From a virus: DNA of 48,765 nt. The notes under the pieces were generated by a model. It had not been told where the DNA came from, did no database searches, and saw nothing but the letters and a program-made list of their open reading frames with translations. The translations under genes were made by a program, and so were the position numbers. This document shows positions 1 through 48,765 of this stretch, one piece after another. The stretch lies in the IMG/VR virus record IMGVR_UViG_3300031669_000047, positions 1-48,765 of that record; one strand, given 5' to 3'. Position 1 is the stretch's first letter, and each line of letters begins with the position of its first letter.

Positions 1-115
1 TCAAACCGCAATAATAATAATTAAATTATTTCGATAAAATATGAAGATTTATTCTGCGTTTTTAGCTCAATAATGGCGATTTTGCATATATTTTCATTTC
101 CTTGCCATTTTTTTG

Positions 116-144
116 TTTACAGGATTAAAGTGTTTTGGTAATAT
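116..144 (+). promoter_or_regulatory. Candidate rightward sigma70-type promoter
   Basis: TTTACA (116-121) and TAATAT (139-144) are separated by 17 bp, giving 5/6 and 4/6 matches to the -35 and -10 consensus. Transcription would start near 151 and read the structured leader and the small-gene operon 298-1937. The right-hand copy has a similar promoter at the same relative place (48434-48462), which supports this one. Confidence 0.5.
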
Positions 145-150
145 TGACGA

Positions 151-290
151 TATAAGTTAAGGTGAAAATATGAAGCTGGCAAGCACAATCAAACCAACAA
201 ACAAAAGCCCCAAAGTTTCTGCTTTGAAGGATTCTCATTGCTTGCCAGCGATGCCGACATTGTGGTTATGGCGGGGCTTTTTATTTGAGG
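151..290 (+). promoter_or_regulatory. Structured leader with interleaved helices (attenuator-like), copy A
   Basis: Two perfect inverted repeats interleave: P GCTGGCAAGC (175-184) with P' GCTTGCCAGC (240-249), and Q AAAAGCCCC (203-211) with Q' GGGGCTTTT (273-281). Q' runs into TTTTTATTT, so Q:Q' looks like an intrinsic terminator just upstream of the ribosome binding site of 298-519. A leader ORF (170-352, ATG with AAGGTG upstream) is translated through the helices and overlaps the next gene. The diverged copy at 48472-48573 has the same P-Q-P'-Q' order with different sequences. The switch-like role is inferred. Confidence 0.55.
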
Positions 291-297
291 TGCGAAA

Positions 298-519
298 ATG
301 GACGATGAGATATATTCACAAATGCTTTCAGGGACTATCGCAGAGAAATTAGCTTTACGTCCACAAGCGGTAGCGGAATGGGCTAACAAAATGGGTTTGA
401 CTATAGACGACAAAATCCATCTCTTGATGGAAATTGGGCCAACACCCACTTGTGAGCTTGGTATGAAAATACTCTGTGCTGTGGTAAACGATGTTCCGTT
501 AGAAGCTATTAGTTTTTAA
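298..519 (+). CDS. Small HTH-like protein, possible Cro-type regulator
   Basis: A 73-residue protein starts at ATG 298 behind GAGGTGCGAAA. Residues about 13-35 (TIAEKLALRPQAVAEWANK) have the spacing of a Cro/CI helix-turn-helix, with an Ala in the tight turn region and a Trp after the recognition helix. It is the first gene after the rightward promoter and structured leader, the usual place for a cro-like regulator or early anti-repressor. The counterpart control region at the right end lacks this gene entirely. The remainder, about residues 40-73, is unrecognised. The regulator assignment is an inference from a short motif and from position. Confidence 0.45.
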   Translation: MDDEIYSQMLSGTIAEKLALRPQAVAEWANKMGLTIDDKIHLLMEIGPTPTCELGMKILCAVVNDVPLEAISF

Positions 520-556
520 CCGCCGACAAGGGCTTTTTATTTGAAAGGATAGGACA

Positions 557-724
557 ATGACAACAGCTTTAATCAACCAAACAAAAAAGGTAATATTACC
601 AAACGGTACAAAAAAGCAAGTAAACATCTTTGATTACAATTTAGCTTTTTGTGCAGATGCTTATGTGCAATTAACTGACACAAGCTGGATAAAAGCAAGA
701 AGCCTGAAACAATTAGACAGCTAA
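557..724 (+). CDS. Conserved 55-aa phage protein (copy A)
   Basis: This short protein starts at ATG 557 after GAAAGGATAGGACA and ends at 724. Its sequence is mixed, with one Cys, one Trp, a basic patch near residues 9-21 and no membrane segment. A nearly identical protein (two substitutions, at residues 2 and 4) is encoded at 48588-48755. Substitutions between the two copies within the gene are few, while the DNA upstream diverges strongly, so the protein appears to be under constraint. The function is unknown. Confidence 0.6.
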   Translation: MTTALINQTKKVILPNGTKKQVNIFDYNLAFCADAYVQLTDTSWIKARSLKQLDS

Positions 725-735
725 CAGCCGACACT

Positions 736-754
736 GGAGCGCAGACAACGCTCC
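736..754 (+). other. Short hairpin between small genes
   Basis: GGAGCG (736-741) and CGCTCC (749-754) form a 6-bp stem around a 7-nt loop just after the stop at 724. It has no U-run, so it looks more like an mRNA processing or stability element than a terminator. It overlaps the start of the leader repeat at 747-767. Confidence 0.35.
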
Positions 755-767
755 GGCGTATGCTGTT
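747..767 (+). repeat. Intergenic leader repeat, copy 1 (21 bp)
   Basis: A 21-bp sequence that includes CGCTCCGGCGTATGCTG is repeated exactly at 969-989 and in degenerate form near 1470-1488. Each copy lies 30-40 bp before the start codon of the next small gene and is followed by an AAACTT/TTAA-rich stretch and a GAAAGG ribosome binding site. The repeated unit therefore marks gene boundaries in the rightward operon. Confidence 0.7.
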
Positions 768-797
768 AAACTTTAATTTAACTGAAAGGATAGGATA

Positions 798-968
798 ATG
801 GACAAGAAAAGAATTAGAGCGGCATATTTGCTTTTGACGAGAGCAATTACAGAAAAACCAATAAACAAGCAGACAACGCCAAAAAGACAATTACTACAAA
901 TTGATGATAGCGCCCATTTTATACGCAACTTGCAGGACATCGCCGTTTACTTAGATGTAATAAAATAG
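798..968 (+). CDS. 56-aa basic hypothetical protein
   Basis: The protein starts at ATG 798, preceded by GAAAGGATAGGATA, and ends with TAG at 968. It is Lys/Arg-rich in the first half (MDKKRIRAAYLLLTRA) and has a mildly hydrophobic C-terminal third. No domain is recognisable. The reading frame is open, has a strong ribosome binding site and sits between two copies of the 21-bp leader repeat, so it is probably translated. Function unknown. Confidence 0.55.
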   Translation: MDKKRIRAAYLLLTRAITEKPINKQTTPKRQLLQIDDSAHFIRNLQDIAVYLDVIK

Positions 969-989
969 AACGCTCCGGCGTATGCTGTT
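969..989 (+). repeat. Intergenic leader repeat, copy 2 (21 bp)
   Basis: Exact second copy of the 747-767 element, beginning one base after the stop codon at 968 and ending about 30 bp before the ATG at 1019. A third, decayed relative follows the stop at 1464. Confidence 0.7.
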
Positions 990-1018
990 TGAAACTTAAC
1001 TATTTGAAAGGTGTGAAA

Positions 1019-1237
1019 ATGAGATACAAAGTAGGGACAAAAGTTTATTGCTATATCGGCAGTAATCACACAGAGGTAAAAGCTACGATTCAAGACCATT
1101 CTCATTCTCAAGGTCTTGTCAATATGCGAGGCCAAAGTTTAGTAAAATTCGACAAACCTGTAAAACTTGGTGATTATATGGTCGAATCAACTACTCTTGC
1201 CAATAGCTTGATAAGCAAAATTAAAATAATAGTTTAA
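1019..1237 (+). CDS. 72-aa small protein, SH3/KOW-like N-terminus
   Basis: The start at 1019 is preferred over an in-frame ATG at 989 because TTGAAAGGTGTGAAA lies just upstream of 1019, while 989 is inside the leader repeat. The N-terminus (KVGTKVYCYIG) alternates hydrophobic residues like a small beta-barrel such as an SH3 or KOW fold. There are no cysteine clusters and no membrane span. It lies in the rightward early operon. No family is recognised with confidence. Confidence 0.6.
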   Translation: MRYKVGTKVYCYIGSNHTEVKATIQDHSHSQGLVNMRGQSLVKFDKPVKLGDYMVESTTLANSLISKIKIIV

Positions 1238-1266
1238 CCATTAACACTTTATGAAGGGATAGAAAA

Positions 1267-1464
1267 ATGACAGAGCAAACACAATGCAAAGAATGCGGTA
1301 ATGAAACAGAGCATTTAATCGAAGCTTTTACAGAAAGCGGCAAGCCCGTCCTCTTATGCCAGTTCTGCGTAAACCATTATTGTTCTCTTTGTAATATTTG
1401 CAACACGAACATATACAATGGAAGATGTAGTCGTTTGGATAATTGCGTCAAATGTGTACATTAA
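1267..1464 (+). CDS. Cysteine-rich zinc-binding protein
   Basis: A 65-residue protein behind GAAGGGATAGAAAA. It carries a CxxC pair at residues 8-11 and seven or more further cysteines in CxxC-like spacings (CQFC, CSLC, CNTN, CVKC), enough for two or three zinc sites. Small proteins of this type in phages are often adaptors that bind host enzymes, but the partner cannot be guessed. It sits between two unrelated small genes of the rightward operon. Confidence 0.6.
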   Translation: MTEQTQCKECGNETEHLIEAFTESGKPVLLCQFCVNHYCSLCNICNTNIYNGRCSRLDNCVKCVH

Positions 1465-1520
1465 CTTTAACGGCTTGGTGTATGCTGAAAGTTTAACGAT
1501 AACTTGAAAGGTGGTGTGAA

Positions 1521-1937
1521 ATGAAAATATGCTCCAAGTGTAAACAAGTTAAGACGATTTATGAATTTCATAAAGACAAAAGTAAAAAAGATGGACTTCA
1601 AATATATTGTATATCTTGTCGCAAAGAATACCAACAAAGCTCACAAGGCAAATATACTTCTTGCAAATCAAATAGAAAATACCAAAAGACTAAAAAAGGC
1701 AAAATTGCCGACAAGCGTTCTAAGTCTTTCCATCTAAATCAAATAAGAGCCAGGAATGCTGTAAAATATGCTATTGAGTCTGGAAGATTAGCTCGGTCTA
1801 ATATTTTACTTTGCCGTTGCTGTAAAAGCCCCGCTCAACAATATCATCATTGGCACGGATACAAACCAAACCATTGGCTGGACGTAATTCCTATTTGTAT
1901 AGAGTGCCATAGTAAATGTGTTGAGTTCGTGCCTTAG
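1521..1937 (+). CDS. HNH-like zinc protein, putative endonuclease
   Basis: A 138-residue protein starts at ATG 1521 after GAAAGGTGGTGTGAA. The N-terminus has CSKC...CISC, the recruitment-type zinc knuckle common in phage HNH proteins. The C-terminal part has CRCCKS followed by YHHWHGY, then LDVIPICIECHSKC, the ββα-Me pattern with two CxxC pairs and candidate catalytic His residues. The middle is Lys-rich. It may be a free-standing HNH nuclease or a related DNA-binding protein. It is the last gene of the rightward operon and converges on 1959. Confidence 0.65.
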   Translation: MKICSKCKQVKTIYEFHKDKSKKDGLQIYCISCRKEYQQSSQGKYTSCKSNRKYQKTKKGKIADKRSKSFHLNQIRARNAVKYAIESGRLARSNILLCRCCKSPAQQYHHWHGYKPNHWLDVIPICIECHSKCVEFVP

Positions 1938-1958
1938 AACGGACGTGGTGGCCTCGAA

Positions 1959-2180
1959 TTATCGTATCTGTATAGCTTTATTGATGTGATGTTCTTTCTT
2001 GATTATGCGAGCTGCCTGAACAACATCCCACTGATTGCCCTTGATTACTCTGTAAAACTCCTCAAGTTTCTTCTTGTAAACCAAAAAGGCAAACCATAAT
2101 CCTTCGCCTCGCTTATCCAATATCATCTCTGTATATTTACGTGGTTTTAGTTTCTTCTGGTACATCCTTGCACCTATCAT
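1959..2180 (-). CDS. 73-aa basic hypothetical protein
   Basis: The last gene of the leftward operon. Its ATG at 2180 overlaps the TGA of the upstream gene (ATGA), and the ribosome binding site AAAGGAAA is inside that gene's last codons. The sequence is Lys-rich with aromatic residues, probably helical, and has no recognisable domain. It converges with the HNH gene, leaving only about 20 bp and no visible terminator between them. Confidence 0.55.
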   Translation of the reverse strand: MIGARMYQKKLKPRKYTEMILDKRGEGLWFAFLVYKKKLEEFYRVIKGNQWDVVQAARIIKKEHHINKAIQIR

Positions 2181-2551
2181 TTTCCTTTCAGGGCTTGCTC
2201 ACACAACCACTTAATATCTTTATCTCTTTCGGCATTGAGTACTTGAATCTGTCTATAACCATCCTCAAGCTCTGTGATTCGCTTGGCTAAATTTGCCGTT
2301 TCAGTATGCAGCCTCGCGTTGATAGCCAACTCTGAATCTGCCTTTGTCCTCCATTCATCCACGGCTTTTTCAAGCTCTTTGATTCGCTCTTTTAATAAAT
2401 CACAGGCTTGTATCCCGATTGTTTTTGCGGTCTCAAGCTCTTTGATTCGTTCAATAGCTTTGAGACATAAACCTTGATAAAATTGTTGAGTCACAGGTGA
2501 ATTTGTTTCGGCATAAATTTCTAATACTTTGATTAGCGCATCTTCCATCAT
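2177..2551 (-). CDS. Coiled-coil hypothetical protein
   Basis: A 124-residue protein with heptad-like RIKELE repeats at about residues 34-39, 56-61 and a related RITELE near 92, predicting a long coiled coil. It ends EQALKGK, where AAAGGA codes for Lys-Gly and also serves as the ribosome binding site of the next gene. Its own start at 2551 overlaps the previous stop in the same way. It probably has a structural or adaptor role. Function unknown. Confidence 0.6.
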   Translation of the reverse strand: MMEDALIKVLEIYAETNSPVTQQFYQGLCLKAIERIKELETAKTIGIQACDLLKERIKELEKAVDEWRTKADSELAINARLHTETANLAKRITELEDGYRQIQVLNAERDKDIKWLCEQALKGK

Positions 2552-2886
2552 TTTCCTTTCAGGGATTGCTCAAAACCTTCTTTCATCAACAAAAGAGCCT
2601 TAGCTTCATCTTCAAACATTGTTTCAACTTCTTTCAACGTCCACAAATCACTAATTCGCAAAGCTGCCGCTATTACATCCTCAAGCTCTTTGATTCGCTC
2701 GGCTTGCTTAACAAGCATTATATCAACACAAAAGGGTTTTACTTTTCCATCGCATTTATGGCATTGAGGGCTATTGAATACCAAGGCTCCACAAGATTGA
2801 CACCATCCATAACCACTATCCATTTCATTTTCCTTTCTGGGTTCTTGGTGGTAAAATGTTGATTTAGGAAATTCACTCCAATCCAT
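2548..2886 (-). CDS. Zinc-ribbon coiled-coil protein
   Basis: The frame holds a zinc ribbon (CQSC...CHKC, about residues 29-45), a RIKELE coiled-coil segment like that of the neighbouring gene, and the same EQSLKGK end. Two starts are possible. ATG 2886 has GGGAGGA and abuts the previous stop. ATG 2823, directly before the ribbon, has AAAGGA. The two start regions share a GGAAAATGAAATGGAT motif, suggesting that a boundary was duplicated. A longer 112-aa and a shorter 91-aa form may both be made. Confidence 0.55.
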   Translation of the reverse strand: MDWSEFPKSTFYHQEPRKENEMDSGYGWCQSCGALVFNSPQCHKCDGKVKPFCVDIMLVKQAERIKELEDVIAAALRISDLWTLKEVETMFEDEAKALLLMKEGFEQSLKGK

Positions 2887-2887
2887 T

Positions 2888-3055
2888 TCATTTTCCTCCC
2901 AGGGCTCGCTTGAAAATATTTGTTCGCTTACAGTTACCGCAATCTACTTCGTTGGGTTTTATTTTCTTTCGGGGGCGATACCAAAGACGACTACAGGCCG
3001 TCGAACATAAAACATCGCTGTATATTAGAACTGGATAATGTATTTTCTTCTTCAT
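2888..3055 (-). CDS. 55-aa cysteine-containing small protein
   Basis: The start is placed at ATG 3055, the first codon after a GAAAGAAAAATA stretch next to the upstream gene's stop. A longer frame to 3190 runs inside the upstream gene. It has Lys-rich ends and two cysteine pairs (CSTAC, CGNC). It ends KRALGGK, the same junction type seen in the next two genes. Function unknown. Confidence 0.5.
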   Translation of the reverse strand: MKKKIHYPVLIYSDVLCSTACSRLWYRPRKKIKPNEVDCGNCKRTNIFKRALGGK

Positions 3056-3065
3056 TATTTTTCTT

Positions 3066-3758
3066 TCAGGGCTTGCCCGGAGGCCTATACTCCAATTCGT
3101 TTTTAAGCAGATGTAAAAGTACAGCCGCCGGCTTCCGAGCTGCACTTGCCTCTCTGGCGTAGTCCAGGACCCTGTCGAAGATTTCCCCATTGAAACGGCC
3201 GTTCGAACAGCCGGCCATAAGCCAGTTTGTGATATTGCGAAAGCAGGTGCGGTCGGATTGATTGCGTGGTTTTATAATGCTGATTAGAGCTTCGTTAAAG
3301 GTAAGTTTCCGAAGCGTATTCGTAGCCGCAGAAGGCTTTCTTTTCGTATTCGTATTCGTAATATTCTCTTTTACGTTTACGTTTACGTTTACGTTACCTT
3401 TAGCTATAGCTTTGCTATGCGTTTGCCATCGTGTTTCTGCCCCTTTAAGTCCTGCTCTGCTACGGACTTGCATCAATACTCGTGCGCGGTGCAACTCTTT
3501 ACTCACTCTTTTGTGAAAAAGTTTTGAACTTTTTATTGCAAATTTCTTTCCAATTCTGCGCCAAACTTTATCAAATTCCAAATCGGTCAAATTACACAGT
3601 GCGGCCAGCTCATATTTATCGAAAATGCAACGTCCGTGCATCTTATAAAGGTGGAAAATTATGGTGGCATAACAGCCCCGCTCCTCGGCGGTCATTCCCA
3701 TAAAATCTGCCAGAAATGCCTCCGCTTCGAGCTGAACATATTTAGGTTGTTTTGCCAT
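3066..3758 (-). CDS. DUF1376 (YdaU-like) replication-associated protein
   Basis: A 230-residue protein with the DUF1376 fold at about residues 5-95 (KYVQLEAEAFLADFMGMTAEE then CYATIIFHLY), a winged-helix-like domain found in phage replication initiation regions. A low-complexity linker of about 20 residues (NVNVNVNVK, NTNTK) is coded by hexanucleotide repeats. A C-terminal helical domain of about 90 residues follows. In lambdoid phages, repeats inside an initiator gene serve as the origin. That role is inferred here. No helicase or loader gene is recognised nearby. Confidence 0.7.
   Translation of the reverse strand: MAKQPKYVQLEAEAFLADFMGMTAEERGCYATIIFHLYKMHGRCIFDKYELAALCNLTDLEFDKVWRRIGKKFAIKSSKLFHKRVSKELHRARVLMQVRSRAGLKGAETRWQTHSKAIAKGNVNVNVNVKENITNTNTKRKPSAATNTLRKLTFNEALISIIKPRNQSDRTCFRNITNWLMAGCSNGRFNGEIFDRVLDYAREASAARKPAAVLLHLLKNELEYRPPGKP
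3343..3393. repeat. Hexanucleotide repeats inside the DUF1376 gene (candidate origin iterons)
   Basis: Three tandem TTCGTA units (3343-3360) are followed after about 9 bp by four perfect TTTACG units (3370-3393). On the coding strand they encode the Asn-Val and Asn-Thr linker. The arrangement resembles origin iterons within phage initiator genes, but could also be only a slippage-prone microsatellite. Confidence 0.6.
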
Positions 3759-3773
3759 ATTGCCTCCCTGCTA

Positions 3774-4661
3774 TTATTCAAACTCCAGAGCAAGCTGCCC
3801 GGCTCGCTGCTGTTGGACTGAGTGATAAATTGGAAAATAATCATATATATCCAATTTTTGAAATAACATTTGTCTATTTGTCCAATTTGCTAAATAATTA
3901 TACTTCTTTTGGCCTCTAACGCTTTTGTCTCTCATTAAATAGGGTCGCTGACCTAAGCGTTTTAATATCAATAATCGCTCAAGAGCATTTTCCCATTCGT
4001 CACAATATACATACCAAAAGCACGAACCATTTAATAATTCGCAAGTTTTATAAACGCTTTTAATATAAGACAAATTGTCAAAAGCAAATCTTACAGTTGT
4101 GAAACGTTTTCGTTTTTTGTTTATTAAATCAGCTATATTTTTTGTTACTAATCTGCAATCCAAACCTTGATTGAAGTCAACGTGAATTTGGTTTGTCTCG
4201 CAAAACCCCAACACTTCAATAAACTTATTCGGCATTGCAAGTATGTTATTATCCAGCAATACTAAATCGCCCTGTCCTCGCCATACATCTGCGACTTTGC
4301 GATATTCATAGATTTTGCCTTCCATTTCAGGCACAAAACAGAACTCGCATTTTCGGATACATCCCCTTGTTGTATATCCTATTGAATAATCACAATCAGG
4401 ATATATCGAATAGTCGGGCTTTATATCATCTATTTCTTGAGGCAATTTCTTTGTTTTTTCATATCCACTGCCACCAATAATCATATTTGGCTTTGGTTCA
4501 AAATCACTATCTGTAAATACTTTACTGGCATATACTTTGTCGTAATGTTCCAAAGGAAGATACCATTTAACAATATCGCCTTGAGCTTTGTGATATGCGC
4601 TTATCTTCATCAATGCTAAGTTTGGGATAACAGAATCAACATTGTAAAGTCCGATTATCAT
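3774..4661 (-). CDS. Radical SAM enzyme
   Basis: A 295-residue protein with the radical SAM cluster motif CIRKCEFC (Cys101, Cys105, Cys108), preceded by GYTTRG, and the general order of a small TIM-barrel radical SAM enzyme. A short N-terminal region may be a remnant of a B12-binding-like domain. It reads ATGA-coupled from the DNA methyltransferase and ends in the same tail, QRAGQLALEFE, as that neighbour. Such enzymes occur in many phages with unknown substrates. Modification of DNA or a nucleotide is a reasonable inference here. Confidence 0.75.
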   Translation of the reverse strand: MIIGLYNVDSVIPNLALMKISAYHKAQGDIVKWYLPLEHYDKVYASKVFTDSDFEPKPNMIIGGSGYEKTKKLPQEIDDIKPDYSIYPDCDYSIGYTTRGCIRKCEFCFVPEMEGKIYEYRKVADVWRGQGDLVLLDNNILAMPNKFIEVLGFCETNQIHVDFNQGLDCRLVTKNIADLINKKRKRFTTVRFAFDNLSYIKSVYKTCELLNGSCFWYVYCDEWENALERLLILKRLGQRPYLMRDKSVRGQKKYNYLANWTNRQMLFQKLDIYDYFPIYHSVQQQRAGQLALEFE

Positions 4662-5380
4662 TCAAACTCCAGAGCCATCTGTCCGGCTCGCTGCTCTTTA
4701 ACTGGTACTCCTGTATCGACAGCCTCTAATCGCTGACGGGCTATCTCGCAATAATCGCTTGAAATGTCTATGCCGATATATCTGCGGCCTAACATCTTGG
4801 CGGCTACACAAGTAGTGCCAGAACCACAGAAAGGGTCGAGAACGAGTTCATTTGGTCTTGAACTTGCATTTATCAAATATGTCATTAAATATAACGGTTT
4901 TTGGGTTGGGTGTATTTGCCGTCTTTCAGTTGGTGCTCGCCAAACTGCGCCATCACATATATGGGTAAAAGTAGCTCTTGGTTTTTTTGCAAATATGCAG
5001 TTCTCTATATTTGATAACCATAAATATTGGCCATTTATTGGAGACGGGTTTGTTTTTTCCCAGATACATTGTCTTGTACTTAAACCGAAAGAAACAAATT
5101 CCCGCCGCCAAAAAGAAACTTGCTCTGTGCCACACCATACATAAATTGACCCACGACATAATTTATCAAGAATTTTTGCAACAATAGGAATATCTACCTC
5201 AAGACTATCTGCAATTCCTTTATCAAAAGACCGCAAGCCTGAATTTGGCCTATTGACTTCATTATACGGCGGGTCAGTCAGCACTAAGTCCACACACGAA
5301 TCTGGAAATTCTTTAAGTATATCCAAGCAGTCGCCGCATATAATTGTGTTTACGAATTTATTGATTTCAATTTTTGCCAT
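4658..5380 (-). CDS. DNA methyltransferase (N6-adenine/N4-cytosine type)
   Basis: A 240-residue methyltransferase with catalytic DPPY (residues 36-39) ahead of HPTQKP (157-162) and the SAM-binding DPFCGSGTT (182-190). This is the beta-class order of motif IV before motif I. DPPY favours adenine-N6. No restriction enzyme is adjacent, so it is an orphan, probably protecting phage DNA or marking it for regulation. It starts inside a 39-aa ORF, without a good ribosome binding site of its own, and ends QRAGQMALEFE. Its last codons hold the GGAG for the radical SAM gene. Confidence 0.85.
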   Translation of the reverse strand: MAKIEINKFVNTIICGDCLDILKEFPDSCVDLVLTDPPYNEVNRPNSGLRSFDKGIADSLEVDIPIVAKILDKLCRGSIYVWCGTEQVSFWRREFVSFGLSTRQCIWEKTNPSPINGQYLWLSNIENCIFAKKPRATFTHICDGAVWRAPTERRQIHPTQKPLYLMTYLINASSRPNELVLDPFCGSGTTCVAAKMLGRRYIGIDISSDYCEIARQRLEAVDTGVPVKEQRAGQMALEFE

Positions 5381-5469
5381 ATCATTAACAATTTATCATC
5401 ATGTAGCTCCTTTGCTTTCTGTTTTTCCTGCTCAGTTAATTCCTCAGTCATCATCTTCTCAGTCGGCAT
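5350..5469 (-). CDS. 39-aa helical small protein, possible coupling ORF
   Basis: ATG 5469 has GAGAGGCACGG upstream. The product is charged and helical (TEELTEQEKQKAKELHDDK). It ends at 5350, overlapping the methyltransferase start by 31 bp. The methyltransferase lacks a convincing Shine-Dalgarno sequence, so translation of this ORF could feed ribosomes to it. It may be a coupling leader rather than a functional protein. Confidence 0.45.
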   Translation of the reverse strand: MPTEKMMTEELTEQEKQKAKELHDDKLLMIWQKLKSINS

Positions 5470-5478
5470 CCGTGCCTC

Positions 5479-5727
5479 TCAATAATTATATGACATACTC
5501 GTTAAGGCTTGACAAGATGTACAATAATGACCAGTAACTTCACCTACAAATACTTCATCTGGATAATCATCCAGTTTTTCTTCGCCACTCTTAAAAGCCT
5601 CGTCATCAACATCCCAATCGCCCGGTGACAACACGAGCATCAACTTTGTATTGCAAAGACTACAGTACAAATACCCGTTTTCTTTTTCTATTTCAGGCGT
5701 TATGATAATAGTGAATGCGTAGGTCAT
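5479..5727 (-). CDS. Zinc-ribbon hypothetical protein
   Basis: The start is set at ATG 5727, which has AAGGAGAAAATA, rather than an in-frame ATG at 5751. The 82-residue product has a CSLC pair near the N-terminus, an acidic middle and a CTSC pair near the C-terminus, forming one split zinc site. It lies between the nuclease gene and the methyltransferase unit. Function unknown. Confidence 0.6.
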   Translation of the reverse strand: MTYAFTIIITPEIEKENGYLYCSLCNTKLMLVLSPGDWDVDDEAFKSGEEKLDDYPDEVFVGEVTGHYCTSCQALTSMSYNY

Positions 5728-5760
5728 TATTTTCTCCTTATTCTCTGGCATCCTTGCCTC

Positions 5761-6219
5761 TTATCTTATGCCCATCTTGTTAAAAATCGGGTTACAGTAA
5801 ACTATCCGAGCTACATATTTCAGGGCATTGCCCCTCAATATAGATTGACGACCTGTTCTGCAGGACGGAAGTACCAAGACCATCGTTACCAGCGGAAAGT
5901 CAGCAGCCATTAGCTTAAATCTTCTTATATCGGTCTGTCTCAAAGACGTTTTTACTTCGTGGAATACCTTTTGTTTCAATCCGAACTCAAGAGTTTCCCG
6001 CACTTCAAAATCAGGAGTATATTGGCGTTTTGTCCGATGTCTCTCGGTAAATTCAAAGGTGGTAGTCTCGTAGTCCCAAAAATCAATAGCCTCTAATTCC
6101 AAAAGCCTTTGAAGGTACTGCGCCCATCGGTATTCTATCAGGCTCTTAAACTTGAACTCTCTCCCATCAATAAAGACGTGCTGTGGTTTGTTTCGCCATT
6201 CATAATGTATAACTGCCAT
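5761..6219 (-). CDS. PD-(D/E)XK endonuclease, TnsA/T7 endonuclease I-like
   Basis: A 152-residue protein with the order LIEYRWAQYL (acidic helix), YTPDFEV (about residues 67-73) and HEVKT (about 87-91), the three parts of a PD-(D/E)XK nuclease site. Its length fits the small phage recombination nucleases that resolve branched DNA or nick structures. The ribosome binding site is AGGAAGCAA before ATG 6219. It lies among recombination genes, so Holliday junction or branch processing is the likely role. Substrate choice is inferred. Confidence 0.7.
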   Translation of the reverse strand: MAVIHYEWRNKPQHVFIDGREFKFKSLIEYRWAQYLQRLLELEAIDFWDYETTTFEFTERHRTKRQYTPDFEVRETLEFGLKQKVFHEVKTSLRQTDIRRFKLMAADFPLVTMVLVLPSCRTGRQSILRGNALKYVARIVYCNPIFNKMGIR

Positions 6220-6248
6220 TTGCTTCCTTGCTTATAAAAAGGCGGTGG

Positions 6249-6485
6249 CTATTTGCCGCAATTACGATGTAAATCGTCAATAGGTTTTTCATCTAAGCAA
6301 ATCGGGCAAATATCTGTTTGCAATCCTTGATTTGATAGATTCAAATAGCCACAAGCTCGTAACCTATTTCCTAAGTCAGCAAGCAAATCTCTTGCCGCCA
6401 AATTGTCTTCACCGAAAATGTAATACCAACAAAACACTTTCTCTGCGGCTTCAAGGGCTTTTATTCTTCTGTCTATTTCATCCAT
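6249..6485 (-). CDS. 78-aa small zinc-motif protein
   Basis: The start at ATG 6485 follows AAAGGATAAGAAA. The upstream in-frame extension runs through a structured intergenic element and is not used. The first half is helical (EIDRRIKALEAAEK). The end holds CPIC...HRNC, a compact zinc knuckle. Function unknown. Confidence 0.55.
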   Translation of the reverse strand: MDEIDRRIKALEAAEKVFCWYYIFGEDNLAARDLLADLGNRLRACGYLNLSNQGLQTDICPICLDEKPIDDLHRNCGK

Positions 6486-6507
6486 TTTCTTATCCTTTCT
6501 ATAAAGT

Positions 6508-6568
6508 AAGGCGGTGCTCCCTGCACACACAGGGCGATATTTTGACCAGTTTCCTTTTGCACCGCCTT
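6508..6568 (-). other. Structured intergenic RNA element
   Basis: A 10-bp perfect inverted repeat, AAGGCGGTGC (6508-6517) with GCACCGCCTT (6559-6568), encloses an inner hairpin CCCTG/CAGGG (about 6519-6534). The outer arm overlaps the stop codon of the gene ending at 6567, and the structure ends about 20 nt before the ribosome binding site of the 6485 gene. It lacks a U-run, so control of mRNA stability or translation is more likely than termination. Confidence 0.5.
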
Positions 6569-6824
6569 ATGTTTCCTCTAATAAATCTGGTATGTTTGTC
6601 GTTTTATAAGTCATTGCTCCTTTCCTAAGCAATTCAAGTGCTTGCTCGTAACCAGCATTACTTTTTTGGGCGACTAAGTGCATCAGAAATTCGGCTGACA
6701 TCATCAGCATCTTAAATTCTTTATCCTCTCCGCTTATAAAGATTCTGACTTCGCCTCTCTCATCAGATGGAGAATCATAAACTTTGAGATGTATTTCACC
6801 GAGTTGCTTTAAGTTATCTTCCAT
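6567..6824 (-). CDS. 85-aa hypothetical protein
   Basis: The start at ATG 6824 is supported by GAAAGGAACT. A longer frame begins at 6836 without a good site. The protein is mixed alpha/beta in appearance, with Met-rich FKMLMMSAEFLMHLV in the middle and a helical C-terminus. Family unknown. The gene lies just downstream of a terminator-like hairpin at 6835-6880, so its expression may be partly uncoupled from upstream genes. Confidence 0.55.
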   Translation of the reverse strand: MEDNLKQLGEIHLKVYDSPSDERGEVRIFISGEDKEFKMLMMSAEFLMHLVAQKSNAGYEQALELLRKGAMTYKTTNIPDLLEET

Positions 6825-6834
6825 AGTTCCTTTC

Positions 6835-6880
6835 AATAAAACGGCTTGGGGTCAGGGATTCTCCTTAACCCCTTACCGTT
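6835..6880 (-). terminator. Intrinsic terminator within the leftward operon
   Basis: On the minus strand AACGG (6880-6876) and GGGGT (6872-6868) pair with ACCCC (6852-6848) and CCGTT (6844-6840), and the stem runs into TTTTATT. It follows the stop of the 6901-7095 gene and a 23-bp repeat shared with the end of the late operon. It probably terminates or attenuates the recombination operon before the distal small genes. Confidence 0.6.
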
Positions 6881-6901
6881 CGGAGGAGGGTGATGAAAAG
6901 C
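6879..6901. repeat. 23-bp repeat preceding a terminator, copy 1
   Basis: A 23-bp sequence containing CGGAGGAGGGTGATGAAAAG is found here and again at 16051-16073. Each copy lies immediately after the stop codon of a leftward gene and immediately before a terminator hairpin. In the leftward transcript the core reads CACCCTCCTCC, complementary to Shine-Dalgarno sequences. A looser relative (GGAGGAGGGCTTGTGG) is at 13692-13707. Confidence 0.75.
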
Positions 6902-7095
6902 TAACAACCGTGCTGCTTTATGATTTCGTCTGAATACTTTACGCCGATTTTCTTGGCCATTGCCTTGGCGCCACGGCTAGCATTTCCTTTGCGTTCATAG
7001 TAAATTCTGCCACGCATACGCTCTTTCTTGGCTTCGTAAATTCCATACCACCATAGGTAACCACTACAACTTTCTCCTACTTTTACTCTTACCAT
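6901..7095 (-). CDS. 64-aa basic small protein
   Basis: The start at ATG 7095 has GAAAGGAATCAA upstream. The in-frame extension to 7179 lies inside the SSB gene and is rejected. The protein is rich in Lys, Arg, Gly and Trp/Tyr (YLWWYGIYEAKKERMRGRIYY, a 21-residue stretch near its start, described here only in part), suggesting nucleic acid binding. It follows ssb closely. Function unknown. Confidence 0.5.
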   Translation of the reverse strand: MVRVKVGESCSGYLWWYGIYEAKKERMRGRIYYERKGNASRGAKAMAKKIGVKYSDEIIKQHGC

Positions 7096-7111
7096 TTGAT
7101 TCCTTTCTTTA

Positions 7112-7498
7112 CTAAAAGGGTATATCATCATCAGATACTTGCCTTGCCTGTTGTTGGGTATCCTGATTAGATTTACCACCTATAAACTGGAAACTTTGAA
7201 CAGCGACCTTGTGCTTGCTCCGCTTCGTTCCGTCCTGAGCTTCCCACTGGTCGAGGGTTAGCCGACCTTCAACGAATAGCGGGTCGCCCTTGCCCAGATA
7301 TTGATTGATGTTTTCGCCTGTTTTGCCGAAGGCGACACAATCGACAAAACATACTTCATTGCGTTCTTGTCCATCTTTGCTATTCCACTTTCGATTCACG
7401 GCCAACCCAAACTCGACTACCGCAGTCTGGTTTGGCGTGTACGAAAGCTGTGGGTCTCTGGTCAGATTGCCGCCCAAGAATATCTTGTTGAAGTTCAT
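7112..7498 (-). CDS. ssb: Single-stranded DNA-binding protein
   Basis: A 128-residue SSB with an OB fold at residues 1-105 (FNKIFLGGNLTRDPQL start, conserved VEFGLAVNR, CVAFGKTGE, LFVEGRL) and the acidic C-terminal tip DDDIPF that docks recombination and replication partners. It coats ssDNA during phage replication and annealing. It follows the ERF and coiled-coil genes, as in many phage recombination modules. The ribosome binding site is AGGAGCATAGA before ATG 7498. The linker is short and Gln-rich. Confidence 0.95.
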   Translation of the reverse strand: MNFNKIFLGGNLTRDPQLSYTPNQTAVVEFGLAVNRKWNSKDGQERNEVCFVDCVAFGKTGENINQYLGKGDPLFVEGRLTLDQWEAQDGTKRSKHKVAVQSFQFIGGKSNQDTQQQARQVSDDDIPF

Positions 7499-7508
7499 TC
7501 TATGCTCC

Positions 7509-7949
7509 TTAAAAATTTCGTAGGTCGGGGTCTGGTGGGCCTATGTTCCAGCCCTTTTCCATTGATTTTGAGATTATTTCCTCAATAAACAATGACATAT
7601 TTTTCTTACCAACACCTTTTGTTGTCAGTCGGCCAATTGTTACCCTGGTAACTTCGTCACCGAGTTTCAATTCAAAATCTACGCCTTCCTTTTTCAGATA
7701 AGCTAATCCATTACATTTGGACTTGACTTCCAAATCCCACCAAGCCTCTGTTTCACCGTTCTCATCGTGTTTTACCAAGTCCCGCAAACATACGCCTTTG
7801 TACCATCGCCTCTGGCGGCCGGTAATATATTCAAGCGGTGATAGAGTCTTTAACGCTCCTTTGGGCTCTAACTCTGCCAGTATCTCTTTAAGCGGCTTCT
7901 TAAAGGTCGGCTCGCCGTCAACTATTGTCTTTACTTCGTGCGTTGGCAT
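7509..7949 (-). CDS. Recombination-module protein of unknown function
   Basis: A 146-residue protein between the coiled-coil gene and ssb. Its TAATG start overlaps the upstream stop. The motif LSPLEYITGRQRRWYKGVCL followed by a Trp-rich segment resembles proteins found at the NinB position in phage recombination modules, which bind ssDNA, but similarity is not strong enough to name it. It has a conserved-looking WWDLEVKSKCNGLAYL segment. A role with ERF or SSB is inferred from context. Confidence 0.5.
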   Translation of the reverse strand: MPTHEVKTIVDGEPTFKKPLKEILAELEPKGALKTLSPLEYITGRQRRWYKGVCLRDLVKHDENGETEAWWDLEVKSKCNGLAYLKKEGVDFELKLGDEVTRVTIGRLTTKGVGKKNMSLFIEEIISKSMEKGWNIGPPDPDLRNF

Positions 7950-8665
7950 TAGTAGTTGATAGAAATATGCGGGATTCTATTCTCCTTTGCTGCAATTAAA
8001 AATACCGCAATACAATGTGGACACATTGATTCTTCTGTCAAAGCAAACTCTATTTCATCTTCGATTTGTTTGCGATGTTTTTTGTTTGCAATGCGTTTTT
8101 TCTCGGCGGCTTCTTCGGACTCCTTACGCCTAATTTCAGCAAGCTCTTTGGCTTCCGCTTCGGCCTTAGCTTTTTGTTCTGCTTCGATTCTGGCTTCCTC
8201 TGCGGCTTGCACTGCAATTAGTTTTTCTCTTTCGATACGCTCGACTTTAGCTTTTTCAGCAATGAGTTTTTCTTCCTCTGCCCGCACAGCCGCTTCCCTG
8301 GCTTCAAGGTCTGCTACTCTCTTGGCCTCTGCCTCGATGATTTTCTGGTTCTCGGCATCAATTATAGCCTGCTTTTCAGCCTTAATAGCATCGAGGGGCT
8401 TTTGGTGGTAGTCAATCATCCCATCGACTTCGCTATTGTAGAAGTTTTTCTTAGCGTCCAATTTTCTGCCAAATGCAAGGGCTTCGGCCTTAGCGTCTTT
8501 GTGAATGCCGCTAACTACAGTTTTGACTTTGCGAAGTTGGGCTATATGGCTCCGGGCTTGTTTTTCGCCCTCTGGTTCAGCATAATCAAATACTAACTTT
8601 TCATTTTCGACCTTGTACTTGGCTATAATCGCCGCTACTTCGTCAAACACTACTAAATCGTTCAT
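7949..8665 (-). CDS. Coiled-coil phage protein, DUF1351-like
   Basis: A 238-residue protein. An N-terminal region of about 90 residues is followed by a long Glu/Ala/Lys-rich coiled coil (about residues 95-205) and a short C-terminal tail with CPHC. This layout matches the DUF1351-type proteins that accompany ERF or RecT in phages. It reads from ATG 8665 behind AAAGGAGCAGAATA and couples to the next gene by TAATG. A role as helper or scaffold in recombination is an inference. Confidence 0.6.
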   Translation of the reverse strand: MNDLVVFDEVAAIIAKYKVENEKLVFDYAEPEGEKQARSHIAQLRKVKTVVSGIHKDAKAEALAFGRKLDAKKNFYNSEVDGMIDYHQKPLDAIKAEKQAIIDAENQKIIEAEAKRVADLEAREAAVRAEEEKLIAEKAKVERIEREKLIAVQAAEEARIEAEQKAKAEAEAKELAEIRRKESEEAAEKKRIANKKHRKQIEDEIEFALTEESMCPHCIAVFLIAAKENRIPHISINY

Positions 8666-8685
8666 TATTCTGCTCCTTTCTGGGG

Positions 8686-9471
8686 TTATGCCGCTTCTGG
8701 TTTTATTTCGACCATCACTTCCTCTGGTTTGATTGTGGCGAGAATCTTCGCTATGCTATTCTTTCGGGTCGGGAGTTTCTTGAAGTGCTTGATTATCGCT
8801 TCGGTAAACTTTTCTTTGCTGTACTCAAAGTGTTCAAGGCACTCATCTTTCTGCTCGGTCGTGAAGTTGAAAAATGCCTGCTCGACTATTGCTTTGGATG
8901 TGTCTTGTGGTGTTATCTTCGCAGGGGTTGGCTTTTTCGCCCCTGCATTGCCGTCATCATCTTGGTCTTGGGTTGCAAGTCCTGTCAGGGCCAAGACTGT
9001 GTATCTTTGCAGATATGTTACGGTGCTGCCGATGGCCTGTATTGCGTTCTTGCTGCCAGTCATATCAGGTGGAGCGGCCAAACTGGTTTCTTCGCTGTGT
9101 CCCATGATGTGAGTAATCTTGCATGTTACTTTGATTAAGGAATCTGCCTGACTTGTTATCCACGATGCTGAAAGGCCATGCTCACTAAGCGCCTTGTTTA
9201 TGCAAGTGGTAACATTGTAAAGTGTAGCATGATTGTAATCAGTAACTCCCTTTGAGGTCTGGTATTTCACATTCCTATCTTTGAGGATTTCAGGCGGGTT
9301 TTCCTTGAAGGCCGACATTGCTTGTACATAAGCCTTTTTTGCCTGGATAGCCTCCCAGCGCTCTTGAACATCCAGCAGTTCTTTTAGTTTTGCCACATCC
9401 ATATTGCCATCAGCTTGACACAATGCCGCTGCTGCCATAAGTGGAGATTCGCTTTTTTGTATCTCGTTCAT
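8686..9471 (-). CDS. ERF-family single-strand annealing protein
   Basis: A 261-residue protein with the ERF domain at about residues 25-165: AMSAFKENPPEILKDR, Y(N)HATLYNV, a GS(T)VTYLQRYTVLALTGLA stretch and the downstream DQDDDGN. ERF proteins bind ssDNA and anneal complementary strands, circularising or recombining phage DNA. The partner exonuclease (YqaJ) lies immediately upstream. A C-terminal helical domain of about 70 residues probably contacts SSB. The ribosome binding site is AAAGGGAAGATT before ATG 9471. Confidence 0.85.
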   Translation of the reverse strand: MNEIQKSESPLMAAAALCQADGNMDVAKLKELLDVQERWEAIQAKKAYVQAMSAFKENPPEILKDRNVKYQTSKGVTDYNHATLYNVTTCINKALSEHGLSASWITSQADSLIKVTCKITHIMGHSEETSLAAPPDMTGSKNAIQAIGSTVTYLQRYTVLALTGLATQDQDDDGNAGAKKPTPAKITPQDTSKAIVEQAFFNFTTEQKDECLEHFEYSKEKFTEAIIKHFKKLPTRKNSIAKILATIKPEEVMVEIKPEAA

Positions 9472-9482
9472 AATCTTCCCTT

Positions 9483-10085
9483 TCAGAATTTACCGTCATC
9501 TATCTTGCCTATCATTTCCTTTAGCTCTTTAACGAATTGAGTCACTTGTAATAATAGCGTTGTTATATATTCTTCATCCCGGGCCACCCGGACACAAAAC
9601 ATAGGATGTGATGTTACTCTGGGGTCAAAGCTCACAAAGTCGCACCATTTCCGGTCTGTTACCCAGAGCAAACCCTGAACCTGCGGGATGTATGTTGTTG
9701 GCATTTTACCACTCAAAATGTTTTCGATGTGAGTCGAAGATAACGGGCATTTAATCTCAATCAAACCTTCTTTGCCAGGCATCCCATCAGGACTACCACC
9801 AACCCATTCGTCCCTCGTTACAAAGCCGACCTGCTCGATAGTACAGTCATTGGCCTGCTCATAAAACCGCCGAGCCGCCTGCTCTGTTTCAGTACCATAC
9901 TCCATTATTTCATTGCCGTAGGATTCCTCACGTAACCCCGTCAGTCTCTCTGCGGTAAGTTTCCTCATATAAAGTAGTCTGCCAGTCTTTTTATTCAAAA
10001 CCTTGTGGAAGTTGCTGGCTGTTACATAACCGAGCCGAGCCTCAAACCATTCTTCACTTCCTTGGATACAGTCTATAATCTTCAT
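9483..10085 (-). CDS. YqaJ/lambda-type exonuclease
   Basis: A 200-residue nuclease of the YqaJ viral recombinase family. GSEEWFEARLGYVTASNF opens the fold, and the catalytic site is GGSPDG (Asp100) followed by LIEIKCP (Glu110, Lys112). It would resect dsDNA ends to give 3' single strands for ERF. The start ATG 10085 overlaps the stop of the preceding zinc-ribbon ORF (ATGA). It forms a synaptase-exonuclease pair with the next gene. Length is typical. Confidence 0.9.
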   Translation of the reverse strand: MKIIDCIQGSEEWFEARLGYVTASNFHKVLNKKTGRLLYMRKLTAERLTGLREESYGNEIMEYGTETEQAARRFYEQANDCTIEQVGFVTRDEWVGGSPDGMPGKEGLIEIKCPLSSTHIENILSGKMPTTYIPQVQGLLWVTDRKWCDFVSFDPRVTSHPMFCVRVARDEEYITTLLLQVTQFVKELKEMIGKIDDGKF

Positions 10086-10237
10086 TCTGAATTGACCTTC
10101 ATTGCTTCGTTGTATTCCTCGATTGTGGATACTTCACCGCCACAAGTCGGACAGGATTTACGTTTACAATCGGGACATTCGTTTGGTTGTGCAACAGTTC
10201 TACCACTCGATAGACAGATGTATTCTTCTTCGCTCAT
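10082..10237 (-). CDS. 51-aa zinc-ribbon protein
   Basis: This short frame has ATGA overlaps with both neighbours. The product has CPDCKRKSCPTCGG at about residues 21-34, a tight two-CxxC zinc ribbon, flanked by acidic ends (MSEEEYI, EEYNEAMK). It is translationally coupled to the exonuclease. Such ribbons in phage operons usually mediate protein contacts. Function unknown. Confidence 0.6.
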   Translation of the reverse strand: MSEEEYICLSSGRTVAQPNECPDCKRKSCPTCGGEVSTIEEYNEAMKVNSE

Positions 10238-10425
10238 AATGAATACCTCGCAACCCACTTTCTTTCACCGACTTTAATCGGTTCGCTTTTTACAGGCACT
10301 CCGTTTTTCTTCATATCATAGACCCGTGCGCCTAATCGCAAGCAACCGAATCTTTCAAGGGCTTCTAATGGCGTTAAGGTCTGACCTGATTTAAGACATT
10401 TTAGAATCCGTTCATATTGAGTCAT
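10234..10425 (-). CDS. Small winged-HTH-like protein
   Basis: A 63-residue protein from ATG 10425 (GGAGAAACAATA upstream, one-base overlap with the previous stop). Residues 1-45 (YERILKCLKSG, LTPLEALERFGCLRLGARVYDM) match the small helix-turn-helix proteins common in phages, in which the second helix reads DNA, followed by a short beta wing (VKSEPIKVGERKWVARYSL). It may act as a local regulator or architectural protein. Its target is unknown. Confidence 0.65.
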   Translation of the reverse strand: MTQYERILKCLKSGQTLTPLEALERFGCLRLGARVYDMKKNGVPVKSEPIKVGERKWVARYSL

Positions 10426-10712
10426 TATTGTTTCTCCGCTTCCTTGATGGCTTCGCACATAGTATCTATCGCCAACTTTGGCTGTCCATACCAATACTCT
10501 TCTGTTTGATATTGATTTAGCATTGCTACTAATTTCTTATGTAACTCGTGGCTGTTGATGGCTTGGACGATGTAATCGGCTTCCTCTTTGGTCAAAAATG
10601 CTGCTAATGCTCGTTTGCCTTCAACAACCTGAACTTGGTATTTAACGCCTGCTTCGGTCGCGTGCGTTACTGTTTTTTTTACTGGTAGTTCAAATGGAGG
10701 AGATTTAGACAT
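10425..10712 (-). CDS. 95-aa hypothetical protein
   Basis: Starts at ATG 10712 (GAGGTTAAACA), overlapping the end of the HNH-AP2 gene. It is a mixed-charge, soluble protein. The N-terminal third looks beta-rich (KYQVQVVEGKRALAAFL) and the rest helical (DYIVQAINSHELHKKLVAMLNQ, partly quoted elsewhere). No domain is recognised. It couples to the HTH gene downstream. Confidence 0.5.
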   Translation of the reverse strand: MSKSPPFELPVKKTVTHATEAGVKYQVQVVEGKRALAAFLTKEEADYIVQAINSHELHKKLVAMLNQYQTEEYWYGQPKLAIDTMCEAIKEAEKQ

Positions 10713-11187
10713 TGTTTAACCTCGCAAACTTTCCAAAGCATTCTTTCGCTTTTCTGTTGTAAGCAAGCACCGCTTCTATTTCTGTATTAAAACGACCTAT
10801 ATGTGTTTGTTTTCCATCAACACATATTTGAGCTACCCATTTACCCCTGCGTCTTTTGGGATTATAATTATTCCAATGAACACCTTTGTATTTCGATTTT
10901 CTATCTTTGTGACCCGCCGAATTTCTCAGATTTTCTTTGCATGTTGCTTGGCGAAGATTTTTTCGGCGATTATCCCAACCATTCATATTTATATGGTCAA
11001 TAATGTATCCTTTAGGCAAAGGCATAATCAATTGGTGCATATCTATCGTTCGTCCCCTGCCAATATTATGACTTGCATATATAGTGTTTCTATGGGGTCG
11101 TGCGTGCCATTTCCATTGGCACAATGCTTCGTAATCTTCATCATCTACGATAGCATAATAACCTTGAGTTAGTGGTATTCGTTTCAT
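10705..11187 (-). CDS. HNH-AP2 homing endonuclease
   Basis: The start is set at ATG 11187 behind AAAGGAGAATAAT. The frame continues upstream to 11388 but without support. In the 160-residue protein, an HNH core (MHQLIMPLPKGYIIDHINMN with NRRKNLR) is followed by an AP2 DNA-binding domain at about residues 95-160 (KYKGVHWNN, WVAQICVDGKQTHIGRFNT, EAVLAYNRKAKECFG). This is the classical phage homing endonuclease layout, a selfish gene that spreads by cutting intronless or insert-free alleles. It is inserted cleanly between small genes of the operon. Confidence 0.85.
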   Translation of the reverse strand: MKRIPLTQGYYAIVDDEDYEALCQWKWHARPHRNTIYASHNIGRGRTIDMHQLIMPLPKGYIIDHINMNGWDNRRKNLRQATCKENLRNSAGHKDRKSKYKGVHWNNYNPKRRRGKWVAQICVDGKQTHIGRFNTEIEAVLAYNRKAKECFGKFARLNNV

Positions 11188-11188
11188 A

Positions 11189-11449
11189 TTATTCTCCTTT
11201 AATAGAGCGTATTGCGCAATAATCACAATACGCCTTCTCTGTTCCCGCTCCCCACTTGTAGTCGATAGGACCGTCGTACAGACCTTGAGCCTTGAGCCGT
11301 CTCTGGGCTTCGCCGATGTTCTGGACGTAGTTCGGGTCTGGGATTCGGATAATCTTGACCTTATCTGAATTGCGATTGAAATACGCAAACGAGATTAGAA
11401 TTGTGAAGATTAGCAATATGATTAAGCCGCTTCTGCATAAATTATCCAT
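11189..11449 (-). CDS. Membrane-anchored peptidoglycan-binding protein
   Basis: An 86-residue protein with one N-terminal transmembrane segment (residues 8-23, GLIILLIFTILISFAYF) and a PG_binding_1-like domain (about residues 43-80; IGEAQRRLKAQGLYDGPIDY then GAGTEKAYCDY). It would sit in the inner membrane with the cell-wall-binding domain outside. A role in lysis or in superinfection control is possible. It has no catalytic domain. The start codon overlaps the YopX-like gene's stop. Confidence 0.65.
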   Translation of the reverse strand: MDNLCRSGLIILLIFTILISFAYFNRNSDKVKIIRIPDPNYVQNIGEAQRRLKAQGLYDGPIDYKWGAGTEKAYCDYCAIRSIKGE

Positions 11450-11837
11450 TGTCTTTTTCCTCGATTAGCTCAATGTCTTGTAATTCCCATAAACCCACAC
11501 ACTCTGGGGTATTAGGTGTATGGTATAAAACCCAATTAAGCGTTTCGTCTCTCCAACCAACTTTGCCCGTTATTCGACAAAGAGGATTAAAAACAAGAGC
11601 TTTAATCTCATCCCCCTCAAACACATCCTTGCCGTTCTTGTCTTTGGTGACGAATTGTTCAAGGTCAAACTTGCATTCATCGGTATAAGATTTTTCGATA
11701 GTCCAACCTGCTTTTAGACGAGCTTCTTGTATTTCTTTGCTCAAGTTTTGGACATTTCCATCCCAACTTATACTAAAACCTTTATACCAATACCGTTTAC
11801 ATAGCCTGTCCCATACTCTGAATTTTATCTCTCTCAT
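11442..11837 (-). CDS. YopX family protein
   Basis: A 131-residue protein beginning MREIKFRVWD and ending in WELQDIELIEE, with the typical FVTKDKNGKDVFEGDEI centre of the YopX family, a fold widespread in phages of Firmicutes and others, with no known biochemical function. The start at 11837 has GGAG and overlaps the stop of the preceding 39-aa ORF by ATGA. Confidence in the family is high. Function remains unknown. Confidence 0.85.
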   Translation of the reverse strand: MREIKFRVWDRLCKRYWYKGFSISWDGNVQNLSKEIQEARLKAGWTIEKSYTDECKFDLEQFVTKDKNGKDVFEGDEIKALVFNPLCRITGKVGWRDETLNWVLYHTPNTPECVGLWELQDIELIEEKDNG

Positions 11838-11953
11838 CTGTTTCTCCACATTCTCATCCAGTTATGAAAATCTCTCCAATTACCTGTTCGGACGGCTTTG
11901 GCGCAAGCCTTCTCAAGCTCGGTCTGCTTTGGTTTTTCTTTGGGTTCGGTCAT
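11834..11953 (-). CDS. 39-aa small protein (long paralogue of the TEPKEKPK pair)
   Basis: ATG 11953 lies 3 bp after the stop of the previous gene, and the ORF ends ATGA-coupled to the YopX gene. Its first 16 residues, TEPKEKPKQTELEKA, repeat those of the 19-aa ORF at 12278-12337. The rest is Trp/Arg-rich (NWRDFHNWMRMWRNR). The two ORFs flank the 102-aa gene like duplicated boundary segments. Translation would depend on coupling. Confidence 0.45.
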   Translation of the reverse strand: MTEPKEKPKQTELEKACAKAVRTGNWRDFHNWMRMWRNR

Positions 11954-11956
11954 TGG

Positions 11957-12265
11957 TTAGGCTTTATTTGTTCTTGGCTCTATCATCTTTTCCAGTTTGC
12001 TAAATTTCTGGATAAATTCCTGTATTTGATTGCTTTCGACAATAAATGTAGTGTCAGAATATTTTGTGGAAATACTTATTTCGCCAATGCTATTAAGGTC
12101 TAATGTAACGTCTCCAATAATCTCTCCTTGGACTGGTATGGGAGTATTGGGAGTATTTTGTAATCTCTCCACCCAATCTAACAATATCCCGCTTCCTAAC
12201 ATAACTGGCTTGTCGTCAACATATCTCAATATTTCATCGGCGATTTTCTTTGCTTCATTTTCCAT
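11957..12265 (-). CDS. 102-aa hypothetical protein
   Basis: Begins at ATG 12265 after GAAAGGAAATTGAT. It is acidic with a helical N-terminus (ENEAKKIADEILRYV), a Pro-rich turn (NTPNTPIPVQGE) and a beta-like second half. The gene is flanked on both sides by small ORFs sharing a TEPKEKPK motif, suggesting it was inserted into, or duplicated together with, a boundary. Family unknown. Confidence 0.5.
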   Translation of the reverse strand: MENEAKKIADEILRYVDDKPVMLGSGILLDWVERLQNTPNTPIPVQGEIIGDVTLDLNSIGEISISTKYSDTTFIVESNQIQEFIQKFSKLEKMIEPRTNKA

Positions 12266-12277
12266 ATCAATTTCCTT

Positions 12278-12337
12278 TCAAAATTTGGCCTTCTCAAGCT
12301 CGGTCGGTTTGGGTTTTTCTTTGGGTTCGGTTGACAT
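12278..12337 (-). CDS. 19-aa micro-ORF (short paralogue of the TEPKEKPK pair)
   Basis: ATG 12337 has an ideal GGAGAATGAA upstream and the frame ends at TGA 12278, inside the ribosome binding site region of the next gene. The peptide STEPKEKPKPTELEKAKF repeats the start of the 39-aa ORF at 11834-11953. It may be a truncated copy or simply a coupling peptide. Confidence 0.35.
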   Translation of the reverse strand: MSTEPKEKPKPTELEKAKF

Positions 12338-12349
12338 TTCATTCTCCGC

Positions 12350-12559
12350 TTACAACACAAAGTCAAGTTCGATTTTTATTGCCTTGCTTTCGGTACACAT
12401 CATCAATTTACCTTCGATTTCTTTGCACCATCGCCAGCAAGAATCGGGAAAATCACAGCGCTCTTTCCAACCATATTTCGTTAGCCATTTCGTTCTTTTT
12501 TCCTTCAAATCAATTTCCATAATCCGAATCGGCTCGTAACTTTGTTCTTTTTTTGTCAT
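12350..12559 (-). CDS. 69-aa hypothetical protein
   Basis: Starts at ATG 12559 behind AGGAGAATGAA. It contains RTKWLTKYGWKERCDFPDSC with WRWCKE, giving three cysteines and several Trp, so a small disulfide or metal site is possible. It has no membrane span. It sits downstream of a GC-rich inverted repeat (12579-12655) that separates it from the 56-aa gene. Function unknown. Confidence 0.5.
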   Translation of the reverse strand: MTKKEQSYEPIRIMEIDLKEKRTKWLTKYGWKERCDFPDSCWRWCKEIEGKLMMCTESKAIKIELDFVL

Positions 12560-12664
12560 TTCATTCTCCTAAAAAAGCGGCGGGCTTCCCTGCCCCATTC
12601 ATCCCTTCTGTTTCTTTCTTTTATACCTACCCTTGGCATACTGTCGCCGCCTATACCCGTACTA

Positions 12665-12835
12665 CTAATCCTTGAGTTTCTTGATTTCTTTACACAAAAA
12701 CAAAACCTTCTTTATGTAAACACGCATTTGCCAGATTTTTAAGCTATGTGCGAAGGCTTTGCCTGGCCGACCTCGGTATGTTTCTAAAGTAATTTCTGCT
12801 TCGTGTTTTATTTTGTCAACGTCAAACTTAGCCAT
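12665..12835 (-). CDS. 56-aa basic hypothetical protein
   Basis: This frame begins at ATG 12835 with AAGGAGAAATG. The protein is Lys-rich (10 or more Lys), helical, with a short aliphatic run (YIKKVLFLCKEIKKLK). It lies 9 bp after the stop of the lipobox-containing gene. No family is recognised. Confidence 0.5.
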   Translation of the reverse strand: MAKFDVDKIKHEAEITLETYRGRPGKAFAHSLKIWQMRVYIKKVLFLCKEIKKLKD

Positions 12836-12844
12836 CATTTCTCC

Positions 12845-13147
12845 TTACTTTGTCCATTTGGCTTGGTCGCCCGGCCTTGAAGCATTGTGGATGTCCTGAC
12901 GCATACCATCCAAGGTGTTGCTGATGCAGCCAGAGGCAAAGATGCTTATGAGTACCAAAATGCTGACCGCAATTAACATTGACCTGACAGTGGTTATTTG
13001 TCGCTGATACATTTCCTCCTCCAAACCTTCAATGGCCTTCTGAAACGATGCCCTGTCCTCATCGTCAATGCTGAAGGCTTTGGCGTTCAACATCAAATCC
13101 CTCCGTGTTTTCAACTGGCTGTAACTTTGCTTTTTCAAATTGTTCAT
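12845..13147 (-). CDS. Membrane protein with internal lipobox, entericidin-like end
   Basis: A 100-residue protein. Residues 1-53 are charged and helical. A hydrophobic segment (about 55-73) ends in IFASGC, a lipobox, and the sequence after the Cys (ISNTLDGMRQDIHN) resembles entericidin-type small lipoproteins. Either it is a one-pass membrane protein or an internal start (for example Met46 or Met57) makes a lipoprotein. The ribosome binding site for the long form (AGGAAAGGCATAAA) is good. A lysis or envelope role is plausible but unproven. Confidence 0.55.
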   Translation of the reverse strand: MNNLKKQSYSQLKTRRDLMLNAKAFSIDDEDRASFQKAIEGLEEEMYQRQITTVRSMLIAVSILVLISIFASGCISNTLDGMRQDIHNASRPGDQAKWTK

Positions 13148-13176
13148 TTTATGCCTTTCCTCTCCCGCTCACAGGG

Positions 13177-13449
13177 TTAATCAGACTGTTCGTTTTGTTT
13201 ACGAAGTATTCGTTTCATGTTTGCAATCCCAGCATTTAGTTCGATTTCTCGCACACCTCCACCACCTGGTCCAAATGCTTTTTCTATCGCTTCCCTGCCA
13301 ATAACCTCATTAGCAAGTTCTATTTCTTCAGGGGTATCTAATTTTGTGGTAAATATAGGTTCCAATGAATCTTTCATGGCTTTATCTAATTCTATTTTGC
13401 ATTGGTTACAGCCTTTGCCATAACACCAAGGACAATCTTTATATTTCAT
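13177..13449 (-). CDS. 90-aa zinc-finger-like protein
   Basis: Starts at ATG 13449 (GAAAGGACTGAAAA). The N-terminus CPWCYGKGCNQC is a double-Cys knuckle as in DnaJ-type zinc modules. The middle is acidic and helical, followed by a Gly-rich GPGGGG and a basic end (MKRILRKQNEQ). Probably an interaction adaptor. Function unknown. Confidence 0.55.
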   Translation of the reverse strand: MKYKDCPWCYGKGCNQCKIELDKAMKDSLEPIFTTKLDTPEEIELANEVIGREAIEKAFGPGGGGVREIELNAGIANMKRILRKQNEQSD

Positions 13450-13481
13450 TTTTCAGTCCTTTCTTCTCCCCTGTAATCCGG

Positions 13482-13628
13482 TTAATCAATCTTCCTTTTT
13501 AATCCTGCATTATCTTCAGCATTGCCACATTCTTGACAGATATAGGTTTCGCCATCCTCCTTGCTTAAACAATTCAAAACATCCTCATCTTCCAGTGTTT
13601 TCTTTTTACACTTTGGACATTCCTTCAT
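13482..13628 (-). CDS. 48-aa zinc-ribbon protein, first gene of the leftward operon
   Basis: ATG 13628 follows AAAGGAATGAAAA. The product has CPKC near the start and CQECG near the end, one zinc ribbon. It is the promoter-proximal gene of the recombination operon, just after the structured leader (13660-13716). A regulatory or host-takeover function would suit that position but is a guess. Confidence 0.55.
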   Translation of the reverse strand: MKECPKCKKKTLEDEDVLNCLSKEDGETYICQECGNAEDNAGLKRKID

Positions 13629-13659
13629 TTTTTCATTCCTTTCATATTTTATGATTCCT

Positions 13660-13716
13660 GCGGGACAGCGGAGAGAAACCTGTGCGTCTGTGGAGGAGGG
13701 CTTGTGGCCGTCCCGC
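13660..13716 (-). promoter_or_regulatory. Structured 5' leader of the leftward operon
   Basis: GCGGGAC (13660-13666) and GTCCCGC (13710-13716) form a perfect 7-bp inverted repeat closing a 43-nt region that, in the leftward transcript, contains CCCTCCTCC, an anti-Shine-Dalgarno-like tract. The element ends about 30 nt before the ribosome binding site of the first gene. No confident promoter hexamers were found for this operon on the minus strand between here and 13860. Confidence 0.45.
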
Positions 13717-13782
13717 GTAGTTATTAAGTTTTATGAGAGCTTATGCCGATACCGGATTTTTTCCTTTCTCTGAACTTTTTTG

Positions 13783-13810
13783 TTGACTTCTCGTATTTAA
13801 CTTGTATCAT
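13783..13810 (+). promoter_or_regulatory. Candidate rightward promoter upstream of integrase
   Basis: TTGACT (13783-13788) and TATCAT (13805-13810), spacer 16 bp, are both 5/6 to consensus. The transcript would pass the hairpin and palindromes at 13835-13886 and reach the integrase ATG at 13994. The -10 is nearly palindromic (TATCATA), so the minus strand offers an overlapping TATGAT. Confidence 0.5.
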
Positions 13811-13834
13811 AAGTATTGCTTTAAGCGTTATTTA

Positions 13835-13886
13835 ACCCCGGTAGGTAAAGTACTGGGGTCAGTCACTTGTGACGGTCACTTGTGAC
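13835..13886. promoter_or_regulatory. Operator-like palindromes and hairpin before integrase
   Basis: ACCCCGGTA (13835-13843) pairs with TACTGGGGT (13851-13859) at 8 of 9 positions. Directly after it lie two tandem copies of the palindrome GTCACTTGTGAC (13862-13873 and 13875-13886), 13 bp apart. Tandem dyads between a promoter and a divergent operon fit a repressor or integrase-arm binding site. No repressor gene was recognised, so the binding protein is unknown. Confidence 0.55.
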
Positions 13887-13993
13887 GGTATTCAATTGTT
13901 AAAGGACATAAATAAACAGAATAATTGCATAATTGGTAGTGGACATTGGATGTTCTCTTTCGCCTTCATATTAGGGAGTAGTTCGGAGGTCAA

Positions 13994-14797
13994 ATGTTTC
14001 AAGCTCTGCACCGCAGGGCAAGGATGCTTGTATCAACAGTTATCGCTGAATGGGTGCTTGACAACGATGGTCTTGCCATATCTACGAAGAAATACTACCA
14101 CCGAATCATAAAAGACTTCACTTTTAACTTTCCAAAGAAACATATCTCCGATTATAAATCGACAGATATTCAATCTTACTTGAGTAAATTCGCCTGGTCT
14201 CACGAAAATAGTACAACAAACAAGGCTCTGGCGGTGCTAAAATCATTTTTTAGATATGCCTCCGATAACTATAATATCCCAAATATTACCGCCGGAATCA
14301 GAGAACGCAAGGAAAAAATGCCCCATCGACCCTTTATTTCAAAAAAAGACTTGGACACCATACTCTCTAATGCGACCCAAAGGGAAAAAGATATAATCTT
14401 AATGCTGGCTCACACAGGTCTTAGATGTTCAGAGCTTGCCGGATTAAGGCCAGAGAACATATCCCCGAACCTGTCCTCGATAACCATACAGGGCAAGGGG
14501 GGCAAGATTAGGACTATTCCTTGCAACCAGACCGTACAGGAAATTCTATCCCGTCATATTAACTTTCCAATGAACCGGAAAAGTATTTACAATATTTGCA
14601 AATATTCGTCCCTTCGAGTGGGCATGCCCTTGGCGCCCCATACGCTTCGCAGATATTTTGCCACATCACTTTTGGGCAAAGGTGTAAGTCTTCTGATAAT
14701 TTCCCGCCTTTTGGGGCATTCGTCTGTGCAGACGACTGAACGCTATCTTTGCATTGATTCTTCATTTTTGCTCGGCTCTACTGATGTGCTGGATTGA
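13994..14797 (+). CDS. int: Tyrosine recombinase (phage integrase)
   Basis: A 267-residue integrase from ATG 13994 behind CGGAGGTCAA. It has an N-terminal SAM-like core-binding domain (about residues 15-95) and a catalytic domain with Arg144 (GLRCSE), Lys171 (GGKIRTIP), His216-x-x-Arg219 (HTLRRYF), His242 (GHSSVQTTERY) and Tyr251 nucleophile. All catalytic residues are present, so it should be active. At this length it lacks an arm-binding domain, like the simpler XerC/D-type phage integrases. Rightward orientation against its neighbours marks the lysogeny module. The gene's end overlaps the convergent 106-aa gene. Confidence 0.95.
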   Translation: MFQALHRRARMLVSTVIAEWVLDNDGLAISTKKYYHRIIKDFTFNFPKKHISDYKSTDIQSYLSKFAWSHENSTTNKALAVLKSFFRYASDNYNIPNITAGIRERKEKMPHRPFISKKDLDTILSNATQREKDIILMLAHTGLRCSELAGLRPENISPNLSSITIQGKGGKIRTIPCNQTVQEILSRHINFPMNRKSIYNICKYSSLRVGMPLAPHTLRRYFATSLLGKGVSLLIISRLLGHSSVQTTERYLCIDSSFLLGSTDVLD

Positions 14798-15063
14798 TAC
14801 TTGGATATGGCAGCTCGAAGTATAGGCAAAGCCTTTTTTTGCGAACCTTTTTTTATCTGCGCTTTAGTAAATTCGCACGCATCCCGCAAATCGGCATTGA
14901 TGGCTTCCGCCGGTGGTTGCTGCTTCAAGAGGGCAAGGGCTTGTATGAGATTATCATAAACAACCTTCAGTGGATGCTTACCAATACGGATTACTGGTGG
15001 TTCTTGATATTGCTTTAATCTTTTTATTGCCTTTTCCAGCAACTCTATTGCTTTCTCATTCAT
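14743..15063 (-). CDS. 106-aa helical hypothetical protein
   Basis: ATG 15063 is preceded by GAGGTAAGGAA. The N-terminus is strongly helical (AIELLEKAIKRLKQYQE) and the rest is mixed. Its last 55 bp overlap the end of the integrase gene on the other strand, so transcription of one may interfere with the other. It may have a regulatory role in lysogeny. No domain is recognised. Confidence 0.55.
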   Translation of the reverse strand: MNEKAIELLEKAIKRLKQYQEPPVIRIGKHPLKVVYDNLIQALALLKQQPPAEAINADLRDACEFTKAQIKKGSQKKALPILRAAISKYQSSTSVEPSKNEESMQR

Positions 15064-15075
15064 TTCCTTACCTCA

Positions 15076-15237
15076 TTATTCATCTTTTTCATAAACATAA
15101 ACAGATTTTTTAGGATTGAATATGAGTAAACTTTTACAATAGACACACCTTCCTGCAACTACAAATTTCTCTGTCTCTTCTAAATTTCGATAAAGCACTT
15201 TGCCACAAACTGGACAACCTAATGTTAATTTTTTCAT
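15076..15237 (-). CDS. 53-aa zinc-ribbon protein
   Basis: From ATG 15237 behind GAGGTAAGAAA. It has CPVC (residues 8-11) and CVYC (31-34), forming one zinc ribbon, with beta-rich spacing typical of rubredoxin-like knuckles. It lies directly downstream of the structured RNA (15260-15742) and upstream of the 106-aa gene. Confidence 0.6.
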   Translation of the reverse strand: MKKLTLGCPVCGKVLYRNLEETEKFVVAGRCVYCKSLLIFNPKKSVYVYEKDE

Positions 15238-15259
15238 TTTCTTACCTCAATCAGTTTTC

Positions 15260-15742
15260 AAAAATGCTCGTCTCTCCGAGCCGTCACGGTATGTTGGCTT
15301 ACGGCGTTCCGTTATCCCTCATGCGACTAACCAACTTAGCTCCTAAAGTTACGGGTCAGCATTCTTTAGGTTATCCCTCAACGTAACTACCCTGGGAAGC
15401 ATTCGTGAGCCGCTTTCGCGGATTCTCTCAATATAAGGCCAATGGGGAGCGGTATGCAGGCAGCACACGAAGAAACTCCCCAAAGACCATTTGTTTGGCT
15501 TGTTTTTGTAGAGTTGAGAGTCTGATGTTTTGCCTGCATACCTAACTCCAGTCAAAGTTAAAAACGTACATGCTTAGGCTGTTATCAACTGTCCAAGAAC
15601 AGCCCAAGTATTTACGTTTTAGTCTTTTGCTTAATACTTCATCTTTCTTGGCTCCTTTTTTGTTTTGCTCCATAGCTTTCGGTTTAATTGTAACTGATCC
15701 GCGTCTGAGTGCAAGCCACAACGTTTACCGAATCTTCATCAT
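15260..15742 (-). ncRNA. Candidate large structured non-coding RNA (~480 nt)
   Basis: A perfect consensus promoter (15749-15777) drives a region without a convincing gene. Helices visible on the minus strand: TTCGGT/ACCGAA (15732-27 with 15683-78), GGCTGTT/AACAGCC (15604-15577), GGTATGCAGGC/GCCTGCATACC (15542-32 with 15461-51) interleaved with CTCTCAA/TTGAGAG (15520-14 with 15431-25), CCGC-GAAA-GCGG GNRA hairpin (15421-10), and AGTTACG/CGTAACT (15388-82 with 15353-47) interleaved with CCTAAAG/CTTTAGG (15370-64 with 15348-42). TGAGGGATAAC occurs twice. GCTCG/CGAGC plus TTTTT (15281-15260) may terminate it. It recalls phage GOLLD/ROOL-type RNAs in size and style, but no identity is claimed. Confidence 0.6.
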
Positions 15743-15748
15743 GTCGGC

Positions 15749-15777
15749 ATTATACCAAAAGGACTTTAACCTGTCAA
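15749..15777 (-). promoter_or_regulatory. Perfect consensus sigma70 promoter
   Basis: On the minus strand TTGACA (15777-15772), a 17-bp spacer and TATAAT (15754-15749) match the consensus exactly. It is the best promoter in the window and points into the 15260-15742 structured region. In a prophage it would be active without phage factors, which suggests expression during lysogeny. Confidence 0.85.
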
Positions 15778-15858
15778 CATAATTCTTTCCATTTTGATAA
15801 AATATTTTCAGAATGTCGGTTTTTGGGCTGAAAACCAAAGAAATATATGCTGGCGGGC

Positions 15859-15980
15859 AAAAAAGAATTGGCCAAATTCTAATTTGCTGGTATCGACTTA
15901 ACGTAGCTACTTCCCCCTGCCTATGGGGGCTTCGACGGTTTTATACGCCTGGACATTTCACTATATGCCGCCACCAGCGT
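15859..15980 (-). ncRNA. Candidate small RNA (~120 nt)
   Basis: It lies downstream of a TTGACA promoter (15986-16014). It holds a CCCCC/GGGGG hairpin (15913-15929) and ends in a GAATT/AATTC hairpin (15865-15879) followed on the minus strand by six T (15864-15859), a typical intrinsic terminator. The longest frame inside is about 11 codons. It ends before the 15749 promoter, so it is a separate transcript from the larger RNA. Confidence 0.5.
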
Positions 15981-15985
15981 TTCAG

Positions 15986-16014
15986 ACACTACCATAAATT
16001 GTCTGGTTTGTCAA
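15986..16014 (-). promoter_or_regulatory. Candidate leftward promoter overlapping late terminator
   Basis: Minus-strand TTGACA (16014-16009), 17-bp spacer and TAGTGT (15991-15986, 3/6). The perfect -35 lies within the U-tract of the late-operon terminator. It would drive the 120-nt RNA. Confidence 0.45.
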
Positions 16015-16057
16015 GAGAAAAATAAAGTGGCCGAGAAATTAGCCCGACCACTTCGGA
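16013..16057 (-). terminator. Terminator of the late operon
   Basis: On the minus strand AAGTGG (16053-16048) pairs with CCACTT (16030-16025), followed by TTATTTTTCTCT. It directly follows the last gene of the late operon (stop at 16080) and a 23-bp element shared with the terminator region at 6835-6901. Confidence 0.7.
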
Positions 16058-16073
16058 GGAGGGTGATGAAAAG
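16051..16073. repeat. 23-bp repeat preceding a terminator, copy 2
   Basis: Exact match to 6879-6901, again located between a stop codon and a terminator stem. The exact conservation of a non-coding 23-mer in two unrelated operon ends suggests a functional RNA or DNA element. Confidence 0.75.
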
Positions 16074-16079
16074 CGTTCG

Positions 16080-16487
16080 TTAGAATTTACGTTTCAAGCC
16101 GATAAGCACATAGTTGTCCTGATACTCCATAAACAGAGCGTTTCCGATTTCAACGCCTGCCATCAAAGCCGAATTGTCACCATCAACCTCAATCGTAACT
16201 CCGATGTACGGCGTACCCATCAGAATCTCCGGCAGCCATTCCACCGCTACGGGGTTTGGGATTTCGACCGCGTTCGGCATTTTATACATCCCATAGGCTC
16301 CATATATTTCGTCTGCATCCCCGGAATATAGCACCGATAACCCAACCTCTGAATCGTTCATATCGTACCCGACCCGACCGCCAGTAGCACCATCCCTGCC
16401 ATCCCAGAGCGATGCTGTCATACCGGCACATCCTGCAACGAGCAGAACCGCCAATAGAATTACTACCCTCACAATTAGCTTTTTCAC
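16080..16487 (-). CDS. Predicted outer-envelope lipoprotein
   Basis: A 135-residue protein starting at GTG 16487, which overlaps the upstream stop (GTGA). Its signal peptide KKLIVRVVILLAVLLVAGC ends in the lipobox LVAGC, so Cys20 would be lipidated. The mature part has alternating residues suggestive of a small beta-barrel or beta-sandwich (YGAYGMYKMP, YIGVTIEVDGD) and ends LIGLKRKF. It is the last gene of the late operon, after holin-like genes. An outer-membrane spanin or exclusion lipoprotein are two possibilities. Confidence 0.65.
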   Translation of the reverse strand: MKKLIVRVVILLAVLLVAGCAGMTASLWDGRDGATGGRVGYDMNDSEVGLSVLYSGDADEIYGAYGMYKMPNAVEIPNPVAVEWLPEILMGTPYIGVTIEVDGDNSALMAGVEIGNALFMEYQDNYVLIGLKRKF

Positions 16488-16639
16488 TTTTTGCCCTTTC
16501 TAAGTTTATATTCTATTCTGATTAAATGGCCGTTCAACTTGTGATACGCAACCATATTTTCTTCCGAAAACGCTTTTTTCATAGCATCGCGGATTTCTTC
16601 ACGCCGCTCAATTAGACGGTTGTATTTCTTTTTTCGCAT
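16484..16639 (-). CDS. 51-aa basic helical protein of the lysis region
   Basis: Start placed at ATG 16639, overlapping the end of the holin-like gene. The product is Arg/Lys/Glu-rich and helical (RLIERREEIRDAMKKAF) and ends LRKGKK, where AAGGGC precedes the GTG of the lipoprotein gene. It has no membrane segment. A regulatory or antiholin-like role can be imagined but is not supported by sequence. Confidence 0.45.
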   Translation of the reverse strand: MRKKKYNRLIERREEIRDAMKKAFSEENMVAYHKLNGHLIRIEYKLRKGKK

Positions 16640-16832
16640 CTGTTTTGGAAATTCCCTGTTTGAGGTCCAAACCAGCAACTTTGCCGACTACTTTCAACAG
16701 AACGCTAATCTTTGCCAGGGCTATATCGTCCTGCGGGGTGGGCGTGAGAGCCACAACGATTCTGGCAACTGAATACAAAGAACCAATTGCAGCAAGAATC
16801 TGAACAATATTTTTTCCTAGCCAATCAATCAT
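16608..16832 (-). CDS. Putative holin
   Basis: A 74-residue protein with one clear transmembrane stretch (about residues 9-30, IVQILAAIGSLYSVARIVVA), then a short hydrophilic linker (LTPTPQDD) and an amphipathic helix (ISVLLKVVGKVAGLDL). The pattern LYSVARIVVALTPTP with Asp-Asp is common in small phage holins of Gram-negative hosts. Start ATG 16832 is ATGA-coupled to the upstream coiled-coil membrane protein. No endolysin is recognised beside it. Confidence 0.6.
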   Translation of the reverse strand: MIDWLGKNIVQILAAIGSLYSVARIVVALTPTPQDDIALAKISVLLKVVGKVAGLDLKQGISKTDAKKEIQPSN

Positions 16833-17104
16833 TTCCGTATCTCCTTGATTTCAGATAGTATTTGTTGTTGAGTGGAATAGCTCCTGTCCATCATTTTAGT
16901 TAAATTCTCTATGTCCTTCTTGACGCCGATAAGCTCTCCCTTGTTTGTATTAGTTTTCTCACTGACCTCTTTAATAACAATTTCAACAGTATCAATTCTG
17001 TTTGCATTGGCATTTACGAGCCAAAAAATCCCGCCGGCCACAAAGATAATACCTGCCAGATAAATTCCTATTTTTAGATAAAAACCGTTGTTTTTTCCTG
17101 CCAT
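16829..17104 (-). CDS. Membrane-anchored coiled-coil protein of the lysis region
   Basis: A 91-residue protein with an N-in transmembrane segment (residues 9-29, YLKIGIYLAGIIFVAGGIFW) and a long periplasmic coiled coil (EIVIKEVSEKTN, KKDIENLTKMMD, QQQILSEIKEIRK). This is the layout of an inner-membrane spanin or a phage membrane accessory protein. It is followed by the holin and, three genes later, by a lipoprotein that could be the outer partner. Function inferred from topology and order. Confidence 0.6.
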   Translation of the reverse strand: MAGKNNGFYLKIGIYLAGIIFVAGGIFWLVNANANRIDTVEIVIKEVSEKTNTNKGELIGVKKDIENLTKMMDRSYSTQQQILSEIKEIRK

Positions 17105-17136
17105 TGTACTATCCTAAAATATATTTCATTTTTCAC

Positions 17137-17166
17137 TTGACAAAGCTATGTTAAGTTGGGTAATAT
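17137..17166 (+). promoter_or_regulatory. Rightward promoter for a single reversed gene
   Basis: TTGACA (17137-17142) and TAATAT (17161-17166), spacer 18 bp. The predicted start point (about 17173) falls on or next to the ATG at 17174, so the transcript may be leaderless. Confidence 0.6.
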
Positions 17167-17173
17167 ATGGTTA

Positions 17174-17422
17174 ATGAACATTGTGCCTATAACATTTTTT
17201 ATTCTCTTTCTTCTTTTTATAGAAGACCGCATTTGTAAAAAGGACATCCATAATTATCGAATTTGGCAATCTTCTTCCCATACAAAACCCCAGCCAGATA
17301 TGTATAGTGAAACTTTGTCCGCAAAAATTTTGTCATTTCTTATACTTGTTGGCTTGACTATATGGGTTATTGCTTTCATTGTATTTCCTGTTGCAAGATA
17401 CATTGTAAAATTCTTTAATTAA
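17174..17422 (+). CDS. Two-TM membrane protein, candidate moron
   Basis: This 82-residue gene is transcribed against the late operon. It has two transmembrane helices (about residues 4-20, PITFFILFLLFI, and 57-78, ILSFLILVGLTIWVIAFIV) joined by a hydrophilic loop with IHNYRIWQSSSH. It has its own promoter at 17137-17166 and its end overlaps the convergent ejection protein gene by 4 bp. Independently transcribed reversed genes in late operons are typical morons, expressed from the prophage and often giving superinfection exclusion or host benefit. TTG 17156 is an alternative start. Confidence 0.65.
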   Translation: MNIVPITFFILFLLFIEDRICKKDIHNYRIWQSSSHTKPQPDMYSETLSAKILSFLILVGLTIWVIAFIVFPVARYIVKFFN

Positions 17423-19416
17423 AACCCACGGCCACCAAAACCACGTAATTGCTGACCTGTTGGCTGTTTAATTTGTTTTTCTGCTCTTATTTCTTTCTCG
17501 ATTTCGAGTTTCGCTCTTAACAATCTCGTTACTAATGCAGCAGCTTGGGGTGAACCTTTTGGCATCCGAAAACCTGCTCCGAGCCATTTGGAGAATGTCG
17601 GGTTTGCAATCATCCGAGATAAAATAGGTGGGCTAATGAGTACAGCAGCACTTTCTTTTGTTAGGCTTGGGACTCCCCCAGTCAATAGATTCATAGCAGC
17701 CCCCGCTTGCATCAATTGTATTACCATTCCACCACTACCTCCAGTCGGTTTTTGTAGAATTTCACCCAATTTCCCTATTGAACGAATAGATGTTAATTCC
17801 TGCTGGTTATAAATTGTTTTGACTGTATCGTCCCCAAATTTATTTAGTTTATTTAGAAACGACTTCCCCAAAACAACTCCATCCACATCTGAGGCTTCGC
17901 GTATTATATGTTCAAGATTTGCAGTTTTCAATTGTTGCCAAGTATTCTTATCAACCAATTCTTTTATAACTCTTATCTGACGGCTTGCTTGTGGACGAAA
18001 GATTTTCTTAACAGCAACCTCTGGATTTTCTGCCAGAGTCTTACTCAATGTTTTAATGATTTTCTTATTGAACTTTTCTTGACCCTCTCGATAAAATTTA
18101 TTCGCAATACGCCAAGCGTCAACCGCTTCGCTAACATCGCTAAAATTATTTGCTCCTGCCTCCATCGCATCATCTGTCAATCTTATAAATTGTTTAGATA
18201 GACCAATTGCCTTATCCCTTGTTACCGCCATCGCCGAGCGCTCATCCAAAAGAGCGGAACGTAATGATTGTGCCTGTTTGAAACTAATCATATCATCAAG
18301 TTGTAATACTTTCCCCAAAAGCGTATCGCCAGCTTGTGTACTACCTATGCCTTTTCTTATTGAAGCCGTCCTCATTGACCTTTTAGCAAATTCCTTTAAT
18401 GGTCGTAGGTTTACTTTTGTACCCTTGGATAGTTTATCAACCTTAGCATAAGCAGCTTTTGCGGTTGTTCTAAATGCAGTTCTTTTCCCTTCTATTGTAT
18501 CCAGTAATAAATCGCCAATATCTTCCGGTGATAGATTTGTTTTTGCGCCACGGGATATTTGCTCGACTACATCATCAACATATTTCGTAAACGCCTTTGG
18601 TTGTGTTATAGTTTTTAATACTTGAAGTTTACCACCACCAAAAAACGACTTTTCGGCCATTCCCTCAACAGTGTCAATAATTCTTGATTCTGTCATTTGT
18701 GCAGGCGTTAAATGCGCTCCACGTTTAAGTAATTGCTTACTGAGATTGGATGCACCGGGCAATAAGCGTTTTTTAACAGGAGCCAAAAGTTTACCTCCAA
18801 CACCCGCTATTCCACGACCAATGAGTTCGGATGCCGCCTCCTCAATTCCTGCTATGGCCTGTTCGTTATAAATCTCTCCCATAGTCATAGGTTTGGCATT
18901 TGGGCGTGTCATTCTATAATATTGCTGATACCCTTTACCACCCATACCACCAATGCCCGCACCAAGAACGGCACCGCCTGCAATAGCTGCCCCTTTTAAC
19001 AAAGGATGCCCCGCTGGTATTCTTGCACCTGCCATAGCCCCTGCTTTTGCGCCAGCCATACCGCCAACAGTTCCACCTGCCATTTGGGGCAGTTCGCCTT
19101 TGAATCTTTCCCAATATGTAGGTGGTACAGGTTCTATTTCACCAGAATTGATTCTCGCCTGTAACTGTTCTTGTCGGTCAGTATCAGCTTGTTCCTCTGG
19201 GCTTATAGGTATAGCCGTTATCGTAGATGTTCCCCCAGATTGCACAGGAAGGCCTCCAGCATCGCCCACAGTCGATTTTCTCGTATCTTGCCCTGCCAAC
19301 CTATCTAATTCAGCTAATTCCTGTTGCTCGGCAGTGGTTAGGCCAGTTTGAGGATTTGTACCTGCCAATCTATCAAGTTCTGCCAACTCTTTTTGTTCCT
19401 CTACTGTTAATGGCAT
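17419..19416 (-). CDS. Large ejection-type internal virion protein
   Basis: A 665-residue protein. Its N-terminus carries two near-identical repeats (EEQKELAELDRLAG and AEQQELAELDRLAG). A Gly/Ala-rich hydrophobic region follows (about residues 110-165; MAGGTVGGMAGAKAGAMAG), then a long helical body, then a basic Gly-rich end. A hydrophobic Gly/Ala stretch in a helical protein at the end of a tail module is typical of ejection proteins (P22 gp16/gp20, T7 gp15/16) that enter the host envelope. It starts ATG 19416, overlapping the previous stop. Family assignment rests on composition and position. Confidence 0.65.
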   Translation of the reverse strand: MPLTVEEQKELAELDRLAGTNPQTGLTTAEQQELAELDRLAGQDTRKSTVGDAGGLPVQSGGTSTITAIPISPEEQADTDRQEQLQARINSGEIEPVPPTYWERFKGELPQMAGGTVGGMAGAKAGAMAGARIPAGHPLLKGAAIAGGAVLGAGIGGMGGKGYQQYYRMTRPNAKPMTMGEIYNEQAIAGIEEAASELIGRGIAGVGGKLLAPVKKRLLPGASNLSKQLLKRGAHLTPAQMTESRIIDTVEGMAEKSFFGGGKLQVLKTITQPKAFTKYVDDVVEQISRGAKTNLSPEDIGDLLLDTIEGKRTAFRTTAKAAYAKVDKLSKGTKVNLRPLKEFAKRSMRTASIRKGIGSTQAGDTLLGKVLQLDDMISFKQAQSLRSALLDERSAMAVTRDKAIGLSKQFIRLTDDAMEAGANNFSDVSEAVDAWRIANKFYREGQEKFNKKIIKTLSKTLAENPEVAVKKIFRPQASRQIRVIKELVDKNTWQQLKTANLEHIIREASDVDGVVLGKSFLNKLNKFGDDTVKTIYNQQELTSIRSIGKLGEILQKPTGGSGGMVIQLMQAGAAMNLLTGGVPSLTKESAAVLISPPILSRMIANPTFSKWLGAGFRMPKGSPQAAALVTRLLRAKLEIEKEIRAEKQIKQPTGQQLRGFGGRGF

Positions 19417-20657
19417 TACAATCCCGCTTTCTTTCTTAATTCCTCTCTCCTACTTTGTTGTTCAGGCGTCAAACCTCCTATATTACTTGATTGCCGACGG
19501 TTTAATTCTTCTGAAAGTGCTTGACGTAAACCACTTCTTTCGGCATTTCTTTTATCCTCAATAGTTACTATAGTACCTCTATTTAATATATCTGTTAAAA
19601 TGGCAAGAGTTCTTTCTTGTACTTTTGTGGCACCATCTATCTTTGACTTAAATTCTGTAGCAGAATCTCTCAACGGTGCAGCAAAAGCCTGTTCAATTTG
19701 TTCAGTCATTTCTTTTTGTCCAGCAGCTACGCCAGTAGCCCATTTTTTGAATACAACAAATTCCCTTGCTGCATTACGTCTCCATCCTGTAAATTCAGAT
19801 AAACTTTCCTGTCGTGCTTTATTAGGTTTCCCCAAAAGACCTCCTGCTTTTTCCTGATACGTTGTCCACTTCTGACTTATCTTAAAAGGTAGTTCTGTAT
19901 ATTCCGGCTTAAATTGTTTACTAATAGATTTCAAATTGGCTATATTTACTTCAGCATCCTTTATTTCAGTTTGAATTTTAGCTGCTACAGATTTTTGAAG
20001 ATGTGTAAAGGCTTCAGGAGCAACACCGCCCAATTTTTCAGCTAATGTAGCCTCACCTAAAATCTGTCGATTTATAACATTACCTTGTTCATCAAAAGTA
20101 TCTCTAACTCTTATTGCTCTATCAGAATTTTTTGGGTCAACTATAACACTTGACGCTTGTGTTGTTTTTGGCGCATCTGGTGCTTCGGCTATGAGATTAC
20201 CAGAGGCATCATATCTCCGACCACCGGGGGTAAGCGTAAACGGGTCGGCAAGGTCTGGCCTTAATGCTTGTTCTGTTTGAGCTTCTTGAAGTCCAGCCTT
20301 TGACCTTTGCACACCGAATGGATCGCCGAATATGCCCCCTAATTGTGATTGCAAGACTGATTGCTCAATTCCCTGTCCTCGCCGACTTTGCATTTCAGGG
20401 AATGGCATAGGCGGGCCTGTAAATCCAGGTTGCTGCGAAGCCATATAACTCTGAAAGAAGTTCTGCAAGGCCGATTGGTCTTGCTGCCAGAGTTGGTTTT
20501 GTTTTCTTTGGCCTAAATACGCACCGAGAGCCTGACCCAAACCCTGCATCGACTGCATTTGTATCTGGCCTGCTAATGCACTACCCGATGGAGCGGGTAC
20601 GTTTATGATTCCGCCCGGACTGCCAAATGGTTGACCGAGATTTCTAAGTTGCGCCAT
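19416..20657 (-). CDS. Ejection-type internal virion protein
   Basis: A 413-residue Gln-rich protein. The first 100 residues (QMQSMQGLGQALGAYLGQRK, FQSYMASQQPGF) are like the N-termini of podovirus injection proteins. The middle has a DNA-phage motif GGRRYDASGNLIAEAP, and the C-terminal half is helical (EIKDAEVNIANLKSISKQF). It lies between two other ejection-like genes. Its product is probably packaged in the capsid and released with DNA. Confidence 0.6.
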   Translation of the reverse strand: MAQLRNLGQPFGSPGGIINVPAPSGSALAGQIQMQSMQGLGQALGAYLGQRKQNQLWQQDQSALQNFFQSYMASQQPGFTGPPMPFPEMQSRRGQGIEQSVLQSQLGGIFGDPFGVQRSKAGLQEAQTEQALRPDLADPFTLTPGGRRYDASGNLIAEAPDAPKTTQASSVIVDPKNSDRAIRVRDTFDEQGNVINRQILGEATLAEKLGGVAPEAFTHLQKSVAAKIQTEIKDAEVNIANLKSISKQFKPEYTELPFKISQKWTTYQEKAGGLLGKPNKARQESLSEFTGWRRNAAREFVVFKKWATGVAAGQKEMTEQIEQAFAAPLRDSATEFKSKIDGATKVQERTLAILTDILNRGTIVTIEDKRNAERSGLRQALSEELNRRQSSNIGGLTPEQQSRREELRKKAGL

Positions 20658-20660
20658 TAT

Positions 20661-21479
20661 TTATCCTACCTTTCTTGCTAACTCGTTTACGGCGTTTACG
20701 AGCAAAGCTATCACAGCTTCGTACTTGACGTACTTAATTCCATCTACCTCGACAACAGCTTCCGGCAATACCTTTTCGAGTTCCTGTGCTATTACGCCGC
20801 CATCCCGCTCTATGTCTTTGAATTTGAACTTGTAAATCTTGCCGTCAATTCTACCAACTTTCTCAAGAGCATTGTCAATATGCTCGATGTTTTCTTTGAG
20901 ACGTTCATCAGACATTGCACCAAAATATGCACCGGCAGCGGAACTACCTGCACCAAGCAATTGAGTACCAAGTCCGGGCGACATAAATCCCTGTTGTACG
21001 GCGGTATCGTAAGCAGAAGTAAACGCCGGGCCTATGAATCCTAATCGCGGGTCGGCTTCCGGAGCGCCCATCATAAATCTATTAAGACCATATTGTGTCT
21101 GCTCTTCCCCTATACCTCGCTGCTGTTCGCCTAATCCAGCCATCATACCCGGCTGTTGGAACTGCATCGGTGCGAATTGAGCCGCCATACCCATACCGAG
21201 ATTCCGGCCTTCTCTGCCGAGTATATTCGCAGCCCCGCTACTACGAGCCATACCGCCAGCACCCAAAGCTGACATAATAGATGGTATAGTTTCCTGTTGA
21301 AATATATTCTGCGCAAAGTCGGATACAGGTCTCATCATTTGACTAATATCCTGTCCTGCCATACCGTATGCCTGCTGTTGTAATCCAGAAGGCCCGCCGG
21401 GCGCAAACTCCATACCGGGAATGGTAGCTCCACCAACACCACTAATTGCCGGTGCAGCCTTTTGGGTTAGCAAGGCCAC
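20661..21479 (-). CDS. Ejection-type protein with S74 chaperone domain
   Basis: A protein of at least 272 residues. The N-terminal 185 residues are Met/Gln/Gly-rich (QQQAYGMAGQDISQMM, GMGMAAQFAPMQFQQPGMMA). The last 84 form an intramolecular chaperone domain of the S74 type (SDERLKENI with the Ser-Lys pair, VIAQELEKVLPEAV, IKYVKYEAVIALL). S74 domains trimerise partners and usually cleave themselves off. The first ATG-like start here is GTG 21479 with no ribosome site. The frame stays open 75 bp upstream and reads KGQSVQQVEKLTPEQQ, so the true start may be a rare codon near 21560. Confidence 0.7.
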   Translation of the reverse strand: MALLTQKAAPAISGVGGATIPGMEFAPGGPSGLQQQAYGMAGQDISQMMRPVSDFAQNIFQQETIPSIMSALGAGGMARSSGAANILGREGRNLGMGMAAQFAPMQFQQPGMMAGLGEQQRGIGEEQTQYGLNRFMMGAPEADPRLGFIGPAFTSAYDTAVQQGFMSPGLGTQLLGAGSSAAGAYFGAMSDERLKENIEHIDNALEKVGRIDGKIYKFKFKDIERDGGVIAQELEKVLPEAVVEVDGIKYVKYEAVIALLVNAVNELARKVG

Positions 21480-21590
21480 TAACCGCTGTTGTTCCGGTGT
21501 TAATTTCTCAACCTGTTGAACACTCTGTCCTTTAATATCTCCACTGAAGCAGCCCGTGATACACCTCTACTTTCTTGTAATTAAAATATA

Positions 21591-22052
21591 TTATTCTAAT
21601 TCCGTGACATAACTCGTTTCAAACTTCATAAACCCCATCTTTTCATAGACGCGACACAACTTATCGTGAAGTTCCGATGCCAAGTTGCTGGCGTTGAAAA
21701 TGATGTGGCTACAACCTTTTAACTTGGCTAAATATTTGGCATTCTTGAGAAGTCGCATACTTGCCAAGCCTCTTTTTTCAGGTATAACAAAGAAAAAATG
21801 TTCCTCGGCCATCATCTGACTACCTAACGGACTACTAAAATATCTCAGACCTATATAGCCAACTGGCGTTTCGCCGTCATAGAGAACGATTAAATCCGCG
21901 TCTGGGCGTAAAACCATATAGCCAAGCTCATTTAGATACTTGTCAATATCATCGGCAATAATGCCAAAATCGTTGTCCTGTACGTTCTCCTGCCAGGATT
22001 CCACAATTGGCCTCAACGTCTCTATGTCATCATTGAATATCTGGATTTCCAT
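21591..22052 (-). CDS. GNAT-family N-acetyltransferase
   Basis: A 153-residue protein with the GNAT order: VLYDGETPVGYIGLRYF (beta 2-3), HFFFVIPEKRGLASMRLL (beta 4 and the acetyl-CoA loop, variant R-G-L-A-S) and a C-terminal VYEKMGFMKFETSY. Such enzymes occur near structural or early genes in many podoviruses. The target may be a host enzyme or a small molecule. It overlaps the end of the LamG gene by 31 bp, with no strong ribosome site, so it is probably coupled. Confidence 0.75.
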   Translation of the reverse strand: MEIQIFNDDIETLRPIVESWQENVQDNDFGIIADDIDKYLNELGYMVLRPDADLIVLYDGETPVGYIGLRYFSSPLGSQMMAEEHFFFVIPEKRGLASMRLLKNAKYLAKLKGCSHIIFNASNLASELHDKLCRVYEKMGFMKFETSYVTELE

Positions 22053-22942
22053 TTTCTAAACACCGGAGAAATTGCGATTATAATTATTATGGAGAACGGT
22101 ATCGCCGTCATTTGAATCATAATAAATTGGCTTGATGGGGCCGGTGGCGCACCGCTATAATCGTACATTTGTGCAACTGTTAAATCGCCCTCAAACATAC
22201 AAAATGGCATACTGTAGAGTTGGGCTATTTCAGAAGCAGATAAGGCACAGTTGTAAACTAAGATATAATCAATTTTGGCGGGTATTGCATTTTGACTATT
22301 ATACTCTGATAAGAATGCCAATGGAGATGCACTATCAGCAATAGCTAAAGTGAAATTAGTGCTATCAGAATCAATATATGTCCCGTCTTTATAAAGATGG
22401 TTCGCTGTGGGACCATGTATAACACCAATAACAGTAGGAGTATTTACAGCTAAAAATGCTGTAGTCGGTTCTAATATACACGGCCCTGGATAAGTGAAAA
22501 AATCTAATTTTGTGGCATCAGAACTATCAGTCCTTACAGCGAGACCAACAGAGCCATTAGAATCATCAACAATATAATCGCTTGTCCCTAAATTACTATC
22601 TGGAGTTATTCTAACAATTATACTGAAACCATTGTCCCATGATGCGGAATAGAGGTCTGTTATTATACCGGAATTATTCTGAACTCCATAAGGACACCAA
22701 CCATAATCAGAAATAGACCATGAAACACCAGATTGCAGAGTACCTGTTTTCCCATTCCCGCTCAAATCATTGACGATATCGCCTGAGCCTTCATTGAATA
22801 GCCAGAGACCGACAAGACCCTTAGACAGAGGATGTGCCCAGTTTACTTGCCGACCTAAAAGGGGCTTTACGCCAGATTGCCATTGACCAAAAACCGAAGT
22901 CGTTAATAAGCAAATCAATAATAGTATAGTTAGTTTCTTCAT
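22022..22942 (-). CDS. Secreted LamG-domain protein with C-terminal membrane segment
   Basis: A 306-residue protein with a Sec signal peptide (KKLTILLLICLLTTSVFG, cleavage VFG|Q) and a LamG/concanavalin-like jelly roll (about residues 45-240; LSKGLVGLWLFNEGSG, DYILVYNCALSASEIAQLY). After PFCMFEGD the C-terminus has a hydrophobic segment (about 280-292, IPFSIIIIIAISPVF) and a basic tail, a possible anchor. The fold commonly binds glycans. A signal peptide and anchor on a tail-module protein are unusual. Confidence 0.75.
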   Translation of the reverse strand: MKKLTILLLICLLTTSVFGQWQSGVKPLLGRQVNWAHPLSKGLVGLWLFNEGSGDIVNDLSGNGKTGTLQSGVSWSISDYGWCPYGVQNNSGIITDLYSASWDNGFSIIVRITPDSNLGTSDYIVDDSNGSVGLAVRTDSSDATKLDFFTYPGPCILEPTTAFLAVNTPTVIGVIHGPTANHLYKDGTYIDSDSTNFTLAIADSASPLAFLSEYNSQNAIPAKIDYILVYNCALSASEIAQLYSMPFCMFEGDLTVAQMYDYSGAPPAPSSQFIMIQMTAIPFSIIIIIAISPVFRKWKSRYSMMT

Positions 22943-23658
22943 TAGTTAAGCGCCGTTGTTACCGTCTTCCCCACTTTCCAGTTTAGCGATGACGCTGTTC
23001 CGTCTATATCGTATCCGTTCATACAAATCACCTTCGCCCTCGCCCCCGAACCGAATGGAATCATTATCGTCCTCGACATTGCAACATCCCAAAGCAAAGT
23101 AGATACGGCGTGTGCATTGGTTACGCCGTCTAACACTGTAATATTTGTGTCGGTCGTAAATCCTGTTATCCAGCATAGTTCTGAATTGATAAGCGTACCG
23201 TCCTCTATGGCAATCCACTTTCCCATCGGTTCAGTTTCGTACCCACCGCCCGTATCGGATACTACAATGGTCGTATCGGTTGCATCCAACGGGTCATCAT
23301 CAATTGGTTCGGAATCACCATCGCCAACTAAAGCAATAAATTGAGTTAGTTCCGACCAGTCCTCATCGCCCGCAGCCGCTCCTGAAACTTGAATTGAAAA
23401 GAGAGTGCCTTCGTGGGCATCGTTCATATCAGTAAAAGCCTGAATGTGTACGAAAGTTGCATAATTAGCCGATAGAGCAATAACCGTGCTTTCATCTGTT
23501 GCTCCTTCTGCTACAGCAGCCCAGTCATCAATTATACTTGAAGTTATAGTTAGTGCCGCTTGTACCCTGTAAGGAGTCACACACACAATTACCATTACAA
23601 CGCAAGCCAGAGATACCAACGTCCATTGCATTATTTTGCCTACAAATCTTTTATTCAT
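22942..23658 (-). CDS. Secreted tail-module protein of unknown fold
   Basis: A 238-residue protein with a long Sec signal peptide (about residues 1-34, ending RVQA|A) and a beta-rich acidic body (HIQAFTDMNDAHEGTLFSIQ, DDPLDATDTTIVVSD). It ends VGKTVTTALN. It starts at ATG 23658 after GGAGAAATT and its stop overlaps the next ATG (TAATG). Probably an exposed virion or envelope component. Its family was not identified. Confidence 0.6.
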   Translation of the reverse strand: MNKRFVGKIMQWTLVSLACVVMVIVCVTPYRVQAALTITSSIIDDWAAVAEGATDESTVIALSANYATFVHIQAFTDMNDAHEGTLFSIQVSGAAAGDEDWSELTQFIALVGDGDSEPIDDDPLDATDTTIVVSDTGGGYETEPMGKWIAIEDGTLINSELCWITGFTTDTNITVLDGVTNAHAVSTLLWDVAMSRTIMIPFGSGARAKVICMNGYDIDGTASSLNWKVGKTVTTALN

Positions 23659-23666
23659 AATTTCTC

Positions 23667-23783
23667 CTATTTATATAGTTCCATATTGACCGGCCCAGGA
23701 ATCACAATCCCCTGCTTTTTCAATTCCTGCCATAGCTTCTGTTGAGGCCGAGGCCACGTTTGTAATAACAAAGCTCTTTCCAT
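23667..23783 (-). CDS. 38-aa small protein between fibre genes
   Basis: ATG 23783 lies 4 bp past the stop of the 1057-aa fibre gene. The peptide is Gln/Trp/Pro-containing (LLQTWPRPQQKLWQELKKQG) and has no signal peptide. It could be a fibre chaperone fragment or a coupling peptide. The 131-bp gap it occupies contains nothing else. Confidence 0.4.
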   Translation of the reverse strand: MERALLLQTWPRPQQKLWQELKKQGIVIPGPVNMELYK

Positions 23784-23789
23784 ATCTAT

Positions 23790-26700
23790 TCAGGCCGCTG
23801 GCTCATAATAATAAATTTCAAAATGTATCCAATCCACATTTGTAGCCGGAATACTTACCATTATTATCTGTCCCGCTCCTATCGTTGCATAAGTAGGTGT
23901 CGTGTCGATTATCTCACCTGTCGTATCGGCACTATAAGTCACCGTATCAATCGTTGGATTAGCTCCATTGATTGTGTCGAAATCGTCAAAGTTCTGAACA
24001 GTCAGTACATAACCATCATCAGACGAAACGCCAAGATAAATAGCTGTTATAACTATACCGTGCGGAAACTCGATTGAGTTAATTGCCTTGACCGTCATTA
24101 CGTCATTAACGCCATCGGGAGCAAAGATAGTTGCTCCAAAAGAACGTATCAACTTGCCTACCACTACGTCAGTTGACGCACCCAATTCTGCGTGTGCCGA
24201 ACCGTGCTGAATGACTACTGTACCATCAGTAAAATCAAGTTCTATTTCGCCATCAGCATCAGGGACGGCAGGACTTGCTTGTGGTAATTCTAAATCCGCT
24301 CCACCAAAATCACCGCCACCAGTAAAGACTGTATCCCCACCGGCAGGTTCGATGTGAATGTCACCTGTGTTCGTTATGATGTGACCATCTGTATCGTCGT
24401 GATGTAACTCAATGTACTTGTCGTCACCATCGGACATTACTCGCAGGATTCCTTTTTCGTTTGTATCCTTGCCTTGTATGTTTACTATGCCATCAACACC
24501 ATCCTCTGCATTGCGTAGATTTAATGCGCCATCAGACCAAAGTAAATCAACATCATTACTTGTAAAAAACATACGTAATTCATCACCATTTTCTCCGAAT
24601 TTGAAATAATTATCATCCACATTTATAATATAGCCTCCATTTGTCATATATATTCTTCCGTAAGAATCAATCTTAAAAATCTCATCGTTATCACCGCCTG
24701 AATCATCATATATTGCGATGGGTATATAATCAGTGTCATCATTGGCAGTTGTGGTAATCTCAAGGGCTATAACATCCGTCAAGCCCGCTCCAAGACCTGT
24801 CACATCCAAGATAAGGCCGCTTTTCGGGCCGCCGTCATCTGTAACTCCTATATCAATAGTCTGTGTATAAGTCGTAAAATCAACTGTCGCTGCTGCGTCA
24901 GGGTCTCCTATATCGTCCCAGGCCGTTGCGCCGCCTCCTGCGTTTGCCACCCAGGTCAAAGTTCCGGCGCCGTCTGTCTGTAGAACTTCCGTGTTATCAC
25001 CATCGTCGGGCGGCAGGGTATAGATTGTGCTGGCGGCAAGGGCAGGAACCATAAAAGAAGCAAAGTGAGCACCGTCATCGGTATCTTCGAGAAGCGTTAA
25101 AACCCCTGCCGTAGCAGCGGCATTGCCTACCGACAAGTTGGCGTTGGCAATGATATTACCCGTGAACGTCCCGCCGTCAGCGAGATTTATTAACGCCTTA
25201 TCTGCTATCTGTGCATCAAGCTCGGCAAAATCATCAAGCTCCGTTTCATAAAGAAGGGCTGCTGTGTCTGATAAATCTGTAGATGCGAGTGTCAAGCCCG
25301 AACCGCCACCTGAAAACTCTGTGGCCGCCAAAGTGCCGCTCGTAGCATCGTAGGTTAATGCCGCATCCGTCTTCGGCGTATCCGTACCGACAGCGGTTCC
25401 GGTCAGAACTACGTAATCACTGGCATAAGTGCTATCAACTGTAGTAATTTGGTCAACGCCACCTGATAAACCTGAATCATACACTGCCCTTGTCATATCG
25501 CCAGCGCCACCAGCCACCCACGTAAAGTTAGTGCCAGCGTGGTTGTACGACAAAAGATAATCGTCTGTGCCCGCATCGGCAGCGTTAGTTGTATTGAGTG
25601 CTGGTTCCTGAATGGTATCGTCTTTAATATCAGCATCTATAACAGAAGCATTAGTTAATTCGCCTTCAGCTATATTTCCCCAGATTACTGTACCATCAGT
25701 ATCTAAGTCGGTCATATCGCCCCAGTCGATACTATCATTGTCTATAGTATCATTGCCTATCTGCTCTCCATCAATCAAGTCTGCACCATTGTCGATTCTA
25801 TTCGCACCAAAAGAAAAGGCTGTAGTGGTAGCTACCGTTATCCCCGCATTACCCGTAACTAAGTCTGAAAACTGTGTCTGCGGTGTGCCGTCACTGATTA
25901 CATCTATTGTCAGTGTCCCAGCCTCTATAATACGGAAAGTTACCTGGTCATCTGTGCTATTACCTAAAAGGAGCTGGTCAACATCGTCCTCAGCATCCGC
26001 CGTTACAAACTCTGCTAAAGCTCCGTCTGTCGGGTTGCCCGTACCCTGTGAAACTCTAAAGAGACTAATATCAGCAAACGCTCCGGTTGCCTGTATCTCA
26101 AAAAAGTCCGTAGCAGTTGTTTCGGTTATATATGTCGCCGTTTCAGTGTCTTGAAATGTTATTGAACCCGCAGCGGCAGGGTCACCTATGTTCTCGTAAG
26201 TAACCGACAGACCTGTTATCCCTGCTCCGCCGCCAACATATTCGGTAGCCGTTACTGTGCCGGTCGAAGGATTGTAATAGAAGTCGCCAATATCGGCTTC
26301 CAGATTCACCGGGCCAGCGGCGTCTGTCGTAAACACAATATCCTGGTTGTCGTTAGTGGCGTCATCATCTGCCAACGTAACCGTAGTCGCCAACGTTGCT
26401 AAGTCAATAGTGATAGTATCCGGTACATCACCATCCGCTAAAACTCTAAAAGCCGGATTAGCGGCAGCGCCGTTTGATTCAAGGAACGTACCATCGGCAC
26501 CGAGGGTTATTTCAATAACATCGCCAGCAGCGTCGCTATGCCACATCCGCCAAGCGGTTTCAAAATCGAAGTCTGCAAACGTACAGTCCGCCCAGTCGAT
26601 AGAATCATCGTCAATCGTATCGTCTTGTATATTCTCTCCGTTCAAAGCTGTTAATGCCGTACCTACACCCGAAGTAATCGTGCCAAGAATAGGTGTAACC

Positions 26701-26963
26701 AAGGTAGGTGATGTCGCAAAACATAAAGCGCCTGTGCCTGTCTCATTCGTCAGGATAGCAAGTAATTCAGCAGAAGTATCTATCATATCGAAAAGATTTA
26801 GTGCTGTAATCTTGCGTGATAAAGGCGCTCCGGCAGGGTCGTCCACTACATAAAAAACATCTGAGCTGTCAATGGCCACTAACTCTGCCAAGTCCTGCAA
26901 TTCGGTGTCTGCGGCCTGAACAGTTGCCGACAATATCAATACAATTAGTAAGATTTTTTTCAT
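23790..26963 (-). CDS. Very long secreted fibre-like protein
   Basis: A 1057-residue protein with a short Sec signal peptide (KKILLIVLILSATVQA|A). The body is Asp/Thr/Gly-rich and repetitive. The segment DTIDDDSIDWADCT recurs later as DTIDNDSIDWGDMT, and GGGAGI or GGGSGL turns mark strand boundaries as in phage fibre shafts. The start uses a TAATG overlap with the upstream fibre gene. It is probably a receptor-binding or appendage protein, trimeric by analogy with fibres. The signal peptide implies export before assembly, which is unusual. Confidence 0.7.
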   Translation of the reverse strand: MKKILLIVLILSATVQAADTELQDLAELVAIDSSDVFYVVDDPAGAPLSRKITALNLFDMIDTSAELLAILTNETGTGALCFATSPTLVTPILGTITSGVGTALTALNGENIQDDTIDDDSIDWADCTFADFDFETAWRMWHSDAAGDVIEITLGADGTFLESNGAAANPAFRVLADGDVPDTITIDLATLATTVTLADDDATNDNQDIVFTTDAAGPVNLEADIGDFYYNPSTGTVTATEYVGGGAGITGLSVTYENIGDPAAAGSITFQDTETATYITETTATDFFEIQATGAFADISLFRVSQGTGNPTDGALAEFVTADAEDDVDQLLLGNSTDDQVTFRIIEAGTLTIDVISDGTPQTQFSDLVTGNAGITVATTTAFSFGANRIDNGADLIDGEQIGNDTIDNDSIDWGDMTDLDTDGTVIWGNIAEGELTNASVIDADIKDDTIQEPALNTTNAADAGTDDYLLSYNHAGTNFTWVAGGAGDMTRAVYDSGLSGGVDQITTVDSTYASDYVVLTGTAVGTDTPKTDAALTYDATSGTLAATEFSGGGSGLTLASTDLSDTAALLYETELDDFAELDAQIADKALINLADGGTFTGNIIANANLSVGNAAATAGVLTLLEDTDDGAHFASFMVPALAASTIYTLPPDDGDNTEVLQTDGAGTLTWVANAGGGATAWDDIGDPDAAATVDFTTYTQTIDIGVTDDGGPKSGLILDVTGLGAGLTDVIALEITTTANDDTDYIPIAIYDDSGGDNDEIFKIDSYGRIYMTNGGYIINVDDNYFKFGENGDELRMFFTSNDVDLLWSDGALNLRNAEDGVDGIVNIQGKDTNEKGILRVMSDGDDKYIELHHDDTDGHIITNTGDIHIEPAGGDTVFTGGGDFGGADLELPQASPAVPDADGEIELDFTDGTVVIQHGSAHAELGASTDVVVGKLIRSFGATIFAPDGVNDVMTVKAINSIEFPHGIVITAIYLGVSSDDGYVLTVQNFDDFDTINGANPTIDTVTYSADTTGEIIDTTPTYATIGAGQIIMVSIPATNVDWIHFEIYYYEPAA

Positions 26964-28123
26964 TATCGTATCAGTAAAAAACTGGCTCCATCATCTAATA
27001 AGAGTTTACTGGCTCCATCATCCAACAAAAGGACATCAGTAACCGCCCACGTACTCAAGGCGGCACGTTTCCAGGTATTAGCTGCTATGCAAACGTATAT
27101 ATAACTGGCATCGTAGGTTATCGTTCCCGCAGTTCCAGCAGCTAAAGCTGTAGCGGGTGGATTAGAACCAACCATAAGAACATCAGTTGTGACATTACCA
27201 TTGGTTAAATCAATAACTAAACCATCATTCCAAATAACATTGCCGCCTTGAGCGATGCCACTATCGTATCTGAAACGCAATAAATCATTATTTTTATGGA
27301 TACGGGCATTACTACCTGCATCCGAGCTTTTCCATCCAACAGCATCAAGATAAGCGTCAAATACAATAGATATGCTGTCATGCAAAAAAGGGAGAATTTG
27401 CATAGTAGGATAAATGTCTTCTGTTGTTTCAAAGACTACGTGCGGACCTATGGCTGATGAGTCTTCTCCTTTAATCTGCAATTTTGCAAAACCAACATCC
27501 CCCGGAGTCGCCGTTCCTATACCTACACTATCTGCATAACCCGCAACATTCGCCACAAGGGTAGTGGTATCGACTATGAGTACGCCGGTATCCACCGTAC
27601 CAGCCGTCGTGAAACCCGCCGCCGTTACTGTCCCTGTGGTAGTATCATCACCATCGTTTATCAGGAAAGCATCGTCAACATTAAGAGTGTCATTTACCAA
27701 TGTTATATTAGTTCCAGCGACAAGATTTGTGTAATCTGAAATGTCTATATCCGTACCATGCCACGTACCAGCCGTAACGATACCACCTGTGGCTATGAAA
27801 GTGCCATCGGTTAAAACAACACCCTCAAGAGTACCTGAGAACGTACCGTTAACCGCCGATGTGATTGAACCGCCAGTTATGTTTAATATCGTATCGGTAA
27901 GAGTAACCCCCGATATGCTGGTAAAACCAGATAGCTCACTACCAGCCCACAATGCTGTGCCATCGGTAAAGGCATCGCCGTATATGTACCGCCACAGCAA
28001 GATTGCAGAACCTATATCAAGCGAGCTATCTGCTGTAGGTAGTTGGTGAGACGTATAGACATCAGCATAAGTTGTGCCGTAGCAAGAAAAAACTAAGAAC
28101 AAAATTATAACCACTTTTCTCAT
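26963..28123 (-). CDS. Secreted fibre-like protein
   Basis: The start is placed at ATG 28123, which overlaps the stop of the preceding gene (ATGA) and opens a Sec signal peptide (RKVVIILFLVFSCYGTTYA|D). Upstream residues to 28189 belong to another gene's frame. The 386-residue body contains fibre-type repeats (TSHQLPTADSSLDIGSA, LTDGTFIATGGIVTAGTW) like the neck of tail fibres, and ends with a short Asp/Leu repeat (LLLDDGASKLLLDDGASFLL). Likely an exposed fibre. Confidence 0.7.
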   Translation of the reverse strand: MRKVVIILFLVFSCYGTTYADVYTSHQLPTADSSLDIGSAILLWRYIYGDAFTDGTALWAGSELSGFTSISGVTLTDTILNITGGSITSAVNGTFSGTLEGVVLTDGTFIATGGIVTAGTWHGTDIDISDYTNLVAGTNITLVNDTLNVDDAFLINDGDDTTTGTVTAAGFTTAGTVDTGVLIVDTTTLVANVAGYADSVGIGTATPGDVGFAKLQIKGEDSSAIGPHVVFETTEDIYPTMQILPFLHDSISIVFDAYLDAVGWKSSDAGSNARIHKNNDLLRFRYDSGIAQGGNVIWNDGLVIDLTNGNVTTDVLMVGSNPPATALAAGTAGTITYDASYIYVCIAANTWKRAALSTWAVTDVLLLDDGASKLLLDDGASFLLIR

Positions 28124-28443
28124 ACAGGTAAACCGAAATAGCCAGCGAATGTCCACGTACCAAGAACTAATTGCACTTGACGTTCCCAATTATCCCCGAC
28201 TTGTATCAATCTCCATGTCCCTATCGGGTAACTGCCATCTGCATTTTTAAGTTTTGAATAAATCGCTTCACCATCGACTAAATCTAAAGCGTAATTTGCT
28301 GCTACTGTTATCTTCTCCAAAAGCCCCTGTAAGGTCTTTACCAGTTCACGCCATTCATCTGCAATTTTAGCAGGATCGCCACTTAACAGGGCATCTTCGT
28401 CAAAAGGTATCTTTACATCAGTATCAATTCTTTCAAGTGTCAT
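28120..28443 (-). CDS. 107-aa tail-module protein
   Basis: A cytosolic-type protein (no signal peptide), ATGA-coupled at both ends between the tail hub and a fibre. N-terminal DTDVKIPFDEDALLSGDPAKI is followed by a helix (DEWRELVKTLQGLLEKI) and a beta-rich C-terminus with WRLIQVGDNWERQVQL. It may be a small tail-tip or fibre-adaptor protein. No family is recognised. Confidence 0.5.
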   Translation of the reverse strand: MTLERIDTDVKIPFDEDALLSGDPAKIADEWRELVKTLQGLLEKITVAANYALDLVDGEAIYSKLKNADGSYPIGTWRLIQVGDNWERQVQLVLGTWTFAGYFGLPV

Positions 28444-30095
28444 AAGTCCAACCTCCCCGCCGAATCGAAGTACGGCAATATCGCATGTATTTTGGGAGTA
28501 TTGCCCTTTTCAGTGTGCGTTATTTCTACCTTGTGAAAATTGCCTATCTCACCATCACAGAATATCCACACCCAGAAATTATCGTTAGAACCATTGCAGG
28601 ATATTGTCTTCGTCTTGTAGGCGGTAGTTGAAGTGTTCTTATACATAGAGGCTAAAAACGAATCGGTAGGAACGTTATCTACCAAAAACCCTATCTTCTC
28701 ACAGGCCACCTTGAGTCCTTTATCTACAAACGGGTTCAATTCAATTGATTCAGCCTTAATTTCAATCTTGCCATTATCATCGTCAGTGCCGTCGTACTCG
28801 CCATCAGCCCACTTATAGACCCTGCTATTCCGGCATCCTATTAGAGTGTAAGGTTTGGGAGTTCCGAGTACAGCCCTTGAATCAACGGTAATCGCGCTTA
28901 TTAAAGCACCGTCAGCAGCCACGACATCATCAAGCTCGGCCATCGTAGGTACTTTCTGGCCGGTGAATCCACCGATACAATTCAAGAAAAATGTCTGTGT
29001 GGATTTGTGTATCGTCCAGTTGTTCTCCATAATGTTGTAATCGAGAATCCTGTCGATAGTTGAAGAGGCTGAATCCGCAAACGTAAGTAACAAATGCCGC
29101 TCTTCCTTCTGGACATAGCCATAAACAGAACGGATATAGACATCGTTAAACTCCTTGAGAATGTCTCTGATGTTCGGAATGTCCAGGTCTTTTATCTTAA
29201 AGCCATCGTAAAATACGATGTTCGTAGCGCCAACTGCGGCCAAGCCATCCTTCATCTCCGTTCCTGAGTATGGCGACCTGATAAGTTCGGTCGTAGTCAC
29301 TCTGTCCCACTTAAAGGGAATATCAGAATTGCCAGTCGATTTGATTTCCCACAACGTACCCAAATCACCCCCCTGCGTATAGACCGCTATGTTTTTACCA
29401 ACGTAGCCAGCCGCACATATTCGCTCCGAAGTAGGAGCATCAACATTGCCACCGCCAGCAACGGAAAAGACCGTCTGGAGAACAGGGCTATATCGACAGC
29501 GTTGCGGAAACCAATCGCCATGCTCGACAGTATCCAGAAGCAACATCCTATCGTCTTTGATAAACATGAATCTGCAAGTATTGATATGATTAGCGGCAAT
29601 ATCATCATCTATATGGACATTGAACGGAACAACCGGATTAGTCCTGCCCGGCCATTGATATATCTGGTCAACATTATTGACCATATAGCCAACGCCCATC
29701 CAGTTGCAGAAATGAAAGAAGTCCGATGGTGAACCTGTGAAAATATCCACCGGAGCGCCCAAGACGCTCGATATGTCCGTCATAGTAGCATCAACAGGGT
29801 TGTAGAAGTTACATCTACCTGTATATGCTCCAGCCATACCCTTACTGTCCATTATCAATAAGCAGGGCATACCATTCTTGACATAAGATTTAATCCCTAC
29901 AATAGACGTAACTGTTTGTGCAACGGCTCCGTGTTTCATCTGAGCGAACAGACTGAATCCAAGACGTTTCTCCAAGACCCCTTTGTTGACGTGCATATTC
30001 TCAAGAGTAGGAAAAGCGTCGGGGGGACTAAGCCAAGGTTCTAATCCAATCGATTTGGCTGTTTTGAATCCAGAGATAAGAAATGGCTGATACAT
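28440..30095 (-). CDS. Tail hub / nozzle protein, P22 gp10-like position
   Basis: A 551-residue protein without a signal peptide. LENMHVNKGVLEKRLGF near the N-terminus and many hydrophobic beta stretches (KNIAVYTQGGDLGTLWEI, NIVFYDGFKIKDLDIPN) suggest a beta-propeller like the P22 gp10 and T7 gp12 nozzle proteins. Its place, after the adaptor and fibre genes and before more fibres, is right for the protein that closes the short tail. Overlaps the next gene by ATGA. Assignment by architecture, not by a diagnostic motif. Confidence 0.6.
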   Translation of the reverse strand: MYQPFLISGFKTAKSIGLEPWLSPPDAFPTLENMHVNKGVLEKRLGFSLFAQMKHGAVAQTVTSIVGIKSYVKNGMPCLLIMDSKGMAGAYTGRCNFYNPVDATMTDISSVLGAPVDIFTGSPSDFFHFCNWMGVGYMVNNVDQIYQWPGRTNPVVPFNVHIDDDIAANHINTCRFMFIKDDRMLLLDTVEHGDWFPQRCRYSPVLQTVFSVAGGGNVDAPTSERICAAGYVGKNIAVYTQGGDLGTLWEIKSTGNSDIPFKWDRVTTTELIRSPYSGTEMKDGLAAVGATNIVFYDGFKIKDLDIPNIRDILKEFNDVYIRSVYGYVQKEERHLLLTFADSASSTIDRILDYNIMENNWTIHKSTQTFFLNCIGGFTGQKVPTMAELDDVVAADGALISAITVDSRAVLGTPKPYTLIGCRNSRVYKWADGEYDGTDDDNGKIEIKAESIELNPFVDKGLKVACEKIGFLVDNVPTDSFLASMYKNTSTTAYKTKTISCNGSNDNFWVWIFCDGEIGNFHKVEITHTEKGNTPKIHAILPYFDSAGRLDL

Positions 30096-31759
30096 TAGTT
30101 ATCGCTTCTCGATATTTCCTGCCAGTCAGTACCAGAATAAATCAATGTAAGTACATCACCATCTCCCAAAGCAAAATTGGCATTGCCTACAAGATTGAAA
30201 AAGGTAGCCCCGTCCACAATTGTCGTATTCCCGCCATCGGCACCGACAAGAATTAGCAAGGAGCCGTCTAAAGGAGCCGTGCCTGCTGCATAGAGAATAT
30301 CTGTTACATTGGTAGCGCCAACATTAGCAGTCACAAAATAAGAACCACTACCTATATATGGCGTGGCTCCGGTCGGTAATGTTAATGGTTCCAGTCGTGC
30401 CAAACCGAGCATTGGACGTTCAAGATATGTATAAGAATCCGCCCCCATCACATCCGTATTTATGAAACTTGTAGGGTCGGTTGTTGCTGATGCCGCAATC
30501 GTTAAGGCCGCCGTATTACCATAAGCTGTTACTCTTGTTGAAACCGGCAATGCTACTGATGTAGTCGGCGTAAAACTGCCGGTTACAATAGTAGTACCAG
30601 CAGCAGCATCATAAACATAATTACCAATTAAAACGAGCCGATAAGAAGGACTTGCTCCCGGACTATCAATAACAAAAGCGTTTGACCTTGTACCTTTAAG
30701 AAGTGTGTTACCGATGAAAGTAACCGTTCCTGCGGCGTTGCCTAAACCGGCATTGTCAGTCCAGTTACCATCGACTATTGGAACCGCATCCGCATTAGTA
30801 ACTATACAATGAGTGTTTTCAACGTGACAACCAATAAAGTTAATTGATGCCGCTTCTATGTGCCATAGTAATACCTGATTGTATTCAGCGTTTAAGCCAT
30901 ATACGTTTAAGGTATTGCCCCCATAAAAAATTGCGTATATACTGCCATAAATCCGTCCGTTGATTATGGTAATATCGTTACACTGGGGACTTATTCGATA
31001 ACCATAATTATACAAGTCGGCATAACCAACACCGGCAGGATTCGTTATAGTGACGTTCTCGAAAACAGATGAAACTAAATATCCAGTACCTACCGCACTT
31101 ATCGCTTCACCGCCGCCAATTCTTATGCTAACATCTTTTAACTTCAAACCTGACGTCCAATCACATCTCAATATTACATTAGCTCCGCCGACATTCAAAT
31201 TCTCCAAACAGATATTTCTGATAAGCGGGCCGGTGCTATATGTTGGCGTTGCGCCGTGAACATCTATTAAAGTATTGTTCATATTAGCTTGAATCTTAGG
31301 GAATGTTCTGGCGTGCCATGTCGAACTTATGCCTATTATATCCACAGGCGCAAGAGTATCAGAAGCAAGAACCAATGGAGCAGTAATAAGATAAGTTCCG
31401 GCAGCGCCGTAAGGGAAAAGTAAAGGTACGCCATTAGTCCTCGCTACCACTATAGCCCTTTGAATTGCCACTGTATCATCGGTAACTCCGTCTCCGGTTG
31501 CACCATAATACCTGACATCAATCCAGGGACTCATGGTTATAATATCAACAGCATTAACATCAAATACGCCGCCACCGGCAAGGTCAACACCCAAAACAAC
31601 TTCGAGAGCATCCCAGTTATTCCGTATGAATCCCGCCGCAGCGTTCCAAACAGAATTATCCGCCGGTAGAGTATTGTCCCAACCAGCAAAACAGAGACTT
31701 GAACTCATTAACATAAACAGGATTATAATGATAATCATTTCAATCAATTTTGTTTTCAT
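30095..31759 (-). CDS. Secreted tailspike-like pectate-lyase fold protein
   Basis: The start is set at ATG 31759, overlapping the previous TGA. The 554-residue product has a Sec signal peptide (KLIEMIIIIILFMLMSSSLC, then FA|GW). WIDVRYYGATGDGVTDDTVA is the signature start of the right-handed beta-helix (Pectate_lyase_3) of phage tailspikes, and regular beta rungs run to about residue 460. Tailspikes of this type cut host surface polysaccharides. A secretory signal in front of a tailspike is highly unusual. Confidence 0.8.
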   Translation of the reverse strand: MKTKLIEMIIIIILFMLMSSSLCFAGWDNTLPADNSVWNAAAGFIRNNWDALEVVLGVDLAGGGVFDVNAVDIITMSPWIDVRYYGATGDGVTDDTVAIQRAIVVARTNGVPLLFPYGAAGTYLITAPLVLASDTLAPVDIIGISSTWHARTFPKIQANMNNTLIDVHGATPTYSTGPLIRNICLENLNVGGANVILRCDWTSGLKLKDVSIRIGGGEAISAVGTGYLVSSVFENVTITNPAGVGYADLYNYGYRISPQCNDITIINGRIYGSIYAIFYGGNTLNVYGLNAEYNQVLLWHIEAASINFIGCHVENTHCIVTNADAVPIVDGNWTDNAGLGNAAGTVTFIGNTLLKGTRSNAFVIDSPGASPSYRLVLIGNYVYDAAAGTTIVTGSFTPTTSVALPVSTRVTAYGNTAALTIAASATTDPTSFINTDVMGADSYTYLERPMLGLARLEPLTLPTGATPYIGSGSYFVTANVGATNVTDILYAAGTAPLDGSLLILVGADGGNTTIVDGATFFNLVGNANFALGDGDVLTLIYSGTDWQEISRSDN

Positions 31760-32529
31760 CTCTGGTATCTCCATTTTGTTACTTCGTAAATGTTTCTGGC
31801 TTCAACAGCAGACAATATTCTATTGAAGAGCATAAAATCATCCATCGAACCATCGTAATAATTTCCACCAGAAGCCTCCGAACCTAAATATAAAGTATTA
31901 CCGGCATCAGAAGTACGAGTATCGTTAGGTGTGCCTGTCTCGGTTACAACAACCGCAAGACCGTTGATGTAAACTAAAGGGTTATTCGCTGTGGCATCGG
32001 CATTATAGGTAATGACTACGTGTTGCCATACATCAACTATCATATCTATAGGGAACGTCCACTCGCCATCTACCCCATCGGTCACCATGTGAAATTCCAA
32101 CGTGGTGTCGGAACCTGGACAAAATAGACGCCATCCTTCATTGCCATTCCTTGACTTATCAGCCACCCTGCCATCATTAGTTGGGCCTTGGCTTTCAGGT
32201 CTCAACCATGTAGAGAGCGTACCGCCGCCATCGAAAACATCATCAATAACCGCACCACTACCTGCGTTTATTACACCAGAGGTAAAATCAAATCCTGGAT
32301 ACTCCGGCGTAACGAACCCTGCTGATGTGCCTTGATTCTCGTTAAGCGAATAATCAAAGACTGTATTAGTGGTCATAAAACCATCCCACATTTTGTAATG
32401 GAATACTAAACCTACCGAATTAACCTGTGGATGCAAGGGACGTACAAATGTTACTCCTGCCCCTATATAAACGGCATAGACAGTAATGGTTATTGATAAA
32501 ACCAATAAGACTATTAGAACCTTTTTCAT
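31756..32529 (-). CDS. Secreted LamG-domain protein
   Basis: A 257-residue protein. After the Sec signal peptide (KKVLIVLLVLSITITVYA|V) comes a LamG/concanavalin jelly roll: LVFHYKMWDG, GTLSTWLRPESQGPTNDGRV, WQHVVITYNADA, YYDGSMDDFMLFNRILSAVE. Such domains usually bind carbohydrate. ATG 32529 follows the previous stop by one base, with GAGG in the last codons of the previous gene. A second secreted LamG protein lies at 22022-22942, so the phage displays at least two lectin-like proteins. Confidence 0.8.
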   Translation of the reverse strand: MKKVLIVLLVLSITITVYAVYIGAGVTFVRPLHPQVNSVGLVFHYKMWDGFMTTNTVFDYSLNENQGTSAGFVTPEYPGFDFTSGVINAGSGAVIDDVFDGGGTLSTWLRPESQGPTNDGRVADKSRNGNEGWRLFCPGSDTTLEFHMVTDGVDGEWTFPIDMIVDVWQHVVITYNADATANNPLVYINGLAVVVTETGTPNDTRTSDAGNTLYLGSEASGGNYYDGSMDDFMLFNRILSAVEARNIYEVTKWRYQR

Positions 32530-32530
32530 A

Positions 32531-32968
32531 TCAAATACCTCGTAAAGTGACTACAATCTCTCCACCGCCGACTCCAAATGGTATAGATGGCCCCATCCAA
32601 ACTTTTATGTTTTCTGTTACAGGCTCGAAAATGCTGTAAGTGCAAGTCCCGCCCGCAGCCTGGTCTCCGGAATCGAATATTATATGTTCGGCGCTATCTC
32701 CTATTTCAACCTCAACGTCAGCCCCGGTTTTGCTTTGTGGTATTTCAAGGATTACTGTTATTATTACCCCGTTTACAGGAATCGTTATCTTCGTATCGGC
32801 ATCATCCTCAGCAGTCCACGTGCCTGTAATCACAAATTCCCAAACTGGCTTTATTAACGGTTCCTGGTTCCTTCGCTCTACCCAGCTTGTCAAAACAGCC
32901 GACTCGTTACCTGCTGCATATAAAAGAGAACAAGTAGCCAATATAATTAGAACCGTTGTTTTTTTCAT
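32531..32968 (-). CDS. Small secreted protein, paralogue 2
   Basis: From ATG 32968 (one base after the previous stop), a 145-residue protein with a Sec signal peptide (KKTTVLIILATCSLLYA|A). The mature start SAVLTSWVERRNQEPLIKP is nearly the same as in its neighbour (32970-33410), and both end VTLRGI. In between they share VILEIP and a beta-sandwich pattern with moderate divergence. A tandem duplicate, perhaps a pair of fibre or decoration subunits. No known family. Confidence 0.65.
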   Translation of the reverse strand: MKKTTVLIILATCSLLYAAGNESAVLTSWVERRNQEPLIKPVWEFVITGTWTAEDDADTKITIPVNGVIITVILEIPQSKTGADVEVEIGDSAEHIIFDSGDQAAGGTCTYSIFEPVTENIKVWMGPSIPFGVGGGEIVVTLRGI

Positions 32969-32969
32969 A

Positions 32970-33410
32970 TCAGATACCTCGAAGAGTAACAATTTTTTCC
33001 GTCACGGCATCGCCAGAAAAGGTAGATGGCTCTAAGATAATGTCAATAGTTCCCGTCAAAGGTTCGTAAACATCAAAAACATGCGTAGCGTTTTCCGCTA
33101 CCTCCGTTGAATCAAAGATTGTGTTATCGCCGTTGTCTAATATTAACAACTGCTCCGTAGTTCCGGTAGTAGTAGTGAGTGGAATTTCCAGTATCACTTT
33201 CAACAAAATGCAGTTGATTGGAAGCGCTTCCGTTTTCGCTAAAGTATCATCAGCATCGTATGTAAACGTAATAACGCGCTCCCAGGCCGGCTTTATCAGC
33301 GGCTCCTGATTTCTTCTTTCTACCCAGCTCGTTAAAACAGATGTTTCAGTCGCCCACAAAACCGCACCGATACACAGTAGAATCAGTAGTACAATTAGTG
33401 ACTTTCTCAT
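32970..33410 (-). CDS. Small secreted protein, paralogue 1
   Basis: From ATG 33410 behind AAAGGGGCAAGAAA. It has 146 residues with a Sec signal peptide (RKSLIVLLILLCIGAVLWA|T). The mature part starts SVLTSWVERRNQEPLIKP, holds LLKVILEIPLTTTTGTTEQL and ends VTLRGI. CGAGGT encoding Arg-Gly in that end is also the ribosome site of the next gene. A tandem paralogue follows. Confidence 0.65.
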   Translation of the reverse strand: MRKSLIVLLILLCIGAVLWATETSVLTSWVERRNQEPLIKPAWERVITFTYDADDTLAKTEALPINCILLKVILEIPLTTTTGTTEQLLILDNGDNTIFDSTEVAENATHVFDVYEPLTGTIDIILEPSTFSGDAVTEKIVTLRGI

Positions 33411-33571
33411 TTTCTTGCCCCTTTCTTGTGTTCTCCACACCAATATTCTTTTCTAACAGTAGGAAACTCATCTACTGTATGCGCACCTTTCCCGTCCTGA
33501 TTCGGTGGAAATCTTCGACAGGTTCCCACGCTTCCGACAGGTTCAAAGAATTTACAATTTTCACAATTCAT
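33407..33571 (-). CDS. 54-aa cysteine-rich phage protein
   Basis: From ATG 33571 behind AGGAGAATTATT. It has the pattern CENCKFF, CRRFPP, FPTV and YWCGEH, a small four-Cys metal or Fe-S-like motif that is frequent in phage genomes as a stand-alone protein of unknown function. It overlaps the next gene by ATGA. Surrounding genes are virion components, so a role in assembly is possible. Confidence 0.65.
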   Translation of the reverse strand: MNCENCKFFEPVGSVGTCRRFPPNQDGKGAHTVDEFPTVRKEYWCGEHKKGARK

Positions 33572-33581
33572 AATAATTCTC

Positions 33582-34628
33582 CTAAAAAGATGGTTCAGCT
33601 ACGCGCCCACGCATAGACAGCCGTTTCTTTGTTTGTATTGATTTTAACATATAATCCGCAAGACTGAAGTTTGGTGTGCCTGTAAGCTCGGCTATCCTTG
33701 CCTGCCCGCCCCTCGGTGCCAGATACATAATTGCAGCGCCCATAGCAATCGCTGGCCCCTGCTTCATATCGGCAGGAACGGAAGCATCAGCCGCTAATGC
33801 AATCGGCCTGTTCATCTCCGAGGCGGCCTTAAACTGGTAAGTGTCATCTGCTTTCGGGCGTAGGAATAACTTGTTATTGATAACCAAAGCACCAGACGGT
33901 TCTCCCCTTTTGGCAGGGTCGCCGTCAGTATAAGTAGCCGTTACCGTACCCCCCGTAGCAAGGTCTGTTGTGCCAGGTATGAATCCAGCCGCAGCCGTTT
34001 CTATCACGGTAACAAAACCCATATAAGCCGTATCACTACCGGCATTGGGTAGTCCGGCAATCGCCAGCCCTGGCGAATCGTAGCCAGTTGCATTATCATC
34101 GGCCTCGTTGATTGTGATTGTGCCGTCAGATTCTATCGTTAGAGAGAAGGCACCATACTTGTTCTGGGGAACCGTGCTAAGACCGATAAAGGTATTCTCG
34201 GCACTGGCCTTGGCATAAGACTGGCCTTGTATATCAAAACTAAAAGCTGCGTTCAAGACCTTAGTAGAATCAACGGAACCTATGGCAATTCCTGGGGCGG
34301 TGATATATTGTTCGTCATCAGGATAACTTTGAAAGAAGTAATTTTTGTCTTGATAAAACGTAATCTCCGCGCCGTTTATCGTCATAGGCTCCATTAGTTT
34401 TACTATCGTCTGAGCCAGACTATACTCGCCGTTGTCCGTTGCTATCGCTGCCTGTGTGAACCAGTCGTCAAAGTTGGTGACGAGAGCATCTTCGGGGAAG
34501 TAGTTTACGTAGTAGTCGTTTATCAGAGCATCAACGTCAACATCAGCAATATCGGATACCTGTGTTCTGCCGGTCAGTTGCCGCCAACGAGTCCTTATCT
34601 CGGAACGCTTCCAAGTTAAATCAGCCAT
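33582..34628 (-). CDS. Head-tail adaptor protein (P22 gp4-like position)
   Basis: A 348-residue protein whose first 50 residues (RWRQLTGRTQVSDIADVDV, INDYYVNYFP) and C-terminal helices (MKQGPAIAMGAAIMYLAPRG) look like a podovirus adaptor that binds below the portal. The centre holds a Gly/Thr-rich beta insertion (about residues 110-250). It lacks a signal peptide, unlike the neighbouring fibres. The ribosome site GAGGTAAGAATT precedes ATG 34628. Function inferred from order and helical ends. Confidence 0.65.
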   Translation of the reverse strand: MADLTWKRSEIRTRWRQLTGRTQVSDIADVDVDALINDYYVNYFPEDALVTNFDDWFTQAAIATDNGEYSLAQTIVKLMEPMTINGAEITFYQDKNYFFQSYPDDEQYITAPGIAIGSVDSTKVLNAAFSFDIQGQSYAKASAENTFIGLSTVPQNKYGAFSLTIESDGTITINEADDNATGYDSPGLAIAGLPNAGSDTAYMGFVTVIETAAAGFIPGTTDLATGGTVTATYTDGDPAKRGEPSGALVINNKLFLRPKADDTYQFKAASEMNRPIALAADASVPADMKQGPAIAMGAAIMYLAPRGGQARIAELTGTPNFSLADYMLKSIQTKKRLSMRGRVAEPSF

Positions 34629-34645
34629 AATTCTTACCTCGTTAA

Positions 34646-34691
34646 AGGCAAGCGGTAGCCATTTTGGAGAAAAAGATGACTACCGCTGCCT
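34646..34691 (-). terminator. Hairpin between fibre and adaptor genes
   Basis: AGGCAAGCGGTAG (34646-34658) and CTACCGCTGCCT (34680-34691) pair as a 12-bp helix with one bulged A. On the minus strand the stem is followed by TTTAA only, so it may be a weak terminator or an RNA-stability element separating the 891-aa gene from the adaptor. Confidence 0.45.
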
Positions 34692-34698
34692 ATATAAA

Positions 34699-37374
34699 TT
34701 ATGGTGTTACTACTGGTGGTGCGGCATTACCAGATGTACCAAGTATTGCCCATCCAACAGTATTAACAAAAATGCACGAAACTGTATCACCAGCATCGGC
34801 AAGGTCAATACTTGTCCAACCCGCTGCTGTTGCGGGAGTCAATACACCGTTACCGCCATCGACTACATGATTGATAACTATTACCTGACCATCTTGGCCG
34901 TCTGCCAAAGTCAAGGCTTCGGCACCACCAACGCTTGTATAGGCAACATAAACATGAGTGACAGGTATAGCACCAGCACCAGCACCATAAGTCGTACCAC
35001 CTGCGGGCGCATATACAACATCTCCGTCATCATTAGGTAATGTCAGAGTTTTGTCGGCCACTGTAGCATCATTAGCTGTAAGGATTGTCTCAAAGGCGTC
35101 TAAGGTTCCTTCAAAAATAAGTTGGTTTGTACCGCCTGTTACTGAGTTTGCTATTTCCGGCATATTAGTTGCCAGCGTCGAAGCCATAACGGAAACTGTC
35201 TGTGCTACACCATCAGGAAGCGTCCAGATAATATCAGCCGTAGGGTCTGTAGCAGTAATTATGGCCTCGTGAGCATCTACTCCGGCACCTTCAAAGATTA
35301 ACTGGTTAGTGCCGCCCGTAACAGAGTTGGCTATATCAGGATAATTAGTCGCAAGGGTCGAACCCATAATCGCAAGAATATCAGTACCACCATCAGGAAA
35401 CGTCCAGGTAATATCTGCTGTAGCGTCCGTGAAGGAAATGATATGTTCAAAGCCGCCCGCAGCCGTCCCGGTGATATTCCATACTTCAGTAGCCGCACCG
35501 TCAAAGACCTTGGTATCAACAGAGGTAAAAGTCATAACATCAGCCGCCACTAACGTAATATCGCCGTTATCCGCATTGGCAGCGGTAAGGACTATAGGGC
35601 CGTTGGTAGTATCGACATCAACGCCTGAAATAGCGCCAGTAACGTCAAGATTGAAAGCATCGAGAGCAGCGGCTTCTGTAGCTACAATCTGAACTGAACC
35701 GCCGGTATTGGTGATTACAATATCCTGTCCGGCCTCACCGACGGCATCAATATCAATACCGCCAGCCGTAGAATCAATGTTAATAGCGTCTGTCGCATCC
35801 TCTGAGGCTGAAAGTCCTATAGAGCCTAAAGCAGAAGTAAGAACAATATCACTTGCGGCTCCGGCGTTATCAATTGTAATACCTAAAGCGGCGTCAATAT
35901 CTATTCCACCGGCTGTACTAGCAACTGTAATAGAATCTGCACCTTCTCCCTGCGTGTTGGTGACTACAATCGTTTCGGATGTGCCGCCATTCGTTGTCAA
36001 TGTAATGGCAGCCGCAGCGTCTTCTGTAGCTGCAATATTGACCGAACCGCCCGTATTAGTAATATCAATATCCTCGGCGGCACCGGCAGCATCAGCCCGA
36101 ATATCAATACCACCTATGGTAGATTGTATCACTATGGAATCAGCGGTGTTTTCTACTGACGTTATAACTATCGACTTAACAGCGTCAACGTCAATACCAC
36201 CGGCAGTAGCCCTTGCTATAATCGCATCATCGCCAGTACCGGCAGAACGCAAATCGAGAGTTGCGTTAAGAGCGCCTGTAACCTGAACGAGAAGGTCGTC
36301 AGCGTCTTGGTTGGCAGCAAGGGTGATTTGTGAAGCGGCGGAATCAAAATAGATATTGCCAAGACCATTAGCATCGTCAACCACGCCATACTCAAGAGTG
36401 TCTATGCCCGTATCTGTGGCTAATGTGAGTGTGTTACCATTAAAGGCAAAGCTGAACTCCTCGGCGTTCTCGATAAACTCAATCTCATTATCTGTGGTGT
36501 TGTTAATTACGCCGTCGTTTTCCAGTGTAATATCGGTAGCACCAACGTCAAGACCGACATACGTACCAACGCCAAGATAAGACACATACCAAGTATCAGA
36601 CGTACCTCGAATATCGTAACCGGTAACACTATCAATCTGGACAGCAGTAACAGTTGCGAGGTCGGAATTTTGGTCAATAACCAAAACGTCAGGGTCGGAA
36701 GTAGTATCGTTGCTAACAAGAATCAACGCTGGATTAGCAGCAGCAAGAGGAACAGTCAATGTGACCGCTGTGGCATCTACGGTTATTGCCTCGCTGAGAT
36801 TGTAAGCTGCATCAAGACTATTACCACCAGCAGCAGCTATGGTCGTCCACGCCAAACCGTCAACGGATAGCATCAAGGCATTAGCAGTAGTATCGTACCA
36901 AACCCTGCCCTCCGCAAGTGGCGGTGCATTTGCCGGTAAAGTAGGAGTGAACAGGTATGAGTCGCTAATCATTGTACCCGTAACGTCTCTCAGGTATGTC
37001 GCCAGCATTTCGGGGTTAGATGCAATCTCGTAGGTAATGTCAGTCGGCACATAGGCCGCGTACACAGCACTCGTATAACACAAGCCCGCTATAGCTGCCA
37101 CTAACATCAAAACTGCAAGAACTCTTGTAAGTGCAAATCCTTTCTTCATAGTACGTCCTTTCTTTTTCGGTTTTGCCTTTGGAAGAATTGGAATTGGAAT
37201 TGGTAACTCTATTACGTCTTCCACTTTGGGAACCACTATGGGTTCCAGAGCTTCTACCCTTTTTGAAAGTTGAAGTATCTTTCCTTCCATTTGTTCCTGA
37301 TTGGCAAAAACCTTGTTAAACAGTCCACAGATTTCCTCTGTAGAGTCGCATTGGTCGAATGTTACATTTCTCAT
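34699..37374 (-). CDS. Long beta-repeat protein with two in-frame starts
   Basis: The frame has 891 codons. ATG 37374 (AAGGGAGTATAAA) gives a cytoplasmic coiled-coil start, a Pro/Ile-rich linker and a Lys-rich patch, then an internal hydrophobic segment. ATG 37149 (AAAGGACGTACT) opens exactly at a Sec signal peptide (KKGFALTRVLAVLMLVAAIA, cleavage AVYA|A). The body has beta-helix-like repeats (STAGGIDIDA, TNTGGSVNIAATEDAA, TNTGGSVQIVATEAAA) and a duplicated ANSVTGGTNQLIFEG block. A membrane-anchored long form and a secreted short form could both be produced. Fibre or appendage role inferred. Confidence 0.7.
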   Translation of the reverse strand: MRNVTFDQCDSTEEICGLFNKVFANQEQMEGKILQLSKRVEALEPIVVPKVEDVIELPIPIPILPKAKPKKKGRTMKKGFALTRVLAVLMLVAAIAGLCYTSAVYAAYVPTDITYEIASNPEMLATYLRDVTGTMISDSYLFTPTLPANAPPLAEGRVWYDTTANALMLSVDGLAWTTIAAAGGNSLDAAYNLSEAITVDATAVTLTVPLAAANPALILVSNDTTSDPDVLVIDQNSDLATVTAVQIDSVTGYDIRGTSDTWYVSYLGVGTYVGLDVGATDITLENDGVINNTTDNEIEFIENAEEFSFAFNGNTLTLATDTGIDTLEYGVVDDANGLGNIYFDSAASQITLAANQDADDLLVQVTGALNATLDLRSAGTGDDAIIARATAGGIDVDAVKSIVITSVENTADSIVIQSTIGGIDIRADAAGAAEDIDITNTGGSVNIAATEDAAAAITLTTNGGTSETIVVTNTQGEGADSITVASTAGGIDIDAALGITIDNAGAASDIVLTSALGSIGLSASEDATDAINIDSTAGGIDIDAVGEAGQDIVITNTGGSVQIVATEAAALDAFNLDVTGAISGVDVDTTNGPIVLTAANADNGDITLVAADVMTFTSVDTKVFDGAATEVWNITGTAAGGFEHIISFTDATADITWTFPDGGTDILAIMGSTLATNYPDIANSVTGGTNQLIFEGAGVDAHEAIITATDPTADIIWTLPDGVAQTVSVMASTLATNMPEIANSVTGGTNQLIFEGTLDAFETILTANDATVADKTLTLPNDDGDVVYAPAGGTTYGAGAGAIPVTHVYVAYTSVGGAEALTLADGQDGQVIVINHVVDGGNGVLTPATAAGWTSIDLADAGDTVSCIFVNTVGWAILGTSGNAAPPVVTP

Positions 37375-37386
37375 TTTATACTCCCT

Positions 37387-37989
37387 TTATTTGTTCATAT
37401 TGATTACTTGCTCCTTGGTTACAACCAACTGAAGGAGAAATCTCGGCTTGATAATAGGAATGTTGCCTCCTATCATGCCGGTTACAGGGTCGTGTACCGC
37501 TTTGTGCGTTACGTACGTCAACTTCTCAAGATGCTCGTACACACTAAACGGCAACTTCACAGCTTCGCCGGGGAAAAGGTGATACTTTGGACACTTTCTA
37601 AAACCGTTGGGATTACCATACTTCTTGCCGTCCTTGGTAAATGCTGGCCCGTACATGCCCCGCTTGCCTGAATATGCAAACTCAATATCCGTTTCTGGAC
37701 TTTCCAGATTGAAGAACTTGACCTCTATCATCGGGTCATCTTTGCTGATAGTCATAGCAAGGGATTCCGCATTTCTTTGTTTCGCATTACTTTTTTGTTC
37801 GGCAATCCTCTTGATAATACTCTCCCTGATGGTTTTTTCGCTTACTCTGCCGTCAACCTGATAACCCAACTCGTCCATTTTTTTAACCAATTGAGTCCTG
37901 TTCATACTCTCAAGTTGTTTTTCCAGAGGCAACGATTCTGTTAGGTCGCTCTGTACTGGTTCCATTATTTCTTGTTCCATAATATCCAT
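37387..37989 (-). CDS. 200-aa capsid-region protein with SAP/HeH-like helix
   Basis: Start ATG 37989 is chosen over 38004 because AAAAGGACT lies just upstream. Residues about 30-60 (MNRTQLVKKMDELGYQVDGR) resemble the helix-extended-loop-helix motif that binds DNA ends in phage proteins. The C-terminal half is beta-rich and basic (YHLFPGEAVKLPFSVYEHL). It follows the capsid genes. A head-completion role is possible. Confidence 0.5.
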   Translation of the reverse strand: MDIMEQEIMEPVQSDLTESLPLEKQLESMNRTQLVKKMDELGYQVDGRVSEKTIRESIIKRIAEQKSNAKQRNAESLAMTISKDDPMIEVKFFNLESPETDIEFAYSGKRGMYGPAFTKDGKKYGNPNGFRKCPKYHLFPGEAVKLPFSVYEHLEKLTYVTHKAVHDPVTGMIGGNIPIIKPRFLLQLVVTKEQVINMNK

Positions 37990-38018
37990 AGTCCTTTTCT
38001 CCATTAAAGTTAAAGTAT

Positions 38019-38042
38019 GGGGCGAACAACAAAGCCCGCCCC
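38019..38042 (-). other. GC hairpin downstream of capsid genes
   Basis: GGGGCG (38019-38024) pairs with CGCCCC (38037-38042) around a 12-nt loop in the gap between 38061 and 37989. There is no U-run. It may protect the highly expressed capsid mRNA 3' end or mark a processing site. Confidence 0.4.
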
Positions 38043-38060
38043 GTTAAGTTAATAGTTAAA

Positions 38061-38744
38061 TCAACGCATGTGTTCACCGAAGGTCACAGGATTCTCTACA
38101 TCGGCATCGCCCATGAAGTTAAACCTGTCGTGCTTTTGGGCATCGAAGACCCAATACTCGCCATCAATGCTAAGAGTTGCACCAATCGTAAAACCTTTGA
38201 CTCCACGCCTTACGGTTCTTTCCTCGCGGCAAATCCACTCGTCGCCACTGGCCGCTACTGTTCTGCCACCTAAAGTTGTTCCCCACGTCGGTTCTGCACC
38301 TGATGCTCCACCTGAAGCAACAACGCATTCATAAACAAAACCGTTATGGGTAGTAGGTCTGACAGCACTACCTAATACCTCTACGCCTGCCGTCAAATCT
38401 CTGGCTACATAGGTTGTAAGAACATTGTAGTCAAGGCACGTCGGAGCCGGTACAACACCATCGGCATCAGGAGCGGGAAGCAAAACCGAGTTGATTGCTG
38501 TGTTATAGGGTATGAACCCCAGAGCAGCACTCGCAAGAGGAACAGGGGCAACATCTACTTGATACCCATACATTCCAGTTAAAGCCGCAGCGTGTTCATA
38601 AAGAACCCTATACCATTTATAGTGTACTTCCGTTCCACCTAAAGCCTTGATTAGCTGAATGAAGTCTGGAATGAAACCACACTCTACATTTGTAGCAACG
38701 CCATTGGCCGCTATGAGTTTTCCGCTTACTATTTCAACTGACAT
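38061..38744 (-). CDS. Putative capsid decoration protein
   Basis: A 227-residue protein directly after the major capsid gene, with AGAAAGGATAAATT before ATG 38744. The centre has NGFVYECVVASGGASGAEPT and WGTTLGG with EWICRE, a compact Trp-containing beta motif common in phage decoration and carbohydrate-contact domains. The N-terminus (GKLIAANGVATNVECGFIPD) is of the type seen in head proteins. Its place favours a cement or decoration role. Confidence 0.55.
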   Translation of the reverse strand: MSVEIVSGKLIAANGVATNVECGFIPDFIQLIKALGGTEVHYKWYRVLYEHAAALTGMYGYQVDVAPVPLASAALGFIPYNTAINSVLLPAPDADGVVPAPTCLDYNVLTTYVARDLTAGVEVLGSAVRPTTHNGFVYECVVASGGASGAEPTWGTTLGGRTVAASGDEWICREERTVRRGVKGFTIGATLSIDGEYWVFDAQKHDRFNFMGDADVENPVTFGEHMR

Positions 38745-38770
38745 AATTTATCCTTTCTGGCAGTTAGCCG

Positions 38771-39703
38771 TTAAAAGTTCGTGCATTGCAGAACGTGGAT
38801 GAATAAATCGTTGAGGATTCTGGCTACCTGCCACATTTTCCAGCCAACCGTCGCACGTTGGTTTAGCGGGTCTGTAGTTCCACCGGAACCGAAACCTTTG
38901 ATAATCGCCTGGGCATTGCCACCGTTTATATCAACCGTACCATAGGCTCGCTGACCTATGATAGGACAAGAATATGTGCCTGCTGCAACGTAGCCTTGCG
39001 TGGTCGTCAACCAGCGGACGTTGCCGGTCGAACACCACTCGGCTTCGTCAACGCCCTGTTGAGCGGCATAATTGGATACGTTCTTGTATCCGGCTACGCC
39101 CTCAAGGTCGTTTTCAAGGTCAATGTCTGCCATCGCCCAGTAAGACGGACGAATAGGCGAGGTCCCCTGACCCGTACCAGCCCTGACAAGTCTGGTCATA
39201 TAATCGGCATCGTTAGTACGTAGAGTTTGTCTAACGGCGTCAATGTCAATCTTATTCAAATACGTCACGACCGGAGCGCCGTTTGCACAAAGCGTACTCG
39301 AAGCCGAAGCAACCAAGGTATCGCGGGTAAGCTGGTCAATAGTATTTAACATCTGGTCGTTTTGACGAGTGACCTCAATTGTGATATTGGGGTCTTGAAC
39401 AGTCAAATCGACAACATCGGTAATCGTGGCAAAGTCACCGTACTGACTGACCGTAGCCAGTACATCGACCTTGCTCTGCCTGTGACCGTTGGGGGTAATA
39501 CCTTCGGTCAGCGGGGTTGTTGCGGCATCGTACCTGTTGTATCGCCGCATCTTGATTGTATTGCCGGACTTTCGGGCAATACTGAACCTCTGTGAAAACT
39601 TGTTAAAAATGTACTTCGGAGTCGGCGGCTGTAAAAGCGTCCTTTGGTATGACATATTTATAGCCGGGTCGACTTCGTTAGTAGTCGTTAATGCGTCTGG
39701 CAT
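38771..39703 (-). CDS. Major capsid protein, N4-gp56 family
   Basis: A 310-residue coat protein. Family marks are RFSIARKSGNTIKMRRYNR and TTPLTEGITPNG (N-arm), then VSQYGDFATITDVVDL and the C-terminal GWKMWQVARILNDLFIHVL. These match the N4-gp56 type coat found in many podoviruses. It forms the icosahedral head with the preceding scaffold gene. ATG 39703 has AAAGGTACTACA. A shortened relative of this protein lies upstream at 40639-40875. Confidence 0.9.
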   Translation of the reverse strand: MPDALTTTNEVDPAINMSYQRTLLQPPTPKYIFNKFSQRFSIARKSGNTIKMRRYNRYDAATTPLTEGITPNGHRQSKVDVLATVSQYGDFATITDVVDLTVQDPNITIEVTRQNDQMLNTIDQLTRDTLVASASSTLCANGAPVVTYLNKIDIDAVRQTLRTNDADYMTRLVRAGTGQGTSPIRPSYWAMADIDLENDLEGVAGYKNVSNYAAQQGVDEAEWCSTGNVRWLTTTQGYVAAGTYSCPIIGQRAYGTVDINGGNAQAIIKGFGSGGTTDPLNQRATVGWKMWQVARILNDLFIHVLQCTNF

Positions 39704-39722
39704 TGTAGTACCTTTCTACCCG

Positions 39723-40481
39723 CTACAAAGCCTTGTCCATTATCTTCTGATTCTCGGCCAAGAACTCCTCATCAGTCTGAGCGGCTCGTCTTGCGGCATT
39801 GTCAAGTGTGCCGCCACCTTTGGCGCCACTTATCGACATCTGTTTGTTGGCCGCGGTAATTGCGGCTACTGCTTTCTCAGCAGCTTTCGTATCAGGTGCT
39901 TTTGCCTTCTCAGCTACATCTTTTAAGTATTGAGGGTCATTGCGAGCAATCTCATAAGCCAGAACAGCCTTGTTGGGACTATTCTGCAGGGCATTGCCTA
40001 AAGCGGGATTTCCTTTTAATGCTCTTAATAACGGTGGTGCGTATTGAAATTGGCCTCCCGGCCCGTTTACGCCCACCACTTCTGCATAATCAGGATGTGA
40101 ATTTACAAAAGACTGCTCAGACTGCTGGCCGGATGTAATCATTAACATTGCTTCTGTTATCTGCAATGTCTCTTGCGGCGTTGCCATATCAAGGTCGATA
40201 CCCAGTTGCTTCGCTATGGCTTGATGTAAAGCCGTTTGCTTTTGCGGTTGGGCCGGAGCCTGCTGGCTCATAAGCGCCACTTGATCACGTGCGTTCTGTA
40301 ATTCGGCCTCCGCAGCCTGGCGCTTTTCACGTTCAGCTACAGCGGCAGCCTTTAGTCCTTCTACTTCCTGATTCTCCACGGCGGCTGGAGTCCCTTTTTG
40401 AGGAACGCCCTCTGGAGGAATTACGCCCGGTTCCAAGTTGGCGGCACTTGGGTCTATTGCGCCCTTTACTTCTGGTTCCAT
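39723..40481 (-). CDS. Scaffolding-like protein
   Basis: Start ATG 40481 behind CAGGAGAAAAAACG. The upstream frame to 40583 runs through the terminator and repeats and is not used. The 252-residue product is acidic, Ala/Gln/Glu-rich, with a coiled coil (AAAVAEREKRQAAEAELQNA) and a basic-flanked C-terminus, directly before the coat gene. This is the composition and position of a scaffold, which fills the procapsid and then leaves. Confidence 0.75.
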   Translation of the reverse strand: MEPEVKGAIDPSAANLEPGVIPPEGVPQKGTPAAVENQEVEGLKAAAVAEREKRQAAEAELQNARDQVALMSQQAPAQPQKQTALHQAIAKQLGIDLDMATPQETLQITEAMLMITSGQQSEQSFVNSHPDYAEVVGVNGPGGQFQYAPPLLRALKGNPALGNALQNSPNKAVLAYEIARNDPQYLKDVAEKAKAPDTKAAEKAVAAITAANKQMSISGAKGGGTLDNAARRAAQTDEEFLAENQKIMDKAL

Positions 40482-40515
40482 CGTTTTTTCTCCTGTTGAC
40501 CCGGCGACGGTCACA

Positions 40516-40542
40516 TTACGCCCGTTACGCCCGTTACGCCCG
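40516..40542. repeat. Triple 9-bp repeat upstream of scaffold gene
   Basis: Three exact tandem TTACGCCCG units (40516-40542). They lie between a strong terminator (40554-40603) and the ribosome binding site of the scaffold gene. They may be binding sites for a late activator or a slippage product. Confidence 0.6.
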
Positions 40543-40553
40543 GCGGCGGCAAT

Positions 40554-40603
40554 AAAAAAAGCCCCTGCCTTTCCAGAACACAATGTTCCAGAAAAACAGG
40601 GGC
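40554..40603 (-). terminator. Strong intrinsic terminator before the capsid genes
   Basis: On the minus strand GCCCCTG (40603-40597) pairs with CAGGGGC (40567-40561), with an inner GAACA/TGTTC hairpin, followed by seven T (40560-40554). It separates the packaging/portal part of the late operon from scaffold and capsid. The capsid genes therefore need antitermination or a promoter of their own. A TTGACA (minus, 40642-40637) with a poor -10 is the only candidate seen. Confidence 0.8.
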
Positions 40604-40638
40604 CATTATTTGGTTTACCCTAAATTTATCTTAACTTG

Positions 40639-40875
40639 TCAAGCCGAGATTGCCAATACGTGAATAGAATCATCTAAGATTCTGGTTGCGTGCCACATTT
40701 TCCAGTTAATTGGTTCTATTCCATCAGTTAAAGGCATCGCAGGAGCCTCTAATTTTGCGTACCTACGCCATCTAATTTTCTTTGGTATTTTTGGCGATAT
40801 TTTCGCCTTTGGTTTTGGAAGTACTGGTAAAACCAAAACACCAAGAACAGATTTTAGAAAAGTTCTACGCTTCAT
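40639..40875 (-). CDS. Tat-signal mini-capsid-like protein
   Basis: A 78-residue protein. Residues 1-20 are a twin-arginine-like signal (KRRTFLKSVLGVLVLPVLP). Residues 34-55 (IRWRRYAKLEAPAMPLTDGI) align with major-capsid residues 50-71 (IKMRRYNRYDAATTPLTEGI), and residues 56-78 (NWKMWHATRILDDSIHVL) align with the capsid C-terminus (GWKMWQVARILNDLFIHVL). About 215 intervening residues are missing. It is either the relic of a duplicated coat gene or a mini-protein that acts on capsid assembly. The alignment is visible directly. Function is inferred. Confidence 0.6.
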   Translation of the reverse strand: MKRRTFLKSVLGVLVLPVLPKPKAKISPKIPKKIRWRRYAKLEAPAMPLTDGIEPINWKMWHATRILDDSIHVLAISA

Positions 40876-40876
40876 A

Positions 40877-41038
40877 CTATTCTTTGGGGTCTAATAATAT
40901 TCCAAAATATGCACTTTGATATTTGATTTCATTACTACCAATATAAAACAAGTAACCATAATTGCTCATGACGCTACTAAGCCAATATCCAATAATGAAG
41001 GCAATGATTATAAAAAACCTATATTTCCATTTATCCAT
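40877..41038 (-). CDS. 53-aa single-pass membrane protein
   Basis: ATG 41038 has CGGAGAAAAAG upstream. Residues 8-24 (FFIIIAFIIGYWLSSVM) form a transmembrane helix. The C-terminal part (YFGILLDPKE) would be outside or cytoplasmic. It lies two bases before the Tat-like mini-capsid gene. Function unknown. Confidence 0.5.
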   Translation of the reverse strand: MDKWKYRFFIIIAFIIGYWLSSVMSNYGYLFYIGSNEIKYQSAYFGILLDPKE

Positions 41039-41050
41039 CTTTTTCTCCGA

Positions 41051-41245
41051 TTACTCTTTCGGTCGCACCTTTTCTCTAAACATAGGTCGGCGCATCCCTA
41101 CGGATTGCTGTTGTAATGATTGACAATACGGTGCAAACATCTCGCGAAGAAAATCTCGTTGCCTATATTCTGTCAACTGTCTCTCCAATTCAGCGTTTTC
41201 TTTTCTTAGCGATTCATTTACTATATCATTAAATAATCTACACAT
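41051..41245 (-). CDS. 64-aa helical protein ending VRPKE
   Basis: Start ATG 41245 with GAAGGAGTAAT. It has a helical N-terminus (LRKENAELERQLTEYRQRD) and basic end (REKVRPKE). The CGACCGAAGGAG-like DNA that codes for the end also occurs at the end of the upstream gene, where it serves as this gene's ribosome site. Function unknown. Confidence 0.5.
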   Translation of the reverse strand: MCRLFNDIVNESLRKENAELERQLTEYRQRDFLREMFAPYCQSLQQQSVGMRRPMFREKVRPKE

Positions 41246-41246
41246 A

Positions 41247-41417
41247 TTACTCCTTCGGTCGCACAAAACCGTGCAATACTAACTTGTATATAGCCTTCTT
41301 TTGCTCAGGATGCAAGTGAAATTCAAAACTTCCGATAATATTCGGAAATATCTCTCTTACTAACCTGTGAGCATTCTCGATTTTTCTCTCGTCCTCTTTA
41401 TTTACATCTACGGTCAT
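41247..41417 (-). CDS. 56-aa small protein ending VRPKE
   Basis: ATG 41417 overlaps the stop of the 21-aa basic ORF (ATGA). The product is amphipathic (RKIENAHRLVREIFPNIIGS) and ends FVRPKE, whose AAGGAG is the ribosome site of the next gene. No family is recognised. Confidence 0.5.
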   Translation of the reverse strand: MTVDVNKEDERKIENAHRLVREIFPNIIGSFEFHLHPEQKKAIYKLVLHGFVRPKE

Positions 41418-41479
41418 TTCCTTCGTCCGCCTTTTTTACGACCTCTCTTGCCACCTTTTTTTCCACCTTTGCACGGCAT
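41414..41479 (-). CDS. 21-aa extremely basic micro-protein
   Basis: ATG 41479 has an ideal AAGGAGTAATT. The whole product (PCKGGKKGGKRGRKKGGRRK) is Lys/Arg/Gly only apart from one Pro and one Cys, like a protamine or the basic tails of DNA-condensing proteins. It could bind packaged DNA or RNA. Such short frames can also be chance, but the ribosome site and ATGA coupling support translation. Confidence 0.5.
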   Translation of the reverse strand: MPCKGGKKGGKRGRKKGGRRK

Positions 41480-41512
41480 AATTACTCCTTGAAGAAATAG
41501 ATTTTTGTTCCT

Positions 41513-41743
41513 TTAAAATAAATACTGCCAAATTGAAGTCGGCACAAGATACCAACCATCTCGATAACTATGCGAATCGTAACGATGTCGATTCCACATC
41601 TTTAGACAATGCCTCAAATTGGGTTTGCAACAACTGCCGGTTCCTATAAACCGAACCTTTGGCGTATAACACCACGCACTACGCTTGTTACCGTAGTAAG
41701 AACCTCCAAAAAAGAACCTATATATGAATTTCAATTGCAACAT
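41513..41743 (-). CDS. 76-aa aromatic/basic hypothetical protein
   Basis: The start at ATG 41743 lies one base after the stop of the preceding gene. A GTG at 41779 inside that gene is less likely. It is Tyr/Trp/Arg-rich with three or four Cys (CYTPKVRFIGTGSCC). No domain. A reasonable composition but weak ribosome site, hence moderate confidence. Confidence 0.4.
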   Translation of the reverse strand: MLQLKFIYRFFFGGSYYGNKRSAWCYTPKVRFIGTGSCCKPNLRHCLKMWNRHRYDSHSYRDGWYLVPTSIWQYLF

Positions 41744-41744
41744 A

Positions 41745-42179
41745 TCAATTATTTGAACTCCATACCAACGGAGCGCCACGAGACGACTTCCAAATGAACT
41801 TGCTCGCCTCGCCCATCTGCGTTCCGTAAATTATCGGTTTGTCTGGCGGTAAAATGTATTCGCACCGAGCTTCGCCAATTCTATTGTTAATCCGCCATAA
41901 AGACGTACTCAACATCGGAACCATCGGCGGCCTGTCCATAAGAACAAGCCTGTTGTGAATCACAAACTTGCCCTCTAAGTCTATCGTACATATGCCCTGC
42001 TTCCCCTTGTTTATCAAACTATTGTTCCGAACAGACGGTGGTCCCAAATATCTATCGTTCATTATTACCAGTATGTAATAAATCCGAGGATGGTTCTCTT
42101 TGGCCATTATGACCTTAGTGAGTACCTTGTGAAGCTCATCTGTGAGCCATAATGTCACGTCTTTGGTTATTTTAGGCAT
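41745..42179 (-). CDS. 144-aa hypothetical protein
   Basis: Overlaps the upstream gene by 8 bp. The protein is beta-rich (TIDLEGKFVIHNRLVLMDRP, CEYILPPDKPIIYGTQMG), soluble, with a helical start (DELHKVLTKVIMAKEN). It lies between the portal and scaffold genes, where phages often keep accessory genes. Family unknown. Confidence 0.5.
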   Translation of the reverse strand: MPKITKDVTLWLTDELHKVLTKVIMAKENHPRIYYILVIMNDRYLGPPSVRNNSLINKGKQGICTIDLEGKFVIHNRLVLMDRPPMVPMLSTSLWRINNRIGEARCEYILPPDKPIIYGTQMGEASKFIWKSSRGAPLVWSSNN

Positions 42180-42402
42180 ACGTTTTCATATCCTGTCTGT
42201 TATGACATTCTCGGCACCAGTAATCTCCGCAAGTACATTTCGCATCATAATGAATATACTTCGGCTTAGAATCAAGACACCTTTTTGCCTTATTCAATTT
42301 CAACCAACAACAAGTTTGATTCAGAGGGTCGTCTGTGCCGTGACATCCAAGGCCACCATAGTTGACACAATCTTTTTTCTCACAATCAAGTCTTGCTTTC
42401 AC
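42172..42402 (-). CDS. 76-aa cysteine-rich protein, GTG start
   Basis: A GTG at 42402 overlaps the stop of the previous gene (GTGA) and has CCGGAGG 7 bases upstream. An ATG at 42441 would lie inside that gene. The product carries eight or more Cys (CEKKDC, CHG, CCWL, CTCGDYWCREC), enough for two zinc sites. It is one of three consecutive genes whose GTG start sits in a GCGAAATCGTGA box. Function unknown. Confidence 0.6.
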   Translation of the reverse strand: MKARLDCEKKDCVNYGGLGCHGTDDPLNQTCCWLKLNKAKRCLDSKPKYIHYDAKCTCGDYWCRECHNRQDMKTYA

Positions 42403-42764
42403 GATTTCGCCTCCGGAGTATATTTCCAACCAATAGTCCAATGTTCAGGAATAACAATTGTTGTGCCTATTTTGTCTTTTGTAAGTCCGAACATTTCGTA
42501 ATTATTATCTTCTACTTTTACACTACGAGCTTCCCAATGATGTTTTATCCATACGACAAGATGCCTAAGTTTTTCTGGTATGAATTTTTCCACTTGTCGC
42601 ATTAGAAGCGATTTCGATACCTCAAATGTTTCATCACCATCATCAGTTAGCGTATGATAGTCACCATATTGGTCTGCTTTGTTAAACACTAAAGTAGGTT
42701 TTATCCCCTCTTCAAGGTCTTTGACGTATTTATCTATTTCATCTTTGTTCACAATTTCGCCCAT
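42399..42764 (-). CDS. 121-aa hypothetical protein
   Basis: ATG 42764 or GTG 42752 (in the GCGAAATTGTGA box overlapping the previous stop). The protein is acidic, with TLVFNKADQYGDYHTLTDDG, a helix (SKSLLMRQVEKFIPEKLRHL) and a Trp-containing end. It ends PEAKS, whose DNA contains the GGAGG and the GTGA box for the next gene. Function unknown. Confidence 0.5.
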   Translation of the reverse strand: MGEIVNKDEIDKYVKDLEEGIKPTLVFNKADQYGDYHTLTDDGDETFEVSKSLLMRQVEKFIPEKLRHLVVWIKHHWEARSVKVEDNNYEMFGLTKDKIGTTIVIPEHWTIGWKYTPEAKS

Positions 42765-42895
42765 TCTTTTCTTAAAAATAATAGAACTGCAAGGCCTGGA
42801 TTTTTGATACCAGCATCTTTAGCTATATCAAACAAATAAGATACAAACGCCACTAAATCCATCTCCTTTATTTGTTCAGTAGTTTTCTTTTTCAC
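42749..42895 (-). CDS. 48-aa small protein, GTG start after portal
   Basis: GTG 42895 overlaps the portal stop (GTGA). The product is helical with a hydrophobic middle (LVAFVSYLFDIAKDAG, LAVLLFLRKEWAKL). An internal ATG directly after AAAGGAG has no spacing and is unlikely. Possible small membrane-associated factor. Confidence 0.45.
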   Translation of the reverse strand: MKKKTTEQIKEMDLVAFVSYLFDIAKDAGIKNPGLAVLLFLRKEWAKL

Positions 42896-44853
42896 GATTT
42901 CGCCGTTACCTCTCTGTTCTGTTGTTTTATCTGCTCAAACTGCAAACCCAAACCGACTAATTCCAACATTTTACTGGCACCCATATCGTTTATCTCAGCT
43001 ATGACCTTAACTCTGTTCAAGGCCGCATCGGATATGTCCTCGACAGCTTTTGCCCTCTGTGCCTCGGCTATGCCCCTGTTAGCGAATATCTCGCCCTTGA
43101 CACGCTCAATCTCCAACATTTGAGCCATATCCTGCTTCTGCTTCTGTTCCTGTGCCTGTTGTGACTGCTGCTGCTCGTACTGCTGAATCATTTTCAATAG
43201 TTCTGGTTTACCCGCTATCGGGGCGTTCTTCAATAGCATCGAGAGCATAAACGGCGGCACCGGCTGTTTCAACCGAATCAACATCTCCGTCAATTGAACC
43301 AGATCGGCATAAAACATATTCTTCTGAGTATCGGTTATTACGCCCTCGACGGTAGCACAATCATATTTACCGAACTCCCGACTCTGGAACTGCGGCGACG
43401 GCTCCTGATTGAGTATTCTCTGAACCTTATCGAGAGGATATTGCTGATAGAGCCTCAACAGCTTTCGCCCTATTGTCTTTTGACTCAATGCCAGATTGCG
43501 GAATATACCCTTCATCCCTATAAGACCGCCGGCGACCCTTAACTTGGCTAAATATCCGGCGATTTGTGGATTGCCGCCCTCTGCCTGCCCGGTCATTTCT
43601 TCGTTAATGCCAGCCGATTTATACATCTTGCGAACGGTCAAGTCCTCGAATTGGAACATACCCTGTGGAATGTCGGGGATTACTCTGTCCCTTATTCTTT
43701 CTAATTTGCCCTCTTTCAATAATCGTGGTTTACCGGCGCCAGTCTTGAAAGCATCCTCATCATCAACAAAAGCACCTTCCTCAAAATCAACACCCGCCCC
43801 AATCTGCTGCTCAAATACTGAAGTCATAGCCATCATGCGCTTATCAGAAGCCCGCTGAGCATCCACCAAACCCCTGACTATGCTCTGTAACTTAATCTCC
43901 ATCCTGTCGTGGTCGGGGTCAAAATAGGCAATAATCGGGGTAAAGCTAAAGTCGCCTATCCCAAACAAGTCTATTCCGTGATTGACCTCTGTACCTTCGA
44001 GAAACGTGGATACCTCAACCGTAGGCTCCCAGCGGGTAATGACCGAAAGTAATTCGGGCGGAATACCCTCCTTTTGAACCATATATTTCATAAAGTAAGG
44101 AAGTTGTCTCTTTGTGCCTTCCCAGACAATCTCCTTATTAAGTGGTTTTATGAGAATAATCTTCTTATCTACCGTTGTCCTCTGCTGAAATTCGTCGTAG
44201 GCAAGTAACCTATCGCCATATAACTGAGGACGTTGATAATACGGGAAAATATCACCCTGAGCATCGGAATTGACCGTAACATCAATACTCTCAATAAAAC
44301 TCTCTTTGCCCGGAAGTAACATCTTGGCATCATCCTTAGTAATATACTTCCGAATCATTCCATAACTGCAATCATCAAGGTCTCTGCGACTGAACGTGGG
44401 GTCTAAGAGAAACTGATTGTACCCGAATCGTTCGAGCTTTGTATCTGAATTGCGGTCGTTATACGCATTCACAAGGTTCATTGCACATTTCAAACAGCCT
44501 TCAAAGGCATCTGAGATTATATCGTAACCGTTGGTATGCTGCATCGACCAGGTGCCTATGGCAGTAAATTGCTCCGCCGTAAGAACATCTCCATCCTCGG
44601 TGGGGTCGTAACGAATAGACCGGATATTGTCGCTCTGATAACCTGAAATCCAGTTAATAATCATCCGAATCTGGGGAAAACTCGCTGATTCACGGTTTTC
44701 CTTTTTGAATCTAATTCTGTCCTTCTCGGTCCAGGGATTACTTAAATATATCGTTAAATCATTCTTGACCTGCATCTGCCAGGCACCAAAGCCAGCGTTG
44801 GCCTGGTCATAAGCAGCCTTGTAATCCTTCGCTCTGTCTCGTTCAGTTGCCAT
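42892..44853 (-). CDS. Portal protein, P22 gp1-like
   Basis: A 653-residue portal. FPQIRMIINWISGYQSDNIR is typical of the P22-type portal N-terminal region. A long helical body follows with the clip and crown (QRASDKRMMAMTSVFEQQIG) and a Gln-rich C-terminal coiled coil (about residues 560-600, QQQSQQAQEQKQKQDMAQML) like the barrel helices of P22 gp1. It forms the dodecameric DNA gate. ATG 44853 has AGAGGAATAA. The gene follows large terminase directly. Confidence 0.85.
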   Translation of the reverse strand: MATERDRAKDYKAAYDQANAGFGAWQMQVKNDLTIYLSNPWTEKDRIRFKKENRESASFPQIRMIINWISGYQSDNIRSIRYDPTEDGDVLTAEQFTAIGTWSMQHTNGYDIISDAFEGCLKCAMNLVNAYNDRNSDTKLERFGYNQFLLDPTFSRRDLDDCSYGMIRKYITKDDAKMLLPGKESFIESIDVTVNSDAQGDIFPYYQRPQLYGDRLLAYDEFQQRTTVDKKIILIKPLNKEIVWEGTKRQLPYFMKYMVQKEGIPPELLSVITRWEPTVEVSTFLEGTEVNHGIDLFGIGDFSFTPIIAYFDPDHDRMEIKLQSIVRGLVDAQRASDKRMMAMTSVFEQQIGAGVDFEEGAFVDDEDAFKTGAGKPRLLKEGKLERIRDRVIPDIPQGMFQFEDLTVRKMYKSAGINEEMTGQAEGGNPQIAGYLAKLRVAGGLIGMKGIFRNLALSQKTIGRKLLRLYQQYPLDKVQRILNQEPSPQFQSREFGKYDCATVEGVITDTQKNMFYADLVQLTEMLIRLKQPVPPFMLSMLLKNAPIAGKPELLKMIQQYEQQQSQQAQEQKQKQDMAQMLEIERVKGEIFANRGIAEAQRAKAVEDISDAALNRVKVIAEINDMGASKMLELVGLGLQFEQIKQQNREVTAKS

Positions 44854-44861
44854 TTATTCCT

Positions 44862-46412
44862 CTAAGCATATTCAGCCTTTAACTGCCTCCATCGTTCCTT
44901 GCTCATATTGCTCGACCTATACATCCCTGACTCGATTACCTTGCTCAAGTACCGGCCTGCATCGGCATAATGACTCGACTTGTCGGGATGCGGTCCGTCA
45001 CTGTACCTGTCCAATTTATCAATCCATTCACGATGATATGACGACCAGGCTATAATCAAGTCCTGACATAACTCGCTATCAATCCATAATCTCGGATAAA
45101 GGTTCGTCATTCGCTCGATACCATCGAGAACGTAGTCCTCCTGCTCTAACTTCACAAAGTTTATGCCATTACGTGCGAAGGTCTGGTAAACAGCCTCACC
45201 TGTCCCGATTTCACCCTTGACCATATCGAATGGGGCAAAGTGCTTGCCGTAGATATAACCGTGCTTTTCTTTCATTTTGTCTAACATCTCACGATAAAAG
45301 ACGGCTCCGCCCCGAATATCGCTCTTATCTGACAATGCAAAACAGTTAATGATGTGAACCTCAAGACCTATCACCTGAAAGAATATCCATGGCATGTGAC
45401 CGCCTAATCCTAAATCACACACAGTATGCACAGGATAGTCTTTAACGTGCCTGACGCAGCATATACGGCCTTCCTCTCGCATCTGGGCCATCTCAGCAGC
45501 ATAATACGCACCCTCAACAGCAGCAATACTGGCTTCCTCAAGAGTTGACGGATGCTCCTTTAACATTAAGTGCTTCAATGTCTTCTTCTTAGCAACATAC
45601 CACGCTCGCTGGCCCGGAGTTATCGTCTTTGAGTATATGTCCTCTAACTTACCAAAATAGACGTTCATCTCAGGGCTTATCTCAACGAATCGCGGGTCTG
45701 TGACGTTGCTTTCCTTCTGCATCCAGTTAAAGAAATGTATCTTGTAGTCCAACGGCCCCAATTCACGGCCTCTCTGCCTAATCTGCTCCGCTTCCTTGCA
45801 CATCTCAGGAAAATCACCCATCGGGCCTTCAAAGGTGCTTTCAATGAATATCATCCCTTTCTCGTGAATCGTCTCCATCGCTCCTGCCTTAATCTCAGCA
45901 GCCTTGAGCGGCGCATGGGTGCAAGTCCACGCATATTCTGACACATGAAGCATCTGCAATGTCCCTGAACGCATCGATGTTCCAACGTAGATACCACTGT
46001 TGTTTCTCCAAATTAGTTCTTGTGCATCGTCTTTGACTAACGAAACAGCCGCTTTTAGGTCTGCGGGCAGGTTCTCATAAGCGTATCGTATCTTGTCCCG
46101 AAATATCTTCTTGGCATCGGCTAACTTGTGAGCGATTATCCCGCATCTCATATTTGAATTGAACAGACACGCATCCAGCATGAATATTGCTATAAACGTC
46201 GTGATTCCGTGTTGACGGCTCTTGGGAATGATGTTCAGCCACCATAAAGCAAAGTACAGAAGCCTCTGAACAACGTTCATCTCGAACAGTATTCGCATCC
46301 CCTCCTGGTCAAGGATGTAATACAAGTGGTTCAATCGCCAATACCGATTGCCGAGCTTCTTTAGCCTTGCCTTGGTCTTAGTATTGAGCTTTGTTGTCTT
46401 AGTTGCTATCAT
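44862..46412 (-). CDS. Terminase large subunit
   Basis: The start is placed at ATG 46412 because it overlaps the upstream stop (ATGA). The frame is open to 46508. In the 516-residue form, the ATPase has Walker A KSRQHGITT (residues 64-72) and Walker B LHVSEYA with Glu159. A C-terminal RNase H-like nuclease follows, with Asp in VCDLGLGG and acidic clusters in DGPHPDKSSHYADA. It drives DNA packaging into the head through the portal. Relatives package by headful from a pac site. Confidence 0.9.
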   Translation of the reverse strand: MIATKTTKLNTKTKARLKKLGNRYWRLNHLYYILDQEGMRILFEMNVVQRLLYFALWWLNIIPKSRQHGITTFIAIFMLDACLFNSNMRCGIIAHKLADAKKIFRDKIRYAYENLPADLKAAVSLVKDDAQELIWRNNSGIYVGTSMRSGTLQMLHVSEYAWTCTHAPLKAAEIKAGAMETIHEKGMIFIESTFEGPMGDFPEMCKEAEQIRQRGRELGPLDYKIHFFNWMQKESNVTDPRFVEISPEMNVYFGKLEDIYSKTITPGQRAWYVAKKKTLKHLMLKEHPSTLEEASIAAVEGAYYAAEMAQMREEGRICCVRHVKDYPVHTVCDLGLGGHMPWIFFQVIGLEVHIINCFALSDKSDIRGGAVFYREMLDKMKEKHGYIYGKHFAPFDMVKGEIGTGEAVYQTFARNGINFVKLEQEDYVLDGIERMTNLYPRLWIDSELCQDLIIAWSSYHREWIDKLDRYSDGPHPDKSSHYADAGRYLSKVIESGMYRSSNMSKERWRQLKAEYA

Positions 46413-46609
46413 GCCTTGCTCAAACTCTCCAAAAGAAACTGCTCGCATACGTTCAATGGTCGTCTCAACTGCTCGGCTCTCAACTGGTTCAGTAGGATTG
46501 TAGTCCAATCTATCGGTTCCAGTCCATGCCCTAATCGCATCGCAGCCATACCTTGAAAATCATATCCTTTTGCTTCGGATAATCCAAACATAGTCTCAAA
46601 TAGTCCCAT
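46409..46609 (-). CDS. 66-aa small protein before large terminase
   Basis: ATG 46609 overlaps the previous stop (TAATG) and its own TGA overlaps the large terminase start. The product has FQGMAAMRLGHGLEPIDW and a helical end (NVCEQFLLESLSKA). It is not recognised. Strict coupling to the terminase suggests coexpression in a fixed ratio. Confidence 0.55.
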   Translation of the reverse strand: MGLFETMFGLSEAKGYDFQGMAAMRLGHGLEPIDWTTILLNQLRAEQLRRPLNVCEQFLLESLSKA

Positions 46610-46884
46610 TATCTTGCCCTTGATTGTATGTATGCCCTTGTTATCTCGCTGTGTGGCACGTAGTCTGCATCGCCGGGCTTGCTGACTCTGATGTTAGGCG
46701 TGCCTGGCGGCACAGAGGCCAACAGCCTTGTGAATTCAGCATCAGATATACTTGGATACTTGGGTATTACTCGCTTTGTGTCAGTAATACCCTGACCAGT
46801 AATACCTTCAGTAATACCCTTGGCCTTAAACTTAGCCTGTGCCTTCCTATTAGCTTCTCGCTGCTTGTCCGGGTCTTTATACAT
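46609..46884 (-). CDS. Packaging-region protein with GIT repeats
   Basis: A 91-residue protein that begins with a basic helix (KDPDKQREANRKAQAKFKAK), then GITEGITGQGIT repeats coded by 9-bp DNA units, then a helical end. Similar small basic proteins with short repeats follow small terminase genes in many phages. Function unknown. The repeats lie near the terminase genes and may form a pac site. Confidence 0.6.
   Translation of the reverse strand: MYKDPDKQREANRKAQAKFKAKGITEGITGQGITDTKRVIPKYPSISDAEFTRLLASVPPGTPNIRVSKPGDADYVPHSEITRAYIQSRAR
46762..46818. repeat. AGTAATACC repeats and hairpin in packaging region (candidate pac)
   Basis: AGTAATACC occurs at 46783-46791, 46798-46806 and 46810-46818, and inverted at 46763-46771. 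GGGTATTACT (46762-46771) and AGTAATACCC (46783-46792) form a perfect 10-bp hairpin. Related motifs occur at 47053-47060 and 47150-47157. Iterated sites beside the small terminase suggest its recognition site. Binding is inferred. Confidence 0.5.
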
Positions 46885-47038
46885 AGCCTGCCTCCTTCAA
46901 CGCGGCCTCAGTGGCCTTCCTGTCCCTCTTACGGTCTCGATAATAGATGATATTAGCCCATACGCTTAGAATTACGGCACAAGCCAATATCACCAATAAG
47001 ACGCATGTGGTAGTATCACGCAAGAGCCATTCAATCAT
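46877..47038 (-). CDS. 53-aa membrane protein in packaging region
   Basis: ATG 47038 behind AAGGAGATTGAAG. One transmembrane helix (residues 11-29, TCVLLVILACAVILSVWAN) with an Arg/Lys-rich cytoplasmic tail (YYRDRKRDRKATEAALKEAG). The stop overlaps the next start. Possibly a small holin-like or exclusion protein. Position beside terminase genes is unexplained. Confidence 0.55.
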   Translation of the reverse strand: MIEWLLRDTTTCVLLVILACAVILSVWANIIYYRDRKRDRKATEAALKEAGYV

Positions 47039-47133
47039 CTTCAATCTCCTTAGTATTACTTAATCTTATAAATACCCCTATTTAAGCACCAATAAAGCGG
47101 GTACACTGTCAAGTAAACAGCCATAAAGCCTTA

Positions 47134-47167
47134 TATTGTACGTAGATATGTAATACTGTGTACAATA
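47134..47167. other. Inverted repeat after small terminase
   Basis: TATTGTAC (47134-47141) and GTACAATA (47160-47167) form a per­fect 8-bp inverted repeat around 18 bp, one base past the small terminase stop, in a 130-bp gap that also contains an isolated TTGACA (minus, 47112-47107) without a clear -10. May be a protein-binding site or a promoter operator for the packaging genes. Confidence 0.45.
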
Positions 47168-47168
47168 T

Positions 47169-47588
47169 CTATCCATCTTTAACCTCCTCTGCCGCCGGTA
47201 ACACGCCCTTGCTCGTGCCGTCAATCAAGCCCATTAACGTCGCTGTGGCCTCTGTAAGGCCGTATTTCGTCTCTGTCTTCTCGGCCATGCCATGATTAGC
47301 AGACAACAGCAATTTCGCTATAGTACTGTTATAAGAGCTGTCGAGGCCTCTATTGATGAGTTGGCGCTTCTCGATAACTAATATTTCCCTTAATGTGCCT
47401 GAAAACTTATTGTGCTTTTCTCCCCATTTATACAATGTATCTTCACACACACCGACATAAACAGCGTAACCACAAATAGTTGGAAGTTCTGGCTCTGATT
47501 TACAATATTCTAAATACTGTGTTATATCACAATACTCCGCCTTATACTTTGTTGGCCTACCGCCGCCGATCCCTTGTCCTTTTGCCAT
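47169..47588 (-). CDS. Terminase small subunit, P22 gp3-like
   Basis: A 139-residue protein with GGGRPTKYKAEYC, ELPTICGYAVYVGVCEDTLYKW (helix-turn-helix), LINRGLDSSYNSTIAKLLLS and NHGMAEKTE, the signature of gp3-type small terminases. It would bind the pac site and present DNA to the large subunit. It is the second functional unit of the late operon, upstream of several small genes and the large subunit. Confidence 0.85.
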   Translation of the reverse strand: MAKGQGIGGGRPTKYKAEYCDITQYLEYCKSEPELPTICGYAVYVGVCEDTLYKWGEKHNKFSGTLREILVIEKRQLINRGLDSSYNSTIAKLLLSANHGMAEKTETKYGLTEATATLMGLIDGTSKGVLPAAEEVKDG

Positions 47589-47592
47589 TATT

Positions 47593-47910
47593 TTAATCTA
47601 TTTGCTCCAGTAATGCCATCATTACTTTCATACAGCCTTCTATTTGTTTGATTATCTCAAGGTTTGAGCTTTTAACGGCACATTCTGTATTTATTGGCTG
47701 TTCAGGGCGTTTTATTGGGTCATCACAATTACAATAATACTGCCATTCACCTGATGGCCTCACCACACGCCCGGCTCCGCAATATTGACATTTATCTTCT
47801 TTTGGCTGTTCGCTGGCTAATATAACTGGCCTGCATTGACAAGATTCTTTCTGACAAATATTACATATATGTGTTTCAAGCTCTTGTTCATGCTTTTTTA
47901 TGTTTTCCAT
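47593..47910 (-). CDS. Zinc-finger protein at late operon start
   Basis: A 105-residue protein from ATG 47910 (ACAGGAAATAA). It contains CNICQKESCQC, CQYCGAG and YYCNC, two or three zinc sites, and a helical C-terminus (SNLEIIKQIEGCMKVMMALL). It may be an adaptor to host polymerase or packaging factors. Function unknown. Adjacent to the small terminase gene. Confidence 0.55.
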   Translation of the reverse strand: MENIKKHEQELETHICNICQKESCQCRPVILASEQPKEDKCQYCGAGRVVRPSGEWQYYCNCDDPIKRPEQPINTECAVKSSNLEIIKQIEGCMKVMMALLEQID

Positions 47911-47922
47911 TTATTTCCTGTC

Positions 47923-48174
47923 TTATGCTGTCAGGGGTTTGTCAAGAATAGATACTCCATCGTCCGCAGCTTGTAGTATCTTGCCTACACGCATCCGGGC
48001 ATCTTCAAGGTGGCGATAGGCCAACATTATATTGGCCTTCATTTCGCTGTGTTGGCCAGAATATGCTTGTTCGCCATCAAATACAGGATTGTTCATCTGC
48101 ATCTTAACTGTTTCACCAAGGACCTTAATGTCTTTTCTTAACTCATCACAAGCCGATTTTATGTTCTCGTCCAT
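47923..48174 (-). CDS. Acb2/Tad1-hairpin-like anti-defence protein
   Basis: Start ATG 48174 (AAAGGAAGTAGAATT); the in-frame upstream region to 48204 lacks support. The 83-residue protein has a helical N-terminus and QHSEMKANIMLAYRHLEDARM followed by RVGKILQAADDGVS, a pattern I associate with the Acb2/Tad1 helical-hairpin family, which sequester cyclic nucleotides made by CBASS or Thoeris defence systems. It is the first gene read from the leftward control region. The match is by eye; the ligand is unknown. Confidence 0.6.
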   Translation of the reverse strand: MDENIKSACDELRKDIKVLGETVKMQMNNPVFDGEQAYSGQHSEMKANIMLAYRHLEDARMRVGKILQAADDGVSILDKPLTA

Positions 48175-48198
48175 AATTCTACTTCCTTTCTTTCTCAA

Positions 48199-48245
48199 AG
48201 CCAACCCTCTTTTCTCTGCGGTTACAGAAAAAGAGAAGGCTGGCT
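48199..48245 (-). promoter_or_regulatory. Hairpin in 5' leader of the late operon
   Basis: AGCCA (48199-48203) pairs with TGGCT (48241-48245), and CTCTTTT with AAAAGAG within the loop, giving a two-part stem upstream of the first gene's ribosome site. It may be a leader structure or a transcription pause/antitermination site. Confidence 0.4.
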
Positions 48246-48272
48246 ATTAGGCTCTTAACTTTGTTATCCATT

Positions 48273-48303
48273 ATCATATTGCATCCGTGCATACTTCGTT
48301 CAA
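48273..48303 (-). promoter_or_regulatory. Weak candidate leftward promoter
   Basis: Minus-strand TTGAAC (48303-48298) and TATGAT (48278-48273) with a 19-bp spacer. The spacer is long, so this is only a candidate for the late operon promoter, but no better one lies upstream of 48174. Confidence 0.3.
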
Positions 48304-48433
48304 ACTAACAAATCCACATCAAACCGCAAGGATAATAATTAATTATTTTTGATAAAATATGAAGATTTATTCTGCGTTTTTAGCTCAATAATGGCGATTT
48401 TGTAGATATTTTCATTTCCTTGAAATATTTTTC

Positions 48434-48462
48434 TTGATGTTTTGGCCGAAAAAGACGATAAT
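48434..48462 (+). promoter_or_regulatory. Candidate rightward promoter, copy B
   Basis: TTGATG (48434-48439), 17-bp spacer, GATAAT (48457-48462). The start point near 48469 is next to an ATG at 48472, whose ORF (43 aa, to 48603) is read through the leader helices. Confidence 0.5.
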
Positions 48463-48471
48463 TAGTATGTA

Positions 48472-48573
48472 ATGATTACTGACCAACACAACAAAATAAA
48501 ACAATCGCTCGGCTGTCTTTGTCTCAATTCACTTTGGTCAGTAGTTGTTGCAAGGCAGTCGGGCTTTTTATTT
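48472..48573 (+). promoter_or_regulatory. Structured leader with interleaved helices, copy B
   Basis: P TACTGACCAA (48477-48486) pairs with P' TTGGTCAGTA (48534-48543), and Q GCTCGGCTG (48507-48515) pairs with Q' CAGTCGGGC (48556-48564) with two G-U pairs, followed by TTTTTATTT. The order, spacing and terminator-like end match copy A while all four helix strands differ in sequence, which is covariation. It precedes the 55-aa gene at 48588. Confidence 0.55.
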
Positions 48574-48587
48574 GAAGGGATAGGACA

Positions 48588-48755
48588 ATGGCAACAGTTT
48601 TAATCAACCAAACAAAAAAGGTAATATTACCAAACGGCACAAAAAAGCAAGTAAACATCTTTGATTACAATTTAGCTTTTTGTGCAGATGCTTATGTGCA
48701 ATTAACTGACACAAGCTGGATAAAAGCAAGAAGCCTGAAACAATTAGACAGCTAA
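48588..48755 (+). CDS. Conserved 55-aa phage protein (copy B)
   Basis: Nearly identical to 557-724 (changes at residues 2 and 4), with GAAGGGATAGGACA upstream. In this copy it follows the leader directly, without the HTH-like gene. Function unknown. Confidence 0.6.
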   Translation: MATVLINQTKKVILPNGTKKQVNIFDYNLAFCADAYVQLTDTSWIKARSLKQLDS

Positions 48756-48765
48756 CAGCCGACAC

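Follow-up and report, generated by a model that had tools for sequence, protein, structure and literature searches.

The region between positions 15260 and 15742 of the window (the whole 48,765-nucleotide phage record analyzed here) can tentatively be read as a translation-gated leader, or attenuator, RNA for the genes downstream of it. On this model, a structured 5′ leader would open a minus-strand transcription unit at the junction between the late (lysis) genes and the early genes. The conserved core would be an H-type pseudoknot in which one stem (stem A, 12 to 14 bp) hides the start codon of a leader open reading frame (ORF) and a second stem (stem B) interlocks with the first. The 3′ arm of stem B could pair either with its own 5′ arm, forming what in relatives would be a terminator stem with a T-run after it, or with the Shine-Dalgarno sequence of the ORF (in three of the four members of the group). 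Ribosomes that enter the leader ORF would melt both stems and thereby allow RNA polymerase to read into the downstream genes. With no leader translation, the transcript would stop as a short, stable RNA.

A single consensus promoter at the late/early gene junction

The perfect TTGACA-17-TATAAT promoter reported by the first-pass annotation is present on the minus strand (Table 1) and is the only such site in the genome: the pattern TTGAC-N16-18-TATAAT occurs once in the 48,765-bp phage record. Transcription of the leader is expected to start near position 15742, and no minus-strand promoter matching at more than 9/12 positions is predicted over 14500-500. The promoter block TTGACnnnnTAAAGTCnnnnnGGTATAATnGCCGA is common to the window and two related phage loci, L003 and L015. 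In the spacer between the -35 and -10 elements, these two relatives each carry one perfect copy of the palindrome GACTTTctAAAGTC (L003 7331-7344 and L015 9119-9132). Because the palindrome is perfect in both relatives and degenerate in the window, its use as a repressor or operator site is only a possibility.

Table 1. Positions of the leader, its elements, and neighboring features in the window.
Feature	Positions	Strand	Remarks
Intrinsic terminator closing the late (lysis) genes	16054-16024	minus	12 pairs, then ATTTTTCTCT
Sigma-70 promoter TTGACA-17-TATAAT	15777-15749	minus	extended -10 (TG); 12/12 match
Predicted structured leader transcript	15742-15260	minus	putative extent, set by the promoter and a weak terminator-like site at the 3′ end
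Long hairpin of the 5′ extension	15550-15630	minus	z = -4.54; 0/200 shuffles; missing in relatives
Translation start region GGAGTTAGGTATG	15537-15549	minus	Shine-Dalgarno 15549-15546; ATG 15539-15537, within stem A
Leader ORF MQAKHQTLNSTKTSQTNGLWGVSSCAACIPLPIGLILRESAKAAHECFPG	15539-15387	minus	50 codons; Shine-Dalgarno-led ATG
Stem A, 5′ arm GGTATGCAGGCA	15531-15542	minus	
Stem A, 3′ arm TGCCTGCATACC	15451-15462	minus	
Stem B, 5′ arm GGTCTTTGGGGAG	15476-15488	minus	
Stem B, 3′ arm CTCCCCATTGGCC	15437-15449	minus	its CTCC could pair with Shine-Dalgarno GGAG instead
Second, weaker pseudoknot, AGTTACG/CGTAACT with CCTAA(AG)/(CT)TTAGG	15342-15388	minus	no homologue
Weak terminator-like hairpin GCTCGGAGAGACGAGC-ATTTTT	15260-15281	minus	5 bp + ATTTTTG
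53-aa CxxC...CxxC (zinc-ribbon-like) protein, next gene	15237-15076	minus	GAGGT Shine-Dalgarno
106-aa ORF, final one of the unit	15063-14743	minus	overlaps 3′ end of convergent integrase

The intrinsic terminator that closes the late genes is predicted to insulate the leader from them. When the genome is read as a circle, the minus-strand late genes extend down to the lysis region and are followed by this terminator, the leader, two small genes, a convergent integrase, and then the early genes on the minus strand (YqaJ exonuclease, Erf, SSB, a primosomal protein, and others). Neither the 53-aa protein nor the 106-aa ORF has a Pfam or PHROG match. A search for the HTH_3 family found no CI-type repressor in the window genome, which does carry an integrase, and an integrase profile search of the genome_contigs set found no prophage.

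The ends of the record (1-734 versus 48319-48765) overlap imperfectly, with 98% identity over 205 bp and 91% over 115 bp, and the two copies differ. Because the ends overlap and a relative, G003, spans their junction, we consider the phage genome to be circular or permuted and about complete.

Several other features of this genome were observed. An HNH endonuclease gene with a weak AP2 match (10705-11388, minus) and an endonuclease VII-like gene (1521-1937, plus) are probable mobile endonucleases; a relative of the latter in G008 sits behind TTGACA-16-TATAAT. Open frames of 68 codons lie antisense to the C-terminal part of the integrase in the window (14559-14765, minus), L003 (6569-6775, minus), and L002. 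Those of L002 and L003 are alike, with the ends GSLES and GSLET, and these frames may simply reflect integrase conservation.

Folding of the predicted leader RNA

The 483-nt RNA has a minimum free energy of -147.1 kcal/mol, which is below that of every shuffled sequence (-122.9 ± 6.7; z = -3.62). Among 101 non-overlapping 483-nt segments of the minus strand, only one has a lower z, and it overlaps the same locus. No other part of the 48.8-kb genome of this length (~480 nt) is as strongly structured as this locus (z from -3.6 to -5). By domain, the central pseudoknot gives z = -3.8, and the 3′ domain an ordinary z = -1.45.

The first-pass annotation had described many perfect helices, among them two pseudoknots, together with a GNRA-capped hairpin, a duplicated sequence, and a final hairpin followed by a T-run. 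All of these can be found, but they differ in how far they exceed chance. The first pseudoknot consists of GGTATGCAGGCA/TGCCTGCATACC interleaved with TGGGGAG/CTCCCCA, or 12 + 7 perfect Watson-Crick pairs, and was equaled in none of 300 shuffles. This pseudoknot and the long hairpin of the 5′ extension are beyond chance, whereas the remaining helices are near chance level. The second pseudoknot is weak, being reached by 13 of 500 shuffles of the 3′ domain. The GNRA-capped hairpin is present as described. Two copies of TGAGGGATAAC are likewise present, but two matches with at most one mismatch arise in 14 of 100 genome shuffles. The final hairpin does precede a T-run, but it is not above expectation, with five terminator-like sites in the region compared to 3.7 in shuffles.

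Two small coding candidates were noted in the same stretch. In the 5′ extension (15631-15661, minus), a strong Shine-Dalgarno, AAAAAAGGAG, is located 9 nt before ATG AAG TAT TAA, a three-codon minigene that recalls the bar minigenes of lambda. A 43-codon ORF from the ATG at 15671 was set aside for its poor Shine-Dalgarno and its lack of a tblastn match in phages.

Relatives of the element in other phages

The searches turned up three independent relatives and no more, each of them at a late/early gene junction. L003 and L015 were reached through their integrases (57% and 62% identical to that of the window, respectively), and further phage contigs were reached through terminase relatives. In both L003 and L015, the element occupies the same place in the same orientation and comprises the promoter block followed by ~140 nt that hold the central pseudoknot and a T-run and nothing more. 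The third relative, in G008 with a copy in G009, was found by a descriptor for interleaved helices. A lipoprotein gene of the lysis region, a terminator, and TTGACT-17-GATAAT precede it. Its anatomy is that of the other relatives, but its sequence is unalignable with theirs. Its pseudoknot is formed by TGGACGCAAAGCA/TGCTTTGCGTCCA interleaved with AGCCCCA/TGGGGCT, followed by TTGTTTTTT, and its fold energy is unexceptional (z = -1.82). Searches of G008 for integrase families found no match, although a fragment of such a gene is possible there. Because this member has no detected integrase, what stays constant across the group is the late/early junction, and the position beside the integrase noted by the first-pass annotation does not extend to all members.

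Sequence searches miss such elements, as the third relative came only from the interleaved-helix descriptor. When the DNA of annotated phages and plasmids was searched with the RNA, only short spurious hits came back. The pattern TGAGGGATAACGGAAC matched solely coding DNA of unrelated phages, whereas GGGGAGTTYCTN{17,24}GCTCCCC recovered one true relative (L007, on the same contig as L003) and otherwise GC-rich coding DNA. The pattern AAAGTCNTTTTGGTATAATG added one chance match, and TCATCGGCATTNCTGCTCC returned two known members along with 16 matches in coding genes. Among viral contigs, the full promoter pattern matched those of L003 and L015 alone; in genome_contigs, it matched one chromosomal promoter by chance.

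A T-run directly follows the 3′ side of stem B in L003, L015, and G008, and it is lost in the window (GCCTTTTTTATTGAGA in L015 versus GCCTTATATTGAGA in the window). The window also has ~330 additional nucleotides, forming the 5′ hairpin domain and the 3′ domain, that have no homologue. In terms of the leader model, the window lineage would have lost its first T-run and gained this extra RNA. Because of this loss and these gains, what appears to be a single 480-nt RNA in the window probably combines a conserved core of ~140 nt with additions specific to its lineage.

This comparison bears on the proposal of the first-pass annotation that the region may be a new class, or a distant member, of the large ornate RNAs typified by GOLLD and ROOL, in which case the entire ~480 nt would act as one functional particle. 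GOLLD and ROOL RNAs are phage-borne, highly structured, and much larger, with conserved elaborate folds and frequent locations near tRNA islands (PMC12286853). The element is also phage-borne, highly structured, and pseudoknotted, and its length in the window, low folding energy, and several helices suit such a proposal. However, the search with Rfam models that had been suggested produced no hit at the gathering threshold anywhere in the window, no plausible hit near the locus even at E ≤ 10, and no match for the relatives either. The window has no tRNA or tmRNA, the relatives hold just the ~140-nt core with nothing homologous to the extensions, and the 3′ domain is not significantly structured. 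We regard membership among the giant ornate RNAs as highly improbable. An intron or a known riboswitch was also dismissed on the basis of the Rfam result.

Compensatory changes point to selection on the central pseudoknot. For every one of the four members, 400/400 shuffles fall short of its best pair of interleaved helices. Stem A is AGAAATGCCGATGA/TCATCGGCATTTCT in L003 and AGCAATGCCGATGA/TCATCGGCATTGCT in L015, where C-G replaces one A-U pair. Stem B is GGGGAG/CTCCCC in L003 and CGGGAG/CTCCCG in L015, where C-G replaces a G-C pair. Compared to these relatives, stem A of the window has been rebuilt with mostly new letters. Because a MAFFT alignment of the four members did not align G008 meaningfully, these changes from few sequences are listed individually and are not a covariation statistic. 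The first-pass view of a structured RNA behind its own promoter thus gains from the fold statistics and from compensatory changes at the same genomic place in relatives, while its transcription is predicted from the promoter. The search for homologous regions and covariation that it recommended has produced three relatives and individual compensatory changes, but no counterpart of the window's extensions.

In favor of the leader model are the recurrence of the element at this junction, the interleaved stems with their compensatory changes, the T-runs of the relatives, and the lack of any predicted minus-strand promoter above 9/12 over 14500-500. Some aspects of these data weigh against it. First, there are only four sequences, two of which are related, and the window has no T-run after stem B and only a weak final terminator. 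Second, the first genes downstream of the leader are not homologous between different phages, and in three phages, including the window, the convergent integrase separates the leader from the main early operon.

A putative leader ORF with its start codon in or at stem A

All four members (window, L003, L015, and G008) carry a Shine-Dalgarno sequence (GGAG, AGGAG, AGGAG, and AAGGA, respectively) 6 to 9 nt ahead of an ATG located within or at the 5′ arm of stem A. The ORFs that begin there are 50, 38, 39, and 38 codons long. This makes the earlier statement that the region has no convincing gene doubtful. Shuffled leaders give such a Shine-Dalgarno-led ORF in 1.7 to 3.8% of cases per member (3.8% for the window), a range obtained with a 37-codon threshold picked after the ORFs had been seen and with members that are not fully independent because L003 and L015 share ancestry. 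The Shine-Dalgarno is also paired in the nested minimum-energy folds: its partner is CTCC in the 3′ arm of stem B in three members (window, L003, and L015) and the T-run in the fourth (G008).

The first-pass annotation had held that a reading frame conserved across homologues would speak against a noncoding RNA. Among the homologues, a Shine-Dalgarno-led ORF is always present, but neither its frame nor its amino acids are conserved. Between L003 and L015, indels of 1, 3, and 1 nt have altered the ORF and its encoded sequence, while the stems remain intact. These frame-breaking indels led us to reject conserved coding as the main explanation of the ORF. Because the stems persist while the frame breaks, it looks as though the structure and the act of translation, and not the peptide, have been selected.

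The same data can be used to weigh a different explanation, namely that the element is the stable, translationally locked mRNA of a real small hydrophobic peptide, either type I toxin-like or another membrane peptide. The ORF lengths and good Shine-Dalgarno sequences would be in keeping with this, as would the predicted locking of the start codon. Three of the four peptides have a hydrophobic C-terminal half (maximum 17-residue hydropathy of 1.6 to 2.2), and the L015 peptide is marginally similar to those of the window and G008 (shuffle fractions of 0.016 and 0.034, respectively). However, the remaining peptide pairs are no more similar than shuffles, there is no clear amino acid conservation, and the indels cause L003 to encode a different sequence. 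A tblastn search found no match to the leader peptide in phages. Moreover, because the stop codon is located past the T-run in the relatives, a terminated mRNA there would be without a stop codon. With regard to a type I toxin-antitoxin system, the peptide is hydrophobic in three of four members and not clearly conserved, and the sole plus-strand promoter-like site beside the leader (15774-15803) matches at 9/12 positions. A peptide-encoding mRNA is an improbable explanation.

Another alternative is a stand-alone structured noncoding RNA, such as a prophage sRNA or "moron" RNA, transcribed from its own promoter to its own terminator. It would act in trans on RNA or protein of the phage or the host, and the ORF would be incidental. 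The near-consensus promoter located downstream of an insulating terminator is what would be expected for such an RNA, and it is also consistent with a conserved structure, unconserved amino acids, and downstream genes that differ in each phage. Against it are the Shine-Dalgarno-led start of the ORF in 4/4 members and the end of the ORF in L003, where the stop codon shares AUGA with the start of the following gene; in L015, the following gene starts 5 nt away from the stop. Antisense targets within the phage are also not beyond chance. This alternative is possible but doubtful. Overall, we place the translation-gated leader first, followed in order by the stand-alone RNA, the small-peptide mRNA, and the giant ornate RNA.

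Comparison with known RNA-based systems

The translation-gated leader has its closest parallels in two phage systems. One is the IsrK-orf45-anrP RNA of the Salmonella prophage Gifsy-1, in which the nucleotides of orf45 are conserved and its amino acids vary (PMC4825925), a pattern that our leader ORF recalls. Our element is predicted to share with this locus the character of a prophage RNA with its own promoter and a short ORF whose start is structurally locked, it may share a terminator with read-through, and the AUGA overlap in L003 resembles that of orf45-anrP (PMC4825925). The Shine-Dalgarno and ATG at stem A are consistent with a locked start in all four members, and a T-run follows stem B in L003, L015, and G008, whereas the window keeps only the weak site at 15266. 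Whereas the IsrK ORF follows its terminator, the ORF here crosses it, and the proposed lock is a local stem that interlocks with the terminator stem. Also unlike IsrK, the element has no Rfam match and no antQ neighbor was seen. No trans-acting complementary segment was found: the stem arms are self-complementary by nature, and complementary sites elsewhere in the phage genome do not exceed chance.

The other parallel is the immunity system of satellite phage P4, where, as described in PMC4825925, immunity needs a processed CI RNA that is complementary to two leader sites. To judge from that description, both systems would place a structured leader before early genes, with termination there thought to decide expression. 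In our case, early recombination and replication genes follow on the same strand, with the convergent integrase intervening in the window. In contrast to P4, a repeat search revealed short matches only and no leader segment complementary to two separate sites at the expected lengths, and the sequences are unrelated. We do not file the element under P4 immunity because defining features of that system were not found. In outline, the element may work like the IsrK or P4 leader RNAs, by analogy and not by demonstrated membership in either family.

Type III toxin-antitoxin systems such as ToxIN also have a promoter, a pseudoknot RNA, a terminator-like site, and then a small gene. This arrangement is seen in the window, but there are no tandem RNA repeats, and the next gene encodes the 53-aa CxxC protein, which has no family match and is no recognizable toxin.

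It is conceivable, if unlikely, that these elements form a new class of leader riboregulators in which one strand chooses between locking the Shine-Dalgarno and start codon and forming an interleaved-stem terminator. In temperate phages with an integrase and no recognized CI-type repressor, such RNAs would act as a switch for lysis-lysogeny or for superinfection immunity. If so, several related uncultured phages would start their early regions with an RNA device that is conserved in fold and start-codon placement and not in sequence. The pseudoknot would tie translation to transcription termination, which would be a new layout among the few phage leader-RNA switches (P4 and IsrK), and would suggest how lysogeny might be held in temperate phages without an evident CI-type repressor.

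A second strong pseudoknot was observed elsewhere, in the L079 segment of another contig (G014 20001-40000), at ~3549-3661 on the minus strand. It lies in a different context, between two small genes, and consists of two interleaved helices, CAGGACAATCGCT (13 bp) and AAAGCCCTCA (10 bp). The gene immediately upstream has the ribosome-binding site AGGACAATCGCTATG, of which the 3′ arm AGCGATTGTCC is a perfect complement, so this pseudoknot could be an antisense-type regulator.
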